Part shown: in pieces, positions 1-64,000 of the stretch
How positions within the stretch are numbered: the first letter of the stretch is position 1
How the letters are laid out: each line of letters starts with the position of its first letter
Notes under the pieces: generated by a model
Databases searched by the model: none
The model's input: the letters and a program-made list of their open reading frames with translations, nothing else
What the model was told of the DNA's origin: nothing
Position numbers and translations under genes: made by a program
Assembly: GCF_000412695.1 (NCBI RefSeq)
Contig: NC_021499.1
Coordinates: 4,712,001 to 4,776,000 of the forward strand
DNA length: 64,000 bases
Source of the DNA: Pseudomonas resinovorans NBRC 106553
GTDB lineage: Bacteria; Pseudomonadota; Gammaproteobacteria; Pseudomonadales; Pseudomonadaceae
Reading direction: 5' to 3'

Positions 1-1206
1 GCCGATGCCAAGGGCGATGTCTGGCGCGGCATCGAAGTCGCCGAGCACGCCGCCAACGTGGCCAGCCTGATGATGGGCGAGACGGTGGAGAACGTAGCCC
101 GCGAGATCGACACCGCCAGCTGGGTGCAGCCACTGGGCGTCTGCGTCGGCATCACCCCCTTCAACTTCCCGGCGATGATCCCACTGTGGATGTTTCCCCT
201 GGCCATCGCCTGCGGCAACACCTTCGTCCTCAAGCCCTCCGAGCAGGACCCCTTGACCCCCAACCGCCTGGCCGAACTGTTCATCGAAGCCGGCGCCCCC
301 AAGGGCGTGTTGCAGGTGATCCACGGCGGTCGCGAACAGGTGGACGCCCTGCTCACCCACCCGGATGTGCGCGCCATCTCCTTCGTCGGTTCCGTATCGG
401 TGGGCCAGCACATCTACCGTACCGGCACCTCCCACCTGAAGCGGGTGCAGGCCTTCGCCGGCGCCAAGAACCACATGGTGGTGCTGCCCGACGCCCACAA
501 GGACCAGGTGCTGAGCAATCTGGTGGGAGCCAGCTGCGGTGCCGCCGGCCAGCGCTGCATGGCCATCAGCGTGGCGATTTTCGTGGGCGAGGCGCGGCAA
601 TGGATTCCCGAACTGGCCGCGCAGATGGCGGAGCTGCGGCCGGGCCACTGGCGGGATGCCCATTCCGCCTTCGGTCCATTGATCAGCCAGCAGGCGCGCC
701 AGCGGGTGCTGCGCCTGATCGCCGAGGGCAAGGCCGAAGGTGCCGAATGCCTGCTCGACGGCTCCCAATGCCAGGTGCCGGGCTACCCGAAGGGCAACTG
801 GCTGGGCCCCACCCTGTTCCGTGGCGTCTCGCCGAAAATGAGCCTGTACCGCGAGGAAGTCTTTGGCCCGGTGCTGGTGTGCATGGAGGTGGACAGCCTC
901 GATGCGGCCATCGCCCTGGTCAACGCCAACCCCTACGGCAACGGCACCAGCCTGTTCACCCGCTCCGGCGGCGCCGCGCGGCACTTCCAGCATGCGGTGG
1001 AAGTGGGCCAGGTGGGCATCAACGTGCCCATCCCCGTGCCCCTGCCCTTCTTCTCCTTCACCGGCTGGAAGGGCTCCTTCTACGGCGACCTGCACGCCTA
1101 CGGCAAACAAGCGGTGCGCTTCTACACCGAAACCAAGACGGTCACCTCACGCTGGTTCGACGACAGCGCCGTGGCCGGCCCCAACCTCACCATCCAGTTG
1201 AAATAA
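1..1206 (+). CDS. mmsA: Methylmalonate-semialdehyde dehydrogenase (acylating), 5'-truncated by window
   Basis: CoA-acylating aldehyde dehydrogenase of valine catabolism, converting (methyl)malonate semialdehyde to propionyl- or acetyl-CoA with NAD. The frame is open from base 1, so the start lies outside the window: 401 residues are visible and roughly 100 N-terminal ones are missing compared with the usual ~500. Visible marks are the ALDH core PFNFPAM, the AGAKNH segment, and the catalytic cysteine in GQRCMA (bases about 550-565). The C-terminal signature runs through [21 protein letters not shown], typical of MmsA rather than other ALDHs. It leads a same-strand cluster of valine/isobutyrate genes, with the next gene 16 bp downstream, which supports MmsA over a general ALDH. 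Confidence 0.93.
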
Positions 1207-1222
1207 GAACGGCGGAGCCAAG

Positions 1223-2386
1223 ATGGATTTCGATCTCGACGAAGAACAACGCCTGCTGGTGGACAGCGCCCGCGCGTTCGCCAGCCATGAGCTGGCGCCC
1301 CACGCGGCCGACTGGGACCGCGACCACCACTTCCCGCTGGAGGTGATCCGCCGCGCCGCCGAACAGGGCTACCTGGGCCTCTACATCGCCGAAGAAGACG
1401 GTGGCCTGGGCCTGTCGCGGCTGTCCGCCGCGCTGATCTTCGAGCAACTGGCCGCCGGCTGCGTGGCCACCACGGCCTACCTGACCATCCACAACATGGC
1501 CACCTGGATGCTCGCCAGCTTCGGCGACGCCGAGCTCAAGGCGCGCTGGCTACCCGGCATGATCGGCGGCGAGCTGCTGGCGTCCTATTGCCTGACCGAA
1601 CCGGACGCCGGCTCCGACGCCGCCCGCCTGCGCACCCGTGCCCGCCGCGACGGCGACGACTACGTGCTGGATGGCAGCAAGTGCTTCATCTCCGGCGCCG
1701 GCAGCACCCAGGTGCTGATCGTCATGGCGCGCACCGGGGAAGACGGCGCCAAGGGCATTTCCTGCTTCCTGGTGCCGGCCGATGCCGAAGGCGTCCGCTA
1801 CGGCCGCAACGAGGACAAGATGGGCTGGCGAGCCCAGCCCACCCGCACCATCACCTTCGAGGGCGTGCGCATCCCGGCGGGCAACCGCATCGGCCCCGAA
1901 GGCCAGGGTTTCGTCTACGCCATGAAGGGCCTGGACGGCGGCCGCCTGAACATCGCCAGTTGCTCCCTCGGCGCCGCCCAGGCGGCCCTGGAACAGAGCC
2001 TGCGCTATGTCGAGGAACGCAAGCAGTTCGGCAAGCCCCTGGCCGACTTCCAGGCCCTGCAGTTCAAGTTGGCCGATATGCTCACGGCGCTCACCGCCAG
2101 CCGGCAGATGGTCCGCCTGGCCGCCAACCGCCTGGACCTGCGCCACCCCGAAGCCAGCCTGTTCTGCGCCATGGCCAAGCGTTTCGCCACCGACCAGTGC
2201 TTCACCCTGTGCAACGAAGCCCTGCAATTGCACGGCGGCTATGGCTACCTGAACGACTATCCTCTGGAACGCTGGGTGCGCGATACCCGGGTGCACCAGA
2301 TACTCGAAGGCACCAACGAAATCATGCGCGTCATCGTGGCGCGCCGTTTACTGGAACAAGGCGGCGACCTCGACCGTCTCTCGTAA
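1223..2386 (+). CDS. Acyl-CoA dehydrogenase, probably isobutyryl-CoA dehydrogenase
   Basis: FAD-dependent oxidation of a short branched acyl-CoA to its 2-enoyl-CoA, passing electrons to ETF. The protein is 387 aa, normal for the family. N-terminal helical domain (residues 1-120), middle beta domain with YCLTEPDAGSDA and FISGAG, and a C-terminal helical domain ending in LHGGYGYL and LEGTNEIMR. The glutamate in LEGTNE is the expected catalytic base, at the position used by short- and medium-chain enzymes. A GGAG-type ribosome site precedes the ATG. Placement between mmsA and two crotonase-family genes, ending with mmsB, suggests isobutyryl-CoA as the substrate; the exact acyl specificity is inferred from context only. 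Confidence 0.9.
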   Translation: MDFDLDEEQRLLVDSARAFASHELAPHAADWDRDHHFPLEVIRRAAEQGYLGLYIAEEDGGLGLSRLSAALIFEQLAAGCVATTAYLTIHNMATWMLASFGDAELKARWLPGMIGGELLASYCLTEPDAGSDAARLRTRARRDGDDYVLDGSKCFISGAGSTQVLIVMARTGEDGAKGISCFLVPADAEGVRYGRNEDKMGWRAQPTRTITFEGVRIPAGNRIGPEGQGFVYAMKGLDGGRLNIASCSLGAAQAALEQSLRYVEERKQFGKPLADFQALQFKLADMLTALTASRQMVRLAANRLDLRHPEASLFCAMAKRFATDQCFTLCNEALQLHGGYGYLNDYPLERWVRDTRVHQILEGTNEIMRVIVARRLLEQGGDLDRLS

Positions 2387-2396
2387 GGAGCAGCAC

Positions 2397-3215
2397 ATGA
2401 CCACTGCCGTTGAACCCTACCAGCCCGGAATCTTCGACCTGACCCACAAGCTCACGGTGGAAAAGCACGGCCATACCGCGCTGATCACCATCAACCACCC
2501 TCCGGCCAATACCTGGGACCGGGAGTCGCTGATCGGCCTGAAACAGCTCATCGAGCACCTCAACCACGACGACCAGATCTATGCCTTGGTGGTGACCGGC
2601 CAGGGGCCCAAGTTCTTCAGCGCCGGCGCCGACCTCAACCTCTTCGCCGACGGCGACAAGGCCCGCGCGCGGGAAATGGCCCGGCGCTTCGGCGAAGCCT
2701 TCGAGGCCCTGCGGGACTTCCGTGGCGTATCCATCGCCGCGATCAACGGCTATGCCATGGGCGGTGGCCTGGAATGCGCCCTGGCCTGCGACATCCGCAT
2801 TGCCGAACGCCAGGCGCAGATGGCCCTGCCGGAAGCCGCCGTGGGCCTGCTGCCGTGCGCCGGCGGTACCCAGGCGCTGCCCTGGCTGGTGGGCGAAGGC
2901 TGGGCCAAGCGGATGATCCTCTGCGGTGAGCGCATCGACGCCGAAACCGCCCTGCGCATCGGCCTGGTGGAACAACTGGTGGACAGCGGCGAGGCCCGTG
3001 GCACCGCCCTGCTGCTGGCGGCCAAGGTGGCGCGGCAGAGCCCGGTGGCGGTGCGTACCATCAAGCCGCTGATCCAGGGTGCGCGGGAACGCGGGCCGAA
3101 CGGCTGGCTGCCGGAAGAGCGCGAGCGCTTCGTCGACCTGTTCGACGCCGACGACACCCGCGAAGGGGTCAACGCCTTCCTGGAGAAACGCGAGCCCCAT
3201 TGGCGCAACAAATGA
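2397..3215 (+). CDS. Enoyl-CoA hydratase (crotonase family) of valine catabolism
   Basis: Hydrates an enoyl-CoA, here probably methacrylyl-CoA to 3-hydroxyisobutyryl-CoA. 272 aa. The oxyanion-hole segment KFFSAGADL and the second one GYAMGGGLE are present. Both crotonase glutamates can be placed: in GGGLECAL and in LPEAAVG. The start is 10 bp after the acyl-CoA dehydrogenase stop, with AAGGAG just upstream, so translation is probably coupled. The N-terminal ~20 residues extend beyond the usual crotonase start but the ribosome site supports this ATG. Confidence 0.9.
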   Translation: MTTAVEPYQPGIFDLTHKLTVEKHGHTALITINHPPANTWDRESLIGLKQLIEHLNHDDQIYALVVTGQGPKFFSAGADLNLFADGDKARAREMARRFGEAFEALRDFRGVSIAAINGYAMGGGLECALACDIRIAERQAQMALPEAAVGLLPCAGGTQALPWLVGEGWAKRMILCGERIDAETALRIGLVEQLVDSGEARGTALLLAAKVARQSPVAVRTIKPLIQGARERGPNGWLPEERERFVDLFDADDTREGVNAFLEKREPHWRNK

Positions 3216-3231
3216 CCGAACGCCGGACGAT

Positions 3232-4341
3232 ATGACCATGAATGTGAGTTTCGAAGAACGCAACGGCCTGCACGGCGCCCGCATCGGCATCGCCAGCCTG
3301 GATGCCGAAGCCAGCCTCAATGCCCTCTCCCTGCCGATGATCGAAGCCCTGGACGCGAAATTGCGCGCCTGGGCCGACGACCCGGAGATCGTCTGCGTGC
3401 TGCTGCGCGGCAATGGCCCCAAGGCCTTCTGCGCCGGCGGCGACGTGCGCAAGCTGGTGGACGCCTGCCGCGAGAATCCCGGCGTGGTGCCGCCCCTGGC
3501 GGGCCGTTTCTTCGCCGATGAATACCGCCTCGACCACCGCATCCATACCTTCCCCAAACCGCTGATCTGCTGGGCCCATGGCCATGTGCTGGGCGGCGGC
3601 ATGGGCCTGATGCAGGGCGCCTCGATCCGTATCGTCACCCCGTCCAGCCGCCTGGGCATGCCGGAGATCAACATCGGCCTCTACCCCGACGTCGGCGGCA
3701 GCTGGTTCCTCGCCCGCCTGCCGGGCAAGCTCGGCCTGTTCCTCGGGCTGGGCGCCGGCACCATCAACGCCCGCGACGCCCTGGACCTGGACCTGGCCGA
3801 CCGCTTCCTGCTGGACTCCCAGCAGGACGAGCTGATCCGAGGCCTGGTACAGATCAACTGGCAGGACCATTCCGACAGCCAGCTCAACAGCCTGCTCAAG
3901 GCCCTGGAACACGAAGCCCATGGCCAGTTGCCCGAAGCCCAGTGGCTGCCCCGGCGCGCACGCATCGACGCACTGCTGGACGTGGCCGACCTGCCCGCCG
4001 CCTGGACCGCCATGACCGGCCTGCAACACGACAGCGACGTGCCCCTGGCGCGCTCCGCCAAGACCCTGGCCGCCGGCTGCCCGCTCACCGCCCACCTGGT
4101 CTGGGAGCAGATCCGCCGGGCGCGGCACCTGTCCCTGGCCGAGGTGTTCCGCATGGAATACGCCATGAGCCTGAACTGCTGCCGCCACCCGGAATTCCCC
4201 GAAGGTGTGCGTGCGCGCCTGATCGACAAGGACAACGCACCGCGCTGGCATTGGCCGGATGTGGCGGCCATTCCCCGCGCGGTGATCGAAGCCCACTTCG
4301 AGCCGGTCTGGGAGGGCGCCCACCCGCTGGCCGACCTCTGA
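3232..4341 (+). CDS. 3-hydroxyisobutyryl-CoA hydrolase (HIBCH-like crotonase)
   Basis: Hydrolyses 3-hydroxyisobutyryl-CoA to free 3-hydroxyisobutyrate, the substrate of the next gene's product. 369 aa, the length of the HIBCH/ECH_2 subfamily and ~100 aa longer than true hydratases. Core motifs are FCAGGDVRKL, GHVLGGGMGLMQG and MPEINIGLYPDVGGS; the C-terminal ECH_2 extension contains MEYAMSLNCC and FPEGVRARLIDKD. The frame stays open upstream of the gene, but that part is only the shadow of the preceding gene. I chose ATG 3232; ATG 3238, two codons on, is equally possible. Placed 16 bp after the hydratase and followed by mmsB. Confidence 0.88.
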   Translation: MTMNVSFEERNGLHGARIGIASLDAEASLNALSLPMIEALDAKLRAWADDPEIVCVLLRGNGPKAFCAGGDVRKLVDACRENPGVVPPLAGRFFADEYRLDHRIHTFPKPLICWAHGHVLGGGMGLMQGASIRIVTPSSRLGMPEINIGLYPDVGGSWFLARLPGKLGLFLGLGAGTINARDALDLDLADRFLLDSQQDELIRGLVQINWQDHSDSQLNSLLKALEHEAHGQLPEAQWLPRRARIDALLDVADLPAAWTAMTGLQHDSDVPLARSAKTLAAGCPLTAHLVWEQIRRARHLSLAEVFRMEYAMSLNCCRHPEFPEGVRARLIDKDNAPRWHWPDVAAIPRAVIEAHFEPVWEGAHPLADL

Positions 4342-4384
4342 CAAGCCGCCCACCGCCGCGCAGCGCGGGCCAAGGAGAAGCACG

Positions 4385-5269
4385 ATGAGCAAGATCGCCT
4401 TTATCGGACTCGGCCACATGGGCCTGCCCATGGCCCGCAACCTGCTCAAGGCCGGCCACGCGTTGAAGGTCTATGACCTGATGCAGGCCGCCGTGGACGA
4501 GCTGGCGGCCGAAGGCGCCCTGCCCGCGCGGGACGCCCGCGACGCGGTGGCGGGCTGCGAGGTGGTGGTCACCATGCTGCCGGCCAGCCGCCATGTAGAG
4601 GGCCTGTTGCTGGGCGATGACGGACTGCTGGCGGAGATTGCCGCAGGCAGCCTGCTGCTGGAGTGCTCCACCATCGCGCCGGAGTCCGCGCGCAAGGTGC
4701 ACGCCGTTGCCAAGGCGCGGGGCATCGAGATGCTGGACGCACCGGTATCCGGTGGCACCGCCGGTGCCGCCGCCGGCACCCTGACCTTCATGGTCGGCGG
4801 CCAGGCGGCAGCCCTGGAAAAGGCCCGGCCGATCTTCCAGGCCATGGGCAAGAACATCTTCCACGCCGGCCCCGATGGCGCCGGCCAAGTGGCCAAGGTG
4901 TGCAACAACCAGCTACTGGCGGTGCAGATGATCGGCACCGCGGAATCCATGGCCCTCGGCGTGGCCAACGGCCTGGACCCGGCGGTGCTGGCCGAAATCA
5001 TGCGCCAGAGTTCGGGCGGCAACTGGGTGCTGGAGCGCTACAACCCCTGGCCGGGTGTGATGCCCAACGCGCCGGCGAGCAAGGAATACGAAGGGGGCTT
5101 CATGGCCGAGCTGATGGCCAAGGACCTGGGCCTGGCCCAGGAGACCGCACAGGGCAGCCTCTCCAGCACCCCCATGGGCGCCCTGGCGTTGCAGCTCTAT
5201 CGGCTGCTGCTCAAGCAGGGCAAGGGCCGCAAGGACTTCTCGGTGGTGCAGAAGCTGTTCACCGAATAG
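4385..5269 (+). CDS. mmsB: 3-hydroxyisobutyrate dehydrogenase
   Basis: NAD-dependent oxidation of 3-hydroxyisobutyrate to methylmalonate semialdehyde, which MmsA then consumes. 294 aa. N-terminal Rossmann motif GLGHMGLPMARNL; substrate-binding segment DAPVSGGTAGAAAGTLTFMVGG; catalytic lysine region GAGQVAKVCNNQ. An AAGGAG ribosome site precedes the ATG. Last gene of the valine operon; the following 240 bp hold repeat-like DNA and then genes on the other strand, so transcription very likely stops here. Confidence 0.95.
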   Translation: MSKIAFIGLGHMGLPMARNLLKAGHALKVYDLMQAAVDELAAEGALPARDARDAVAGCEVVVTMLPASRHVEGLLLGDDGLLAEIAAGSLLLECSTIAPESARKVHAVAKARGIEMLDAPVSGGTAGAAAGTLTFMVGGQAAALEKARPIFQAMGKNIFHAGPDGAGQVAKVCNNQLLAVQMIGTAESMALGVANGLDPAVLAEIMRQSSGGNWVLERYNPWPGVMPNAPASKEYEGGFMAELMAKDLGLAQETAQGSLSSTPMGALALQLYRLLLKQGKGRKDFSVVQKLFTE

Positions 5270-5363
5270 GTTTACGGTGCGCGTGGTCCACCATCGGGTC
5301 CCGGCACAACCCCGTTGGTGGATGGAAGTGCGTCATCCACAAGGCTGAACGGCGCATGCCTCC

Positions 5364-5448
5364 TTGTGGATGGGTCGGGCGGCGTTCCGCGGAGCTTGCG
5401 ATACCCATGCTGTTCTTTGGAGCCGATGGGCATCGCTTCGCTCAAGCG
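5364..5448. repeat. Degenerate REPIN-like repeat, GATGGGT/ACCCAT family
   Basis: The mmsB to lapC-like gap (5270-5512) holds no gene. This stretch resembles the intergenic repeats at 33762-33845 and 39149-39234: GGATGGGTCGGGCGGCG, an inner ACCCAT, then GATGGGCATCGCTTCGCTCAA. It lacks clean GTAG ends, so it looks decayed. The DNA before it (about 5300-5345) has a smaller inverted pair, GGTGGATG and CATCCAC. Confidence 0.55.
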
Positions 5449-5512
5449 GAACGGGGTCCGGCACGACCTCTGTTCGCGAGCGGAGCTCGCTCCTACGGGG
5501 CCCGCCAGCGGA

Positions 5513-6871
5513 TCAGCGCTCCCTCAGTGCCTCGGCGCGGGCGCGGATGATGGGCTTGAGCAGGTAGCTGAGGATGCTCTTCTTGCCGGTCATGATGTCC
5601 ACCGAGGCGACCATGCCGGGGATGATCAGCAGCGGGTCCTCGTCCGAGCCCAGGTGGCTCTTCTGGGTGCGCAACTTGATCAGGTAGAAGCTGTTGCCGT
5701 CCTCGTCGGTGATGGTGTCGGCGCCGATCTGTTCCAGTTCACCCGACAGGCCGCCGTAGATGGTGTAGTCGTAGGCGGTGAACTTGACCGTCGCGTGCTG
5801 GCCCGGGTGCAGGAAGGCGATGTCCTGGGGCCGGATACGCGCCTCCACCAGCAGGGTGTCGTCCAGCGGCACGATCTCCACCAGGTCGCTGCCCGGCTGG
5901 ATCACGCCACCGATGGTATTGACCAGCAGCTGCTTGACGATGCCGCGCACGGGCGACGTGACCAGGGTGCGCTTGACCCGGTCCTCCAGGGCCTTGCCGG
6001 TGGCGTTGGCCTTGTTCAGCTCGGTGCGTGCCTCGTTGAGCTGGGTCAGCGCCTCGCTGCGGAAGCGCGAGCGGGTCTCGGCGATCTTGCGCTCGGCTTC
6101 CTTGATCGCCGACTCGGCGCGGGGAATCGCCAGGCTGGTGGCTTCCAGCTCGCCACGGTTCTCCACTTCGGCACGGCGCAGCCGCAGGACTTCCACCTTG
6201 GAGATGGCGCCCTCGGCCACCAGCGGCTCGGAAATGGAGATCTCCTGGCGCAGCAGTTGCAGGCTGTTGCGGAACTGGGCCTGCTTGGAAAGGAATTCCT
6301 GGAGCTCCTGGCGACGCTGCACCAGTTGCTCTTCCAGGCCCGCCACTTCCTCCTGCAATTGCAGTTGGCGGCTGCTGTAGAGGGCTTCCTCGCTGGCCGC
6401 CTGCTCGGGGGCGATCTTGCGCAGCTCCTCGGAAATCTGCAGCGGCCGGTCTTCGACCTCTGCGCTCAGCCGCTCTACGCGCAGCTGCATGGAGGTGCGG
6501 TCGGCCTCGGTTTCACCCACGTTGGACTCGAAGCGGGTCGGGTCCAGGCGCAACAGCGGATCGCCGACTTCCACCACCTGGCCTTCGCGGACGAACAGCT
6601 CGGAAACGATGCCGCCCTCCAGGTTCTGGATCTTCTGCAACTTGGAAGACGGAATGGCCTTGCCTTCGCCACGGGTGACTTCATCGATCTTGGCGAAATT
6701 CGCCCAGAGCACCATGAACAGAGTGAAGCCGACCAGGGTCCAGATGGTCAGGCGCACCACGCGCGGCGCGTCCTCCACCAGGGCCTTGTTGACCTCGGGA
6801 AGCGGCTGCTCGGAAAGGGACTCGCTACCTTTGAAATACCGGCGCAGGGCGCCGAAGCCGTTACGCAACAC
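5513..6871 (-). CDS. lapC: HlyD-family type I secretion membrane-fusion protein (LapC-like)
   Basis: Periplasmic adaptor joining the inner-membrane ABC exporter to the outer-membrane TolC-like channel. 452 aa: short cytoplasmic N-terminus, one membrane helix at about residues 40-60 (IWTLVGFTLFMVLWANF), a lipoyl-like half (GEGKAIPSSKLQKIQNLEGG), a long coiled coil rich in Glu/Arg/Leu (about 110-300), then the second lipoyl/beta-barrel part with TSPVRGIVKQLLVNT and a C-terminal PGMVASVDIMTGKKSIL typical of HlyD. It starts with GTG and overlaps the exporter gene by 11 bp, so the two are translated together. Assigned as LapC from its place beside the giant adhesin and lapD/lapG. Confidence 0.9.
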   Translation of the reverse strand: MLRNGFGALRRYFKGSESLSEQPLPEVNKALVEDAPRVVRLTIWTLVGFTLFMVLWANFAKIDEVTRGEGKAIPSSKLQKIQNLEGGIVSELFVREGQVVEVGDPLLRLDPTRFESNVGETEADRTSMQLRVERLSAEVEDRPLQISEELRKIAPEQAASEEALYSSRQLQLQEEVAGLEEQLVQRRQELQEFLSKQAQFRNSLQLLRQEISISEPLVAEGAISKVEVLRLRRAEVENRGELEATSLAIPRAESAIKEAERKIAETRSRFRSEALTQLNEARTELNKANATGKALEDRVKRTLVTSPVRGIVKQLLVNTIGGVIQPGSDLVEIVPLDDTLLVEARIRPQDIAFLHPGQHATVKFTAYDYTIYGGLSGELEQIGADTITDEDGNSFYLIKLRTQKSHLGSDEDPLLIIPGMVASVDIMTGKKSILSYLLKPIIRARAEALRER

Positions 6872-9017
6872 TGATCTGCCCCTTCTTCAGCGCTTCCATT
6901 ACCGCTTCCTTCGGACCGTCGGCGATGACCCGGCCGCGGTCGATGATCAGCAGCCGGTCCACCAGCGAAAGCATGGAGGCCCGGTGGGTGACCAGCAGCA
7001 GGGTCTTGTTGGCGATCATCCCGGTGAGGCGCTCCTTGAGCCGCTCCTCGCCCGGGTTGTCCATGGAGCTGGTGGGTTCGTCGAGCAGCAGGATCGGCGG
7101 ATCGAGCAACAGGGCGCGGGCCAGGGCGACGTTCTGCCGCTGGCCGCCGGACAGGTTCTGGCCACGCTCACCCACTTGCAGCTCATAGCCCTTGGGGTGC
7201 AGCCGGGCGAACTCGTGGACACCGGACAGTTCGGCGGCCTGCAGCACCAGCTCGTCCTCCACGTAGCGGGCGCCGGACATCAGGTTGTCGCGCAGGGTGC
7301 CGCTGAACAGCTGGATGTCCTGCGGCACGTAGCCGACGTTGTGGCGCAGCTCGCTGACGTCCAGCTGGCGGATGTCGGTGCCGTCCACCAGGAGGCTGCC
7401 GGAGTCGGCCTGGTAGAGCCCGACGATCAGCTTGGCCAGGGAGCTCTTGCCCGAACCGCTACGGCCGATGATGCCGATCTTCTCGCCGGGACGGATGATC
7501 AGGTTGACCTCACTGAGGGCCGGGGTCTGCTGGTTCGGGTAGGTGAAGTTGACCTCGCGAAGCTCGATGCTGCCCTGCAGCTTGGAGCGCACCAGGGGCT
7601 GCTCGCCCTCCTGGCGCTCCTGCGGCAGGTCCATCATCTGGTTCACGTTGGTCATGGTCAGGCGCGCCTGCTGGTAGCGGGTGAGCAGGCCGGACAACTG
7701 GGTCAGCGGGCCGAGGGCACGGCCATTGAGCATGTAGCAGGCGATCAGGCCGCCCATGCTGAGGTCGCCGGCCATGATCAGGTAGACGCCGGCGACGATC
7801 ATCACCACGCCCGCCAACTGCTGGATCATCAGGGTGAGGTTCATCGCCAGGCTGGAGAGCATCTTCACCCGCAGCTCGAGGCGGCCGAGGGTGCCGATGG
7901 TCTGCTCCCAGAGGTACTGGCGGTCGCTCTCGGCGTTGTTGACCTTCACCGCGTCGAGGCCGGCGAGGGTTTCGATCAGGCTCGACTGGCGCTCGGCGGC
8001 CAGCGCCATGGTGCGATCCATGGTCGCCACCAGCGGCTTCTGCAGCATCCAGCTGATGCCCATGGCCAACGGGAAGGCCAGCAACGGCACCCACACCAGA
8101 TGGCCACCGAGCAGGCCGATCACCAACAGGATCAACAGGGTGAACGGCAGGTCGATGACACTGGTGAGGGTCAGCGAGGCGAGGAAGTCCCGCAGCGTCT
8201 GAAACTCGTGGATGTTCTGGGCGAAGCTGCCGACCCGCATCGGGCGGTGCTTCATGGCCATGCCGACGATGCGCTCGAACAGCGTGGCGGAGATGATCAG
8301 GTCGGTCTTCTTGCCGGCCAGGTCCAGGCACAGGCCGCGCATGGTCTTGAGCAGCAGGTCGAAGATATAGGCGCCGGAAATGCCGATGGCCAGCACCCAG
8401 AGGGTGGCGGCGGCCTGGTTGGGCACTACCCGGTCGTACACGTTCATCACGAAGAGCGGCGCGCCGAGGCCGATCAGGTTGATCAGCAGGCTGGCGGCGA
8501 CGGCGTCGACATAGAGCCAGCGCGAGCGCTTGAGGGTGTCGCGGAACCAGGACTTGGTGCGCGGGATCAGGCTGCCCTGGTCGAGGTCGTACTTGTGCTG
8601 GGGCTGGGCGAAGAACACCTGGCCGGCGTAGTCCTCCTGCAGCAGCTCGCGGGCCACCTTGATCTCGCCACCGTCGCTCTCGCTGAGCAGCAGCCGCGCG
8701 CCGCCGTCGCTGTCCCAGCCGAGGATCACCGCACAGCGGCCTTCCTTGAGCAGCAACAGGGCCGGCATGGCCATCTTCGGAATCTGTTCCAGGCGCCGAT
8801 GCAGCAGGCGGCCCTGGAGTCCCGCACGGGCCGCCGCACGGGGCAGCAGCTCGACGGTCAGGCGTTGCTTGGGCAGCGGCAGGCCGCTGGTGAGCATCGC
8901 CCGGTTGGCCGGCTTGTGGTGCAGGACACACAGGGACAGCAGCGAGTCCAGCAAGGGGTCGTCATGCTGCCCACGAGGATCGATGTTGACTTGAACGCGA
9001 CTGACTTCTGGATCCAC
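6861..9017 (-). CDS. lapB: Type I secretion ABC transporter (LapB-like)
   Basis: Inner-membrane ATPase that exports the adhesin. 718 aa in three parts: an N-terminal C39-like domain (about 1-140) with no catalytic cysteine at the usual place, so it probably docks substrate rather than cutting it; a six-helix transmembrane domain (about 155-430); and a nucleotide-binding domain with Walker A GRSGSGKSS, signature LSGGQRQ and Walker B ILLLDEPT. The start is GTG; no better ATG lies nearby. It overlaps the adaptor gene by 11 bp and follows the TolC-like gene by about 110 bp. No protease active site is expected, because Lap adhesins have no leader peptide of the Gly-Gly type. Confidence 0.92.
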   Translation of the reverse strand: MDPEVSRVQVNIDPRGQHDDPLLDSLLSLCVLHHKPANRAMLTSGLPLPKQRLTVELLPRAAARAGLQGRLLHRRLEQIPKMAMPALLLLKEGRCAVILGWDSDGGARLLLSESDGGEIKVARELLQEDYAGQVFFAQPQHKYDLDQGSLIPRTKSWFRDTLKRSRWLYVDAVAASLLINLIGLGAPLFVMNVYDRVVPNQAAATLWVLAIGISGAYIFDLLLKTMRGLCLDLAGKKTDLIISATLFERIVGMAMKHRPMRVGSFAQNIHEFQTLRDFLASLTLTSVIDLPFTLLILLVIGLLGGHLVWVPLLAFPLAMGISWMLQKPLVATMDRTMALAAERQSSLIETLAGLDAVKVNNAESDRQYLWEQTIGTLGRLELRVKMLSSLAMNLTLMIQQLAGVVMIVAGVYLIMAGDLSMGGLIACYMLNGRALGPLTQLSGLLTRYQQARLTMTNVNQMMDLPQERQEGEQPLVRSKLQGSIELREVNFTYPNQQTPALSEVNLIIRPGEKIGIIGRSGSGKSSLAKLIVGLYQADSGSLLVDGTDIRQLDVSELRHNVGYVPQDIQLFSGTLRDNLMSGARYVEDELVLQAAELSGVHEFARLHPKGYELQVGERGQNLSGGQRQNVALARALLLDPPILLLDEPTSSMDNPGEERLKERLTGMIANKTLLLVTHRASMLSLVDRLLIIDRGRVIADGPKEAVMEALKKGQISVA

Positions 9018-9126
9018 GCCTGGACACTCTGCTCTGGGTTCTTCGGGTAACCGGGTCCGGGCCGAGCTCCGCAGGCCCGGTCAAGACGGCTGTCTCGACC
9101 GGGTAATGCGGATGGGATCCGGGGCT

Positions 9127-10479
9127 TCAGTTCAGGCCGGGAAGGGTGGCCTGGGGCTTCACTTCGTTCTGTACCACCGTTGCCATGGGCGCCACTACGC
9201 CCTGGCTCTTCAGCAGCTCGCCCATGGTCGCCTTGATGCGGTACTGAGTAAACAGCTCGGTGTAGCGCAGGTCCACCAGGCGACGCGAGGCGGTGAAGAG
9301 TTCGTTCTCGCTGTCCAGCAAGTCGAGCAGGGTGCGCTCGCCGATGCTGAATTGCTTCTGGTAGGACTCGCGCACACGGGTGCTGTAGTCGACGTACTGC
9401 TGGGCGATCGGCAGCTGCTCACGGGCGTTGTTCAGCGCGTTCCAGGACAGGCCGAGGTCTTCGTTAAGTACGCGCAGGGCGTTGTTGCGGATGTCCAGCG
9501 CCTCGTTGATCTGGAAGGCCTTGGATTCCAGGTCGGCCTTGTTACTGCCGCCGGCGAAGAGGTTGTAACGCATGCGCAACATCGCCTGCCATTCGTTGAC
9601 GTGGCCGTTTTCGCCGTCCACGTCATTGTCCGCTGCACGGGACAATTCGGCATCGAAGCGCGGGTAGAAAGTGGACTTGGCGGCGGCGTACTGGCTCTCG
9701 GCCGCGGCTACGTCGGACTCGGCGGAACGCAGGATCGGGCTGTTGGCCAGCAGCGCCTGGCGGGCATCCTGGAGGGACCCCGGCAGTTGCCCCGGCAAGC
9801 CGGCCGGCTCGCTCAGGTCCACCGGGTCCATGCCGACCACGCTGTAGTAGTTGGTGCGCGCGTCATTGAGGTTGGTCTGCTCGGTGATCAGGTTATTGCG
9901 GGCCTGGGCCAGGCGCGCTTCGGCCTGGTCCTGGTCGGCCAGGCGCCCTACCCCGCGCTCACTGCGCAGGCTGATCTGGTCGAAGATGCGTTCGTGGCTG
10001 CGCAGGTTGTCCTGGGCCAGGCGCACCATTTCCTGCCGGCGCAGGACATCGATGTAGACCTGGGCCACGTCCAGCGCGGTGCGCTCGGAGGTCCCCAGCA
10101 GCGAGTAGGCGCGGGAGTTGACCGTGGCCTGCTGGCGCCCCACCTCGTTCTTGGTGGCGAAACCGTCGAACACCATCTGCTGCAGACGCAGGCTGGACTC
10201 GCCCCGGGTCATGGTCTCCCAGTGGTCGTCACCGGTAGCGCGGGTCGTGGTGTTGTCGGTGCCTTCACGGCCATAACCGCCCAGCAGGTCGACGGACGGC
10301 AGGTAGCCACCCTGGGCGGCGCGCAGCTGCTTGTCGGCCGAAAGGCGGCTGTTGACCCCGGCCTGCACTTCCGGATGGACATCCATCGCGCGCTGCATGG
10401 CTTCGGAGAGGCTCTGGGCATGGGCCGGCAGGCTGGCAACCAGGGCGAACGGGAGCAGGGTGGAGAAGCGCAGACGCAT
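9127..10479 (-). CDS. lapE: TolC-family outer-membrane channel for type I secretion (LapE-like)
   Basis: Outer-membrane factor completing the exporter. 450 aa from the chosen ATG at 10479, which has AAGGAT upstream and starts a clear signal peptide (MRLRFSTLLPFALVASLPAHAQ); a longer frame to 10524 would put 15 polar residues before it. Two tandem OEP-type helical/beta repeats follow, with the usual motifs (EAMQRAMDVHPEVQAG, TRVRESYQKQFSIGERTLLDLLDSENE). The GERTLLDLLD box in the second half is characteristic of TolC homologues of the type I/AggA class. First gene of the minus-strand export operon, facing the adhesin across a 338-bp promoter region. Confidence 0.9.
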   Translation of the reverse strand: MRLRFSTLLPFALVASLPAHAQSLSEAMQRAMDVHPEVQAGVNSRLSADKQLRAAQGGYLPSVDLLGGYGREGTDNTTTRATGDDHWETMTRGESSLRLQQMVFDGFATKNEVGRQQATVNSRAYSLLGTSERTALDVAQVYIDVLRRQEMVRLAQDNLRSHERIFDQISLRSERGVGRLADQDQAEARLAQARNNLITEQTNLNDARTNYYSVVGMDPVDLSEPAGLPGQLPGSLQDARQALLANSPILRSAESDVAAAESQYAAAKSTFYPRFDAELSRAADNDVDGENGHVNEWQAMLRMRYNLFAGGSNKADLESKAFQINEALDIRNNALRVLNEDLGLSWNALNNAREQLPIAQQYVDYSTRVRESYQKQFSIGERTLLDLLDSENELFTASRRLVDLRYTELFTQYRIKATMGELLKSQGVVAPMATVVQNEVKPQATLPGLN

Positions 10480-10645
10480 GTTCTTGGCATCCTTTTCGTT
10501 GATTGTAAGGTCCGGAAACTTCACCGGGATTGCGTTGGATCAAGCTTCCGAATCCGTGAACGACCTCACACTGGATGACTTGAAAAACGCAGGTAAATAT
10601 CAAAGTGACAGCATTAATTGGATTGTTTAGGATGGGAACCAATTG

Positions 10646-10699
10646 GTCAATACTTTGGCATATCCTCAATAGCCAAAGAGAATAAGCCAATTTATTGGC
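10646..10699. promoter_or_regulatory. Two FleQ-box-like sites between lapE and the adhesin gene
   Basis: The 338-bp divergent region (10480-10817) has an AT-rich core. GTCAATACTTTGGC at 10646-10659 and the near-palindrome GCCAATTTATTGGC at 10686-10699 match the published FleQ box (GTCAATAAATTGAC or its reverse complement) at 11 and 12 of 14 positions. FleQ is the c-di-GMP-responsive regulator known to act on lap adhesin promoters. This is a match by eye, not a scored search. Confidence 0.45.
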
Positions 10700-10817
10700 G
10701 TCAGGGTTACGCCATGTCTTAATAATAGAAGGGAATGTCAGTCCTGCGCTTGGTCGTCACCATCACGGCCCCAGCGACGACAAGCCAGCTGAGAGTCAAC
10801 TTCAGGAGAGTCGCCCA

Positions 10818-11156
10818 ATGAGCAGTGTTATTGCCATCGTCAAAAGCATTGTTGGTCAGGTCTACGCGATGTCGCCGGAGGGCTTCCGGCGGTTGCTGGT
10901 CGAAGGCGACAGACTCTTCAAGGGCGACCAACTGCTGACTGGCAATGAAGGCATGGTGAGCCTGGATCTGGCCGACGGCCGTACCATCGATCTCGGCCGC
11001 GACAGCCAATGGAGCGAAACCGACACGGTTGCTGCCGTCGATACCCAGGCAGCCCAGTCAGCATCCCCGACTCCCGCCGATGACGTGGCGCAGCTGCAGC
11101 AGGCGATCCAGGCCGGCGTCGACCCGACCCGGGAACTCGAAGCCACCGCGGCCGGC
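10818..11156 (+). other. Adhesin retention module and LapG cleavage motif TAAG
   Basis: Residues 1-70 ([17 protein letters not shown]... DGRTIDLG) form the beta-rich plug that, in LapA, folds inside the TolC-like pore and holds the adhesin on the cell. The TAAG at residues 110-113 (bases 11145-11156) is followed by a Gly/Ala-rich hinge. LapG of P. fluorescens cuts between the two alanines of this motif; the same cut is inferred here because lapG lies in the same cluster. Confidence 0.85.
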
Positions 11157-14100
11157 CCGAGCGCCGGTGGCGCAGGCGGTGGTGCCGCAGGCGGCGGTCA
11201 CAGCTTCGTGATGCTGGATGCCACCGCCGGTAGCGTCGATCCGTCCATCGGTTTCACCACCGGCACCTTTGCCCCGGCCGCCGAACCGCAGGAAGAAGAG
11301 CTGACCACGCCGCTGAATGACGCCATTCAGACACAGCCCACCCCGACGCCGCAGAACAGCGCGCCCCAGGGGCAGGACACCAGCATCACCACAGACGAAG
11401 ACACCCCGGTAAGCGGCCAACTGGGCGCGACCGACCCGAATGGCGACCCGCTGAACTACAGCCTGGGCGACGGCCCACGCAACGGCACGGTGGTGATCAA
11501 CCCGGACGGTTCCTACACCTACACCCCCAATGGCGACTTCAACGGCAGCGATAGCTTCACGGCCATAGTCGACGACGGCAAGGGCGGCACCGATACCATC
11601 ACCATCACCATCGGCGTGAACCCGGTTAACGATGCGGCGACCCTCGGCAGCGACAATGTCCAGCTCAGCGAGACCGACGCCCCGCTGACCACCGGCGGCG
11701 CCCTGACCATCAGCGATGTGGACAGCCCGCCCACCTTCGTGGCCCAGAGCAACACCGCCGGCCAGTACGGCAGCTTCAGCATCGATGCCGCCGGTAACTG
11801 GACCTTCGTCGCCAACTCCGCCTTCAACGAACTGAACACCGGCGACTCGCTGACCGACACCTTCGTGGTCACCAGCGCCGATGGCACCACCACCAGCGTC
11901 ACCGTCACCATCAATGGCAGCAACGATGCGGCTGTTCTCAGCAGCGCCTCGGTCCAGCTGACCGAGACCGACGCCCCGCTGACCACTGGCGGCACCCTGA
12001 CCATCAGCGATGTGGACAGCCCGGCCACCTTCGTGGCCCAGAGCAGCACCGCCGGCCAGTACGGCAGCTTCAGCATCGATGCCGCCGGTAACTGGACCTT
12101 CGTCGCCAACTCCGCCTTCAACGAACTGAACACCGGCGACTCGCTGACCGACACCTTCGTGGTCACCAGCGCCGATGGCACCACCACCAGCGTCACCGTC
12201 ACCATCAATGGCAGCAACGATGCTGCTGTTCTCAGCAGCGCCTCGGTCCAGTTGACCGAGACCGACGCCCCGCTGACCACCGGCGGCGCCCTGACCATCA
12301 GCGATGTGGATAGCCCGGCCACCTTCCAGGTGCAAAACAATGTCGCCGGCCAGTACGGCAGCTTCAGCATCGACGCAGCCGGCAACTGGACCTACACCGC
12401 CAACTCCGCCTTCAACGAGCTGAATACCGGCGACTCCCTGACCGACACCTTCGTGGTCACCAGCGCTGATGGCACTACCAGCAGCGTCACCGTCACCATC
12501 AATGGCAGCAACGATGCGGCTGTTCTCGGCAGCGCCTCGGTCCAGTTGACCGAGACCGACGCCCCGCTGACCACCGGCGGCGCCCTGACCATCAGCGATG
12601 TGGACAGCCCAGCCACCTTCGTGGCCCAGAGCAACACCGCCGGCCAGTACGGCAGCTTCAGCATCGACGCCAACGGCAACTGGACCTACACCGCCAACTC
12701 CGCCTTCAACGAGCTGAACACCGGCGACTCGCTGACCGAGTCCTTTGTGGTCACCAGCGCTGATGGCACCACCACCAGCGTCACCGTCACCATCAACGGC
12801 ACCAACGACGCGGCCGTCCTCAGCAACGCCAATGTGCAGCTGACCGAAACCAATGAACCGCTGACCACTGGTGGCACCCTGTCCATCAGCGATGTCGACA
12901 GCCCGGCCACCTTCGTGGCCCAGAGCAACACCGCCGGCCAGTACGGCAGCTTCAGCATCGACGCAGCCGGTAACTGGACCTACACCGCCAACTCCGCCTT
13001 CAACGAGCTGAACACCGGCGACTCGCTGACCGAGTCCTTTGTGGTCACCAGCGCCGATGGCACCACCACCAGCGTCACCGTCACCATCAACGGCACCAAC
13101 GACGCCGCTGTCCTCAGCAGCGCCAATGTGCAGCTGACCGAAACCAATGAACCGCTGACCACCGGCGGTACCCTGTCCATCAGCGATGTGGATAGCCCGG
13201 CAACCTTCGTTGCCCAGAGCGGCACCACCGGCCAGTACGGCAGCTTCAGCATCGACGCGGCCGGCAACTGGACCTACACCGCCAATTCCGCCTTCAACGA
13301 ATTGAATGTTGGCGACTCGCGCACCGACACCTTCGTCGTGACCAGTGCCGACGGCACCACCAGCAGCGTCACCGTGACAATCAATGGCAGCAACGATGCC
13401 GCTGTTCTCAGCAGCGCCTCGGTCCAGCTGACCGAAACCGACGCCCCGCTGACCACCGGCGGCGCCCTGAGCATCAGCGATGTGGACAGCCCGGCCACCT
13501 TCGTGGCCCAGGCCAAAACCGCTGGCCAATACGGCAGTTTCAGCATCGACGCGGCCGGCAACTGGACCTACACCGCCAATTCCGCTTTCAACGAGCTGAA
13601 TGTCGGCGATTCCCGCACTGACACCTTCGAGGTGGTCAGCGCCGACGGCACCAAAACCAGCGTCACCGTCACCATCAACGGCAGCAACGATGCCGCCGTA
13701 TTGAGCAGCGCCACCGTTGCCCTTACCGAAACCAACGAGCCGCTGACCACCGGCGGCACCCTGACCGTCAGCGATGTGGACAGCCCGGAAACCTTCGTTG
13801 CCCAGAACGGCACCGCTGGCACCTACGGCTCCTTCTCCATTGATGCGGCCGGCAACTGGACCTACACCGCCAACTCCGCCTTCAACGAGCTGAATGTCGG
13901 CGATTCCCGCACTGACACCTTTGAAGTCGTCAGCGCCGACGGCACCAAAACCAGCGTCACCGTCACCATCAATGGCAGCAACGATGCCGCCGTATTGAGC
14001 AGCGCTACCGTTGCCCTTACCGAAACCAACGAGCCGCTGACCACCGGCGGCACCCTGACCGTCAGCGATGTGGACAGCCCGGCCAGCTTCGTGGCCCAGA

Positions 14101-17100
14101 GCAACACTGCCGGCCAATACGGCAGCTTCAGCATCGATGCAGCCGGCAATTGGACCTACACCGCCAACTCCGCCTTCAACGAGCTGAATACCACTGACTC
14201 CCTGACCGATACCTTCGTGGTCACCAGTGCCGACGGCACCACCTCCAGCGTTACCGTCACCATCAATGGCAGCAATGACGCGGCCGTCCTCAGCAGCGCC
14301 ACTGTGCAGCTGACCGAAACCAACGCCCCGCTGACCACCAGTGGCACCCTGACCATCAGCGATGTGGACAACCCGGCGACCTTCGTTGCCCAGCCCGGTA
14401 CCGCTGGCACCTATGGCACCTTCAGCATCAACGCTGCCGGCGCCTGGACCTTCGTCGCCAACTCCGCCTTCAACGAACTGAACGTCGACGACAAGCTGAC
14501 CGAGTCCTTCGATGTCTTCGCCGCCGACGGCACCAAGACCAGCGTCACGGTCACCATCAATGGCAGCAACGACCGCCCGGTCGGCGCCAACGACAGCGTC
14601 ACCCTGAACGAAGACACCCTGACCACCGGCAACGTGCTGGCCAACGACACTGACGTCGACAGCAGCACCCTTACCGTCACCAGGTTCCAGGTCGGCAATC
14701 TGGCTTTCACCAGCGTCAACGCCGGCGGCACCCTGGACCTGGGCCCTGTGGGCAAGCTGACCATCCAGGCCAATGGCGACTTCACCTTCGTTCCCGGCAA
14801 GAACTACAACGGCCCGGTGCCCTCCATCACCTACACCCTGAGCGATGGCAGCCTTACCAGCACCGCCGCCCTCAAGTTCGAGATCAACCCGGTCAACGAC
14901 GCCCCGGTGAACGCCGTACCGGGAGCCCAGACCCTGGCCGAAGACGGCAGCAAGACCTTCAGCCTCATCAGCGGCAACAGCGTTGCCGTCGGCGATATCG
15001 ATGGCGACAACCTGACCACCACCCTCAACGTCCAGCACGGTGTGCTCACCCTCGGCCCGCTGAAAGGCGGTGTGACCTTCAGCGGCAACGGCACAGGCAC
15101 CATCACCCTGTCCGGCTCCCAGGCCGCCATCAGCGCAGCCCTGCAGGGTCTGAAGTACACCCCGGCCGCCAACTACAACGGCCAGGACACCCTGACCATC
15201 CACACCTCCGATGGCAGCCTGAGCGACACCGATACCGTCACCCTGAACATCACCCCGGTGAACGACCGCCCGGTGGCCTCGCCCACCAGCGAAAGCACCT
15301 TCGAAGACGCCCCGAGCATCGGCGGCAAGCTCGCCGCCACCGATGTGGATGGCGATACTCTCAGCTTCAGCGTCATTGGCAACGCTCCGGGCGGTTTCAG
15401 CCTGAACGCTGACGGCACCTGGACCCTGGACCCGAGCAACGCGGCCTATCAACACCTGGCCGACGGCGTGTCGACCACGCTCACCATCAACTTCACCGCC
15501 ACTGACGGCACGCTCTCCAGCAACAGCGTCCTGACCATCACCGTCACCGGCGTCAACGACCGGCCGGAGATCACCGCCAGCACGGCGGACGCCACCGAGG
15601 GCAACGGCATCATCACCGGCCAGATCCCGGCCACCGACGTGGATGATGGCGCGGTCCTCAGCTTCAGCACGACCGACACCGTTCCGGGCCTGACCCTGAA
15701 CAGCGACGGCACCTGGAGCTTCGATGCCAACGACAGTGCCTACGACTACCTCAGCGTCGACGAGCCGCTGGTCATCAGCGTGCCGGTCACCGTCACCGAC
15801 GAGCACGGCGCCACCGCCGACAGCACCCTGACCATCACCGTCACCGGCACCAACGACGCGCCGGTGGCCAACGCCGTGGCCGCGTCCGGCAACGAAGACC
15901 AGCCCGCACGCATCCAGGTCAACCTGTCCGGCAGCGATGTCGACGGCACCGTCACCGGCTTCACCATCGGCTCGCTGCCCGACCACGGCACCCTCTACTC
16001 CAGCGCCAATGGCGGCACCGCCCTGCAGATCGGCGACCAGGTGAACGGCCCCGTCTACTTCGTCCCCGCCAAGGACTGGAACGGCAGCACCACCTTCGAA
16101 TACAGCGCCGTGGACAACAACGGTGCCGTCTCGACCAGCACCGCCACCGCCACCATCAACGTCGCCCCGGTCAACGACCGTCCGGTCGGCGTGAACGACA
16201 CGGTCACCCTGAACGAAGACAGCATCGCCACCGGCAACGTGCTGACCAACGACACCGACGTCGACAGCAGCACCCTGACCGTCACCAAGTTCCACGTCAC
16301 CGGCCTGCCCTTCATCAGCGCCAATGCCGGTAGCACCCTGGACCTGGGCATCGGCAAGCTGACCATCCTCGCCAACGGCAACTTCACCTTCGTCCCGGCG
16401 GCCAACTACAACGGCCCGGTGCCGTCCGTCACCTACACCCTGAGCGACGGCTCGCTCACCGACACCGCCACCCTCAAGTTCGAGATCACCCCGGTCAACG
16501 ACGCACCCGTCAACGCCGTGCCCGGCGCCCAGACCCTGGCCGAAGACGGCAGCAAGGTCTTCAGCCTGATCGGCGGCAACAGCGTCAGCGTCAGCGATAT
16601 CGACAGCGGCAACCTGAGCGTCACCCTCAATGTCCAGCACGGCGTGATCAGCCTCGGCCCGCTGGCCGGTGGCGTGACCTTCAGCGGCAATGGCACAGGC
16701 AGCATCACCCTGTCCGGCTCCCAGGCCGCCATCAACGCCGCCCTGCAAGGCCTGCGGTATGTTCCGGCCGCCAACTACAACGGCCAGGACACCCTGACCA
16801 TCCACACCTCCGATGGCAGCCTGAGCGACACCGACACCGTCACCCTGAACATCACCCCGGTGAACGACCGTCCGGTGACCGCGCCCACCAGCGAAAGCAC
16901 CTTCGAGGACGCCCCGAGCATCGGCGGCAAGCTCGCCGCCACCGATGTGGATGGCGACACCCTGAGCTTCAGCCTGCCAGGCTCTGCCCCGGCCGGTTTC
17001 AACCTCAATTCGAACGGCACCTGGACCCTGGACCCGAGCAACGCCGCCTACCAGCACCTGGCCGACGGCGCGACGCTGACCATCAGCGTTCCCTTCACCG

Positions 17101-20100
17101 TCAGCGACGGCAAGCTGTCCAGCAACAGCACGCTGACCATCAAGGTCACCGGGGTGAACGACGCGCCGGTGGCCACCGCTACCAGCGCCGCCGCCGATGA
17201 AGGCGATGCCCCGCTCACCGGCCAGATCCCGGCCAGTGACGTGGACGATGGCGCGATCCTGGGCTTCAGCCTGGCTGACGACGCCCCGGCCGGCTTCGCC
17301 CTCGACAGCAACGGCGGCTGGACCTTCGACGCCCAGGATCCGTCCTACGACTACCTGTCGGCCGGCGAAGAACTGGTCATCACGGTTCCGGTTATCGTCA
17401 CCGATGAGCACGGTGCGTCCACCACCACCCAGCTGACCATCACCCTCACCGGCACCAATGACGCGCCGGTGGCCAACGCCGTGGCCGCGTCCGGCAACGA
17501 AGACCAGCCCGCGCGCATCCAGGTGAACCTGTCCGGCAGCGATGTCGATGGCACCGTCACCGGCTTCACCATCGGCTCGCTGCCCGACCACGGCACCCTC
17601 TACTCCAGCGCCAATGGCGGCACCGCCCTGCAGATCGGCGACCAGGTGAACGGCCCCGTCTACTTCGTCCCCGCCAAGGACTGGAACGGCAGCACCACCT
17701 TCGAGTACAGCGCCGTCGACAACAACGGCGCCACCTCCAGCAGCGCCACCGCCACCATCAATGTGGCCCCGGTCAACGACCGTCCGGTCGGCGTGAACGA
17801 CACGGTCACCCTGAACGAAGACAGCATCGCCACCGGCAACGTGCTGACCAACGACACCGACGTCGACAGCAGCACCCTGACCGTCACCAAGTTCCACGTC
17901 ACCGGCCTGCCTTTCATCAGCGCCAACGCCGGTAGCACCCTGGACCTGGGCATCGGCAAGCTGACCATCCTCGCCAACGGCAACTTCACCTTCGTCCCGG
18001 CGGCCAACTACAACGGCCCGGTGCCGTCCGTCACCTACACCCTGAGCGACGGCTCGCTCACCGACACCGCCACCCTCAAGTTCGAGATCACCCCGGTCAA
18101 CGACGCACCCGTCAACGCCGTGCCCGGCGCCCAGACCCTGGCCGAAGACGGCAGCAAGGTCTTCAGCCTGATCGGCGGCAACAGCGTCAGCGTCAGCGAT
18201 ATCGACAGCGGCAACCTGAGCGTCACCCTCAATGTCCAGCACGGCGTGATCAACCTCGGCCCGCTGGCCGGTGGCGTGACCTTCAGCGGCAATGGCACCG
18301 GCAGCATCACCCTGTCCGGCAGCCAGGCCGCCATCAACGCCGCCCTGCAAGGCCTGAAGTACACCCCGGCCGCCAACTACAACGGCCAGGACACCCTGAC
18401 CATCCACACCTCCGATGGCAGCCTGAGCGACACCGACACCGTCACCCTGAACATCAGCCCGGTGAACGATGCGCCGCAAACCAACATCGGCGGCGGCGTC
18501 GGCAACGAAGACAATCCGATCTCCGTCAACCTCAGTGGTTCGGATATCGACGGCAGCGTCGACCACTTCGTCATCAAGTCCCTGCCGGCCAACGGCACAC
18601 TGATGCTCAACGGTGTCGCCCTGGGCGTTGGCTCACTCGTTCCGGCCAGCGGCAATGGCGCGAACATCACCTTCGTGCCGAATGCCAACTGGAACGGCAC
18701 CACCACCTTCCAGTACACCGCGGTGGATAACCTGGGCCTGGCGGACAGCACACCGGCCACTGGCACCATCACCGTCACCGCCGTCAACGATGCGCCGATC
18801 GCCGTCAACGATGGCCCGGTTGCGGTCACCGAAGGCACCCCGGCCAGCGGCAATGTGCTGACCAACGACAGCGACCCGGAAAACAACCCGCTGACCGTCA
18901 CCGGCTTCAGCTTCGGCGGCAGCGACTACCTGGCAGGCCAGACCGCCACCATCAGCGGTGTCGGCAGCCTGGTAATCCGTGCCGACGGCAGCTTCACCTT
19001 CACCCCGGCCGCGAACTACAACGGCCCGGTACCGTCCGCGACCTACACCGTCAGCGATGGCACCGCCACCGATACTGCCGAGCTGAGCTTCGCTGACGTC
19101 AGCCCGGTCAACGACGCACCGATCGCCGTCAACGATGGCCCGGTTGCGGTCACCGAAGACACCCCGGCCAACGGCAATGTGCTGACCAACGACAGCGACC
19201 CGGATCACGATGACCTCAGCGTCACCGGCTTCAGCTTCGGCGGCAGCGACTACCTGGCCGGCGAAACCGCCACCATCAACGGTGTCGGCAGCCTGGTAAT
19301 CCGTGCCGACGGCAGCTTCACCTTCACCCCGGCCGCGAACTACAACGGCCCGGTGCCGTCCGCGACCTACACCGTTTCCGATGGCAGCCTCAGTGACACC
19401 GCCGAGCTCAGCTTCGGCAATGTAGCGCCGGTCAACGATGCGCCGATCGCCGTCAACGATGGCCCGGTCCCGATCACCGAAGACACCCCGGCCAACGGCT
19501 TTGTGCTGACCAACGACAGCGATCCGGAAAACGACGACCTCAGCGTCACCGGCTTCAGCTTCGGCGGCAGCGACTACCTGGCCGGCGAAACCGCCACCAT
19601 CAGCGGTGTCGGCAGCCTGGTAATCCGTGCCGACGGCAGCTTCACCTTCACCCCGGCCGCGAACTACAACGGCCCGGTACCGTCCGCGACCTACACCGTT
19701 TCCGATGGCAGCCTCAGTGACACCGCCGAGCTGAGCTTCGCTGACGTCAGCCCGGTCAACGACGCACCGATCGCCGTCAACGATGGCCCGGTTGCGGTCA
19801 CCGAAGACACCCCGGCCAACGGCAATGTGCTGACCAACGACAGCGATCCGGATCACGATGACCTCAGCGTCACCGGCTTCAGCTTCGGCGGCAGCGACTA
19901 CCTGGCCGGCGAAACCGCCACCATCAACGGTGTCGGCAGCCTGGTAATCCGTGCCGACGGCAGCTTCACCTTCACCCCGGCCGCCAACTACAACGGCCCG
20001 GTGCCCTCCGCGACCTACACCCTCAGCGATGGCACCGCCACCGATACCGCCGAGCTCAGCTTCGGCAATGTAGCGCCGGTCAACGATGCGCCGATCGCCG

Positions 20101-23100
20101 TCAACGATGGCCCGGTCCCGGTCACCGAAGACACCCCGGCCAACGGCAATGTGCTGACCAACGACAGCGACCCGGATCACGATGACCTCAGCGTCACCGG
20201 CTTCAGCTTCGGTGGCAGCGACTACCTGGCCGGCGAAACCGCCACCATCAACGGTGTCGGCAGCCTGGTAATCCGTGCCGATGGCAGCTTCACCTTCACC
20301 CCGGCCACCAACTACAACGGCCCGGTGCCCACCGCGACCTACACCCTCAGCGATGGCACCGCCACCGATACCGCCGAGCTCAGCTTCGCTGACGTCAGCC
20401 CGGTCAACGATGCACCGGAAACCAACGCTGCCAGCGCTACCGGCAACGAGGACGCCCCGGGTATTCCGGTCGCCCTCAGCGGCTCGGACGTGGACGGCAC
20501 CGTCCAGCACTTCATCATCAAGGAGCTGCCGGCCAACGGCACCCTGCTGTTCAATGGCGCCGCCCTGATCGCCGGCGCCATCGTTCCGGCCACCGGCAAC
20601 GGTGCCACTGTCACCTTCGTGCCGAATGCCAACTGGAACGGCGACGACACCTTCAAATATGCCGCTGTGGATAACCAGGGCCTGGAAGACACGACACCGG
20701 CTACCGCCACCCTGACCGTCGATGCGGTCAACGACGCACCGGTCGCCCTGGCCGACAGCACCACCGTCGCCGAAGGCGGCAGCGTGGTAATCAACGTTGC
20801 CGACAACGACCACGATATCGACGACGGCCTCGACCTCGCCAGCATCGTGATCAAGTCGAACCCGACCAACGGCAGCCTGGTCATCAACGCCAACGGCACC
20901 GTCAGCTACCAGCACAACGGCAGCGAAACCACCGGCGATTCCTTCACCTACACCATCAAGGACAAGGCGGGTGTCGAGTCCAATCCGGTCACCGTCACCA
21001 TCGGCGTGACGCCAGTGGACGACCCGTCCGTACTGACGCCGGACACCAAGTCGGTTGCCGAAGACAACATGGCCACCGGCAACGTGCTCGACAACGACCA
21101 CGATGTGGATAACACCCTCAGTGTCTCCACCTTCAGCATCGCCGGCGTCGCCGGCAGCTTCGCCGCTGGCGCCAGCGCCAACATCGCCGGCGTGGGCACC
21201 TTCACCCTCGGCAGCAACGGCGAATACAGCTTCACCCCGGTGGCCAACTGGAACGGCGCGGTGCCGCAGGTCACCTACACCACCAACACCGGTAGCAGCT
21301 CGACGCTGAACATCACGGTGACCCCGGTGAACGACGCACCGGTCGCCCTGGCCGACAGCGCCACCGTCGCCGAAGGCGGCAGCGTGGTAATCAACGTTGC
21401 CGACAACGACCGCGATATCGACGACGGCCTGGACCTCGCCAGCATCGTGATCAAGTCGAACCCGGCCAACGGCAGCCTGGTCGTCAACGCCAACGGCACC
21501 GTCAGCTACCAGCACAACGGCAGCGAGACCACCGGCGATTCCTTCACCTACACCATCAAGGACAAGGCGGGTGTCGAGTCCAACCCGGTCACCGTCACCA
21601 TCGGCGTGACGCCAGTGGACGACCCGTCCGTACTGACGCCGGACACCAAGTCGGTTGCCGAAGACAACACCGCCACCGGCAACGTGCTCGACAACGACCA
21701 CGATGTGGATAGCACCCTCAGTGTCGCCACCTTCAGCATCACTGGCGTCACCGGCAGCTTCGCCGCTGGCGCCAACGCCAACATCGCCGGCGTGGGCACC
21801 TTCACCCTCGGCAGCAACGGCGAATACAGCTTCACCCCGGCAGCCAACTGGAACGGCGCGGTGCCGCAGGTCACCTACACCACCAACACCGGTAGCAGCT
21901 CGACGCTGAACATCACGGTGACCCCGGTGAACGATGCGCCGGACGCCCGCGACGACCAGGCGCTGCTCAGCGGCCTTAAAGGCAACTACTACGCCTACAA
22001 CGAAGGCCCGGACGGTACCAACCTGTCCAACGTCGCCCAGGTCAAGAACTTCATCGACAGCCACGGCGCCAACGCCACCTTCACCGCCACCAGCCTCAAC
22101 TATGGCAATGGTGTGAGCAGCAACCTGGGCAACGACCAGCAACTGCAGCAGTTCCTTGGCGGCGACGCTTCGTCCCTGAACCGCGACCCGGTCAACAGCT
22201 CGGATGCCATCATCCAGCTCACCGGCAATGTCAGCCTCGCCGCCGGCACCTACCAGTTCAAGGTGACCGCGGACGACGGCTACAGCATCCGCATCGATGG
22301 CGTGGTGGTGGCCGAGTTCAGCGGCAACCAGAGCAGCACCACTCGCGAGTCGGCTACCTTCACCATCGCCCAGGGCGGCCAGCACAACATCGAGATCATC
22401 TACTGGGATCAGGGCGGCCACGCCCAGCTCAAGGTGGAACTGCGTCCGGAAGGCGGCGCCTACAGCGTGCTGGGCGGCAACAGCCTGAGCCACAACGTCG
22501 GCGCCCTGACCACGGTGGAAGACACTGCGCTGCAGATCGAACCCGCCACCCTGCTGGGCAACGACACCGACCCGGACGGCGACCCCCTCAGCATCATCAG
22601 CGTCCAGGGCGCCCAGAACGGCACCGTGGCCCTGGTCAACGGCAAGGTGGTGTTCACCCCGACCGCGAACTTCAATGGCCAGGCCTCCTTCACCTACACC
22701 ATCAGCGATGGCAAGGGCGGCACCGATACCGCCACCGCCATGGTGAACGTCACCGCCGTGAACGATGCGCCGGTCGCCGACAGCCACAGCCTGACGGTCG
22801 CAGAGGAAAGCGTCGGTACCAGCCTGAACATCCAGGCACCCACCGACGTGGATGGCGACGCGCTGACCATCACCGTCACCGGCCTGCCGACCCTCGGCCA
22901 GGTCCTGCTGGCGAACGGCACCGCCGTCACCAACGGCCAGATCCTGACCAGCGCCCAGCTACAGGGCCTGAAGTACAACGCTCCGGCCGACTACAACACC
23001 AGCCAGACCGTTGGCAACTTCACCTACAGCGTCAGCGACGGCAAGGTAAGCACCGCCGGCACCATCACCCTGGGTGTCACTCCGGTGAACGACGCACCGG

Positions 23101-26100
23101 TGGTCAGCAGCAACAGCATCACCGTGGCCGAAGAGAGCGTGGGCACCAGCCTCGGCCTGAGCGCCCCGACCGATGCCGACGGCGACAGCCTGACCATCAC
23201 CGTCACCGGCCTGCCGACCATCGGCCAGGTGCTCCTGGCCAACGGCAACCCGGTGGTCAACGGCCAAACCCTCAACAGTGCCCAGCTGCAAGGCCTGAAG
23301 TACAACGCCCCGGCCGACTACACCGCAGGCACTCCGGTGGGCTCCTTCACCTACAGCGTCAACGACGGCACTGTGACCGTGAACGGTTCGGTCACCATCG
23401 GCGTGACTCCGGTGGACGACCCGTCCGTACTGGCGCCGGACACCAAGTCGGTTGCCGAAGACAACACGGCCACCGGCAACGTGCTCGACAACGACCGCGA
23501 TGTGGACAGCACCCTCAGCGTCGCCAGCTTCCGCATTGCCGGCATCCCCGGCAGCTTCACCGCCGGCGCCAGCGCCAACATCACCGGCATGGGTACTTTC
23601 ACCCTCGGCAGCAACGGCGAGTACAGCTTCACCCCGGTAGCCAACTGGAACGGCACGGTGCCGCAGGTCACCTACACCACCAATACCGGCAGCAGCTCGA
23701 CGCTGAACATCACCGTCACTCCGGTGAACGACCTCCCGGTGGTCAGCAGCAACAGCATCACCGTGGCCGAGGAAAGCATCGGCACCAGCCTGGGCCTGAG
23801 CGCGCCGACCGATGTGGACGGCAACGCCCTGACCATCACCGTCACCGGCCTGCCGAGCCTCGGCCAGGTCCTGCTGGCGAACGGCACCGCCGTCACCAAT
23901 GGCCAGACCCTGACCAGTGCCCAGTTGCAAGGCCTGAAGTACAACGCGCCGGCCGACTACACCACCGGCCAGGTCGTGGGTAACTTCACCTACAGCGTCA
24001 ACGATGGCACCGCCACCGTGAACGGCTCGGTCACAATAGGCGTGACCCCGGTGAACGACGCACCGCAAACCAGCAACACCACCGCCACCGGCAGCGAAGA
24101 CAACATCATCGCGGTCAACCTCAGCGGTAGTGACGTGGATGGCACCGTGGCCAGCTTCAAGCTGACCTCGATCCCGGCCGGCGGTAGCTTCTACAGCGAT
24201 TCCGGCGCCACCATCGCATTGACCCTGGCCAGTGTGATCAACGCCGTGAACAACGGCGCCACCATCTACTTCAAGCCCAATGCCAACTGGAACGGCAGCT
24301 ACACCTTCAACTACGCCGCCACCGACAACAACAGCCTGGCGGACGCGACCCCGGCCACCGGCACCATCACCGTCAACGCGGTGAACGACGCGCCGAACAT
24401 CGTCGATGCCGGCGTGAGCCTGAACGAGAACGTGCCCGCCAACACCTTCGTGTTCGACGTCAACGACAGCTTCACCGGCATCGACAAGGATGTGGATAAC
24501 CAGGCCATCACCTACAGCATCACCGGTGGCAACGGCAGCAACATCTTCGTCATCGACTCGGCCACGGGCATTATCAGCATCGCCGCCGGCAAGACCCTCG
24601 ACTACGAGACCGCCTCCCAGCACGTGCTGACCGTCAGAGCCAGCGACGGCAGCCTGAGCGACACCGCGCTGATCACCGTCAACGTCAACAACCTGCCGGA
24701 TTCCCCGCCGGTGGTTTCGGGCGCCTCCTCGCTGGTTTCCGAGACCGGCCTGAAGAGCGCCAGCGACGCCGACACCAGCAACGTCGCCAGCGGCAAGGTC
24801 ACCATCAGCCACGACTCGGCCACCACTGTGACCCTCGTGGCGCCCACCGGCACCACGCTGAAGTCGGGCGGCACCACCATCACCTGGAGCCTCAGCGCCG
24901 ATGGCAAGACCCTGACCGGCAAGGCGGGCAGCGAGAACGTCCTGACCCTTTCCATCGACAACCAGGGCAACTACTCGGTCAACCTGCTGAAACCGGTCGA
25001 CCACCCGGATACCACGTCCGCGGATGTGCTCAACCTGAACGTCGGCGTACGCGTCACCGACGCCTACAACAACCAGTCGACCACCACCCTGGCCGTGCAG
25101 ATCCAGGACGACGTGCCGACCGCCTCCCCGGGCGGCGTCACTATCGACATCCCGGTGAGCAGCATCAACGTCTCCGGTCTGGAAGCAGGCTTCGTCAACC
25201 CGACCTCCACCGGCGGCGGCACGTCCGGCCTGACCCAGACCAACACGGACAGCGACAGCTACATCGACAAGATCAACTGGGGCGGCAGCAGCGGCTCGGG
25301 CTACACCTTCGCGGACAACGAGTCCTTCCGGACCTCGGCCACGAGCCTGCCCGACAGCCAGTTCAAGGTCGGCACCCTGACCCACAACAACTACCCGATC
25401 AGCAGTGACGCCTCGGTGCTGAACACCGTGGGCCTGAAGGTGAAGCTCACCGTCATGATCGACGGCGTGCCGACCACCATCGAGCACACCGTCAACCTGC
25501 GCCATACGGAAACCCCGAACAACGCGTCCAACACCCAGGACCCGGCGAACGACGACATCATCCGCCTGGACAACTCCACGCTGGTCAAGCAGTTCACCGT
25601 GGGCGACCGCACCTTCGAATTCGAGATCAAGGGCTTCCTCGATCCGAAGACCGGCAACGTCGTCACCACCATCTACACCACGGAAAACGCCTCCTCGGCC
25701 TTCGATCTGTACGCCGTGGTGAAATCCACCGATGGCCTGCCGCTCAACAGCGGTGATGTGTCCACCAACACCACCACCGGTGCCGATGGCAGCGTGGTAG
25801 TCGCGGGCAGCAACGCCACCATCGAGTGGACCGGCGCGACCAAGAACGCCGATGGCACCTCCACCATCACCAACGCGTTCGGCACCTTCACTGGCTGGGC
25901 GGATGGTCGCTATCGCTTCGAAGTCAGCCGCACCGCGCGCGACAACTTCGATGCCGACCAGATCGAGAACCTCAAATTCACCTACGTGGTGAAGGACGGC
26001 GACGGCGACACCGCCACCTCCCAGGTCACCGTGACCCTCAACGGCGAGAAGGTCGTGCCCTTCGCGCCGCTGGTGGAGCAGGCCGCCCAGACCACGGTGC

Positions 26101-27527
26101 TGAGCATCGACCCGGGCACCAAGTCCACCGCCAGCCTGGGTATCGACGTGGGCCGCGATGTCAGCGGCTCCTCGGTGAAGATCACCGCCACCGACGACAC
26201 CTCGCTGAACGGCCAGGCGGTCAAGGGCAGCGTGCTGTTCAACGGCGTGGCGGAGAGCGTCACCCTGACCTCCGGCGGCGTGGCCCTGGTCTACCGTGCC
26301 AACGCCGATGGCAGCCTGGATGCCGTCAAGCAAGGCACCAACGACGTGGTGTTCAAGGTCACTGGCGATGCCGCCAAGGGCACCTACTCGGTGCAGATGG
26401 TCGGCACCCTGGACCAGGGTTCCAAGGTCACCACCGGTACGTCTGCGGTCTCCTTCTCGCAGTCCAACAACGTTGCGGTGGCGAACAGCAACAACAGCAA
26501 TTTCACCGTGTCGCTGAGCGGCAGCAACGGTACGCCCTACTGGAGCAATAGCCGCCTGGGGATCGACGCGCCGGGCACCAGCAGTGGCAGCGAGAACCGC
26601 GAGCTCAACTACCGCACCAGCAACGAAGTGCTGACGCTCACCTTCGCCGCGATTGCGGGGGTGCTGGTCAATTCCGTCCAGATTGGCACGGTCGACCTGC
26701 AAAGCGGTGAGCGACTGGAGTACCGGATCAACGGTGGGCAGTGGACCGAGGTTAGCGGAGCCAACAATTCGCCCACGCTGAGCCTTTCGGACCTCAGTGG
26801 TATCAGCACCGTCGATCTGCGAGCCAGCAACTCAGGCACCGACTTCTCGGTGGGCAGCGTGAACGTGGGCTTCACCAAGACGGTTACCGCCGACGCCAGC
26901 TCCAACACCACCCTGAACCTGGGCGCCACCGTCACCGATGGCTCCGGCGACAAGGCCTCCACCGACTTCAGCGTGGTGATCGATCCGGATCACACGCTGC
27001 AGGGCACCACCGGCAACGACTCGCTGAAGGGCAGCGACCTGGCCGATACCCTCCAGGGCGGCGCCGGCAATGACACCCTCGACGGTGGCAAGGGCAACGA
27101 CACTCTCTACGGTGGAGAAGGCAAGGACAGCCTCATCGGCGGCCAGGGCAACGACATCCTCTGGGGCCAGGGCGGCGCCGACACCTTCGTCTGGAAGTCG
27201 GGAGATGCGGGCATCGCCGGCAACCCGGCCCAGGACGTGGTGAAGGACTTCAAGCTGAGCGAAGGCGACAAGATCGACCTGAGCGACCTGCTGCAAGGAG
27301 AGACCACCACCACCATCGACAACTTCCTCAAGCTGATCGTCGATACCGGTACCGGCAACGCTACCCTGCTGGTGAGCAAGGACGGCCACCTCAACGATGG
27401 CGGCGCCGCCGCCAGCCACGCCGACCTGAGCATCACCCTGGAAGGCGCGGCCAACCAGCTCAGCGGGTCCTCCATCAACTCCCTGATCGCCGGCGCCGAC
27501 CCGACCATCAAGGTCGACCACAGCTGA
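10818..27527 (+). CDS. Giant LapA-type RTX adhesin with retention module, VCBS/cadherin-like repeats and PA14 domain
   Basis: Cell-surface biofilm adhesin of 5569 aa, exported by the adjacent type I system. The ATG at 10818 has AGGAG nine bases upstream; the frame is open to 10695 but without support. Order: LapA-type retention module (about 1-70), linker with the LapG motif TAAG at 110-113, Gly/Ala hinge, an Ig-like unit, ten 98-aa VCBS repeats (271-1250), a 535-aa block present 2.4 times (1251-2549), five 108-aa units (2657-3196), two 200-aa units (3305-3704), a PA14 domain (about 3718-3880), more cadherin-like units, a DYE-type cadherin unit (about 4523-4629), a choice-of-anchor-K-like region (about 4770-4970), RTX nonapeptides (5396-5457) and a C-terminal secretion signal. 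I saw no cysteine. Asp-rich loops suggest calcium binding. No von Willebrand A domain was seen, unlike P. putida LapA, so I do not use the name lapA. Confidence 0.95.
11628..14567 (+). repeat. Ten tandem 294-bp VCBS repeats
   Basis: Exactly ten in-phase units of 294 bp (98 aa), each opening with NDAA and containing [11 protein letters not shown] or [38 protein letters not shown] and SVTVTINGS. Many neighbouring units are almost identical over long runs, and two subtypes (DAP and NEP at unit positions 17-19) alternate, which suggests recent unequal exchange. Confidence 0.95.
14568..18464 (+). repeat. Higher-order 1.6-kb repeat, two full copies and one partial
   Basis: A block of several cadherin-like units opening with NDRPVG begins at 14568, 16173 and 17775, giving periods of 1605 and 1602 bp; the third copy stops after about 690 bp. 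Copies two and three are nearly identical at DNA level over their shared part (for example 16173-16860 against 17775-18460), while copy one has drifted. Confidence 0.9.
18786..20405 (+). repeat. Five tandem 324-bp cadherin-like repeats
   Basis: Units start at 18786, 19110, 19434, 19758 and 20082, each 108 aa and opening [12 protein letters not shown], with [12 protein letters not shown] and [11 protein letters not shown] inside. A diverged relative (NDAPETN) follows at 20406. Confidence 0.92.
20730..21929 (+). repeat. Two tandem 600-bp repeats in the adhesin
   Basis: Two 200-aa units begin [10 protein letters not shown] at 20730 and 21330 and differ at few positions. The second half of the unit (VDDPSVL...[10 protein letters not shown]) recurs once more near 23410-23730, inserted between other units. 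Confidence 0.9.
21969..22458 (+). other. PA14 domain inside the adhesin repeat array
   Basis: About 163 residues starting [11 protein letters not shown] and containing [30 protein letters not shown] and [12 protein letters not shown] match the PA14 beta-barrel pattern. In other adhesins PA14 binds glycans through calcium; the [11 protein letters not shown] stretch is the usual ligand-side sequence. It is the only clearly non-repeat folded domain in the middle of the protein. Confidence 0.82.
24384..24704 (+). other. Classical cadherin-type unit in adhesin
   Basis: A single unit with [27 protein letters not shown] and [18 protein letters not shown], the DYE-containing pattern of true cadherin repeats, unlike the surrounding tandem-95/VCBS-like units. 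It marks the change from the repeat array to the distal, non-repetitive end. Confidence 0.75.
27003..27188 (+). other. RTX nonapeptide repeats and start of the type I secretion signal
   Basis: [28 protein letters not shown] and [11 protein letters not shown] are calcium-binding RTX repeats. They are followed by [11 protein letters not shown] and [20 protein letters not shown], the usual C-terminal region recognised by LapB-type exporters. Confidence 0.93.
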
Positions 27528-27533
27528 TGGCTT

Positions 27534-27571
27534 CCCCTGTCCGCAATCGCTGCAACGGTTGCGGACAGGGG
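27534..27571 (+). other. Perfect 13-bp-stem hairpin after the adhesin gene
   Basis: Arms 27534-27546 and 27559-27571 pair perfectly around a 12-base loop, 6 bp after the adhesin stop codon. No run of T follows, so it may be a partial terminator or an mRNA end-protecting structure that sets a lower level for the small gene downstream. Confidence 0.55.
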
Positions 27572-27615
27572 GATTCTGGCCTCATGCTGCGCAAGCCCTC
27601 CCCCGGAGATCCGCA

Positions 27616-27960
27616 ATGCTCTATATCCAGCGCGACGAACAAGGAAAGCTCACTCGCGTCGAAGCGGCCGAGTTCGATGAAATGACCGGCGCCCTGCCCG
27701 CCGACGACCAGGAGATCCAGGCCTGGTACGCCAACCTGGCGATGCAGAGCAGCCTGCTGCAACTCAAGCAGAGCGACCTGGACATGATCCGGGTACTCGA
27801 CGACCTGATTTCCGTACTGATGATCAAGGGCGTGATCCGCATCACCGACCTGCCACCGGCGGCGCAGTCCAAGCTGCTCAGCCGGAACCAGGCACGGGAG
27901 GCCCTGGGCGGTATCTCGCGGTTGATTGTCGAGGAAGAGGATCAGGCCGGCCTGATCTGA
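27616..27960 (+). CDS. Small protein of unknown function downstream of the adhesin
   Basis: 114 aa, soluble, acidic, no signal peptide or membrane segment. The start MLYIQRDEQGKLTR has GGAG eight bases upstream; the frame opens earlier without support. Content: a short N-terminal strand-like part, then helices (QEIQAWYANLAMQSSLLQL, LDMIRVLDDLISVLMIKGVI, ITDLPPAAQSKLLSRNQARE). I recall very similar Pseudomonas proteins carrying the misleading name 'tryptophan synthase subunit beta like'; nothing here looks like TrpB. It lies 88 bp after the adhesin, convergent with lapD. A role in adhesin export or its control is possible from position only. Confidence 0.8.
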   Translation: MLYIQRDEQGKLTRVEAAEFDEMTGALPADDQEIQAWYANLAMQSSLLQLKQSDLDMIRVLDDLISVLMIKGVIRITDLPPAAQSKLLSRNQAREALGGISRLIVEEEDQAGLI

Positions 27961-28029
27961 GTCCGGCCTCCGCTCAAGCGCCGCGCTGTATCGAACAGCC
28001 CGGCGATTCCCCTGCCCCAGCGCCCGGGC

Positions 28030-29979
28030 TCATCGCCAGGGCGCCGGCGCCCCGAACAGCTGGCCCTGCACGCCACGGAAGCCCATGTCCCGCAGCACCT
28101 GCCATTCGCCTTCGGTTTCCACCCGTTCGGCGATCAGTGGCAGATCGATGCTGTGGGCCGCGCGCTGCATGGCCTCGATGAACAGGCGCTTGTCGCCTTC
28201 CTGATCGATGGCGCGGATATAGCTGCCATCCACCTTGAGATAGGCCAGGCCCAGGCGCGCCAGGTTGCCGATCATGCTGAAGCGGCCACCGAAGTGCTGC
28301 AGGCTGAGGGCGAAGCCCAGCTCCCGTAGTCGGCGGGTGAGCTGTTCCAGCATGGCCTGTTCCGGCAACTGGTCTTCCTCCAGTTCCAGCACCAGGCGCG
28401 GGCCGAGTTGGGGATAGCGGCGCAGCAGCTCGAAGGCTTTTTCCAGCGCCTGGGGTTCGCGCAACAGGGCGCCGGAAAGGTTCAACGCCAGGCTCTGGCC
28501 GTGGCCGCCCATCTGCTCCAACACCAGCTCCAGCATCAGCAGGTCGAGGCGCGCCGCCCAGCCGAAACGCTGCAGCCAGGGCAGGAAGCGCCCGGCGGGA
28601 ATGTTCTCGCCCCGCTCGTCGCGCAAGCGCGACAACACCTTGTAGTGCAGCACCTGGTCGCGCTGGTGGCTGTCCACCACCGGCTGGAAATAGAGCTGGA
28701 ACTGGCGCTGGCGCAGCGCCTGGTCGAGCAACTGGTGCCAGGCATGGCGCTCCTCGCCCACGTTGGGCACGGCACCTCCGGCCAGGGTCGCCCAGGCCCG
28801 GTCGCCCTGACTTTCCGCCTTGGCCAGGGCCTCGTCGGCCAGACGCAGCAAGTCCGCCATGTCGTCGCCGGGACTGAAATGCGCCAGCCCCATGTGCGCC
28901 ACCGGCAGGCTGTCCGCCGCGCCAGTGGCCACCAGATTGGCCAGTCCGGCTTCCAGCTGCACGGCGAGTTGCTCGGCTTCCTCGGCCACCAGGCCGGGCA
29001 GCATCAGGGCGAAATCGCCGCCACGGCTGCGCGCCACCAACTGGCCGGCGCCGCGCCCGGCCGAGAACTGCCGCAACAGCTCGGCCACCGCCAGCAGCAG
29101 CTGGTCGGTGCGCTGGCCGCCCAGGCGCTGGTTCAATCCCGCCAAGTCGTGCACACGTAGCAGCATCAGTTGGCCGGAGCTGGACTGGTCGTCGGCGCTG
29201 AGCCGCGCCTGCAACTGCGCCTCGAAGTATCGGCGGTTGGCGAGGCCGGTCAGGTTGTCCTTGTAGGCCTCGTCGCGCAGGCGTTCGCTGCGTTCGGCCT
29301 GCTCCTGGAACAGCGCCTTGAGCTTCTCCACCATCTGGTTCATCGCCTGTACCACACGGCGCAGCTCCGGGGTGCGCGGCAGTTCCGGCAGGCTGAGGAA
29401 TTCACGCCGGGCGATGGCGTGGGACTGCTCCACCATATAGTCCAGGGGCCGCAACTGACGTCGCAGCAGGAAGGCACCGAGTCCGGCACTGACCAGGCCG
29501 CAGACCAGCAACCAACCCAGGCTGCCCAGGGCGCTCTGCCAGAGTCGGGCCAGGGCGAACAACGGGTGGCTCTGCACCTCCACCCGCGCGGCCTGCTGCC
29601 AGCCGCGGCTGACGATGGCGTCACCACCCTCGGAGTGCAGGTCGATCAGGTCGACGAACCACTGCGGCACCTGTGCCCCCAGCGCATCGGGCACGCCGGT
29701 GCGTTCCACCAGCACCTTGCCGCTGTCCAGGTCGATCACCCGGATGCGCTCGAAGTAGCCGCTGTCGAAGATCGAGCTGACCATCAGCTCGATCATCGCC
29801 GGGTCGTCGATATGCGGGGTCAGCGACAGCCCCAGAGCCGTTGCCGCGTCCTGGGCGTGGGAGCGCAACTGGTTGACGTACTGCTCCCGCGAGCTTTCCA
29901 GCCCCACCATGAAGCTGCCGCTGAAGGCGACCACCAGGAACAGGCAGATGGCGATCAACAACTGTTTGAACAGTGACAT
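28030..29979 (-). CDS. lapD: c-di-GMP receptor LapD, degenerate GGDEF and EAL domains
   Basis: Inner-membrane switch that binds c-di-GMP inside the cell and holds the protease LapG outside. 649 aa from ATG 29979, matching the ~648 aa of P. fluorescens LapD. TM1 about 8-28, periplasmic domain 29-150, TM2 about 151-173, HAMP, GGDEF-like and EAL-like domains. Both are catalytically dead: GGDEF is replaced by RGGDF, EAL by KVL, and DDFG by QHFG, while KVD and ERVE remain, as expected for a binding-only protein. W127 in the periplasmic GWQQ loop lies where LapD's LapG-contacting tryptophan (W125 in P. fluorescens) is expected. Follows lapG by 8 bp. Confidence 0.95.
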   Translation of the reverse strand: MSLFKQLLIAICLFLVVAFSGSFMVGLESSREQYVNQLRSHAQDAATALGLSLTPHIDDPAMIELMVSSIFDSGYFERIRVIDLDSGKVLVERTGVPDALGAQVPQWFVDLIDLHSEGGDAIVSRGWQQAARVEVQSHPLFALARLWQSALGSLGWLLVCGLVSAGLGAFLLRRQLRPLDYMVEQSHAIARREFLSLPELPRTPELRRVVQAMNQMVEKLKALFQEQAERSERLRDEAYKDNLTGLANRRYFEAQLQARLSADDQSSSGQLMLLRVHDLAGLNQRLGGQRTDQLLLAVAELLRQFSAGRGAGQLVARSRGGDFALMLPGLVAEEAEQLAVQLEAGLANLVATGAADSLPVAHMGLAHFSPGDDMADLLRLADEALAKAESQGDRAWATLAGGAVPNVGEERHAWHQLLDQALRQRQFQLYFQPVVDSHQRDQVLHYKVLSRLRDERGENIPAGRFLPWLQRFGWAARLDLLMLELVLEQMGGHGQSLALNLSGALLREPQALEKAFELLRRYPQLGPRLVLELEEDQLPEQAMLEQLTRRLRELGFALSLQHFGGRFSMIGNLARLGLAYLKVDGSYIRAIDQEGDKRLFIEAMQRAAHSIDLPLIAERVETEGEWQVLRDMGFRGVQGQLFGAPAPWR

Positions 29980-29987
29980 CTCGACTC

Positions 29988-30695
29988 CTATCGGGCCGGC
30001 TCCACCGGGAAGCCCTCGGCCTTCATCTTCTTGAGCAGTTCCTGCCAGCGCGACAGCCGCTTGGCATCGCCCACCTGTTTGCCGCCGCCCCTGCCGGCCA
30101 GCCACAGGCCCTCGGCGTTGAAGGCGTAGACCGGCAGCAGGTCGGTACGTTGGTCGGCGGGGCGGATGATCCCCACCAGGTTGTCCAGCACCAGCGGCAT
30201 GGCGTCGGGCGACGGGTAGTAGGTCAGCACCATGTGCGCCTGGTTCAGCCGCAGCGCCTTGACGTAGGTGATGCGCAGTTTCTCGCTGGGCACCCCGAGC
30301 TGGCGCAGGCTGAAGTACTTGGCGATGGCGAAGTCCTCGCAGTCGCCGGCACCGCGCAACAAGGCTTCCACCGGGGTGGCCCAGTAGTCCACCTGCCGCC
30401 AGAGACGCTCGTCATCGGTGAGGCGCAGCTTGGCGTTGAAGAAGCGGTTCACTTCTTCCAACTGGCGCTTCTCGTCGACGCCGGCCAGGCGGCCCAGCAT
30501 CGCCTGCCAATCGTCGATGCGCGGCCTGCCGGCGCCGAGGGGACCGTAGAGGGTTTCGGCGCGGCGGCTGATCAGGGCGAAATCCCAGTCCGCCTGCAGC
30601 ACGCCGGCCAGCAGCGCCAACAGCAATGGCGCCGCCAGGGCCAGCACCCGCCGCCCCCGACATGCACGCCAGGCCTGAACGCTACCTCGGAACAT
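29988..30695 (-). CDS. lapG: LapG periplasmic calcium-dependent cysteine protease
   Basis: Transglutaminase-like cysteine protease that releases the adhesin by cutting its N-terminal TAAG motif when LapD lets it go. 235 aa from ATG 30695, which starts an Arg-rich n-region and hydrophobic stretch (VLALAAPLLLALLAGVLQA) forming a signal peptide; the frame is open further but through repeat DNA. Catalytic triad: C119 in GAGDCEDFA, H154 in NQAHMVL, D171 in VLDNL. D118 and E120 flanking the cysteine match the calcium ligands known for LapG (D134/E136 in P. fluorescens). First gene of a lapG-lapD pair with an 8-bp gap. Confidence 0.93.
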   Translation of the reverse strand: MFRGSVQAWRACRGRRVLALAAPLLLALLAGVLQADWDFALISRRAETLYGPLGAGRPRIDDWQAMLGRLAGVDEKRQLEEVNRFFNAKLRLTDDERLWRQVDYWATPVEALLRGAGDCEDFAIAKYFSLRQLGVPSEKLRITYVKALRLNQAHMVLTYYPSPDAMPLVLDNLVGIIRPADQRTDLLPVYAFNAEGLWLAGRGGGKQVGDAKRLSRWQELLKKMKAEGFPVEPAR

Positions 30696-30827
30696 CCACC
30701 ATCCCGTATCGGAGGCCGTCAGGCCCCATGAAACACGGCGCGAATGGTGCGGGCTGGCCCTGGAAAAAACAATGGCAATCTGCCGCCATCCATGCGGCCG
30801 AGGTGGTGCCGCGCGCACAGGGGGCTT

Positions 30828-30911
30828 GTAGGTTGGCGCAGAGCGGAGCGAAGCCAACAGGGCGGTGGCGGACCGGGAGCGTTGGGCTTCGCTGCGCTCA
30901 GCCCAACCTAC
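30828..30911. repeat. REPIN-like repeat, GTAGGTTGG family
   Basis: Two GTAG-headed hairpins face each other: GTAGGTTGGC...GCCAAC from the left and, on the other strand, GTAGGTTGGGC...GCCCAAC from the right. A second copy is at 35958-36028. The gap 30696-30939, between the lapG start and the end of the alkyl sulfatase gene (both on the minus strand), contains nothing else recognisable. Confidence 0.75.
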
Positions 30912-30939
30912 GAGTCTATGTCGTCGCCTCGGCCGACCC

Positions 30940-32727
30940 TCAGCGCAGGGTCAGGGCGATGGGGGTTTCGTCGAAGTCGAAGCAGCCGAGGAAGGTCTTG
31001 ATGTCCAGCAGGTTGCCGTCCACTTTCACATCCCCCAGCAGCGCACCCTTCAGCAGGCCGTTCTCGCCGCTGATCACGGTGTCGAGGTAGGTCTTGTCGA
31101 AGGTCAGCTTGAGCGTGGTGCCCTCGGGGATGCCCTTGTGCAGCTCGGCTACTCCACGGCGAACCTCCAGCGCCCACTCCTCGTTGATGTCGGGGAAGAC
31201 GAAGCCCAGGGTGAGGTTCACGTCGGCGCTCTTTTCCGGGTCGAGGCGGGTCACCCAGTTCTGCAGGAAGATACGCGCCGGCAGGTTCTTCAGCATCTCC
31301 GGCGAGAGGAAGGCATTGCGCACAGCCTGGGACAGTTGCAGCGCGGCGTCGCCGTTCAGCTTGCCTTCCAGCTCCATGGCGCTCATCAGGTACCAGTTGC
31401 GCCAGTTGATGTTCATGCTGGCGTAGCCCAGGCGGCGGAAGCTGCGGGCCTTGATCTCGCGGGCAAGCTTGTCGTCGTGGTCGATGCGGATGGCGTAGCC
31501 GGCGAGCTCCGCGGCCCACTGGTAGTCGCCCTTGAGGTAGGCGTTGCCGGCGGCCAGCAGCACCTTCTCGCGCCCGCCCATCATCTCCACCAGGCGCGTG
31601 GCCTTCTCCACCGGCGGGGTCGGGTCGAGATCCACCGGGTCACCCTGGAACCAGCCCAGGTAGCCCTGGTAGATCTGCCGCACGCTGTGCTTCACGGTGC
31701 CGTAGTACTCCCGCAGGTAGGGGGTGTAGCCGGCCAGGTGGGGCGGCAGCTGGACCTTCTCCACCAGCTCGTCGGGGGTCAGGCCCTTGTTCATCCAGCG
31801 CACGGTCTGGTCGTGGACGTAGGCGATGGCGTCGCGGGTCATGCGCAGCACCTCTTCCACCTTGTCCTTGCCGGATACCGGCTGGCCGTGCAGCGGCACC
31901 ATGTAGTCGGCCTGGAAGGCGCGCAGCTTGTCGAGGCTCGCCACCCACACCACCGGGTCGCGGAACTTGGTGCCGCGCAGGGTGTGGATGTTCGGCAGGG
32001 TCGGCCCCTGGGTCACCTCGGCGCTGATCAGCACGCGGTTGTCCGGCAGGTAGAGGACGATCTCGTCCGGTGCCTCGCTGGGCACATGGAGGAACTGTAT
32101 CGGCAGGCCGGCGATGGTGGTGTCGAGCTTGTCCTTGAAGGTGATGGTCGGGGCGATGAAGGTGGACTTGCCCTCATGGGCCAGCGGGCCGAGGCCGGCG
32201 TTCATGTCCTTCTTGTCGGCATCCGGCAGAGCCACGCCGAAGCTGTAGCCCGAGCGCATGCCGAGGATCGGGCCCACCAGCGCGCCCTGGGTCACCACGT
32301 TGTCCAGCAGGGTTTCCTGGGCGTAGATCTGCACCTCGCCGGACTTCACCTGCTCTTCGCTGACGAAGCCCTTCACGCCGTTGATATGGTCGGGGTGGAA
32401 GTGGGTGTAGACGATGGCCTTGATCGGCTTGTCGCTGATCTTGCGGAACTCCGTCAGCACCTTGCGCGACTGCTCGGCGGACTCGCCGGTGTCGACGATG
32501 ATCAGCCCTTCCGGCGCCTCGATCATCACGCTGTTGGCCAGGTTCCAGCCCACCGCCGAATAGACGTTGTCGGCGATCTTGTAGACCTTCTCGCTGAAGT
32601 GCCTGGTGTGCTCGGCCAGCTCGGCGTTGATGCTCGGCTCGATGGTCTCGTCCGGCAGCGCCGCGTCGGCGCCGAGGGGCAGTGCGGCGGCCAGGAGCAG
32701 GCCGCTGAAACGGGTGCTGATGCGCAT
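30940..32727 (-). CDS. Secreted alkyl-sulfatase-like metallo-beta-lactamase hydrolase
   Basis: Likely zinc-dependent hydrolase of alkyl sulfate esters (SdsA/BDS1 type). 595 aa from ATG 32727, which begins a signal peptide (MRISTRFSGLLLAAALPLGADA). The metal-binding motif THFHPDHINGVKGF lies at about residues 120-133, with further ligand regions SAEVTQGPTLPNIHTLRG and MVPLHGQPVSG. A helical dimerisation domain (about 360-480) and a C-terminal SCP2-like domain (about 490-595) complete the alkylsulfatase architecture; the protein is somewhat shorter than P. aeruginosa SdsA1. Divergent from a LysR gene with 97 bp between them, so probably controlled by it. The exact ester is not evident; a secondary alkyl sulfatase or another MBL ester hydrolase is possible. 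Confidence 0.85.
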   Translation of the reverse strand: MRISTRFSGLLLAAALPLGADAALPDETIEPSINAELAEHTRHFSEKVYKIADNVYSAVGWNLANSVMIEAPEGLIIVDTGESAEQSRKVLTEFRKISDKPIKAIVYTHFHPDHINGVKGFVSEEQVKSGEVQIYAQETLLDNVVTQGALVGPILGMRSGYSFGVALPDADKKDMNAGLGPLAHEGKSTFIAPTITFKDKLDTTIAGLPIQFLHVPSEAPDEIVLYLPDNRVLISAEVTQGPTLPNIHTLRGTKFRDPVVWVASLDKLRAFQADYMVPLHGQPVSGKDKVEEVLRMTRDAIAYVHDQTVRWMNKGLTPDELVEKVQLPPHLAGYTPYLREYYGTVKHSVRQIYQGYLGWFQGDPVDLDPTPPVEKATRLVEMMGGREKVLLAAGNAYLKGDYQWAAELAGYAIRIDHDDKLAREIKARSFRRLGYASMNINWRNWYLMSAMELEGKLNGDAALQLSQAVRNAFLSPEMLKNLPARIFLQNWVTRLDPEKSADVNLTLGFVFPDINEEWALEVRRGVAELHKGIPEGTTLKLTFDKTYLDTVISGENGLLKGALLGDVKVDGNLLDIKTFLGCFDFDETPIALTLR

Positions 32728-32824
32728 GTTGGGCTCGGTATCGTTGTTATTGATCGGGACAGGCTGGCAGGGACCTGTTAATAATTCCAATGCATTCCTC
32801 TGCCAATCTTGATGCAGGTAACGC

Positions 32825-33742
32825 ATGAACGATCTTCGCCAGCTCCGCCACTTCGTCGCCCTCGCCGAGCACGGCCACTTCGCCCGCGCGGCGGAAGCGG
32901 TCAACCTCAGCCAGCCGGCGCTGAGCCGCAGCATCCAGGCCCTGGAGGCCAGCCTGGGCTGCAGCCTGCTGGACCGAGGCCCGCGCCAGATCAGCCTGAC
33001 CGCCCATGGCCGGCTGGTACTGGAACACGCCCGGCGCCTGCTGGACGGCAACCGCGCCCTGCGCAGTGCGGTGACCCAGCTGGACAACCTCGACAGCGGC
33101 GAACTGCGCCTGGGTGCCGGCCCCTACCCCGCCGCGCGCCTGGTGCCCCGCGCCCTCGGCCGCTTCGCCAGCCGCCACCCGGGGGTGCGCGTACAGCTCA
33201 GCCTGGAGAACTGGCACAGCCTGCACCAGCGCCTGCTGGACGACGCCATCGAACTGTTCGTCGCCGATATCCGCGAACTCGCGGACGACCCGCTGCTGGA
33301 TATCACGCCCCTGCGCCGCCACCCCGGCACCCTCTTCTGCCGCCCGGGCCACCCACTGCTCGCCCGCCGTCGGGTCCTTCTGAGCGACCTCGCCGGTTAC
33401 GCCCTGGCCGGCACCCAGCTGCCCGTGGAGGTGGCCCAGGCGGTCGGCACGCTGAGTGGCAACCGCAATCCGCTGGGTATCGAATGCGACAACTTCATGG
33501 TGCTCAAGGCCCTTGTGGCCGAGAGCGACGTGATCAGCATGGCGCCCTGGGATGTGGTGGCCGAGGACGTGCGCACCGGCAGACTGGCGGTCCTGGAGAT
33601 TCCCCAGGGCGGCGAGACGTCATCGGCCTATGGCGTGGTCAGCCACGCCGCGCGCAGCCTGTCGCCTGCGGCGCGGGTGGTGAGGGAGTTGTTGCTGGAA
33701 GAGGATGAGCGGTTTGCCGACGATGTGGCCCTCAGATCGTAG
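32825..33742 (+). CDS. LysR-family transcriptional regulator
   Basis: 305 aa. N-terminal winged helix-turn-helix (MNDLRQLRHFVALAEHGHF... NLSQPALSRSIQALE) and a C-terminal effector domain (about 90-295). Its start is 97 bp from the start of the alkyl-sulfatase gene on the other strand, the classic arrangement for a LysR regulator that controls its divergent neighbour and itself. The co-inducer cannot be read from the sequence. Confidence 0.9.
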   Translation: MNDLRQLRHFVALAEHGHFARAAEAVNLSQPALSRSIQALEASLGCSLLDRGPRQISLTAHGRLVLEHARRLLDGNRALRSAVTQLDNLDSGELRLGAGPYPAARLVPRALGRFASRHPGVRVQLSLENWHSLHQRLLDDAIELFVADIRELADDPLLDITPLRRHPGTLFCRPGHPLLARRRVLLSDLAGYALAGTQLPVEVAQAVGTLSGNRNPLGIECDNFMVLKALVAESDVISMAPWDVVAEDVRTGRLAVLEIPQGGETSSAYGVVSHAARSLSPAARVVRELLLEEDERFADDVALRS

Positions 33743-33761
33743 CCCGGCTGAAAACGCGATC

Positions 33762-33845
33762 GTAGGATGGGTCGGGCGGCGTTCCGCGAGCCTGCGATAC
33801 CCATCGGCCGGTGTGATGGGTATCGCTCCGCTCAACCCATCCTAC
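33762..33845. repeat. REPIN-like repeat, GTAGGATGGGT family
   Basis: GTAGGATGGGT with inner ACCCATC on the left, and GATGGGT...ACCCATCCTAC on the right, making two inward-facing GTAG hairpins. Near-identical to 39149-39234. A lone GTAGCCCGGCTG piece just before it (33739-33750) looks like the remnant of a different family. This fills the gap between the LysR gene and the lipoprotein gene. Confidence 0.8.
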
Positions 33846-33881
33846 GGGAGCGCGCTGCCTGACCGGCTGATCAACGCGCCT

Positions 33882-34412
33882 TCAGCGGCGATTCTGCTGC
33901 GACCAGTCGCTGCGGTTGTTGTAGCGCGGGTTGTTGTGCGGGCGCGCTTCATAGCCCGGCTGCACCCGATATTGCTGGCGATGGCTGGGTTGGCGATAAC
34001 CGGGCTGGGACTGGTTCTGGCTCCAGTTCTGCAGGCGCGGGGTGTAGTCGAAGCGGCGTTCCTGGAAGTTGTCGTGGCGTGGCTGGTTGTAGCGCCGATC
34101 GTTGCGGAACTTGCGGTTGTCGTCGTGATAACGCTTGTCGTAGCGCTTTTTGTCGTAGTCCCTGCGGTCATCGTGGTAACGGCGCTGGTAGTTGCGGTCG
34201 TCGTAGCGTTGGTCGGCATACCGATGGTCGACGCGGCGCTGGTCCACGTAGTAGACCCGTGTCCTCGGTTCGTCGTAGTAGCGGTGCACCCGGTAGTCGT
34301 CACCGCCGTAGTAGCGGCGGCCGTAGTAGTCGTTGTCGTAGTCGTAGTCGTAGACGGCACAGCCGCCCAGGGCGAGGCTCAGCACTGCAAGGATGAATGA
34401 TTGGTAGGACAT
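33882..34412 (-). CDS. Tyr/Arg/Asp-rich putative lipoprotein
   Basis: 176 aa. Signal sequence MSYQSFILAVLSLALGGC with a lipobox LGGC placing the lipidated cysteine at 18. The mature part is strikingly low in complexity: DYDYDNDYYGRRYYGGDDY, then runs of RYDD/RYHDD/YDKKRYDKRY and finally a Gln/Asn/Arg-rich tail with many single prolines. No enzyme motif is visible. A strong AGGAGG lies just upstream of the ATG. The protein is expected to be surface- or periplasm-facing and intrinsically disordered. Function unknown; it resembles unnamed YXY/RDY-rich lipoproteins of pseudomonads rather than any characterised family. Confidence 0.75.
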   Translation of the reverse strand: MSYQSFILAVLSLALGGCAVYDYDYDNDYYGRRYYGGDDYRVHRYYDEPRTRVYYVDQRRVDHRYADQRYDDRNYQRRYHDDRRDYDKKRYDKRYHDDNRKFRNDRRYNQPRHDNFQERRFDYTPRLQNWSQNQSQPGYRQPSHRQQYRVQPGYEARPHNNPRYNNRSDWSQQNRR

Positions 34413-34547
34413 GGCGGCCTCCTTCGACCGCTAGGGACGGCGCAGACAGATGTCGGCGACTGGGATTGCTCCCACTGCGTTGGACAACGCCTCCTACAGA
34501 ACAGCGCTCAGCGCCTGTCGGAAAAATCCTTTACCAGTTGTTGCCGC

Positions 34548-34562
34548 GCACCAAGTTGACGC
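34548..34562 (+). promoter_or_regulatory. Candidate NtrC enhancer site
   Basis: GCACCAAGTTGACGC resembles the NtrC dyad GCACCA-N3-TGGTGC, with a perfect left half and a weaker right half. It lies about 90 bp upstream of the sigma-54-type promoter, a normal enhancer distance. The rest of 34413-34640 shows no gene. Confidence 0.35.
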
Positions 34563-34648
34563 CGCGCGCCCCATCAGCGAGCACCGGCCGCCCTTCTCCC
34601 ACTCATCCTGATCGCTGAAAGCCTTGCCGCAGAGCCATCGCGCCATCT

Positions 34649-34664
34649 TGGCACGACCTTCGCT
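34649..34664 (+). promoter_or_regulatory. Sigma-54-type promoter of the guanidine operon
   Basis: TGGCACGACCTTCGCT matches the -24/-12 pattern TGGCACG-N4-TTGCT with one mismatch, and the GG and GC pairs are separated by exactly 10 bases. It sits about 75 bp upstream of the riboswitch, so the transcript would carry the whole aptamer. Sigma-54 use fits a nitrogen-source pathway. Confidence 0.6.
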
Positions 34665-34724
34665 TTGGCTATGCCGTGCAGGAGCTACCCGGACCACCGG
34701 GTTCGCGGCACCACAATTTGCAAT

Positions 34725-34822
34725 GGCTGGCTAGGGTTCCGGTTCGCGCAAGCGAACGACTGGTCCGAGAGCTGGCGACCTCCAGCGAGGTTACACGGCG
34801 GGACAAAAGCCCGGGAGAACGC
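34725..34822 (+). ncRNA. Guanidine-I (ykkC) riboswitch
   Basis: The conserved ykkC aptamer segments occur in order: CTAGGGTTCCGG, a variable hairpin (TTCGCG CAA GCGAA), ACTGGTCCGAGAG, a second variable hairpin (CTGG...CCAG), and ACACGGCGGGACAAAAGCCCGGGAGA. This class binds free guanidinium. The downstream gene starts about 60 bp later; the ribosome site lies in a tiny GGAG-GTT-CTCC fold, so translational control is possible, and I see no clear intrinsic terminator. Its presence identifies the following 'urea' genes as guanidine genes. Confidence 0.95.
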
Positions 34823-34883
34823 GCCCCTTGATTGGGAAGTGCCGCGCAGCTCCGCCCGCCATCAACCGAACTGGAGGTTCTCC

Positions 34884-35951
34884 ATGCGCAAGCCCCGTTT
34901 GTTCGCCCTCGCCGCCGCCGGCCTCGCCGCCGTCCTCAGCTTCAACACCTCCGCCGCCCAGAAGAACAGCTTCGATGTCTGCTGGACCATCTATGCCGGC
35001 TGGATGCCCTGGGAGTACGGCGCCGCCAAGGGCATCGTCGACAAGTGGGCGAAGAAGTACGGCATCGAGATCAAGGTCACCCAGCTCAACGACTACGTCG
35101 AATCCATCAACCAGTACACCGCCGGCCAGTTCGACGGCTGCACCATGACCAACATGGACGCCCTGACGATCCCCGCCGCCGGCGGCGTGGACAGCACCGC
35201 ACTGATCATCGGCGACTTCTCCAACGGCAATGACGGCGTGGTGGTCAAGGGCGAAGGCAAGACCCTGGCCGACCTCAAGGACATGCCCATCAACCTGGTG
35301 GAGCTGTCCGTCTCCCACTACCTGCTGGCCCGGGCCCTGGAACGCGCCGACCTCTCCGAGAAGGACGTGCAGGTGGTCAACACCTCCGACGCCGACATCG
35401 CCGCCGCCTTCAACACCGCCGAAGTCCAGGCCGTGACCACCTGGAACCCCATGCTCGCCGAGATCAAGGCCAAACCCGGCACCAGCCTGGTGTTCGATTC
35501 CAGCAAGGTGCCCGGCGAGATCATGGACATGATGGTGGTCAACACCAGGACCCTCGAAGACAACCCCGCCCTGGGCAAGGCGTTGACCGGCGCCTGGTTC
35601 GAGATCGTCGCGCTGATGCACGCCGGCAACGCCGAGAGCGCCGCCGCCCTGGAACACATGGCCAAGGCCTCGGGCACGGACCTCGCCGGCTACCAGGCGC
35701 AACTGGCCGCCACCCGCCTGTTCCAATCCCCGGCCGACGCCCTGTCGTTCGTCACCAGCCCGAAACTGCCGGCGACCATGGACAAGGTGGCGAACTTCTC
35801 CTTCCGCCACGGACTGCTGGGTGAAGGCGCCAAGGACGCCAGTGCCGTGGGCATGAGCTTCGCCAAGGACGTGGTCACCGGCGACAAGGGCAACGTGAAG
35901 CTGCGCTTCGACCCGACCTACGTGCAGCTGGCCGCCGACGGCAAGCTCTGA
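34884..35951 (+). CDS. ABC transporter substrate-binding protein, probable guanidine importer
   Basis: Periplasmic binding protein, usually annotated 'putative urea ABC transporter'. 355 aa from ATG 34884 with TGGAGG upstream; the N-terminus MRKPRLFALAAAGLAAVLSFNTSAAQ is a signal peptide. The mature part is of the NMT1/SsuA/TauA type (IYAGWMPWEYGAAKGIVDKWA, YTAGQFDGCTMTNMDAL). Directly behind a guanidine-I riboswitch, hence the inferred ligand is guanidine or a guanidino compound rather than urea. A REPIN separates it from the permease gene, but no terminator is apparent. Confidence 0.88.
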   Translation: MRKPRLFALAAAGLAAVLSFNTSAAQKNSFDVCWTIYAGWMPWEYGAAKGIVDKWAKKYGIEIKVTQLNDYVESINQYTAGQFDGCTMTNMDALTIPAAGGVDSTALIIGDFSNGNDGVVVKGEGKTLADLKDMPINLVELSVSHYLLARALERADLSEKDVQVVNTSDADIAAAFNTAEVQAVTTWNPMLAEIKAKPGTSLVFDSSKVPGEIMDMMVVNTRTLEDNPALGKALTGAWFEIVALMHAGNAESAAALEHMAKASGTDLAGYQAQLAATRLFQSPADALSFVTSPKLPATMDKVANFSFRHGLLGEGAKDASAVGMSFAKDVVTGDKGNVKLRFDPTYVQLAADGKL

Positions 35952-35957
35952 CCGACC

Positions 35958-36028
35958 GTAGGTTGGCGCTGAGCGCAGCGAAGCCCAACACCCCCAATGT
36001 TGGGCTTCGTTCCTCAGCACCAACCTAC
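35958..36028. repeat. REPIN-like repeat, GTAGGTTGG family, within the operon
   Basis: GTAGGTTGGC...GCCCAAC on the left and GTTGGGC...CCAACCTAC on the right, 6 bp after the binding-protein stop codon. Related to 30828-30911. Such a structure would be transcribed in the operon mRNA and could stabilise the upstream binding-protein message. Confidence 0.75.
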
Positions 36029-36054
36029 CCGCCCCTCCGAACCGAGTACCCGCC

Positions 36055-36870
36055 ATGCGCCTGATCAACCGCCAACCGGACCGCGCCGGCCGCCTGATCC
36101 TGATCCTGCTGCCCTTCGCCCTGCTGCTGCTGGCCTACTTCACCGGCTCGGCGGCCAGGCTGACTGAGAACCCCAACGACAAGCTGCTGCCCAGCGCCGC
36201 ACAGATGATGGATGCCGTGGAGCGCCTGGCCTTTACCGAGGACAAGCGCAGTGGCGACTACCTGTTCTGGCAGGACACCGCCTCGAGCCTGAAACGCCTG
36301 GGCCTGGGCCTGTCCATCGCCGCCCTGCTGGGCCTCGCGCTGGGCATCGCCGCCGGCACCCTGCCGCTGTTCGGCGCGCCACTGTCGCCCCTGCTCACGG
36401 TGCTGTCGATGATCCCGCCGTTGGCGATATTGCCGGTGCTGTTCATCGTCTTCGGCCTGGGCGAACTGTCCAAGGTCATGCTCATCGTCATCGGCATCGC
36501 CCCCTGCATCGCCCGAGACCTGGAACAGCGCGCCCGGGAAATCCCCCGTGAGTTGCTGATCAAGGCGCAGACCCTCGGCGCCAACACCTGGACCCTGATC
36601 CTGCGGGTGGTGTTGCCGCAGCTGATGCCGCGCCTGCTGATTTCCCTGCGCCTGGTGCTGGGCTCGGCCTGGCTGTTCCTCATCGCCGCCGAAGCCATCG
36701 CCTCCACCGACGGCCTGGGCTACCGCATCTTCCTGGTCCGCCGCTACCTGGCCATGGATGTGATCCTGCCCTACGTGGTGTGGATAACCCTGCTGGCCTG
36801 GCTGATGGACCTGGGCCTGCGCCAGCTCACCCGCCTGGCCTTCCCCTGGTACGAAGGAGCCAAGGCATGA
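36055..36870 (+). CDS. ABC transporter permease (guanidine/urea-type importer)
   Basis: 271 aa inner-membrane subunit of the BPD_transp_1 family. About six membrane helices, the first at residues 14-31 (LILILLPFALLLLAYF), with the EAA-loop-like segment REIPRELLIKAQTLGANTWTLI for contact with the ATPase. Similar in type to SsuC/TauC permeases, matching the SsuA/TauA-type binding protein. Its stop overlaps the ATPase start (ATGA). Confidence 0.9.
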   Translation: MRLINRQPDRAGRLILILLPFALLLLAYFTGSAARLTENPNDKLLPSAAQMMDAVERLAFTEDKRSGDYLFWQDTASSLKRLGLGLSIAALLGLALGIAAGTLPLFGAPLSPLLTVLSMIPPLAILPVLFIVFGLGELSKVMLIVIGIAPCIARDLEQRAREIPRELLIKAQTLGANTWTLILRVVLPQLMPRLLISLRLVLGSAWLFLIAAEAIASTDGLGYRIFLVRRYLAMDVILPYVVWITLLAWLMDLGLRQLTRLAFPWYEGAKA

Positions 36871-37688
36871 ACCCGACCAACAGCACCGCCGGCGCCTTCA
36901 TCGAGGCGAAGAACCTCTGGCAGGAATACGGCGACCAGATCGTCCTGGAGAACCTCAACCTGTCGGTCAACGAGGGCGAGTTCTGCACCCTGGTAGGCGC
37001 TTCCGGCTGCGGCAAGTCCACCTTCCTGCGCATGCTGCTGGGCCAGGAATCCCCCAGCCGCGGCCAGTTGCTGCTGGACGGCCAGCCGCTGACCGCCGAG
37101 CCCGACGCCAGCCGTGGCGTGGTATTCCAGCGTTATTCGGTGTTCCCCCATCTGTCGGTGTTGGACAACGTCGCCCTGGGCCTGGAACTGCCCCGCGCGC
37201 CCCTGCTCGGCCGACTGTTCGGTGCCGCCAGGCGCCAGGCCCGCGAAGAAGCGGCCGCGATCCTCGCCAAGGTCGGCCTCGGCCATGCCCTGGCCAAGTA
37301 CCCCAGCCAGCTCTCCGGCGGCATGCAGCAACGCCTGGCCATCGCCCAGGCACTGATCATGAAGCCCCGGGTGCTGCTGCTGGACGAGCCCTTCGGCGCC
37401 CTCGACCCGGGCATCCGCAAGGACATGCACGAACTGCTGCTGGGCCTCTGGCACGAAACCCGACTGACCGTGTTCATGGTCACCCACGACCTGGCCGAAG
37501 GCTTCAGCCTGGGCACCCGCCTGCTGGTCTTCGACAAGGTCCGCCACGACCCACACGCGCCCAACGCCTTCGGCGCGCGCATCACCTACGACATCCCCCT
37601 GAACAGCGACCGTCGAGCCGCCCGCGCGGCCGTCGCAGCCCTGCCGGAACGCGTCACCAGCGTCCTGCAACCGGCCATCGCGCACTGA
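36867..37688 (+). CDS. ABC transporter ATP-binding protein (guanidine/urea-type importer)
   Basis: 273 aa ATPase. Walker A GASGCGKST, Q-loop VVFQRYSVFPHLSV, signature LSGGMQQR, Walker B LLLDEPFGALD and H-loop VTHDL are all intact. The start overlaps the permease stop by 4 bp; an upstream in-frame extension to 36780 lies within the permease gene and is rejected. Third component of the importer. Confidence 0.93.
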   Translation: MNPTNSTAGAFIEAKNLWQEYGDQIVLENLNLSVNEGEFCTLVGASGCGKSTFLRMLLGQESPSRGQLLLDGQPLTAEPDASRGVVFQRYSVFPHLSVLDNVALGLELPRAPLLGRLFGAARRQAREEAAAILAKVGLGHALAKYPSQLSGGMQQRLAIAQALIMKPRVLLLDEPFGALDPGIRKDMHELLLGLWHETRLTVFMVTHDLAEGFSLGTRLLVFDKVRHDPHAPNAFGARITYDIPLNSDRRAARAAVAALPERVTSVLQPAIAH

Positions 37689-37702
37689 CAAGGAGCCTGC
37701 CC

Positions 37703-38431
37703 ATGACCGCTTCCCTGGCCCTCGGCCCCACCCTCTACGAAGAAACCGTCCCCGGCGGCGGCCACACCTCCTTCGTGTTGAAGCGCGGCCAGCAGCTGCG
37801 CATCACCGATATCGAAGGCGGCGCCAACGTCAGCCTGTTGCTGCTCAATGCCATGGAGAAGAGCGAGCGCCTGAACCTGCCCGACAGCCTCAAGTGCCAG
37901 CACACCGCCAAGCTCACCGCCGGCCATTGCCTGTACTCCGACATGGGCCGGGTGCTGGCCGCCATCACCAAGGACACCTGCGGCTGGCACGACAGCTTCG
38001 GCGGCGTGCTCAACGCCGATGAAGTGAAGGAAAAGTACGGCGCCGGCCGCTACCAGGAGCTGCGCAACGGCTACTTCCGCAACGGCGTGGACAACCTGCT
38101 GGTGGAGATGGGCAAGTGGGACCTGGGCCTGGCCGACCTGCTGATGTGCCTGAACCTGTTCAGCAAGGTCACGGTGGACAGCGACGGCTGCTTCCACTTC
38201 CAGCCGGACAACTCCAGGGCCGGCGACCACATCGAGCTCTACGCGCCCATGGACACCCTGGTGGTGCTCACCGCCCTGCAGCACCCGATGGACCCCAACC
38301 CCGCCTATGCGCCCAAGCCCGTGCAGCTCACCTGGCAGCAGGTGCGGAGCGATGGCATCACCCTGCTCTGCCGCACCTCGCGCCCGGAAAATGGCCGTGG
38401 CTTCCACAACACCGAACGCCTGTACATCTGA
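37703..38431 (+). CDS. Carboxyguanidine deiminase subunit (DUF1989, formerly urea carboxylase-associated protein 1)
   Basis: 242 aa DUF1989 protein. With its partner it is known in other pseudomonads to deaminate N-carboxyguanidine to allophanate plus ammonia (CgdAB). Family marks: [21 protein letters not shown], the conserved metal-ligand-type cysteine/histidine set in [11 protein letters not shown], and [19 protein letters not shown] ribosome site 7 bp before the ATG. I cannot tell from sequence alone whether this is CgdA or CgdB, so no symbol is given. Confidence 0.88.
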
Positions 38432-38442
38432 GGGCCGCTCCC

Positions 38443-39078
38443 ATGAACCTGACCCACAGCGAAAAGCACTCCGAAGCCGCCGTCTACCGGGCGGTGATCG
38501 CCGCTGGCGAACCCTTCATGACCGAGGTGAAGGCCGGGCAGACCCTGCGCCTGCTGGACCTGGAAGGCAACCAGGCGGTGGACACCCTGTTCTACAGCGC
38601 CAGCAACCCGCGCGAGCGCTACGACGTGCAGCGCACCCTGCGTCGGCAGAACCGCGTCTACCTCAGCGCCGGCAGCGTGCTCTACTCGAACCTCGGCAAC
38701 CCCATGCTGACCATCACCGCCGACACCTGCGGCCGCCACGACACCCTCGGTGGCGCCTGCGCCCAGGAAAGCAACACCGTGCGCTACGCCCTGGACACGC
38801 GCTACATGCACAGCTGCCGCGACAACTTCCTGCGCGCCAGCCTGCACGACGGCCGCCTGAGCAAGCGCGACATCAGCGCCAACATCAACTTCTTCATGAA
38901 CGTGCCGGTCACCCCCGAAGGCGGCCTGACCTTCGAGGACGGCATCTCCGCGGCGGGCAAGTACGTCGAGCTCAAGGCACACATGGACATCATCGTGCTG
39001 ATCTCCAACTGCCCGCAGCTGAACAACCCGTGCAACGCCTACAACCCCACCCCGGCCCAGGTGCTGGTATGGGACTGA
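38443..39078 (+). CDS. Carboxyguanidine deiminase subunit (DUF1989, formerly urea carboxylase-associated protein 2)
   Basis: 211 aa, paralogous to the preceding gene: [33 protein letters not shown] and [10 protein letters not shown]. The DTCGxHD core, shared with the upstream gene, holds the presumed zinc ligands. ATG 38443 is 11 bp after the upstream stop; the longer frame from 38116 is only overlap. Probably forms a heterodimer with the upstream product. Followed by a REPIN and then the carboxylase. Confidence 0.88.
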
Positions 39079-39148
39079 AGCGCCTGCGGCAGTGGCTCTT
39101 CCTGCTCTGCCAGAGCCGCTCGGGCCAGTGCCTGCGCAAAAGCCCTCC

Positions 39149-39234
39149 GTAGGATGGGTCGGGCGGCGCTCCGCAGAGCCCGCGAAACCCATCGCTCCGG
39201 ACTGATGGGTATCGCTTCGCTCAACCCATCCTAC
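39149..39234. repeat. REPIN-like repeat, GTAGGATGGGT family, within the operon
   Basis: Almost the same as 33762-33845: GTAGGATGGGTCGGGCGGCG... on the left, TGATGGGTATCGCTTCGCTC and ACCCATCCTAC on the right. Lies in the 259-bp gap between the second deiminase gene and the carboxylase gene. Confidence 0.8.
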
Positions 39235-39337
39235 AAACCTCTCCCAGGGGGAGAGGGAGCAAATGCGCTCCAGCCACGGACGACCGTGGTGCAGATGACT
39301 AGCGGCGGGACGGCCCGCCACCCATGAGGACGTCCTC

Positions 39338-42300
39338 ATGTTCGAGAAGCTCCTGATCGCCAACCGCGGCGCCATCGCCTGCCGCATCCTGCGTACCCTG
39401 CGCGCCCTCGATGTGCAGGGCGTGGCCGTGTATTCCGAGGCCGACGCCGCCAGCCTGCACCTGCAGCAGGCGGACCAGGCCATCAGCCTGGGCGATGGCC
39501 CGGCCGCCAGCACCTACCTGGTGGTGGAGAAGATCCTCGCGGCGGCCCGCGAATCGGGTGCCCAGGCCATCCACCCCGGCTACGGCTTCCTCTCCGAAAA
39601 CGCCGCCTTCGCCGAAGCCTGCGAAGCGGCCGGCATCGCCTTCGTCGGCCCAACGCCGGAGCAGCTGCGGGTGTTCGGCCTGAAGCACACCGCCCGTGCC
39701 CTGGCCAAGGCCAACGGCGTGCCCATGCTCCAAGGCACCGACCTGCTGGAAAACCTGGAAGCCGCCCTGGCCGCCGGTGAGCAGGTGGGTTACCCGGTGA
39801 TGCTGAAAAGCACCGCCGGCGGGGGCGGTATCGGCATGCGCGTGTGCCGCTCGGCGGTTGAGCTCAGCGATGCCTTCGAGGCGGTGAAGCGGCTGGGACA
39901 GAACAATTTCAGCGACTCCGGCGTGTTCATCGAGAAGTACATCCAGCGTGCCCGCCACCTGGAGGTACAGGTATTCGGCGACGGCCAAGGCGAGGTGCTC
40001 GCCCTGGGTGTGCGCGACTGCTCGGTGCAACGGCGCAACCAGAAGGTGCTGGAAGAAACCCCGGCGCCCAACCTGCCGGAAGGCATGGCCGAGGAGCTTT
40101 GCGCCGCCGCCATCAAGCTGGCCTGCGCGGTGGGCTACCGCAGCGCCGGCACCGTGGAATTCGTCTACGACAGCGAGGCGCAGCGCTTCTACTTCCTCGA
40201 AGTGAACACCCGCCTGCAGGTGGAGCACGGCGTCACCGAACAGGTCTGGGGTGTCGACCTGGTGCGCTGGATGATCGAACTGGCTGCCGGCACCCTGGCG
40301 CCCCTGGCCGAGTTGGCGGCGGGCCTGCAACCCTCCGGCCACGCCATCCAGGCGCGGCTCTACGCCGAAGACCCGGGCCGCGACTTCCAGCCCTGCCCCG
40401 GCCTGCTCACCGCCGTCGCCTTCCCCGCCGCCGATGGCAAGCACCTGCGCATCGATACCTGGGTGGAAGCCGGCTGCGAGATCCCGCCCTACTTCGACCC
40501 GATGATCGCCAAGCTGATCGCCTGGGCGCCGAGCCGCACTGAAGCCAGTGCCGCCCTCGACCAGGCGCTGGCCGATTCGCAGCTGTATGGCGTGGAAAGC
40601 AACCGCGACTACCTGCGCCAGATCATCCATGACGCGCCATTCGCCAGCGGCTCGCCCTGGACCCGCTGCCTGGAAGGCCTGGCCTATCGCGCCAGCACCT
40701 TCGAAGTGCTGGGCGCCGGCACCCAGACCACCGTGCAGGACTATCCCGGCCGCCTCGGCTACTGGGCCGTAGGTGTGCCGCCGTCCGGCCCCATGGACAG
40801 CCGCGCCCTGCGCCTGGGCAACCGCCTGCTGGGCAACGCCGAGGGCGATGCCGGGTTGGAAATCACCATGAGCGGCCCGACCCTGCGCTTCAACACCGAT
40901 GCCGTGGTAGCCGTCACCGGCGCGCCCATTCCGCTCCTCCTCGACGGCCAGCCGCAGCCCATGGACACCGCGCTCTTCGTGCCGGCCGGCGCCACCCTGG
41001 TCCTGGGCACCATCAATGGTGCCGGGGCGCGCAGCTACCTGTGCCTGCGTGGCGGCCTGCAACTGCCGGAGTACCTGGGCAGCAAGAGCACCTTCACCCT
41101 CGGTCAGTTCGGCGGCCACGGCGGCCGCGCGCTGCGCGCCGGCGACGTACTGCACCTGGCTCCCCTGGGCGATCACAGCGCAGGCCAGGCACTGGAACCG
41201 GACCTGCGCACCGAGCTGCCGGCGGTACGCACCCTGCGGGTGATCTACGGCCCCCACGGCGCCCCGGAGTACTTCACCCCGGCCTACATCGAGACCTTCT
41301 TCGCCACCGCCTGGGAAGTGCACTTCAACTCCAGCCGCACCGGCGTGCGCCTGATCGGTCCCAAGCCGGAGTGGGTGCGCGAGAGTGGCGGCGAAGCCGG
41401 CCTGCACCCCTCGAACATCCACGACAACCCCTACGCCATAGGCGCGGTGGACTTCACCGGCGACATGCCGGTGATCCTCGGCCCGGACGGCCCCAGCCTG
41501 GGTGGCTTCGTCTGCCCGGTGACCATAATCGAAGCCGACCTCTGGCAGCTCGGCCAGCTCAAGGCCGGCGACAAGGTGCGCTTCGTGCCGGTGAGCATCG
41601 CGCGCGCCCGCGAACTGGCGCAGGGCGTAGCCCGGATGCAATCCGGGGACGACGAGGCGGAGATTCCCCGGATTGCATCCGGGCTACAGAGCCCCGTGGT
41701 ACTCGACCTCGGCGAAGGCGACAAACGCCTGGTCGCCCGCCTCTCCGGCGACACCCACCTGCTGCTGGAGATCGGCGCGCCGGAGCTGGACCTGGTGCTG
41801 CGCTTCCGCGCCCACGCGCTGATGCAGGCGCTGGAGGCACGGGCGCTCGCCGGGGTGATCGACCTGACCCCGGGCATCCGCTCGCTGCAGGTCCACTACC
41901 AGCCGGAAACCCTGGCGCTGGAGGCGCTGTTGGAAATCGTCGCCAGCCTCTGGGACGGCGTGTGCGCCGCCGGCGACCTCCGGGTGCCCTCGCGCATCGT
42001 CCACCTGCCGCTGTCCTGGGACGACCCGGCCTGCCAGCTGGCCATCGAGAAATACATGACCACGGTGCGCAAGGACGCGCCCTGGTGCCCGAGCAACCTG
42101 GAGTTCATCCGCCGCATCAACGACCTGCCCAACCTCGACGAAGTGCAGCGCACGGTGTTCGACGCCAGCTACCTGGTGATGGGCCTGGGCGACGTCTACC
42201 TTGGCGCGCCGGTGGCCACGCCGCTGGACCCGCGCCACCGCCTGGTGACCACCAAGTACAACCCGGCGCGCACCTGGACGGCCGAGAACTCGGTGGGCAT

Positions 42301-42937
42301 CGGCGGCGCCTACATGTGCGTGTACGGCATGGAAGGCCCCGGCGGCTACCAGTTCGTCGGCCGCACCCTGCAGATGTGGAACCGCTACCGCGAGGTGGCC
42401 GCCTTCGACGGGAAACCCTGGCTGCTGCGCTTCTTCGACCAGATCCGCTTCTACCCGGTCTCCGCCTCCGAACTCACGCGGATCCGCCGCGACTTCCCCC
42501 TGGGCCGCTACCCACTGCGCATCGAAGACAGCGAACTGTGCCTGGCCGACTACCAGGACTTCCTCGCCCGCGAAGCCGAGGGCATCGACGCCTTCCGTGC
42601 CCAGCAGCAGGCCGCCTTCAACGCCGAGCGCGAGCGCTGGATCGCCAGCGGCCAGGCCCACTTCGAGAGCGACGAGGGCGTTGCCGACCTGGGTGAAGAC
42701 GCCCCCCTGGGCGCGGGCCAGCACGCGGTGGAAAGCCATATCGCCGGCAATCTCTGGCAGGTGCAGGTGGAGGAAGGTGCCAGCGTGAAAGCCGGCGATA
42801 TCCTGGTGATCCTCGAATCCATGAAGATGGAAATCCCCCTCACCGCCCCGCGTGACGGCGTGGTGCGCGAGGTGCGGGTGCAACCCGGCTCGCCGGTGCG
42901 CGCCGGGCAACGGGTAGTGGTGATGGAAGAGGCCTGA
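39338..42937 (+). CDS. Biotin-dependent guanidine carboxylase (annotated as urea carboxylase)
   Basis: ATP- and biotin-dependent carboxylation of guanidine (urea as the poorer substrate in riboswitch-linked relatives). 1199 aa: biotin carboxylase domain about 1-450 (ANRGAIACRI, STAGGGGIGMR, EVNTRLQVEHGVTE), KipA/AHS2-like half about 456-755 (TTVQDYPGRLGYW, PPSGPMDSRALRLGN), KipI/AHS1-like half about 785-1060, linker, and biotin carrier domain with the biotinylated lysine K1163 in ESMKME. GAGGACG lies before the ATG. No allophanate hydrolase is fused or adjacent. Residues ~763-783 are encoded by a REPIN. The guanidine assignment rests on the riboswitch and the deiminase genes; active-site residues were not compared. 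Confidence 0.9.
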   Translation: MFEKLLIANRGAIACRILRTLRALDVQGVAVYSEADAASLHLQQADQAISLGDGPAASTYLVVEKILAAARESGAQAIHPGYGFLSENAAFAEACEAAGIAFVGPTPEQLRVFGLKHTARALAKANGVPMLQGTDLLENLEAALAAGEQVGYPVMLKSTAGGGGIGMRVCRSAVELSDAFEAVKRLGQNNFSDSGVFIEKYIQRARHLEVQVFGDGQGEVLALGVRDCSVQRRNQKVLEETPAPNLPEGMAEELCAAAIKLACAVGYRSAGTVEFVYDSEAQRFYFLEVNTRLQVEHGVTEQVWGVDLVRWMIELAAGTLAPLAELAAGLQPSGHAIQARLYAEDPGRDFQPCPGLLTAVAFPAADGKHLRIDTWVEAGCEIPPYFDPMIAKLIAWAPSRTEASAALDQALADSQLYGVESNRDYLRQIIHDAPFASGSPWTRCLEGLAYRASTFEVLGAGTQTTVQDYPGRLGYWAVGVPPSGPMDSRALRLGNRLLGNAEGDAGLEITMSGPTLRFNTDAVVAVTGAPIPLLLDGQPQPMDTALFVPAGATLVLGTINGAGARSYLCLRGGLQLPEYLGSKSTFTLGQFGGHGGRALRAGDVLHLAPLGDHSAGQALEPDLRTELPAVRTLRVIYGPHGAPEYFTPAYIETFFATAWEVHFNSSRTGVRLIGPKPEWVRESGGEAGLHPSNIHDNPYAIGAVDFTGDMPVILGPDGPSLGGFVCPVTIIEADLWQLGQLKAGDKVRFVPVSIARARELAQGVARMQSGDDEAEIPRIASGLQSPVVLDLGEGDKRLVARLSGDTHLLLEIGAPELDLVLRFRAHALMQALEARALAGVIDLTPGIRSLQVHYQPETLALEALLEIVASLWDGVCAAGDLRVPSRIVHLPLSWDDPACQLAIEKYMTTVRKDAPWCPSNLEFIRRINDLPNLDEVQRTVFDASYLVMGLGDVYLGAPVATPLDPRHRLVTTKYNPARTWTAENSVGIGGAYMCVYGMEGPGGYQFVGRTLQMWNRYREVAAFDGKPWLLRFFDQIRFYPVSASELTRIRRDFPLGRYPLRIEDSELCLADYQDFLAREAEGIDAFRAQQQAAFNAERERWIASGQAHFESDEGVADLGEDAPLGAGQHAVESHIAGNLWQVQVEEGASVKAGDILVILESMKMEIPLTAPRDGVVREVRVQPGSPVRAGQRVVVMEEA
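41627..41687. repeat. REPIN-like repeat, GTAGCCCGG family, inside the carboxylase reading frame
   Basis: Perfect inverted repeat: arms 41627-41648 and 41666-41687 (22 bp each) around a 17-base loop. Each arm is itself GTAG plus a hairpin (CCCGGAT-GCA-ATCCGGG). The same unit is intergenic at 46755-46816. Translated in frame as roughly VARMQSGDDEAEIPRIASGL, between the KipA-like and KipI-like domains. Confidence 0.9.
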
Positions 42938-42958
42938 GCACCGGGCGGCTTGCTGCTT

Positions 42959-43054
42959 GTAGGGGCGATTTCAATCGCCAAGCAGGCCGCAGGTCTGCCC
43001 TGACTGCTTGCAAGGGGCAGCTGCGCTGCCCTTGGCGAATGAATTCGCCCCTAC
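42959..43054. repeat. REPIN-like repeat, GTAGG(G/A)GCGATT family
   Basis: GTAGGGGCGATTTCAATCGCC on the left, GGCGAATGAATTCGCCCCTAC on the right, with an inner GGGCAGCTGCGCTGCCC hairpin. Related to 46637-46736. Lies between the carboxylase stop and the DUF2157 gene; nothing else is seen in that 191-bp gap. Confidence 0.8.
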
Positions 43055-43128
43055 AGGTTCTCGACTGATTGCCCAACGCCGATGGCGGCCCTACAGTTCA
43101 GCCGGCAACTTACGCACAAGGACCCGCA

Positions 43129-44205
43129 ATGCCGCTGCTCAGCCGCGACCAGGCGCAGCACCGCGCCGACGACATCCAGGCCTTCTATCGGGAAGTAACG
43201 CGCCTGCACGAGGAACAGACGCTGCTGCTCTCCCCCGAGCAGATCGAGCGCCTCGGCCACTACCACCGTCAATTGCTGGCGGACTACCGCAGCGTCTACG
43301 ACATCGACCCGGACGCCCAGGCCCGGCGCCTGTCCCTGGGTATGCGCATCGCCTCGCTGCTCGGCGCCCTGGCGCTGGCCGCCAGCCTGCTGTTCTTCTT
43401 CTACCAGTTCTGGGGCCTGTTCCCGGAAGTCGCCCAGGTCGGCATCCTCGCCGGCTTCTCCCTGGGCAGCCTGCTGCTGACCCTGCTGCTGCGTCGGCGT
43501 GACGCCTCCGGTTACTTCGCCAGGCTGGCCGCCCTCCTCGCCTTCGCCTGCTTCGTGCTGAACCTGTCGATGCTCGGACAGATCTTCAACATCACCCCCA
43601 CCGACCAGGCGCTGCTGCCCTGGGCGGCCTACGCCCTGCTGCTGGCCTATGCCTGCGAGTCGAGGCTGCTCCTGGGTGCCGGCCTCGCGTGCCTCATGGC
43701 CCTGGTGGCGACCCGCCTGGCGAGTTGGAGCGGCCTGTACTGGCTGGATTGCGCCGAGCGCCCGGAACACCTGCTGCCTGCCGGCCTGCTGATATTCCTG
43801 GTGCCCGGCCTGATCTCCCAGGCCCGCTACAGCGGTTTTGCCGCGATCTACCGGGTGATGGGCCTGCTCGGGCTGTTCGTGCCCGTGCTGGTGCTGGCCA
43901 ACTGGGCAAGCGCCAGCTATCTGCCCTGGCCCCGCGAGCTGGTGGAAGGCTTCTACCAGGTCACGGGCTTTATCGCTGCGGGCCTGGCGATCTGGCTCGG
44001 CAACCGCCGCGACTGGCCGGAGGTGCTCTACAGCGGCCTGCTGTTCTTCATCGTCCTGCTCGGCATCAAGCTGTTCGACTGGTGGTGGGAGCTGATGCCC
44101 AAGTACCTGTTCTTCCTGCTGCTCGGCCTGGTGGCAGTGCTCATCCTCATGGTGCTCAACCGCCTGCGCCGGCCCAGCCCCCACAAGGGAGGCCAGCGCC
44201 CATGA
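43129..44205 (+). CDS. DUF2157-family integral membrane protein
   Basis: 358 aa. An N-terminal soluble part of about 90 residues (DDIQAFYREVTRLHEEQTL) with the pattern of the DUF2157 cytoplasmic head, then about nine or ten hydrophobic segments to the C-terminus. ATG 43129 has AAGGACC upstream; the longer frame runs back into repeat DNA. Overlaps the next gene by 4 bp (ATGA), a pairing seen in other pseudomonads. Function unknown. Confidence 0.85.
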   Translation: MPLLSRDQAQHRADDIQAFYREVTRLHEEQTLLLSPEQIERLGHYHRQLLADYRSVYDIDPDAQARRLSLGMRIASLLGALALAASLLFFFYQFWGLFPEVAQVGILAGFSLGSLLLTLLLRRRDASGYFARLAALLAFACFVLNLSMLGQIFNITPTDQALLPWAAYALLLAYACESRLLLGAGLACLMALVATRLASWSGLYWLDCAERPEHLLPAGLLIFLVPGLISQARYSGFAAIYRVMGLLGLFVPVLVLANWASASYLPWPRELVEGFYQVTGFIAAGLAIWLGNRRDWPEVLYSGLLFFIVLLGIKLFDWWWELMPKYLFFLLLGLVAVLILMVLNRLRRPSPHKGGQRP

Positions 44206-45056
44206 AAAATCGCACCGCACTGCTTGGCGGCCTGGCGCTGATCGGCCTGACCAATGCCATCGCCCTGGGGGGCGTCTGGTACAACCGCAGCGGCGAGGCG
44301 GACAGTCGCCTCCTGCTGTCCGAACGCGAGGTTCGACGCAGCTACGACTGGGCCGACCACGAAAACAGTGGCCTGGCCCTGCGCCTGGACTGGCGACGCC
44401 CCAGCGCCGCGACAGGCGATGACCCTTACCAAAGCCTGATGCTGGATCAGGACAGCCTGCTGCAACTGGGCTTCTCGGCCACGGACCGGGAGACATTGCG
44501 CTTCGATAACCGCAACCGCGAGGTACTCGTGGTGCTGGAGCTGGATGGTCCGGCGCGGGTGGCCGAACTTGAGCGCGCCAGGCAACGGTTGGCGAAAGCC
44601 CGCAGCGAATTGCGCAGCGCTCCACAGGACAAGAGCCGACAGGAAGCCGAACGCGCCGCGCGCAACTATGTTGAACAGGAGGAGCACCGCAGCAGTCGCC
44701 TGTTCGCGGTGGACGTGGGGCTGGATCGCGAGGCCCTGCGCAGCCGTTATCCCGATCGCGGTCGCTACGCCATCCTGTCCGGCATCGTCAGTGCCTGGGT
44801 GCGCGATGGGCGCCTGACCGGGCAGATCAGTCGGCTGCGCATCGCCGAGATCAACGTGCCCCACGCCTGGCGTGAGGGGTTGCGAGACGGACTGGTGCGC
44901 GACCGCGAAGACAAGCCAAGTGCGCGCTTGCGCCTGTGGCTCAGCATCGGCCAGCGCCTGGAACCCTGGATCGATTCGGTGCCGGAGCTCCAGCGCGGTG
45001 ACGGTCAAGGAAAGCCGGCCAGCGCCGATAGCCTGGCGTCAAGTACCCGTCCGTGA
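44202..45056 (+). CDS. DUF4824-family membrane-anchored protein
   Basis: 284 aa. One N-terminal membrane segment (LLGGLALIGLTNAIALGGVWY), followed by SRLLLSEREVRR and SGLALRLDWR, characteristic of DUF4824. A helical stretch about 120-165 (ELERARQRLAKARSELRS) is probably coiled. Translationally coupled to the DUF2157 gene by an ATGA overlap, suggesting the two products act together. Function unknown. Confidence 0.82.
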   Translation: MKNRTALLGGLALIGLTNAIALGGVWYNRSGEADSRLLLSEREVRRSYDWADHENSGLALRLDWRRPSAATGDDPYQSLMLDQDSLLQLGFSATDRETLRFDNRNREVLVVLELDGPARVAELERARQRLAKARSELRSAPQDKSRQEAERAARNYVEQEEHRSSRLFAVDVGLDREALRSRYPDRGRYAILSGIVSAWVRDGRLTGQISRLRIAEINVPHAWREGLRDGLVRDREDKPSARLRLWLSIGQRLEPWIDSVPELQRGDGQGKPASADSLASSTRP

Positions 45057-45111
45057 CGCCCGCGCCAGCGCACGCTAGCATTGCGCCACTAGCCTGAGGT
45101 CCTGTTGTCCG

Positions 45112-46605
45112 ATGCCGTTACCAGAAGCTACCAAGCAAAGCCACCGCCTGTTGGTCCTGACGTTGGTACTGCTGCTTGGCGGCGGTTTCCTGGTCACCTC
45201 CCTGGTCAGCTACCAGGCATCGCTGAAGTCCATGCGCAGCAGCATCATCAACACCGAACTGCCGCTGACTTCGGACAACGTCTACTCGGAAATCCAGAAG
45301 GACCTGGTCCGTCCCATCCTGATTTCCTCGATGATGAGCCGCGACACCTTCCTCCGGGACTGGGTGATGCAAGGGGAAAAGGACGTCGAGCCGATGACCC
45401 GCTACCTGCGCGAAGTCCAGGAGCACTACGGCGCCTTCACCAGCTTCTTCGTCTCCGAGCGCAGCCTCACCTACTACCAGACCAAGGGCGTGCTCAAGCG
45501 CGTCGACCCGAAGGAACCGCGGGACATCTGGTACTTCCGCGTGCGCGACATGAAGGAGCCGTACGAGATCAACGTCGATGTGGACATGGCCAACCAGGAC
45601 CGGTTGACCATCTTCATCAACTACAAGGTGTTCGACTACGACGGCAACTTCATCGGCGCCACCGGGATCGGCCTGACGGTGGACGCGGTGATCAAGCTGA
45701 TCGACGAATACCAGCGCCGCTACGACCGCAGCGTCTACTTCGTCGATACCACCGGGCGCATCGTCCTCACCGGTGCGGACGGCGGCCCGCTGGGTGCGAA
45801 AGTCGGCGAATCGCTGTCGCAGGTGCCCGGCCTCGAAGACCTGCAGGCCAAGCTGGGGCGCCCCCAGAGCGGCAAGTTCGAGTACCAGGAGCGCGGCCGC
45901 GATCACTACCTGAACGTGCGCTACATCCCCGAACTGGACTGGTACCTGTTCGTCGACAAGCATGAAGGCGGCCTGCTCAACGGACTCCGCAATACCCTCT
46001 ACCTCAACCTGCTGATCTGCCTGCTGGTGACCATCGTGGTGCTGGTGCTGCTGAGCCGGCTGATGCGCCGCTACCGGCAGAGCATCGCCGCCCTGGCCAC
46101 CACCGACAGCCTCACCGGACTGCCCAACCGGCGCGGCTTCGAGCTGCTGGCCGGCCAGGCGCTGCAGGAAGCCCGTCGTGACCGCAAGCCGCTGACCGCC
46201 CTGCTGCTGGACCTCGACCACTTCAAACTGCTCAACGATACCTACGGCCACCAGGCCGGCGACGAGGTGCTGCAAGGTTTCGCCCAGAACCTGCGGGACG
46301 GCCTGCGCCAGTCGGATATCGTCTGCCGCTGGGGCGGCGAGGAATTCATCATCCTGCTCAAGGACACCGGCAACGCCACCGCCCACTTCCTGGCGGAAAA
46401 GGTGCGCAGCGACGTGGCTGCGCGGCGCTATCCCTTCAAGGGCGTGAACCTGCACGTGACCACCAGCATCGGCCTGGCCGAGATGCACCCGGACGACTCC
46501 CTGGACAGCCTGATCGGCCGCGCCGACCGTGGCCTTTACCGGGCCAAGCAGTCGGGCCGCAATTGCGTGTGCGTGGAGCCATCGGGCAACCACGACGTGC
46601 TCTGA
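45112..46605 (+). CDS. Membrane-bound diguanylate cyclase with periplasmic dCache-type sensor
   Basis: 497 aa. TM1 about 13-32, a periplasmic sensor of about 260 residues with Cache-like features (IWYFRVRDMKEPYEI, NYKVFDYDGNFIGATGIGL), TM2 about 300-320, then a C-terminal GGDEF domain. The catalytic motif is GGEEF (RWGGEEFIIL) with intact DLDHFK and NDTYGH upstream, so it should make c-di-GMP. No RxxD product-inhibition site stands out five residues before the motif (the residues there are SDIVCRW). One of two active-looking cyclases in the window and therefore a possible input to LapD. Confidence 0.92.
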   Translation: MPLPEATKQSHRLLVLTLVLLLGGGFLVTSLVSYQASLKSMRSSIINTELPLTSDNVYSEIQKDLVRPILISSMMSRDTFLRDWVMQGEKDVEPMTRYLREVQEHYGAFTSFFVSERSLTYYQTKGVLKRVDPKEPRDIWYFRVRDMKEPYEINVDVDMANQDRLTIFINYKVFDYDGNFIGATGIGLTVDAVIKLIDEYQRRYDRSVYFVDTTGRIVLTGADGGPLGAKVGESLSQVPGLEDLQAKLGRPQSGKFEYQERGRDHYLNVRYIPELDWYLFVDKHEGGLLNGLRNTLYLNLLICLLVTIVVLVLLSRLMRRYRQSIAALATTDSLTGLPNRRGFELLAGQALQEARRDRKPLTALLLDLDHFKLLNDTYGHQAGDEVLQGFAQNLRDGLRQSDIVCRWGGEEFIILLKDTGNATAHFLAEKVRSDVAARRYPFKGVNLHVTTSIGLAEMHPDDSLDSLIGRADRGLYRAKQSGRNCVCVEPSGNHDVL

Positions 46606-46636
46606 CGCTTACGACAGTGTCCGGCCGGGAACGTCC

Positions 46637-46736
46637 GTAGGAGCGATTTCAATCGCGAAGGGCAGCCACGCTGCCCGTTGCCTCAAGCCGTGCAGGACTG
46701 CCCTTCGGCCCGTTTCGCGAATGAATTCGCTCCTAC
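46637..46736. repeat. REPIN-like repeat, GTAGG(G/A)GCGATT family
   Basis: GTAGGAGCGATTTCAATCGCG on the left and CGCGAATGAATTCGCTCCTAC on the right, with an inner GGGCAGCC...GGACTGCCC stem. Related to 42959-43054. Together with 46755-46816 it fills the gap between two convergent genes. Confidence 0.8.
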
Positions 46737-46754
46737 ACGGATGACGCAGAACCT

Positions 46755-46816
46755 GTAGCCCGGATGCAATCCGGGACCAATCCGACACCCGCCTCCCCGG
46801 ATTTCATCCGGGCTAC
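46755..46816. repeat. REPIN-like repeat, GTAGCCCGG family
   Basis: Two inward-facing GTAG hairpins, GTAGCCCGGATGCAATCCGG from the left and GTAGCCCGGATGAAATCCGG from the right on the opposite strand. Intergenic counterpart of the copy inside the carboxylase gene. Confidence 0.85.
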
Positions 46817-46837
46817 CGAGGGGAGAGAGAACGTGCC

Positions 46838-47923
46838 TCAGGCCAGCAACGCCACCGACTTGATCTGCGCCCAGAGCGTCTGGCCCGGGTAGAGCCCGAG
46901 CTGGTCGCGGGAGAAGCGGGTGATGCGCGCCAGCATGGGGGCGCCATCCACATCCAGGCGTACCAGTACATGGGCCGCGTTGGCCGCCGGTGACTCTTCC
47001 ACCACCCGCGCCGGCAGCAGGTTGAGAATGCTGCTGTCGCGCTGCTTCTCGAGGCTCAGGCTGACGTCCCGCGCCAGCACCCGGAAACGCAGGCCACGCC
47101 CCGCCTCGACGGGCGAATGGGCCACCCGCACGCTGAGCGAGCTGCCCGGCAGCGCGAGGGTCAGCAACTGGTAGCGGGTATCGAAGCCCAGCACCCTGCC
47201 CTCGATCACCACGCCGGCCTCATCCTCGTGGGCGGTGGGCAGGTCGAGTCGCGCCAGGGTCTGCGCCAGCGAGCCGCTGGCCAGCACCTTGCCGTCGTCC
47301 AGCAGCACCAGATGGTCGGCCAGGCGCGCCACTTCGTCCGGCGAGTGGCTGACGTAGAGCACCGGGATATCCAGCTCGTCGTGCAGCCGTTCGAGGTAGG
47401 GCAGGATCTCGCCCTTGCGCTTGAGGTCCAGCGCCGCCAGGGGTTCGTCCATCAGCAGCAGGCGCGGGCTGGTCAGCAGCGCCCGGGCGATGCCCACGCG
47501 CTGCCGTTCGCCGCCGGACAGGCCGCCCGGCATGCGTTCCAGCAGATGCCCGATACCCAGCAGCTCCACCGCCTGCTCCAGCTGCACCCGCCGCTCCCGC
47601 GCCGGAATGCGCCGCTGGCCATATTCCAGGTTGCGCCGCACCGAGAGGTGTTCGAACAGGCTGGCCTCCTGGAACACGTAGCCCAGCGGCCGCTTGTGGG
47701 TGGGCAGGAAATGGCCGCTGGAGCTGTCCTGCCAGAGCTCGCCATTCACTTCCAGGAAGCCTTCGGCGGCTCGTTCCAGGCCGGCGATACAGCGCAGCAG
47801 GCTGGTCTTGCCCGAGCCGGAATGACCGAACAGGGCGCTGACGCCACGACCGGGCAGTTCGAGGTCGGTGTCCAGGGAAAAGCCCGGATGGCGCAGGCGA
47901 AATCGTGCGCGAATCAGTTGCAT
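46838..47923 (-). CDS. modC: Molybdate ABC transporter ATP-binding protein
   Basis: 361 aa. ATPase domain with Walker [10 protein letters not shown], signature LSGGERQR, Walker [13 protein letters not shown] and H-loop VSHSPDE; C-terminal TOBE/Mop domain from about residue 290 ([17 protein letters not shown]). That C-terminal oxyanion-binding domain, and the ModB-like permease directly upstream (3-bp gap), mark it as ModC. Confidence 0.93.
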
Positions 47924-47926
47924 GCT

Positions 47927-48613
47927 TCAGGTCCAGCCAGGTTTCAGGCGCCGGCTGGAGTTCAGCGCCAGCAGGATGAGGAAGGAGAACACCAGCATGC
48001 CGCCGGCCAGCCAGTGGGCCTGGGCGTACTCCATGGCCTCGACATGGTCGAAGATCTGCACCGAGACCACGCGGGTCTTCTCCGGGATATTGCCGCCGAT
48101 CATCAGCACCACGCCGAACTCCCCCACCGTGTGGGCGAAGCCGAGGATGGACGCGGTGACGAAGCCCGGTCGCGCCAGTGGCAGCACCACGCTGAAGAAG
48201 GTGTCCCAGGGGCTGGCGCGCAGGGTCGCGGCCACTTCCAGGGGACGCTGGCCAATGGCGCTGAAGGCGTTCTGCAGGGGCTGCACGACGAAGGGCATGG
48301 AGTAGATCACCGACCCCACCACCAGGCCGGCGAAGGTGAATGGCAAGGTGCCAAGGCCAAGGCTCTGGGTGAACTGGCCGATGAAACCATGGGGGCCCAT
48401 GCTCACCAGCAGGTAGAAACCGATGACCGTGGGCGGCAGCACCAGCGGCAGGGCCACCACCGCGGCGACCGGGCCCTTCATCCGTGAGCGGGTACGCGCA
48501 AGCCACCACGCGATGGGCGTGCCCACCACCAGCAGCAACAAGGTGGTGAGGGTGGCCAGTTCCAGGGTCAGCCAGATGGCGGCCAGGTCGGTGCGGTCGA
48601 GGGGAAAGTTCAT
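47927..48613 (-). CDS. modB: Molybdate ABC transporter permease
   Basis: 228 aa, about five or six membrane helices. ModB features: [25 protein letters not shown], the EAA-like loop [28 protein letters not shown], and [14 protein letters not shown]. Followed by modC with a 3-bp gap. The binding protein ModA, normally the first gene, is absent: the next gene upstream is a GAF/GGDEF protein. A Mo-box-like dyad lies just before the start. Confidence 0.93.
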
Positions 48614-48634
48614 GAGTTGGCCGAACGGTCGAGT

Positions 48635-48662
48635 TTCGCTGTGTGGCGAACTATATAGCGAA
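48635..48662 (-). promoter_or_regulatory. ModE (Mo-box)-like operator upstream of modB
   Basis: Read on the minus strand: TTCGCTATATAG, six bases, then ACAGCGAA. The left half matches the known ModE half-site TCGNTATATA fully; the right half keeps the AGCGAA end but has CACAC in place of the TATATA part. It is 22 bp before the modB ATG, where binding would repress modBC when molybdate is plentiful. Confidence 0.45.
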
Positions 48663-48688
48663 GCCTGCGAGCCAGCCAGGACAAGGCG

Positions 48689-49717
48689 TCAGCGGCTGCG
48701 CTGCAGGGCGTTTCCGGCCTCCACTATCAGTTGCTCGAGGTCCTGGCCGCGGGTGGATTCGGCATGGCCGACGCGCAGGCCGAGATGCTGCTCGGCCGCA
48801 CGATTGAAGGCTCCGAGCCCCCCGAGCAGGCGCTGCACCACGGCCTCCGGATAGCCGTAGCCGGTGGTCAGCACGAGAAACTCGCCACCGCCGAGGCGCG
48901 CCAGCAGGTCGTCGCGGCGAAATTGCGCGCGCAGCATGCGGGCGGCCACCAGCGGCAGGCTTTCGCCCGGCCCGAGGTCGGCGCTGTCCACCAGCAGGTG
49001 CAGGAGCAGGCATGGGGTGTCGCGCTGGCGCGCGGCCTCCAGCGTCTCGCCGGCAAGGCGCAGGAAGCCGAGGCGATTGTGCAGGCCGGTGAGTTCGTCG
49101 GTCATGGCGAAGCGCTGGATGTCCTGCTCGACCCGCTCGCGTTCGCAGGCTTCGTCATAGAGAAGTCGGTTGGCGGCCACCAGGTCCTGGGTACGGGCGA
49201 CGACCCGTTGCTCCAGTTCGTTGTAGAGCTGGACGTTCTCCATGGCCACCGAGGTGGAGTCGGCCAGGGCCTGGAGCAGGCCAACCTCGCGCAGAGTGGC
49301 TTGGCGCGCGGTGGCCCAGTAGGTGCCGATCGCCCCCACCGGCGCCAGGCTGCGGATGGGCACCATCACCAGGCTTTTGACGAAGGTCGGGCGGTAGGCG
49401 TCGTGGGGGATGCGCGGGTCGAGGTAGATATCCGCGATCACCGCGGGCTCGCGATTGAGCATGGCCCAGCCGCTGATGCAGGTTTCCATGGGAAATCGCA
49501 GGCCTTTCCACAGCGGCGAGATGGCGTCCTCGTCCTTGTAGTGGCAGAGGTCGCCGTCGCGCAGGACAAAGGTGGCGCCGTCGGCCCCCACCAGCTCCCG
49601 CGCGGCGCTGCGGACTATTTCCGCGATGCGGTCCAGGTCACGAGCCAGGGACAATTCCTGGATGGCCCTGACCAGGCATTCGAGATGACGTTCGTAGCTG
49701 ACCGCGGAACCATCCAT
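48689..49717 (-). CDS. GAF-domain protein with degenerate GGDEF domain
   Basis: 342 aa, soluble. GAF domain about residues 20-165 (ARELVGADGATFVLRDG, MVPIRSLAPVGAIGTYWA), a coiled linker (NELEQRVVARTQDLVAANRLL), and a GGDEF-like domain from about 200. The signature is GGGEF, and the metal-binding DxDxFK stretch is replaced by HLLVDSADL, so catalytic activity is unlikely. MTDELTGLHNRLGFL at the domain start is still recognisable. Perhaps a c-di-GMP/GTP-binding or partner protein. Upstream of modBC on the same strand, 75 bp before the modB start. Confidence 0.85.
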   Translation of the reverse strand: MDGSAVSYERHLECLVRAIQELSLARDLDRIAEIVRSAARELVGADGATFVLRDGDLCHYKDEDAISPLWKGLRFPMETCISGWAMLNREPAVIADIYLDPRIPHDAYRPTFVKSLVMVPIRSLAPVGAIGTYWATARQATLREVGLLQALADSTSVAMENVQLYNELEQRVVARTQDLVAANRLLYDEACERERVEQDIQRFAMTDELTGLHNRLGFLRLAGETLEAARQRDTPCLLLHLLVDSADLGPGESLPLVAARMLRAQFRRDDLLARLGGGEFLVLTTGYGYPEAVVQRLLGGLGAFNRAAEQHLGLRVGHAESTRGQDLEQLIVEAGNALQRSR

Positions 49718-49901
49718 GGAACAGGTCTCCAGACCGGGCGGTAGCGCCCCGGATTCATATCAGCACAGAGCGTTCGTCCTTGCGAGAGGAAGACAGCAAT
49801 TTGCCTTCATCGGGGTAGATCCCCAGCTGTGGAGGGGCCGGCCGCGAGAGGGTGGTCGGCAGTTCCCTGGACCTGACCTTCTGATCCCCAGTGCCAAAAC
49901 G

Positions 49902-49937
49902 AAAAGACCAGCCCGGCCTGGGCCGAGCTGGTCTTTT
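49902..49937 (-). terminator. Rho-independent terminator after gloA
   Basis: AAAAGACCAGC pairs with GCTGGTCTTTT around a GC-rich loop; on the minus strand it ends in TTTTCGTTTT. It can act on both strands but serves gloA. The rest of 49718-49993 shows no gene. Confidence 0.8.
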
Positions 49938-49993
49938 CCTGGCTACCGCGAGCAGGGCTGCGCGGCGCTTGCCGGCCGCGCAGCGAATATCCG

Positions 49994-50380
49994 TCAGCTG
50001 GATTTCTGGATCAGCTCGATCTTGTAGCCATCGGGGTCGGTGACGAAGGCGATGACGGTACTGCCATGCTTCATGGGACCGGCTTCGCGGGTCACGTTGC
50101 CGCCGCTGGCCTTGATGTCCGCGCACGCCTGGTAGGCGTCGGCCACTTCCAGGGCGATGTGGCCGTAGCCGCTGCCCAGGTCGTACTGGTCCACACCCCA
50201 GTTGTAGGTGAGTTCGATCACGCTGTTGTGGGCCTCGTCGCCGTAGCCGACGAAGGCGAGGGTGAACTGGCCGTCCGGGTAGTCATTGCGGCGCAGCAGG
50301 GTCATGCCCAGCACTTCGGTGTAAAAGGCGATGGATTTGTCCAGGTCGCCGACTCGCAGCATGGTATGCAGCAGTCTCAT
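49994..50380 (-). CDS. gloA: Lactoylglutathione lyase (glyoxalase I)
   Basis: Converts the methylglyoxal-glutathione hemithioacetal to S-lactoylglutathione. 128 aa, the short bacterial form. Two vicinal-oxygen-chelate repeats; metal ligands can be placed at H5 (LLHTMLRV), E56 (SVIELTYN), H74 (YGHIAL) and E122 (GYKIELIQ). The short form of this type is nickel-activated. It precedes argG in the conserved pseudomonad block. Confidence 0.95.
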
Positions 50381-50421
50381 CGTTGGTTCCTCATCGTTTG
50401 CCCGGGTTGGCGGGGTCTGAG

Positions 50422-50561
50422 AGCTCGTTTACGATCTCGCGAGCTAGAGAAGAACAAGGCGAAAATGGCTGAGGAAGCGGAGTTTACAGATTGTAAATGA
50501 GCATTCCGAAGCCATTTTCAACGCAGTTCTTCCGACGCGCAGCAGATTGTAGACGGGCTCT
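50422..50561. repeat. 140-bp imperfect inverted repeat
   Basis: Left arm about 50422-50488 and right arm about 50493-50561 are complementary at roughly three of four positions, through GTTTACGATCT..., AGAAGAAC, GAAAATGGCT and the inner TTTACA/TGTAAA tip. No coding potential. Its size and form suggest a MITE or a structured RNA rather than a promoter; a shorter echo (ACGATCTCGCGCGTTGCGCAGCGGATCGTG) is at 54963-54993. Confidence 0.6.
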
Positions 50562-50569
50562 AAATGCAA

Positions 50570-50590
50570 ACCCCGGCTCTTGGCCGGGGT
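50570..50590 (-). terminator. Rho-independent terminator after argG
   Basis: ACCCCGGC and GCCGGGGT pair around TCTTG; read on the minus strand it is followed by TTGCATTT. It lies 25 bp after the argG stop. Confidence 0.7.
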
Positions 50591-50615
50591 CTGTAGGCTC
50601 AAGCGCGCAAGCTTA

Positions 50616-51833
50616 TCAGAACAGCTTGCGACCCTTGCCTGCGGCGATGCGCATGCGCAGGGCGTTGAGCTTGATGAAGCCTGCAGCGTCTGCCTGGTTG
50701 TAGGCGCCGGCATCGTCCTCGAAGGTGGCGATGTTGGCGTCGAACAGGGAGTCGTCGGACTTGCGGCCGACCACTACGACGTTGCCCTTGTACAGTTTCA
50801 GGCGCACCACACCGTTCACGTTGGTCTGGGAGGCGTCGATCATCTGTTGCAGCATCAGACGCTCGGGGCTCCACCAGTAACCGGTATAGATCAGGCTGGC
50901 GTACTTGGGCATCAGCTCGTCTTTCAGGTGAGCCACTTCGCGGTCCAGGGTGATGGACTCGATGGCGCGGTGGGCCTTTAGCATGATGGTGCCGCCGGGG
51001 GTCTCGTAGCAGCCACGGGACTTCATGCCGACATAGCGGTTCTCGACGATGTCGAGGCGGCCGATGCCGTTCTCGCCGCCAATGCGGTTCAGCTCGGAGA
51101 GCACCTGGGCCGGGGTCATGTCCTTGCCGTCGATGGCGACGATGTCACCGGCGCGGTAGGTCAGCTCGATGTAGGTGGGGACGTCCGGCGCGCTTTCCGG
51201 CGACTTGGTCCACTTCCACATGTCTTCCTCGTGCTCGGTCCAGGTGTCTTCCAGCACGCCGCCCTCATAAGAGATGTGCAGCAGGTTGGCGTCCATGGAG
51301 TACGGGGACTTCTTCTTGCCGTGGCGCTCGATCGGGATACCGTGCTTCTCGGCGTAGTCCATCAGCTTCTCGCGGGACAGCAGGTCCCACTCGCGCCAGG
51401 GAGCGATCACTTTCACGCCCGGCTTCAGCGCGTAGGCGCCCAGCTCGAAGCGAACCTGGTCGTTGCCCTTGCCGGTGGCGCCATGGGAGATGGCGTCGGC
51501 GCCGGTCTCGTTGGCGATTTCGATCAGGCGCTTGGCGATCAGCGGACGGGCGATGGAGGTACCCAGCAGGTACTCGCCTTCATATACGGTGTTGGCGCGG
51601 AACATCGGGTAGACGAAGTCGCGAACGAACTCTTCGCGCAGGTCGTCGATGTAAATTTCCTTGACGCCCATGGCCTGGGCCTTCGCGCGGGCCGGCTCGA
51701 CCTCCTCGCCTTGACCGAGGTCGGCGGTGAAGGTCACCACTTCGCAGTTATAGGTATCTTGCAGCCACTTGAGGATCACCGAAGTATCCAGGCCACCGGA
51801 ATAAGCCAGGACAACCTTCTTTACGTCCGCCAT
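50616..51833 (-). CDS. argG: Argininosuccinate synthase
   Basis: Joins citrulline and aspartate, using ATP, to make argininosuccinate in arginine synthesis. 405 aa from ATG 51833, the expected length; a frame extending to 51893 has no support. The ATP pyrophosphatase P-loop [10 protein letters not shown] is near the N-terminus; [16 protein letters not shown] and the substrate-binding RGCYETPGG are intact. Arginine partner argF is 12 kb away in this window. Confidence 0.97.
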
Positions 51834-51962
51834 GCCATCAACTCCACGGGGGTTGTACGAAAAGCCCGTGATTCTACTGACCCTGACGGCCAAATTACAG
51901 TGGCGCGACAGCTTATGACGACGAGGCGACAGATTCTGTCGACTGTGCGACGAACGGCAAGG

Positions 51963-52994
51963 TCATGATCCAGCGGGTGCAGGGGCCGGCGGCTGGGCTG
52001 CAGGTGCAGGCGCAGGCGGCGGGCCCTGGACACCGGGCCTCGGCGTCGACACGCCCGGAGAGTTGGCCGGGACGCCCGGCGTTGGCGTGGGCGCCGGTGC
52101 CTCAGCCGGGGGCGGCGTGGGTGCCGGCGCGACCTCGGGCGGCTCGACACGAGACAACTGCACCGTGGCGCGACGGTTCTTCGCCCGGTTGGCCGAGTTG
52201 TTGTTCGGTGCCAGCGGGTAACGCTCGCCATGGAAACGCATGGCCATCTGCGCTTCGGGGAAGCCGTTGGCCTTGAGGAACTCGAACACCGCCAGCGCCC
52301 GGCGGCGCGACAGGTCGCGGTTGGTCAGGCGGTTGCCGCTGTTATCGGAATGGCCGTCGATCTCGATGTGATTGACGCTGGGATCGGCCTTGATGAAATC
52401 GAGGATGATCTCCAGCTTGGCCCGCGCCATGTCGTCCAGGTCCACGCCGCCGCCGGGGAAGCCGACCTGCGCGTGGCTGATCTGATCGAAGTTCACCGGC
52501 AACAGCTTGGCGGTGCAGGCCAGGTAGTCCTGGTAGGCCTGGTTGAACCTGACAGGCAGAAGCCGCACTTCCATGGCGTCGCCGCCCTGCAGGGTACGGT
52601 GGCGCACCAGCGGGCTGCGCCCCTGCATCAGGCCCGTGAGCAGGCGCCCGGCCTGTTGCTCGGAACTGTTGAAGGGCACCTCGCCATTGCCGACGCTGAC
52701 CGAACCCAGGTTGATGTCACCCCTGCCCGGCTGCCAGGGCGCCGCAGCCGCCAGCAGGGTGGCCGAGCCCGTCCCCATCCAGCGCTCGCGTGCCTTGAGA
52801 CGGAAGGTGGCCTGTTCGCCGGCGCGGCGCACGAACTCGCCCGAACCGAAATCGGTGATCGGCTGGGACAGCCGACACTCGAACTTGTCGCCCTCGACCT
52901 TCCACTCCACTTTCTCCAGACGAGTCTGGAAAGTGATGGCCATGGCCGGCAGGCTGGCGAACAAGCTCAGGAAGAGGAGATAGCGCTGGCGCAC
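51963..52994 (-). CDS. motY: OmpA-domain flagellar stator-associated protein MotY
   Basis: Periplasmic ring protein that helps anchor the sodium/proton stators of the flagellar motor. 343 aa from GTG 52994, chosen because GGAG lies eight bases before it and a signal peptide follows (RYLLFLSLFASLPAMA). N-terminal MotY-specific domain (about 25-170) and an OmpA-like peptidoglycan-binding domain (about 175-285: IEIDGHSDNSGNRLTNRDLSRRRA). The last ~50 residues are a Pro/Ala-rich tail (PTPPPAEAPAPTPTPG), longer than I recall for MotY. The place between argG and pyrC matches PA3526 in P. aeruginosa. Confidence 0.85.
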   Translation of the reverse strand: MRQRYLLFLSLFASLPAMAITFQTRLEKVEWKVEGDKFECRLSQPITDFGSGEFVRRAGEQATFRLKARERWMGTGSATLLAAAAPWQPGRGDINLGSVSVGNGEVPFNSSEQQAGRLLTGLMQGRSPLVRHRTLQGGDAMEVRLLPVRFNQAYQDYLACTAKLLPVNFDQISHAQVGFPGGGVDLDDMARAKLEIILDFIKADPSVNHIEIDGHSDNSGNRLTNRDLSRRRALAVFEFLKANGFPEAQMAMRFHGERYPLAPNNNSANRAKNRRATVQLSRVEPPEVAPAPTPPPAEAPAPTPTPGVPANSPGVSTPRPGVQGPPPAPAPAAQPPAPAPAGS

Positions 52995-53160
52995 GACGGG
53001 CTCCACGGGGAATTGCGGCACTCCTGCTGGATATCGGTGGCGCGCGGCAAAACTTGAACGCCGATTTGCCGGCACCCAAGCCAGGGCTCAAGCCCCGCGT
53101 GCCCCTGGAGGCCTTTTCCGGTAGCATGTTCGCCCAGTTCTGCCCGCCTGGAAGCCCCTC

Positions 53161-54207
53161 ATGTCCGACCGATTGACCCTCCTGCGACCCGACGACTGGC
53201 ACATCCATCTGCGCGATGGTGCCGTCCTGGCCCATACCGTCGCGGATGCCGCCCGTACCTTCGGCCGCGCCATCATCATGCCCAACCTGGTACCCCCGGT
53301 TCGCAACGCCGAGGAAGCCGATGCCTACCGCCAGCGCATCCTCGACGCGCGCCCGGTCGGCAGCCGCTTCGAGCCGCTGATGGTGCTCTACCTCACCGAT
53401 CGCACCAGCCCGGAGGACATCCGCGCGGCCAAGGCTTCCGGCTTCGTGCACGCCGCCAAGCTCTACCCGGCCGGCGCCACCACCAACTCGGACTCCGGCG
53501 TCACCAACGTCGACAAGATCTTCCCGGCCCTGGAAGCCATGGCCGAAGTGGGCATGCTGCTGCTGGTCCACGGTGAAGTGACCCGTGGCGAGATCGACGT
53601 GTTCGACCGCGAGAAGGTGTTCATCGACGAGCACCTGACCCGCGTGGTCCAGCGCTTCCCGACCCTGAAGGTGGTGTTCGAGCACATCACCACCGGCGAT
53701 GCGGTGCAGTTCGTGCAGTCGGCCTCGGCCAACGTCGGCGCCACCATCACCGCCCACCACCTGCTGTACAACCGCAACCACATGCTGGTGGGCGGCATCC
53801 GTCCGCACTTCTATTGCCTGCCGATCCTCAAGCGCAACGTGCACCAGGAAGCCCTGCTGGACGCGGCCACCAGTGGCAGCAACAAGTTCTTCCTCGGCAC
53901 CGACTCGGCCCCCCACGCCAAGCACGCCAAGGAAGCCGCCTGCGGCTGCGCCGGTTGCTACACCGCCTATGCGGCCATCGAGCTCTACGCCGAAGCCTTC
54001 GAGCAGCGCAATGCGCTGGACAAGCTGGAAGCCTTCGCCAGCTTCCACGGCCCGGACTTCTACGGCCTGCCGCGCAACACCGACAGCATCACCCTGGTGC
54101 GCGAGGAATGGACCGCCCCCGCTACCCTGCCGCTGGGCGACCAGGAAGTGGTACCGCTGCGCGCCGGCGAGAAGCTGCGCTGGCGCCTGCTGGAGGAACA
54201 AGCGTGA
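53161..54207 (+). CDS. pyrC: Dihydroorotase
   Basis: Cyclises carbamoyl aspartate to dihydroorotate in pyrimidine synthesis. 348 aa, class II. Zinc ligands and active-site residues: HIHLRD near the N-terminus, the carbamylated lysine in [26 protein letters not shown] and the catalytic aspartate in GTDSAPH. The stop overlaps the rnt start (GTGA), so the two are coupled. Confidence 0.97.
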
Positions 54208-54878
54208 GCGAGGACCTCTACGACGACGAACTGGACGGCAGCCTGCCTTCCGGCCCGCGCCACCCGATGGCAGCGCGTTTCCGTGGCTACCTGCCGGTAG
54301 TGGTGGATGTGGAAACCGGTGGTTTCAATTCCGCCACCGACGCCCTGCTGGAGATCGCCGCGACGACCATCGCCATGGATGAGCAAGGCTTCCTCTATCC
54401 GGACCACACCCACTTCTTCCGCATCGAGCCCTTCGAAGGCGCCAACATCGAACAGGCTGCGCTGGAGTTCACCGGGATCAAGCTGGATCACCCGCTGCGC
54501 ATGGCGGTGACCGAGGAGCACGCGCTGACGGAAATCTTCCGTGGCCTGCGCAAGTCGATCAAGGCCAATGGCTGCAAGCGCGCCATCCTGGTGGGCCACA
54601 ACTCCAGCTTCGACCTCGGCTTCCTCAACGCCGCGGTGAATCGCACCGGGATGAAGCGCAACCCCTTCCACCCCTTCTCCAGCTTCGACACCGCGACCCT
54701 GGCCGGCCTCGCCTATGGCCAGACCGTACTGGCCAAGGCCTGCCAGGCCGCCGGCATCGAGTTCGACGGCCGCGAGGCGCACTCGGCACGCTACGACACC
54801 GAGAAGACCGCCGAGCTGTTCTGCGGCATCGTCAATCGCTGGAAAGAGATGGGCGGCTGGATGGACGACGAGGACTGA
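54204..54878 (+). CDS. rnt: Ribonuclease T
   Basis: 3'-5' exoribonuclease that trims tRNA and other stable RNA ends. 224 aa, the E. coli/Pseudomonas length. DEDD exonuclease motifs: [20 protein letters not shown] and [18 protein letters not shown] start, overlapping the pyrC stop by 4 bp with GGAGGAAC upstream. A terminator follows 24 bp after the stop. Confidence 0.96.
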
Positions 54879-54901
54879 GTCCGCGTCTTTCTCCAGACAT
54901 G

Positions 54902-54929
54902 AAAAAGCCCGGCGATTGCCGGGCTTTTT
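54902..54929 (+). terminator. Rho-independent terminator after rnt
   Basis: AAAAAGCCCGGC pairs perfectly with GCCGGGCTTTTT around a four-base loop, ending in five T on the plus strand. It may also end transcripts from the minus-strand peroxiredoxin. Confidence 0.9.
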
Positions 54930-55000
54930 CTTTACCGCGAGTAGCTTCAGCGCAAACCTTTTCACGATCTCGCGCGTTGCGCAGCGGATCGTGGAGAGGC

Positions 55001-55603
55001 TTACAGGGCGGAAGCGTTCTCGGACAGGTACTGGGCCACACCTTCCGGAGAAGCGGTCATGCCCTTGTCGCCTTTCTTCCAGTTGGCCGGGCAGACTTCG
55101 CCGTGCTCTTCGGTGAACTGCAGGGCGTCGACCAGACGCAGCAGCTCGTCCATGTTACGGCCCAGCGGCAGGTCGTTGACGATCTGCGAACGCACAACGC
55201 CGTTCTTGTCGATCAGGAAGGCGCCACGGTAGGCAACGCCGTCTTCGGATTCGACGTCATAGGCCTTGGCGATCTCGTGCTTCATGTCGGCGGCGAGGGT
55301 GTACTGGACTTGGCCGATGCCGCCCTTGTCCACCGGGGTGTTGCGCCAGGCGTTGTGGGTGAAGTGGGAGTCGATCGACACGCCGATCACTTCCACGCCA
55401 CGAGCCTTGAACTCGGGAATGCGACGGTCCAGAGCGATCAGCTCGGACGGGCAGACGAAGGTGAAGTCCAGCGGGTAGAAGAACACCAGGCCGTATTTGC
55501 CCTTGATGGCTTCGGACAGGACGAAGCTGTCGACGATCTCGCCATTGCCCAGAACGGCGGCGACGTTGAAGTCCGGTGCCTGCTTGCCTACGAGTACGCT
55601 CAT
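55001..55603 (-). CDS. Typical 2-Cys peroxiredoxin (AhpC/TSA family)
   Basis: Peroxide-reducing thiol enzyme. 200 aa from ATG 55603; an open extension to 55726 is not supported. The peroxidatic cysteine is in DFTFVCPSEL and the resolving cysteine in GEVCPANW; the arginine that completes the site is in PLGRNMDELLR. Matches PA3529 by position, next to the iron-storage genes, a sensible pairing for limiting Fenton chemistry. Confidence 0.93.
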   Translation of the reverse strand: MSVLVGKQAPDFNVAAVLGNGEIVDSFVLSEAIKGKYGLVFFYPLDFTFVCPSELIALDRRIPEFKARGVEVIGVSIDSHFTHNAWRNTPVDKGGIGQVQYTLAADMKHEIAKAYDVESEDGVAYRGAFLIDKNGVVRSQIVNDLPLGRNMDELLRLVDALQFTEEHGEVCPANWKKGDKGMTASPEGVAQYLSENASAL

Positions 55604-55822
55604 TCCATGTCTCCTGAAATAGTCATGAGTAGTGAGAGAGTCAGGTGTCCCAGCCTGGCCGACCTGTGTGGCGACCCTGTGACACCCGCTTCCAAAAGGA
55701 CTGGCGATCATACACTTGGCGACCACCCCCGCCCACCGCTTTCGACCGACGAGTCAACGCCCGCCGAAACCCGTCCGGGAGCCCGCGAGCGCCTCTGGTC
55801 CGGGCGTTTCAGACAGATCTTT

Positions 55823-55841
55823 GACAATCATTCTCATTACT
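55823..55841 (+). promoter_or_regulatory. Fur box upstream of bfd
   Basis: GACAATCATTCTCATTACT matches the 19-bp Fur consensus GATAATGATAATCATTATC at 13 positions and is followed by TATTAGTA. It lies about 45 bp before the bfd start, in line with the known iron-starvation induction of bfd. Confidence 0.8.
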
Positions 55842-55886
55842 ATTAGTATCCCCTCCATCCAACCACTCTCCGAGTCCCGAGTCGCC

Positions 55887-56105
55887 ATGTACGTCTGTCT
55901 CTGTCTAGGTGTCACTGACGGTCAAATTCGCGAAGCCATCTATGAAGGCTGCTGCAGCTATCGCGAAGTACGCAACGCCCTGGAAGTGGGTACCCAATGT
56001 GGCAAATGCGCTTGCCTAGCCAAGCAGGTGGTCAAGGAGACCTTGACCGAGGTGCAGAGTAGCCAGGCCGCCCTCGCCTACCCCGCCGCGTACTCCATCG
56101 CCTGA
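55887..56105 (+). CDS. bfd: Bacterioferritin-associated ferredoxin
   Basis: Small [2Fe-2S] protein that passes electrons to bacterioferritin BfrB so stored iron can leave. 72 aa from ATG 55887. Cysteine ligands at 4 and 6 (MYVCLCLG) and in QCGKCAC. The frame is open upstream to 55716 but without a ribosome site. The Fur box just upstream and bfrB 200 bp downstream fit the role. Confidence 0.95.
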   Translation: MYVCLCLGVTDGQIREAIYEGCCSYREVRNALEVGTQCGKCACLAKQVVKETLTEVQSSQAALAYPAAYSIA

Positions 56106-56125
56106 CCCACGGCAGGCAACAAAGG

Positions 56126-56153
56126 AAACCGGACCTTCGCGTCCGGTTTTTTT
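56126..56153 (+). terminator. Rho-independent terminator after bfd
   Basis: AAACCGGAC and GTCCGGTTT pair around CTTCGC, with seven T in a row. Separates bfd from bfrB, so bfrB needs its own promoter. Confidence 0.9.
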
Positions 56154-56243
56154 GTGCCCGTAATTCAGATATTTAGCTGTCAAATGTGGAAGTTAAACAT
56201 TCTTATTAGTATTCAAATTTATTTACAATTCAACAACTTAGAT

Positions 56244-56272
56244 TTGACAGTGGTAAACATGGGGATCAGAAT
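56244..56272 (+). promoter_or_regulatory. Candidate sigma-70 promoter of bfrB
   Basis: The 154-bp region before bfrB (56155-56308) is strikingly AT-rich for this genome. TTGACA (56244-56249), a 17-base spacer and CAGAAT form a plausible promoter. An imperfect Fur-like stretch (AAACATTCTTATTAGTATT) sits near 56193-56211, resembling the one before bfd. Confidence 0.4.
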
Positions 56273-56308
56273 TCATTAATCATCCACATTCCCATGGCAG
56301 GACCCCAA

Positions 56309-56779
56309 ATGAAAGGCGACAAGAAAGTCATACAGCATCTGAACAAGATCCTCGGTAACGAACTTGTCGCGATCAACCAGTACTTCCTGCACGCCCGCAT
56401 GTATGAAGATTGGGGCCTGAAGAAGCTGGGCGATCACGAGTACCACGAATCCATCGATGAGATGAAGCACGCGGACAAGCTGATCAAGCGCATCCTCTTC
56501 CTCGAGGGCCTGCCCAACCTGCAGGATCTGGGCAAGCTGATGATCGGCGAGAACACCAAGGAGATGCTGGCCAGCGACCTCAAGCTGGAACAGCAGGCCG
56601 TACCGGACCTGAAGACCGCCATCGCCTACTGCGAGAGCGTCGGCGACTACGGCAGCCGTGAGCTGCTGGAAGAGATCCTCGAATCCGAAGAAGAACACAT
56701 CGACTGGCTGGAAACCCAGCTGGGCCTGATCGACAAAGTCGGCCTGGAAAACTACCTGCAATCGCAGATGGAAGAGTAA
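56309..56779 (+). CDS. bfrB: Bacterioferritin BfrB
   Basis: Iron-storage ferritin forming a 24-subunit haem-containing shell. 156 aa from ATG 56309 ([19 protein letters not shown]), which matches the known start of P. aeruginosa BfrB; ATG 56294 would add five residues. Ferroxidase residues are visible in [28 protein letters not shown] and [13 protein letters not shown]. The haem-ligand methionine is probably in HESIDEMKH. Neighbour bfd encodes its electron donor. Confidence 0.95.
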
Positions 56780-56792
56780 TAGGTCGCCAAGT

Positions 56793-56820
56793 AAAAAGCC
56801 CCGCACTTGCGGGGCTTTTT
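56793..56820 (+). terminator. Rho-independent terminator after bfrB
   Basis: AAAAAGCCCCGC and GCGGGGCTTTTT pair around ACTT, ending in five T. It is 13 bp after the bfrB stop. Confidence 0.92.
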
Positions 56821-56910
56821 CATTCCCAACTTCCACTACTTACAACCATTCCAGATAAGATCAATTTCAATAAGCAATTAGACTCCTGCCCGAAGAACTT
56901 CCGGAAATAA

Positions 56911-56937
56911 AAAAGCCCCGCATCAGCGGGGCTCTTT
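56911..56937 (-). terminator. Rho-independent terminator after grxD
   Basis: AAAAGCCCCGC and GCGGGGCTCTTT pair around ATCA; on the minus strand it ends in TTTTTTATTT. It faces the bfrB terminator, between convergent genes. Confidence 0.88.
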
Positions 56938-56951
56938 CATTCAAATGCGGA

Positions 56952-57278
56952 TCAGGCGCTGGCCTTGCTCACGGCATCCTTTACCAGGGTCTGCAACTCA
57001 CCCTTCTCGAACAGTTCGGTCATGATGTCGCTGCCGCCGACCAGTTCACCACCGACCCACAGCTGCGGGAAGGTCGGCCAGTTGGCGTACTTCGGCAGGT
57101 TGGCGCGGATTTCCGGGTTCTGCAGGATGTCGACGTAGGCGAACTTCTCGCCGCAAGCCATCAGGACTTGCGCGGCGCGGGCCGAGAAGCCGCACTGCGG
57201 AGCGTTCGGCGAGCCTTTCATGTACAGCAGGACAGTGTTGTTGGCGATCTGCTCTTTGATGGTTTCGATGATATCCAT
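56952..57278 (-). CDS. grxD: Monothiol glutaredoxin (CGFS type)
   Basis: Carries or transfers [2Fe-2S] clusters. 108 aa from ATG 57278 with a Shine-Dalgarno-like GAGGTGCCC before it. The CGFS active site is in PNAPQCGFSARA; the glutathione-binding NWPTFPQLWVGGELVGG follows. Belongs with the neighbouring iron genes. Confidence 0.96.
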   Translation of the reverse strand: MDIIETIKEQIANNTVLLYMKGSPNAPQCGFSARAAQVLMACGEKFAYVDILQNPEIRANLPKYANWPTFPQLWVGGELVGGSDIMTELFEKGELQTLVKDAVSKASA

Positions 57279-57371
57279 TGGGCACCTCGGCTGAACTTTC
57301 CGACTGTCGCGTCGGCAGGATGGCGGCATTGTATCGGAAAGCCGAGCGATGCGCTCGGGCTTCCCTTGCCT

Positions 57372-59480
57372 TCAAGCGGCTACCACTTCCACAGGAACGC
57401 CATTGAGCGCGGCGTTGCCGGACAGCGCGTCCAACTGGCGCTCGTCGGTGAGGTCGTTGGCGCTGGCTCCCGGCTGCTCGCTGGCGATCCCCATGCGCAC
57501 ACCGGGCCGCGCGTGGCCCCAGCCATGGGGCAGGCTTACCACGCCGGGCATCATGTCGTCACTGGCGCCCACCTCCACTTCGATCATCCCCACCCGCGAG
57601 CGCACCCTGACCCGCTGGCCATCCACCAGCCCCCGAGCTTCGAGGTCCCGAGGGTGCATCAGCAACTGGTGGCGCGGCTTGCCCTTCACCAGGCGATGGT
57701 AGTTGTGCATCCAGGAGTTGTTGCTGCGCACATGGCGCCGGCCGATCAGCATCAGCTCGCCCTCCCCCGGCACGGGCTGCGCCGCGAAGCGCTCCAGGTC
57801 GCCAAGGAGCAGCGCCGGGGCGGCTTCCACCTTGCCGCTGGCAGTCTTAAGGCGCCCGCCCAGGTTGGCTTTCAGGGCGCCCAGGTCCAGGCCGTGGGGA
57901 TGCTCGCGCAGGCGCGCCACCGAGAGCTTGTGCGTGGAGCGGTCGCCATAGGGCCCCGCGCGCAGGCCAAGGTCGATCATCTGGTCCGGCGCCAGGGTGG
58001 GCTTCAGCTCGATGCCGGTCTTCGCCGCGAAGGCCTTCGCCAGGCCGACAAAGATTTCCCAGTCGTGCAACGCCCCCTCGGGCCTGGCCAGCACCGCCTC
58101 GTTGAAGCGCGTGACGTTGCGCACGGCGAAGAGGTTGAAGGTGGTGTCGTAGTGATCATGTTCCAGCGGTGCGGTGGGCGGCAGGATCAGGTCGGCGTAG
58201 CGCGTCGTCTCGTTGATGTAGAGGTCGACGCTGACCATGAACTCCAGTCCGTCCAGCGCCCGCTCCAGCTGGCGCCCATTGGGCGTGGACAGCACCGGGT
58301 TGCCGGCCACCGTCACCAGCGCCCGTACCTGTCCTTCGCCGGAAGTCAGCATTTCTTCGGCCAGGGCCGCCACCGGCAGCTCACCGCCGTACTCCGGCAG
58401 GCCGGACACCCGGCTCTGCCAGCGATTGAAATGGCCGCCGGAGGTCGCGGCTACCAGGTCCACCGCAGGTTCGGTACAGAGCACGCCGCCCACCCGGTCG
58501 ACGTTGCCGGTGACCAGGTTGATCAGCTGGATCAGCCATTGGCAGAGGCTGCCGAACGCCTGGGTGGAGACCCCCATGCGGCCATAGCAGACCGCGCTGT
58601 CGGCGGCGGCGAAGTCTCGCGCCAACTGGCGGATGTCCTCAGCCGGGATACCGCAACGCGGGGCCATCGCTTCTGCCGTGAATGGCGCGATGGCCTCGCG
58701 CACCCGCGCCAGACCTTCGATCTCGAGGTGGCTGGTACGTCCCAGGCCTTCTTCGAACAGCGTATTGAGCAGGCCGAACAGCAACGCGGCGTCCTGCCCC
58801 GGGCGCACGAACAGGTGCTGGTCCGCCATGGCGGCGGTTTCGCTGCGTCGCGGGTCCACCACCACCAGCTTGCCGCCACGGGCCTGCAGTGCCTTCAGGC
58901 GTTTTTCCACGTCGGGCACGGTCATGATGCTGCCGTTGGACGCCAGCGGGTTGCCGCCGAGGATCAGCATGAAGCCGGTGTGGTCGATGTCCGGGATGGG
59001 GATCAGCAGGCCATGGCCGTACATCTGCTGGCTGATCAGGTGGTGGGGCAACTGGTCCACGGAGGTCGCGGAGAAACGGCTGCGGGTCTTGAGCAGTCCG
59101 AGGAAGTAGTTGCTGTGGGTCATCAGCCCGTAGTTGTGCACGCTCGGGTTGCCCTGGTACACGGCAACCGCGTTGTTGCCATGACGCGCCTGGATATCGG
59201 CCAGCCGTTCGGCGACCAGGGCGAAGGCCTCGTCCCAGCCAATGGGCAACCACTCGTTGCCGGCACGACGCAGGGGTTGGCGGACTCGGTCGGGGTCGTT
59301 CTGGATATCCTGCAGGGCCACCGCCTTGGGGCAGATATGGCCACGGCTGAAGCTGTCCTGGGCATCACCCTTGATGGACAGAATCCGGCGGCTACCGTCC
59401 GCCTGGTCTTCGGTTTCGATGCTCAGGCCGCAGATGGCTTCGCAGAGATGGCATGCACGGTGATGGAGGGTCTTGGTCAT
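57372..59480 (-). CDS. Molybdopterin-dependent oxidoreductase, formate-dehydrogenase/nitrate-reductase superfamily
   Basis: 702 aa. N-terminal [4Fe-4S] motif CHLCEAICGL plus a fourth cysteine in HICPKA, then the molybdopterin domains (GNPLASNGSI, VVDPRRSETA, GYGRMG-like CYGRMGVST) and the C-terminal dinucleotide-binding domain (LMHPRDLEARGL, HGWGHARPG). No twin-arginine leader, so cytoplasmic. At the place where FDH/NapA relatives have the Mo-binding Sec/Cys, the sequence reads SATSVDQLPHHLI, with no Cys or Sec, so metal coordination may differ. No partner subunit is adjacent; substrate unknown. Confidence 0.87.
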   Translation of the reverse strand: MTKTLHHRACHLCEAICGLSIETEDQADGSRRILSIKGDAQDSFSRGHICPKAVALQDIQNDPDRVRQPLRRAGNEWLPIGWDEAFALVAERLADIQARHGNNAVAVYQGNPSVHNYGLMTHSNYFLGLLKTRSRFSATSVDQLPHHLISQQMYGHGLLIPIPDIDHTGFMLILGGNPLASNGSIMTVPDVEKRLKALQARGGKLVVVDPRRSETAAMADQHLFVRPGQDAALLFGLLNTLFEEGLGRTSHLEIEGLARVREAIAPFTAEAMAPRCGIPAEDIRQLARDFAAADSAVCYGRMGVSTQAFGSLCQWLIQLINLVTGNVDRVGGVLCTEPAVDLVAATSGGHFNRWQSRVSGLPEYGGELPVAALAEEMLTSGEGQVRALVTVAGNPVLSTPNGRQLERALDGLEFMVSVDLYINETTRYADLILPPTAPLEHDHYDTTFNLFAVRNVTRFNEAVLARPEGALHDWEIFVGLAKAFAAKTGIELKPTLAPDQMIDLGLRAGPYGDRSTHKLSVARLREHPHGLDLGALKANLGGRLKTASGKVEAAPALLLGDLERFAAQPVPGEGELMLIGRRHVRSNNSWMHNYHRLVKGKPRHQLLMHPRDLEARGLVDGQRVRVRSRVGMIEVEVGASDDMMPGVVSLPHGWGHARPGVRMGIASEQPGASANDLTDERQLDALSGNAALNGVPVEVVAA

Positions 59481-59576
59481 GGCCTGGCCTCTTTCTTGTT
59501 CGAGACGACCGGTCAGGTCGCGAATACAAGACTATGGAGCCAGATCGGCCGGCCGACCAGCAGCCTCAGCGCCATG

Positions 59577-59603
59577 AATCGGCAGGCATCAAGCCTGCCG
59601 ATT
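59577..59603. other. Perfect hairpin between the lipoprotein and oxidoreductase genes
   Basis: AATCGGCAGGC and GCCTGCCGATT pair perfectly around ATCAA, 11 bp after the lipoprotein stop on the minus strand. No T run follows, so it is at best a weak terminator. Confidence 0.5.
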
Positions 59604-59614
59604 CGCCGTCCGGG

Positions 59615-60052
59615 TCAGCGGATGGACTGGATGGTGCCCTTGTTGCCGGTCACCTTGGCGCTCACTTTCTTGAAGACCACGTAGTCCTGGACGCTGAGCT
59701 CATAGCGCGGAGCGACGATCAGGTCGGCGCCTGAGGCTTTCACGGCCTTGTAGGCCGCAGCGGACTTGACTGCGGAGATCGGGTCCGGACCAAAGGGCAG
59801 GCCGCCGCCACCAGCACCACCGTAGGCAACGCCATCGGCGTACTGGGAATCGCCACCGAACTGCAGGAAGTTGAACAGGATGTTCACTTCGGACTGCCCG
59901 CTGATCTGCTCGCCGACAGCCACATCAGCCTTGAGGTCAGTCTTGACGTCACCGGTCAGCGATGCGGCCGGCTGGCTGATGTTATGGCTGCTGCAACCGG
60001 TCAGGACGGCCAAAGCGGCTGCCAGTGCGGCGGGCATGAGGAACTTGTTCAT
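59615..60052 (-). CDS. Small putative lipoprotein of unknown function
   Basis: 145 aa from ATG 60052, with GGAGATTCCG before it. Signal sequence MNKFLMPAALAAALAVLTGC with a lipobox LTGC (cysteine 20). The mature part has a Gly-rich loop (GGAGGGGLPFGPDP) and a C-terminal domain ADLIVAPRYELSVQDYVVFKKVSAKVTGNKG that looks like the second half of TRL/DUF-type small lipoproteins in which the protein 'folds over' to a beta-rich end. I do not recognise a named family. Upstream 60065-60236 shows only a possible weak promoter. Confidence 0.82.
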   Translation of the reverse strand: MNKFLMPAALAAALAVLTGCSSHNISQPAASLTGDVKTDLKADVAVGEQISGQSEVNILFNFLQFGGDSQYADGVAYGGAGGGGLPFGPDPISAVKSAAAYKAVKASGADLIVAPRYELSVQDYVVFKKVSAKVTGNKGTIQSIR

Positions 60053-60236
60053 CGGAATCTCCATGATTCTTTAGGTTTTTTCTGAGTGGTTCCGCCTATT
60101 TCCTTGCGCGGATACCGCCCCCTGAAACCCGTGGATTTCGGGGAGGCGCAAAGCTATCAACCGGCGTAGCGGGATAGCAGTTCACGCATTCCGAAAAGAA
60201 CCTCAGACAATTCCCCCAAATCGTACACCCCGGTCC

Positions 60237-61760
60237 TCAGACAACCGGTTGTGCCATGCAGACGCGATTACGCCCACCGCTCTTAGCCAGATACAGCGCG
60301 GCATCGGCCAGCTCCAGCAACCGCTCGGGCTGTTCGGTGTCCTCGGGCACCATGCTGTGCACGCCGACACTCACGGTGACGACCCCTGCCGGGTTGCCGG
60401 AATGGACCAGGCCCTGCTCCTGGACCGCCTGGCGAATGCGCTCGGCCACCAGGCGCGCGCCAGCCGGGTCGGTATGCGGCAGCAGCACGACGAACTCCTC
60501 GCCGCCGTAGCGGGCCACCGTGTCGCCGGCGCGTACCTTGAAGCGGCGCAGCACGTCGCTCACCGCCTTCAGGCAAACGTCCCCGGCCTGGTGGCCGTAA
60601 CGGTCGTTGAAGGATTTGAAGTGGTCGACGTCGATCATCACCAACGCCAAGGGTGTTCCCACGGTAGCGGCGCGATGAAATTCGGTGCGCAGGGCATGAT
60701 CGAACTGCCGGCGATTGGAAATGCCGGTCAGGCTGTCGCGGTGGGCCAGGTGCTGCAGCTCGCGGTTCTCCAGGGCGATGCTCTGGGCGGCGACAATGCG
60801 CTTGCGCAGCCTCGCCACCAGGCTGCCGCCCACCAGGATCAGCGCCAGCACCAGCACCGCCACCAGGCAGGCCACCACTACCGCCTTGCGCCCCCACTCG
60901 GCGAGCACTTCCTGGCGGGACAGGGACACCGACACCACCAGCGGGAAATGGTCCAGGGCGCGGTAGGCATAGACCCGGTCCACGCCGTCGAGCACCGAGA
61001 TACTGGCGCCCAGCCCTACCGGCGAGCGCTTGAGGTCGGACTGGAACATATGGCTGCCGAGAATGCTGTCGCCCGTGTCGCCCCCCTTCTCCGGGCGGCG
61101 ATAGATGATGGTGCCGTCGTTCATGGCGATCAGCACCGAGCCTTGTTGGCCAATGTCGAAGAGCTTGTAGAACTGGCGGAAGTGATCGACTCGGATGGTC
61201 GCCAGCACCACGCCGGCGAAATGCCCGTCCCGATCATCGAAGCGACGGGACACCGGCAGTACCCACTCGCCGGTGGAGCGGCTGCGGATCGGGTTGCTCA
61301 CCTCGGTGTCACGGCTCACCGAATGGAGGTGATGTTGAAAGTAGGCGCGATCGAAGTTGTTGGCGTCGGCCGTTGGCGGTGGATTGGTGTAATGCAGCCA
61401 GCGGCCCTGGGCGTCGTAGACGAACGCTCCGGCCAGTTGCGGCGTGCGCTGCTTGTAGGTCGTCAACAGCTGGTTGAAGGCCTCGGGACTGTTCTCGCCG
61501 CGTTCCAGCAGGTCCACCATGCCGCTCAGGACGATGTCCGCTTCCTTGATGGACTCCTGGGCATGCTGGGCGATGGAATAGGCCAGGTTGGCGTTGGCCT
61601 TGTCGGCTTCGCGCAGGTAGAGCTGCTTGGAATCGAGCACCTGCAGCAGGTTGACCAGGATCGCCCCCAGGCCGGCTGCCAGCAACAGCGCATAGGCGAG
61701 CCACAGGGAGCGTCCCGTTCCCAGGTACCCCTGTCCAGGTTCAGGACCTGTTCCAGCCAT
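60237..61760 (-). CDS. Membrane-bound diguanylate cyclase with dCache-type sensor
   Basis: 507 aa from ATG 61760 (AGGAG nine bases upstream); the GTG three codons earlier sits on the ribosome site. TM1 about 20-40, periplasmic double-Cache sensor about 45-285 (GAFVYDAQGRWLHYTNP, TGEWVLPVSRRFDDRDGHFAGVVLA), TM2 about 290-315, GGDEF domain with MIDVDHFKSFNDRYGHQAGD and RYGGEEF, all catalytic residues intact. An RAGD sits five residues before the GGEEF motif, matching an RxxD inhibitory site. A second likely source of c-di-GMP in the window. Confidence 0.92.
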   Translation of the reverse strand: MAGTGPEPGQGYLGTGRSLWLAYALLLAAGLGAILVNLLQVLDSKQLYLREADKANANLAYSIAQHAQESIKEADIVLSGMVDLLERGENSPEAFNQLLTTYKQRTPQLAGAFVYDAQGRWLHYTNPPPTADANNFDRAYFQHHLHSVSRDTEVSNPIRSRSTGEWVLPVSRRFDDRDGHFAGVVLATIRVDHFRQFYKLFDIGQQGSVLIAMNDGTIIYRRPEKGGDTGDSILGSHMFQSDLKRSPVGLGASISVLDGVDRVYAYRALDHFPLVVSVSLSRQEVLAEWGRKAVVVACLVAVLVLALILVGGSLVARLRKRIVAAQSIALENRELQHLAHRDSLTGISNRRQFDHALRTEFHRAATVGTPLALVMIDVDHFKSFNDRYGHQAGDVCLKAVSDVLRRFKVRAGDTVARYGGEEFVVLLPHTDPAGARLVAERIRQAVQEQGLVHSGNPAGVVTVSVGVHSMVPEDTEQPERLLELADAALYLAKSGGRNRVCMAQPVV

Positions 61761-62062
61761 CCGCCACACTCCTCACTACCCGTGCCTGGCACACCTTAGA
61801 CAAGGCCTGGAACCGAAACAATCTGGAATGAAGTGCAATTGCCAGCGGCTTTCGGACCGCTGTACAACGTCCCGCCACTCGGGATCACCTGGCTAGAGCG
61901 GCGCACCCGCTACGATCCGCCGCCGCCAAAAGGATGTCAGGTAACTCGACTCCAGCTCGCACCGATGTGAATGGCGGATGCCGGAAAACCAGCAAATCGG
62001 CGCTGAAATCGCTACAGTGAAATCAGCGAAACCGCTCTAGGCCGCGCCATCCGTGGCCCTTG

Positions 62063-62091
62063 TTGGCATCATGCGACATTTCCTTATAAGA
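62063..62091 (+). promoter_or_regulatory. Sigma-70 promoter of argF
   Basis: TTGGCA, a 16-base spacer and TATAAGAT at 62063-62092, about 120 bp before argF. A TGTCGC at 62111, just past the expected start point, matches half of the Pseudomonas ArgR site, but its AA partner is missing. The remaining 61770-62060 shows no gene. Confidence 0.55.
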
Positions 62092-62210
62092 TCGCGCCTT
62101 CCCCCTAAATTGTCGCCACGTGCGGCTTCAACCGCCCGTCCCGCCTGCATTGTTCCCGCAATATCCGGCCAGGACACGCGGCCAGTGGCAAAAGAAGAAA
62201 GGTAGTAACC

Positions 62211-63128
62211 ATGAGCGCTAGGCATTTTCTCTCCCTGATGGACTGTACTCCCCAGGAGCTGAACAGCCTGATCCGTCGAGGCACCGAGCTGAAGGATCTG
62301 CGCAACCGAGGCGTGCGTTACGAGCCCCTGAGAAGCCGCGTACTGGGCATGATCTTCGAGAAGGCCTCCACCCGTACCCGCCTCTCCTTCGAGGCCGGCA
62401 TGATCCAGCTCGGCGGCCAGGCGATCTTCCTTTCGCCGCGCGATACCCAGCTGGGTCGCGGCGAGCCCATCAGCGACTGCGCCATCGTCATGTCGCGCAT
62501 GCTCGATGCGGTGATGATCCGCACCTTCGCCCACAGCACGCTCGTCGAGTTCGCCGCCCATTCGCGGGTGCCGGTGATCAATGGCCTGTCCGATGACCTG
62601 CACCCTTGCCAGCTGCTGGCCGACATGCAGACCTTCCTCGAGCATCGCGGCAGCATCCAGGGCAAGACCGTTGCCTGGATCGGCGACGGCAACAACATGT
62701 GCAACACCTACATCGAGGCGGCCATCCAGTTCGATTTCCAGCTGCGCGTCGCCTGCCCCGAGGGCTATGAGCCCAACGCCGATTTCCTCGCCCAGGCCGG
62801 CGACCGCGTCAAGGTCGTGCGCGACCCGCGCGAAGCCGTGGCCGGCGCCCACCTGGTCAGCACCGACGTATGGACCTCCATGGGCCAGGAAGAGGAAGCC
62901 CTCCAGCGCCTGGCGCTGTTCGCTCCCTACCAGGTGAACAAGGCGCTTCTCGACCTGGCCGCCGACGACGTGATATTCATGCACTGCCTGCCGGCCCACC
63001 GTGGCGAAGAAATCAGCGTCGACCTGCTCGACGATCCGCGTTCGGTAGCCTGGGATCAGGCGGAAAACCGTCTTCACGCCCAGAAGGCCCTGCTCGAACT
63101 ACTGGTCGAACACGCCCATCACGCATGA
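62211..63128 (+). CDS. argF: Ornithine carbamoyltransferase, anabolic
   Basis: Forms citrulline from ornithine and carbamoyl phosphate in arginine synthesis. 305 aa, the same as P. aeruginosa ArgF. Carbamoyl-phosphate motif [19 protein letters not shown] for ornithine, and the catalytic [19 protein letters not shown] lies before the ATG. Overlaps the next gene by 4 bp. Confidence 0.97.
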
Positions 63129-64000
63129 ATCGCGAAACACTGCTCAGCCTGCGCAACCTCAGCTGTGGTTACCACGACCAGCAGGTTGTGCGGGGCCTGA
63201 ACCTTCATCTCAACGCCGGTGACATCGGCTGCCTGCTCGGCCCCTCGGGCTGCGGCAAGACCACCACCCTGCGCGCCATCGCCGGTTTCGAGCCGGTGCT
63301 GGAAGGCGAGATCCAACTGGCCGACGAGATCATCTCCCGTGCCGGCTTCACCCTTGCGCCGGAAAAACGCCGGATCGGCATGGTGTTCCAGGACTACGCG
63401 CTGTTTCCGCACCTGACCGTGGCCGACAACGTCGCCTTCGGCATCCGCAAGGAAGCCGACTGTGCGCAACGGGTTGGCGAGCTGCTGGAGCTGGTGAAGC
63501 TGGACCACCTGGCCAGGCGGTATCCCCACGAACTCTCCGGCGGCCAGCAGCAACGGGTCTCGCTGGCCCGCGCCCTGGCGCCGGAACCACGCCTGCTGCT
63601 GCTCGACGAGCCCTTCTCCAACCTCGACGGCGAACTGCGCCGCCGCCTCAGCCAGGAAGTTCGCGAGATCCTCAAGGCACGCGGCACCAGCGCCATCCTG
63701 GTGACCCACGACCAGGAGGAGGCCTTCGCCGTCAGCGACCATGTCGGCGTCTTCCGTCACGGCCTGCTGGAGCAGTGGGACACCCCGTACAACCTCTACC
63801 ACGAACCCATGACGCCCTTCGTCGCCAGCTTCGTCGGCCAGGGATACTTCATCCGTGGTCAACTGGCCTCCGCCGATTCGGTGTCCACCGAACTGGGTGT
63901 CCTGCGCGGCAACCGTGCCTACACCTGGCCGCAAGGTGCCGCGGTGGACGTACTGCTGCGCCCGGATGACATCGTCCACGCACCGGACAGCGAGCTGCGT
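63125..64000 (+). CDS. ABC transporter ATP-binding protein (FbpC/PotA type), 3'-truncated by window
   Basis: 292 residues visible; the end lies past the window. Walker [11 protein letters not shown]-loop [13 protein letters not shown], signature LSGGQQQR, Walker [13 protein letters not shown] and H-loop VTHDQEEA, then the start of a C-terminal TOBE-like domain ([14 protein letters not shown]). This is the iron(III)/polyamine/spermidine ATPase class. The start overlaps argF by 4 bp (ATGA), matching the argF-PA3538 order in P. aeruginosa as I recall it. Substrate not determinable here. Confidence 0.92.

Follow-up and report, generated by a model that had tools for sequence, protein, structure and literature searches.

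Palindromic repeats read as protein in the interdomain linker of Pseudomonas urea/guanidine carboxylases: a probable tolerant capture site

The linker between the two carboxyltransferase halves of the urea/guanidine carboxylase of Pseudomonas is probably a tolerant capture site, which would have been filled in frame, and repeatedly, by whichever resident palindromic repeats abound in the genome. Repeats of several families are read as protein at this one place of the enzyme, they are restricted to the linker within the gene, the family found there matches the repeats that abound in the genome, and the state of the linker changes repeatedly on the gene tree. In the window, that is the whole stretch of 64,000 nucleotides of Pseudomonas resinovorans DNA that was analysed, the linker holds a REPIN of a family here named A.

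The linker REPIN and its host gene

The features of the window on which the analysis rests are the following.

39272-39318, plus strand: Guanidine-II riboswitch, directly 5' of the carboxylase gene (Rfam RF01068, 42.2 bits)
39338-42937, plus strand: urea/guanidine carboxylase gene, 1199 aa, host of the REPIN (open reading frame and TIGR02712)
40769-41590, plus strand: codons of CT_A_B, the KipA-like half, residues 478-751 (PF02626, 316 bits)
41627-41687, plus strand: translated family-A REPIN, 61 bp, residues 764-783, VARMQSGDDEAEIPRIASGL (repeat search and translation)
41627-41649, plus strand: left REP arm, GTAG-headed (inverted-repeat search)
41650-41664, plus strand: REPIN loop, 15 nt (inverted-repeat search)
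41665-41687, minus strand: right REP arm, inverted, with its GTAG head at 41687 (inverted-repeat search)
41738-42397, plus strand: codons of CT_C_D, the KipI-like half, residues 801-1020 (PF02682, 142 bits)
46755-46816, no strand assigned: intergenic family-A REPIN, 62 bp (half-element matches)

The two arms of the linker REPIN measure 23 nt each, are 100% complementary and stand 15 nt apart, and the element shows the GT(A/G)G head and the palindromic core that mark a REP. A sequence-only reading of this DNA had described a perfect GTAG-headed inverted repeat with arms of 22 nt; the perfection stands and the arm length is corrected. With up to three mismatches, the half-element was found four times in the window (at 41627, 41667, 46755 and 46796; mean in shuffled sequence, 0.00), and the last two matches bear out the intergenic copy which the same reading had placed at 46755-46816. 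The carboxylase frame 39338-42937 stays open across 41627-41687, and the repeat is thus read through without a stop, as had been stated. The residues that it encodes lie between the end of CT_A_B (residue 751) and the start of CT_C_D (residue 801), which agrees with its earlier placement in the linker between the KipA-like and KipI-like halves. In an AlphaFold model, residues 766-782 fall below pLDDT 50. Because this model is partial (the carboxyltransferase part only, 642 aa) and of moderate quality (mean pLDDT 71.6, with 122 residues under 50), the low values lend only mild support to an unstructured stretch.

The 1199-aa protein scored 1854 bits against the urea carboxylase profile TIGR02712 (cut-off 1303.85) and is a full-length member of this family. 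It is accompanied by UAAP1/UAAP2 genes, and a Guanidine-I riboswitch is located at 34720-34819 of the window; together with the Guanidine-II riboswitch, this context points to guanidine as the putative substrate. Two guanidine riboswitch classes (I and II) share one locus here, the second directly before the carboxylase. Just 5' of the Guanidine-II riboswitch lies a CCTCTCCC..GGGAGAGG-like palindrome (39238-39258), which has three mismatches and is at chance level for the window. A second inverted repeat family, of the TAGGGGCGAATTCATTCGC type, occurs directly after the stop codon of the carboxylase (42960-43053) and again downstream (46638-46735), and a repeat of this type is also found in frame within the linker of one related locus (L038; loci are numbered L and genomes G).

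Family A proved to be a true multi-copy REPIN. With up to two mismatches its half-element GTAGCCCGGATGNAATCCGGG was matched 163 times in the 6.48-Mb genome (86 + 77), versus 0 for the reversed pattern, and such a high copy number is a mark of REPs and REPINs. Among 60 fetched regions of the own genome we found 40 inverted doublets of 58-62 bp. Genomic context was assessed at 62 of 66 places from among the matches listed (of the 163), and a copy was called mid-gene by the GC content at third codon positions on both sides of an open frame, annotation being unused. At least two exact half-elements were present at 24 of these 62 places. Third-position GC of at least 0.85 on both sides of the open frame was reached by the carboxylase copy only (1/62), while six other places passed 0.70, in ORFs of 114-241 aa. 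Extragenic placement is a further mark of REPs and REPINs, from which the carboxylase copy departs in being translated. Two Y1-transposase matches were detected in the own genome. Inverted family-A REPs border the Y1_Tnp gene at G000:C1:5620647-5620979 on either side, an arrangement typical of a RAYT and its REPs, and judged by its position this gene is likely the cognate, putative mobiliser of family A. A second RAYT-like gene (L171, G000:C1:418226-418552) lies near a TAGGGGCGAATTCATTCGC-type repeat and lacks family A in its vicinity, and may therefore be a putative mobiliser of the TAGGGGCGAATTCATTCGC-type family.

Palindromic families in the linkers of related carboxylases

We compared 98 Pseudomonas carboxylase loci, which comprise the best 80 of at least 573 relatives and 18 loci from own-genus genomes and form the closest part of a larger set. 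L008 and L094 are identical in sequence and both were kept, hence 97 loci are distinct; L100 was removed because it coincides with L098, and the 98 do not include the 55% paralog L099 or the partial homologues L101-L110. Carboxylases beyond Pseudomonas were taken from Gammaproteobacteria and from PDB sequences. A class-wide search of 229 genomes (E at most 1e-250) matched 20, one of which is the own genome. A protein search found 7,116 sequences, of which 120 were listed and 11 fetched, none of them among the 98 rows.

At least one element of four palindromic families (A, B, D and E) is present in 79 of the 98 linkers, or in 73 at stricter thresholds; the translated repeat of the window is thus not the lone unusual case for which it had been taken. 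Families A (GTAGCCCGGATG..), B (GTRGGAGCNNGCTTGCNNGCGA) and E (GGAGSGGNTTNANCCGCGA) are GTRG-headed REPINs. Family D (CCTCTCCC N6 GGGAGAGG) is a palindrome without the GT(A/G)G head and is hence named a palindromic repeat, not a REP. Families B and E have a similar layout and are possibly related as sisters; between A, B/E and D the distinction is clear, and their sequences differ throughout. The pattern of family E had a background of up to 3 matches per strand in the reversed control. A lax pattern for a family F overlapped family E, and F was dropped as a separate family; only L038 has a clear F-type element. Examples of the translated elements are VARMQSG..RIASGLQ, CRSELARE..FASKLAPT, LRGSGFSRD..IADKSAPT and SPLPLAGEGPGER..PSPQPSPINGRG. 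Several linkers hold multiple elements: E followed by A in L007 and L013, B plus D in L078 and L098, and D-A-B in L012. In L013, L025, L032, L034, L041, L059 and L072, some REPIN arms are lengthened by an additional short, frame-preserving insert (GYGAPLAPT, for example, versus KLAPT elsewhere), as if the elements had been extended from within.

A native linker type, L-EAVAVNWxPIPLE-PPVIL, is found in 13 loci, whose native status was assigned by eye, and similar linkers are found in other Gammaproteobacteria (L173, for example). The sequence-only reading had proposed that the enzyme gained about 20 residues. However, measured between the same anchors, the own linker spans 63 residues, and so do native ones, that of L010 for example; this equal length indicates that the native segment was replaced rather than that 20 residues were added. 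Linkers reach 128 residues (L078). That all homologues share the linker sequence, which would have left the resemblance to chance, is not the case, as the orthologous linkers differ in sequence.

Within the gene, the elements occur in the linker only. Across 28,482 linker bases, full elements were matched 160 times on both strands (A 16, B 88, E 24 and D 32, the D palindrome being counted twice), versus 0 matches in the other 329,040 coding bases of the 98 genes, where one chance 9-mer occurred. Apart from this 9-mer, all matches outside the linker lie upstream of the start codon. An in-frame palindrome inside a conserved protein, as found here, is a mark of coding palindromes. The linkers hold 73 element clusters and the flanks of the loci (756,186 bases) hold 70, none of which was called mid-gene by codon usage (threshold, score above 0), although this zero is imperfect because the same threshold missed 3 of the 73 linker clusters. 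The earlier statement that REP-type elements otherwise lie mostly outside genes is in line with both counts (0 of 70 flank clusters and 1 of 62 own-genome places mid-gene). Outside the 98 loci, 20 of 21 linkers were readable (19 of the 20 class loci L173-L192, and that of the paralog L099); their best inverted-repeat score was 10, and no linker repeat was found among these 20. As far as tested, the phenomenon is confined to this linker in Pseudomonas genomes, where other genes were covered only by the flanks of the 98 loci and the 62 own-genome places. The linker of L190 (G144) is short, with 55 residues between the anchors versus 82-91 in the others read, and the homologues L186 and L191, from two other genomes, carry in-frame stops (one TAA; one TGA plus one TAG).

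Origin of the linker elements

The families were counted in 56 genomes and their abundance was tested on 53 of these, without G031 (L038), G035 (L064) and G037 (L079), whose linkers are neither native nor of families A, B, D or E. In 31 of 40 genomes, the family in the linker outnumbers each of the other three (permutation mean 11.3, largest value 23 in 10,000 permutations, which ignore relatedness); in 9 of the 40 it is not the most abundant. Genomes with native linkers hold a median of 34 elements (n=13), versus 256.5 in those with element-bearing linkers (n=40; p 8e-6). One native-linker genome holds 244 elements, and G035 and G037 are rich in B or E, yet their linkers are without an element. 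L096 (G009) has a family-B REPIN in its linker, but its genome has only 4 family-B matches, some of them probably the arms of this REPIN, which may be the relic of a family that is otherwise gone.

Repeated change is also seen on a tree of the 98 proteins from which the linker was left out, where native loci are scattered among element-bearing ones. The fewest changes for presence are 8 for A, 18 for B, 17 for D and 11 for E, and at least 40 changes are required by a multi-state label that treats each mixed state as separate; the tree was made by a quick method and 25 of its 94 inner branches have support under 80, so that 40 and the other change counts may be too high. Since a native segment cannot be regained by chance, losses were counted as irreversible on the rooted tree, which gave 14 separate losses of the native segment; collapsing the weak forks lowers this to 10. 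This implies that the native linker would have been replaced separately 10-14 times. Outside the linker, L009 (family B) and L017 (family D) are 0.964 identical, and L006 (family B) and L018 (native) are 0.955 identical. The linker ends of L001 and L003, which are 2 and 3 mismatches away from the family-A right arm (over 13 bases in L001), look like a decayed older layer.

We propose that an in-frame insert is tolerated in this linker because it lies between two domains that are recognised separately and its low model confidence is that expected of an unstructured stretch. Palindromes resident in the genome, namely the GTRG-headed REPINs of families A, B and E and the CCTCTCCC palindrome of family D, would insert in frame and displace about 13 native codons. 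Captured elements would decay, and would then be overlaid or replaced by the family that is abundant at the time. Selection would retain the reading frame and an unstructured spacer, and insertions elsewhere in the gene would be purged. All seven measurable family-A REPINs in linkers are 61 bp long, versus 2 of 40 in the fetched regions of the own genome, and this constant length fits selection for frame. We infer that RAYT transposition is the inserting agent, that insertion is close to neutral and that the hotspot stems from tolerance, not from target choice. It is tempting to go further and to regard the linker as a self-renewing landing pad, in which each captured palindrome would be the target for the next mobilised one, so that a stacked in-frame archive of the active families of each Pseudomonas lineage would build up and the domain boundary would evolve mainly by mobile-repeat capture. 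We hold this wider reading to be possible, though doubtful.

A true target preference, by which the linker DNA or older REPs in it would be the preferred landing site and the hotspot would be mutational and not only tolerant, is the rival that survives best, and we consider it unlikely. The left arms keep one codon phase in each family (A 7/7, B 44/44, E 16/16). This uniformity goes beyond that expected of free and independent insertion; it may stem from a common boundary or junction, from descent shared by part of the elements or from target preference, and it makes it less certain that all events were free and independent. In many loci, elements of different families start just after a CTN leucine codon (L005, L006, L014, L019 and L024 among them), which would also suit a preferred site; the own linker of the window is among the loci without such a start. 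The tandem states of L007, L013 and L012 and the relic of a family-A right arm at the end of L001 point in the same direction. However, no fixed 3-mer precedes the head of the family-A copies in the fetched own-genome regions, and a target motif before the REP head was rejected for this reason. Moreover, family D uses the same place without being GTRG-headed, and selection on the frame and on a needed leucine could alone give the same picture.

The repeat might also be retained for its hairpin, which would delay ribosomes between the carboxyltransferase halves, or for some benefit of the encoded peptide. A very stable fold of the single strand at 41607-41707 (-65.2 kcal/mol, z -8.0) would be consistent with such a role, as would the position of the strongest inverted repeat of the gene, which falls within the linker at 65 of the 79 element-bearing loci. 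But it is there in none of the 13 native loci and is missing from the linker in 14 of the 79 element-bearing ones, the 20 linkers readable outside the set score 10 or less, and the loop peptides of the linker elements differ freely. As native and decayed linkers do without a hairpin, it is no general need; a translational role is possible but not favoured, and we regard this explanation as improbable.

Slightly less probable still is a single ancestral insertion followed by divergence and by gene conversion from repeat to repeat. The uniform codon phase would be expected from it, and so would the constant 61 bp of the family-A linker REPINs, which is also expected from selection for frame. Against it stand families A, B/E and D, whose sequences differ throughout, and the 13 scattered native linkers, which would need the 10-14 losses counted on the rooted tree. 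That an old linker resembles a repeat by chance was rejected and has a negligible probability, given the shuffle mean of 0.00, the reversed control of 0 and the same finding in several families and many genomes.

Relation to known intragenic repeats

Intragenic REPs are already known. Genes for known proteins were reported to contain in-frame GTAG/CGTC REPs, more than half of which form dimers or groups that contribute 20-30 residues, and flexible linkers were suggested as a neutral home for REPs (Di Nocera et al., 2013; PMC3733652). In recB, two Xanthomonas species were found to carry different REPs at nearly the same position (Di Nocera et al., 2013). The carboxylase linker shares with these cases GTAG-headed palindromic repeats that are read in frame; it differs in that one site of one enzyme is occupied by four families in 79 of 98 loci, with repeated change. 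Neither urea nor carboxylase appears in the main text of that study, whose list of intragenic REPs (additional file 3) lay outside the search. Rickettsia palindromic elements are the classic coding palindromes, in frame in conserved proteins (PMC10969869, PMC2229807), and an element-bearing Rickettsia guanylate kinase was reported to be translated and active (PMC2229807). A mobile palindrome in frame in a conserved protein is common to both systems, a likeness of working for which no kinship is claimed; as described in these reports, one element class is spread over many genes in Rickettsia, whereas here several classes meet on one site.

In Pseudomonas, REPINs were described as inverted REP doublets linked to RAYTs, with GTGGGAG-type heads in P. 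fluorescens, and as extragenic, with 14 of 1,067 occurrences of the commonest 16-mers overlapping genes in SBW25 (Bertels & Rainey, 2011; PMC3116915). The linker copies share the layout of those REPINs but are translated. REPs were likewise reported to lie almost exclusively between genes (Nunvar et al., 2013; PMC3686654). Among the matches listed, no paper joined urea/guanidine carboxylase with REP elements, supplementary tables being outside this search, and as far as found, no multi-family hotspot like the present one has been reported.

Current opinion thus places REPs almost entirely outside genes, apart from scattered intragenic cases of unjudged effect. The carboxylase linker offers one site with native, occupied, stacked and decayed states in dozens of related species, and through these natural before-and-after states it allows a direct test of whether mobile repeats can turn into protein. 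To our knowledge, few natural targets of RAYT insertion are known, and the native linkers form an empty-site set for its study. The linker can be read as a natural record of mobile DNA becoming protein. Some caution is needed in comparing these carboxylases, as the length and sequence of their linkers mirror the repeat load, not the function of the enzyme.

Solved structures of urea carboxylase/urea amidolyase (PDB 3va7, 5i8i) provide a whole-length homologue, with 1072 bits over residues 2-1195, and 3va7 is the closest solved one. At the corresponding place, the K. lactis protein has a linker sequence of its own.
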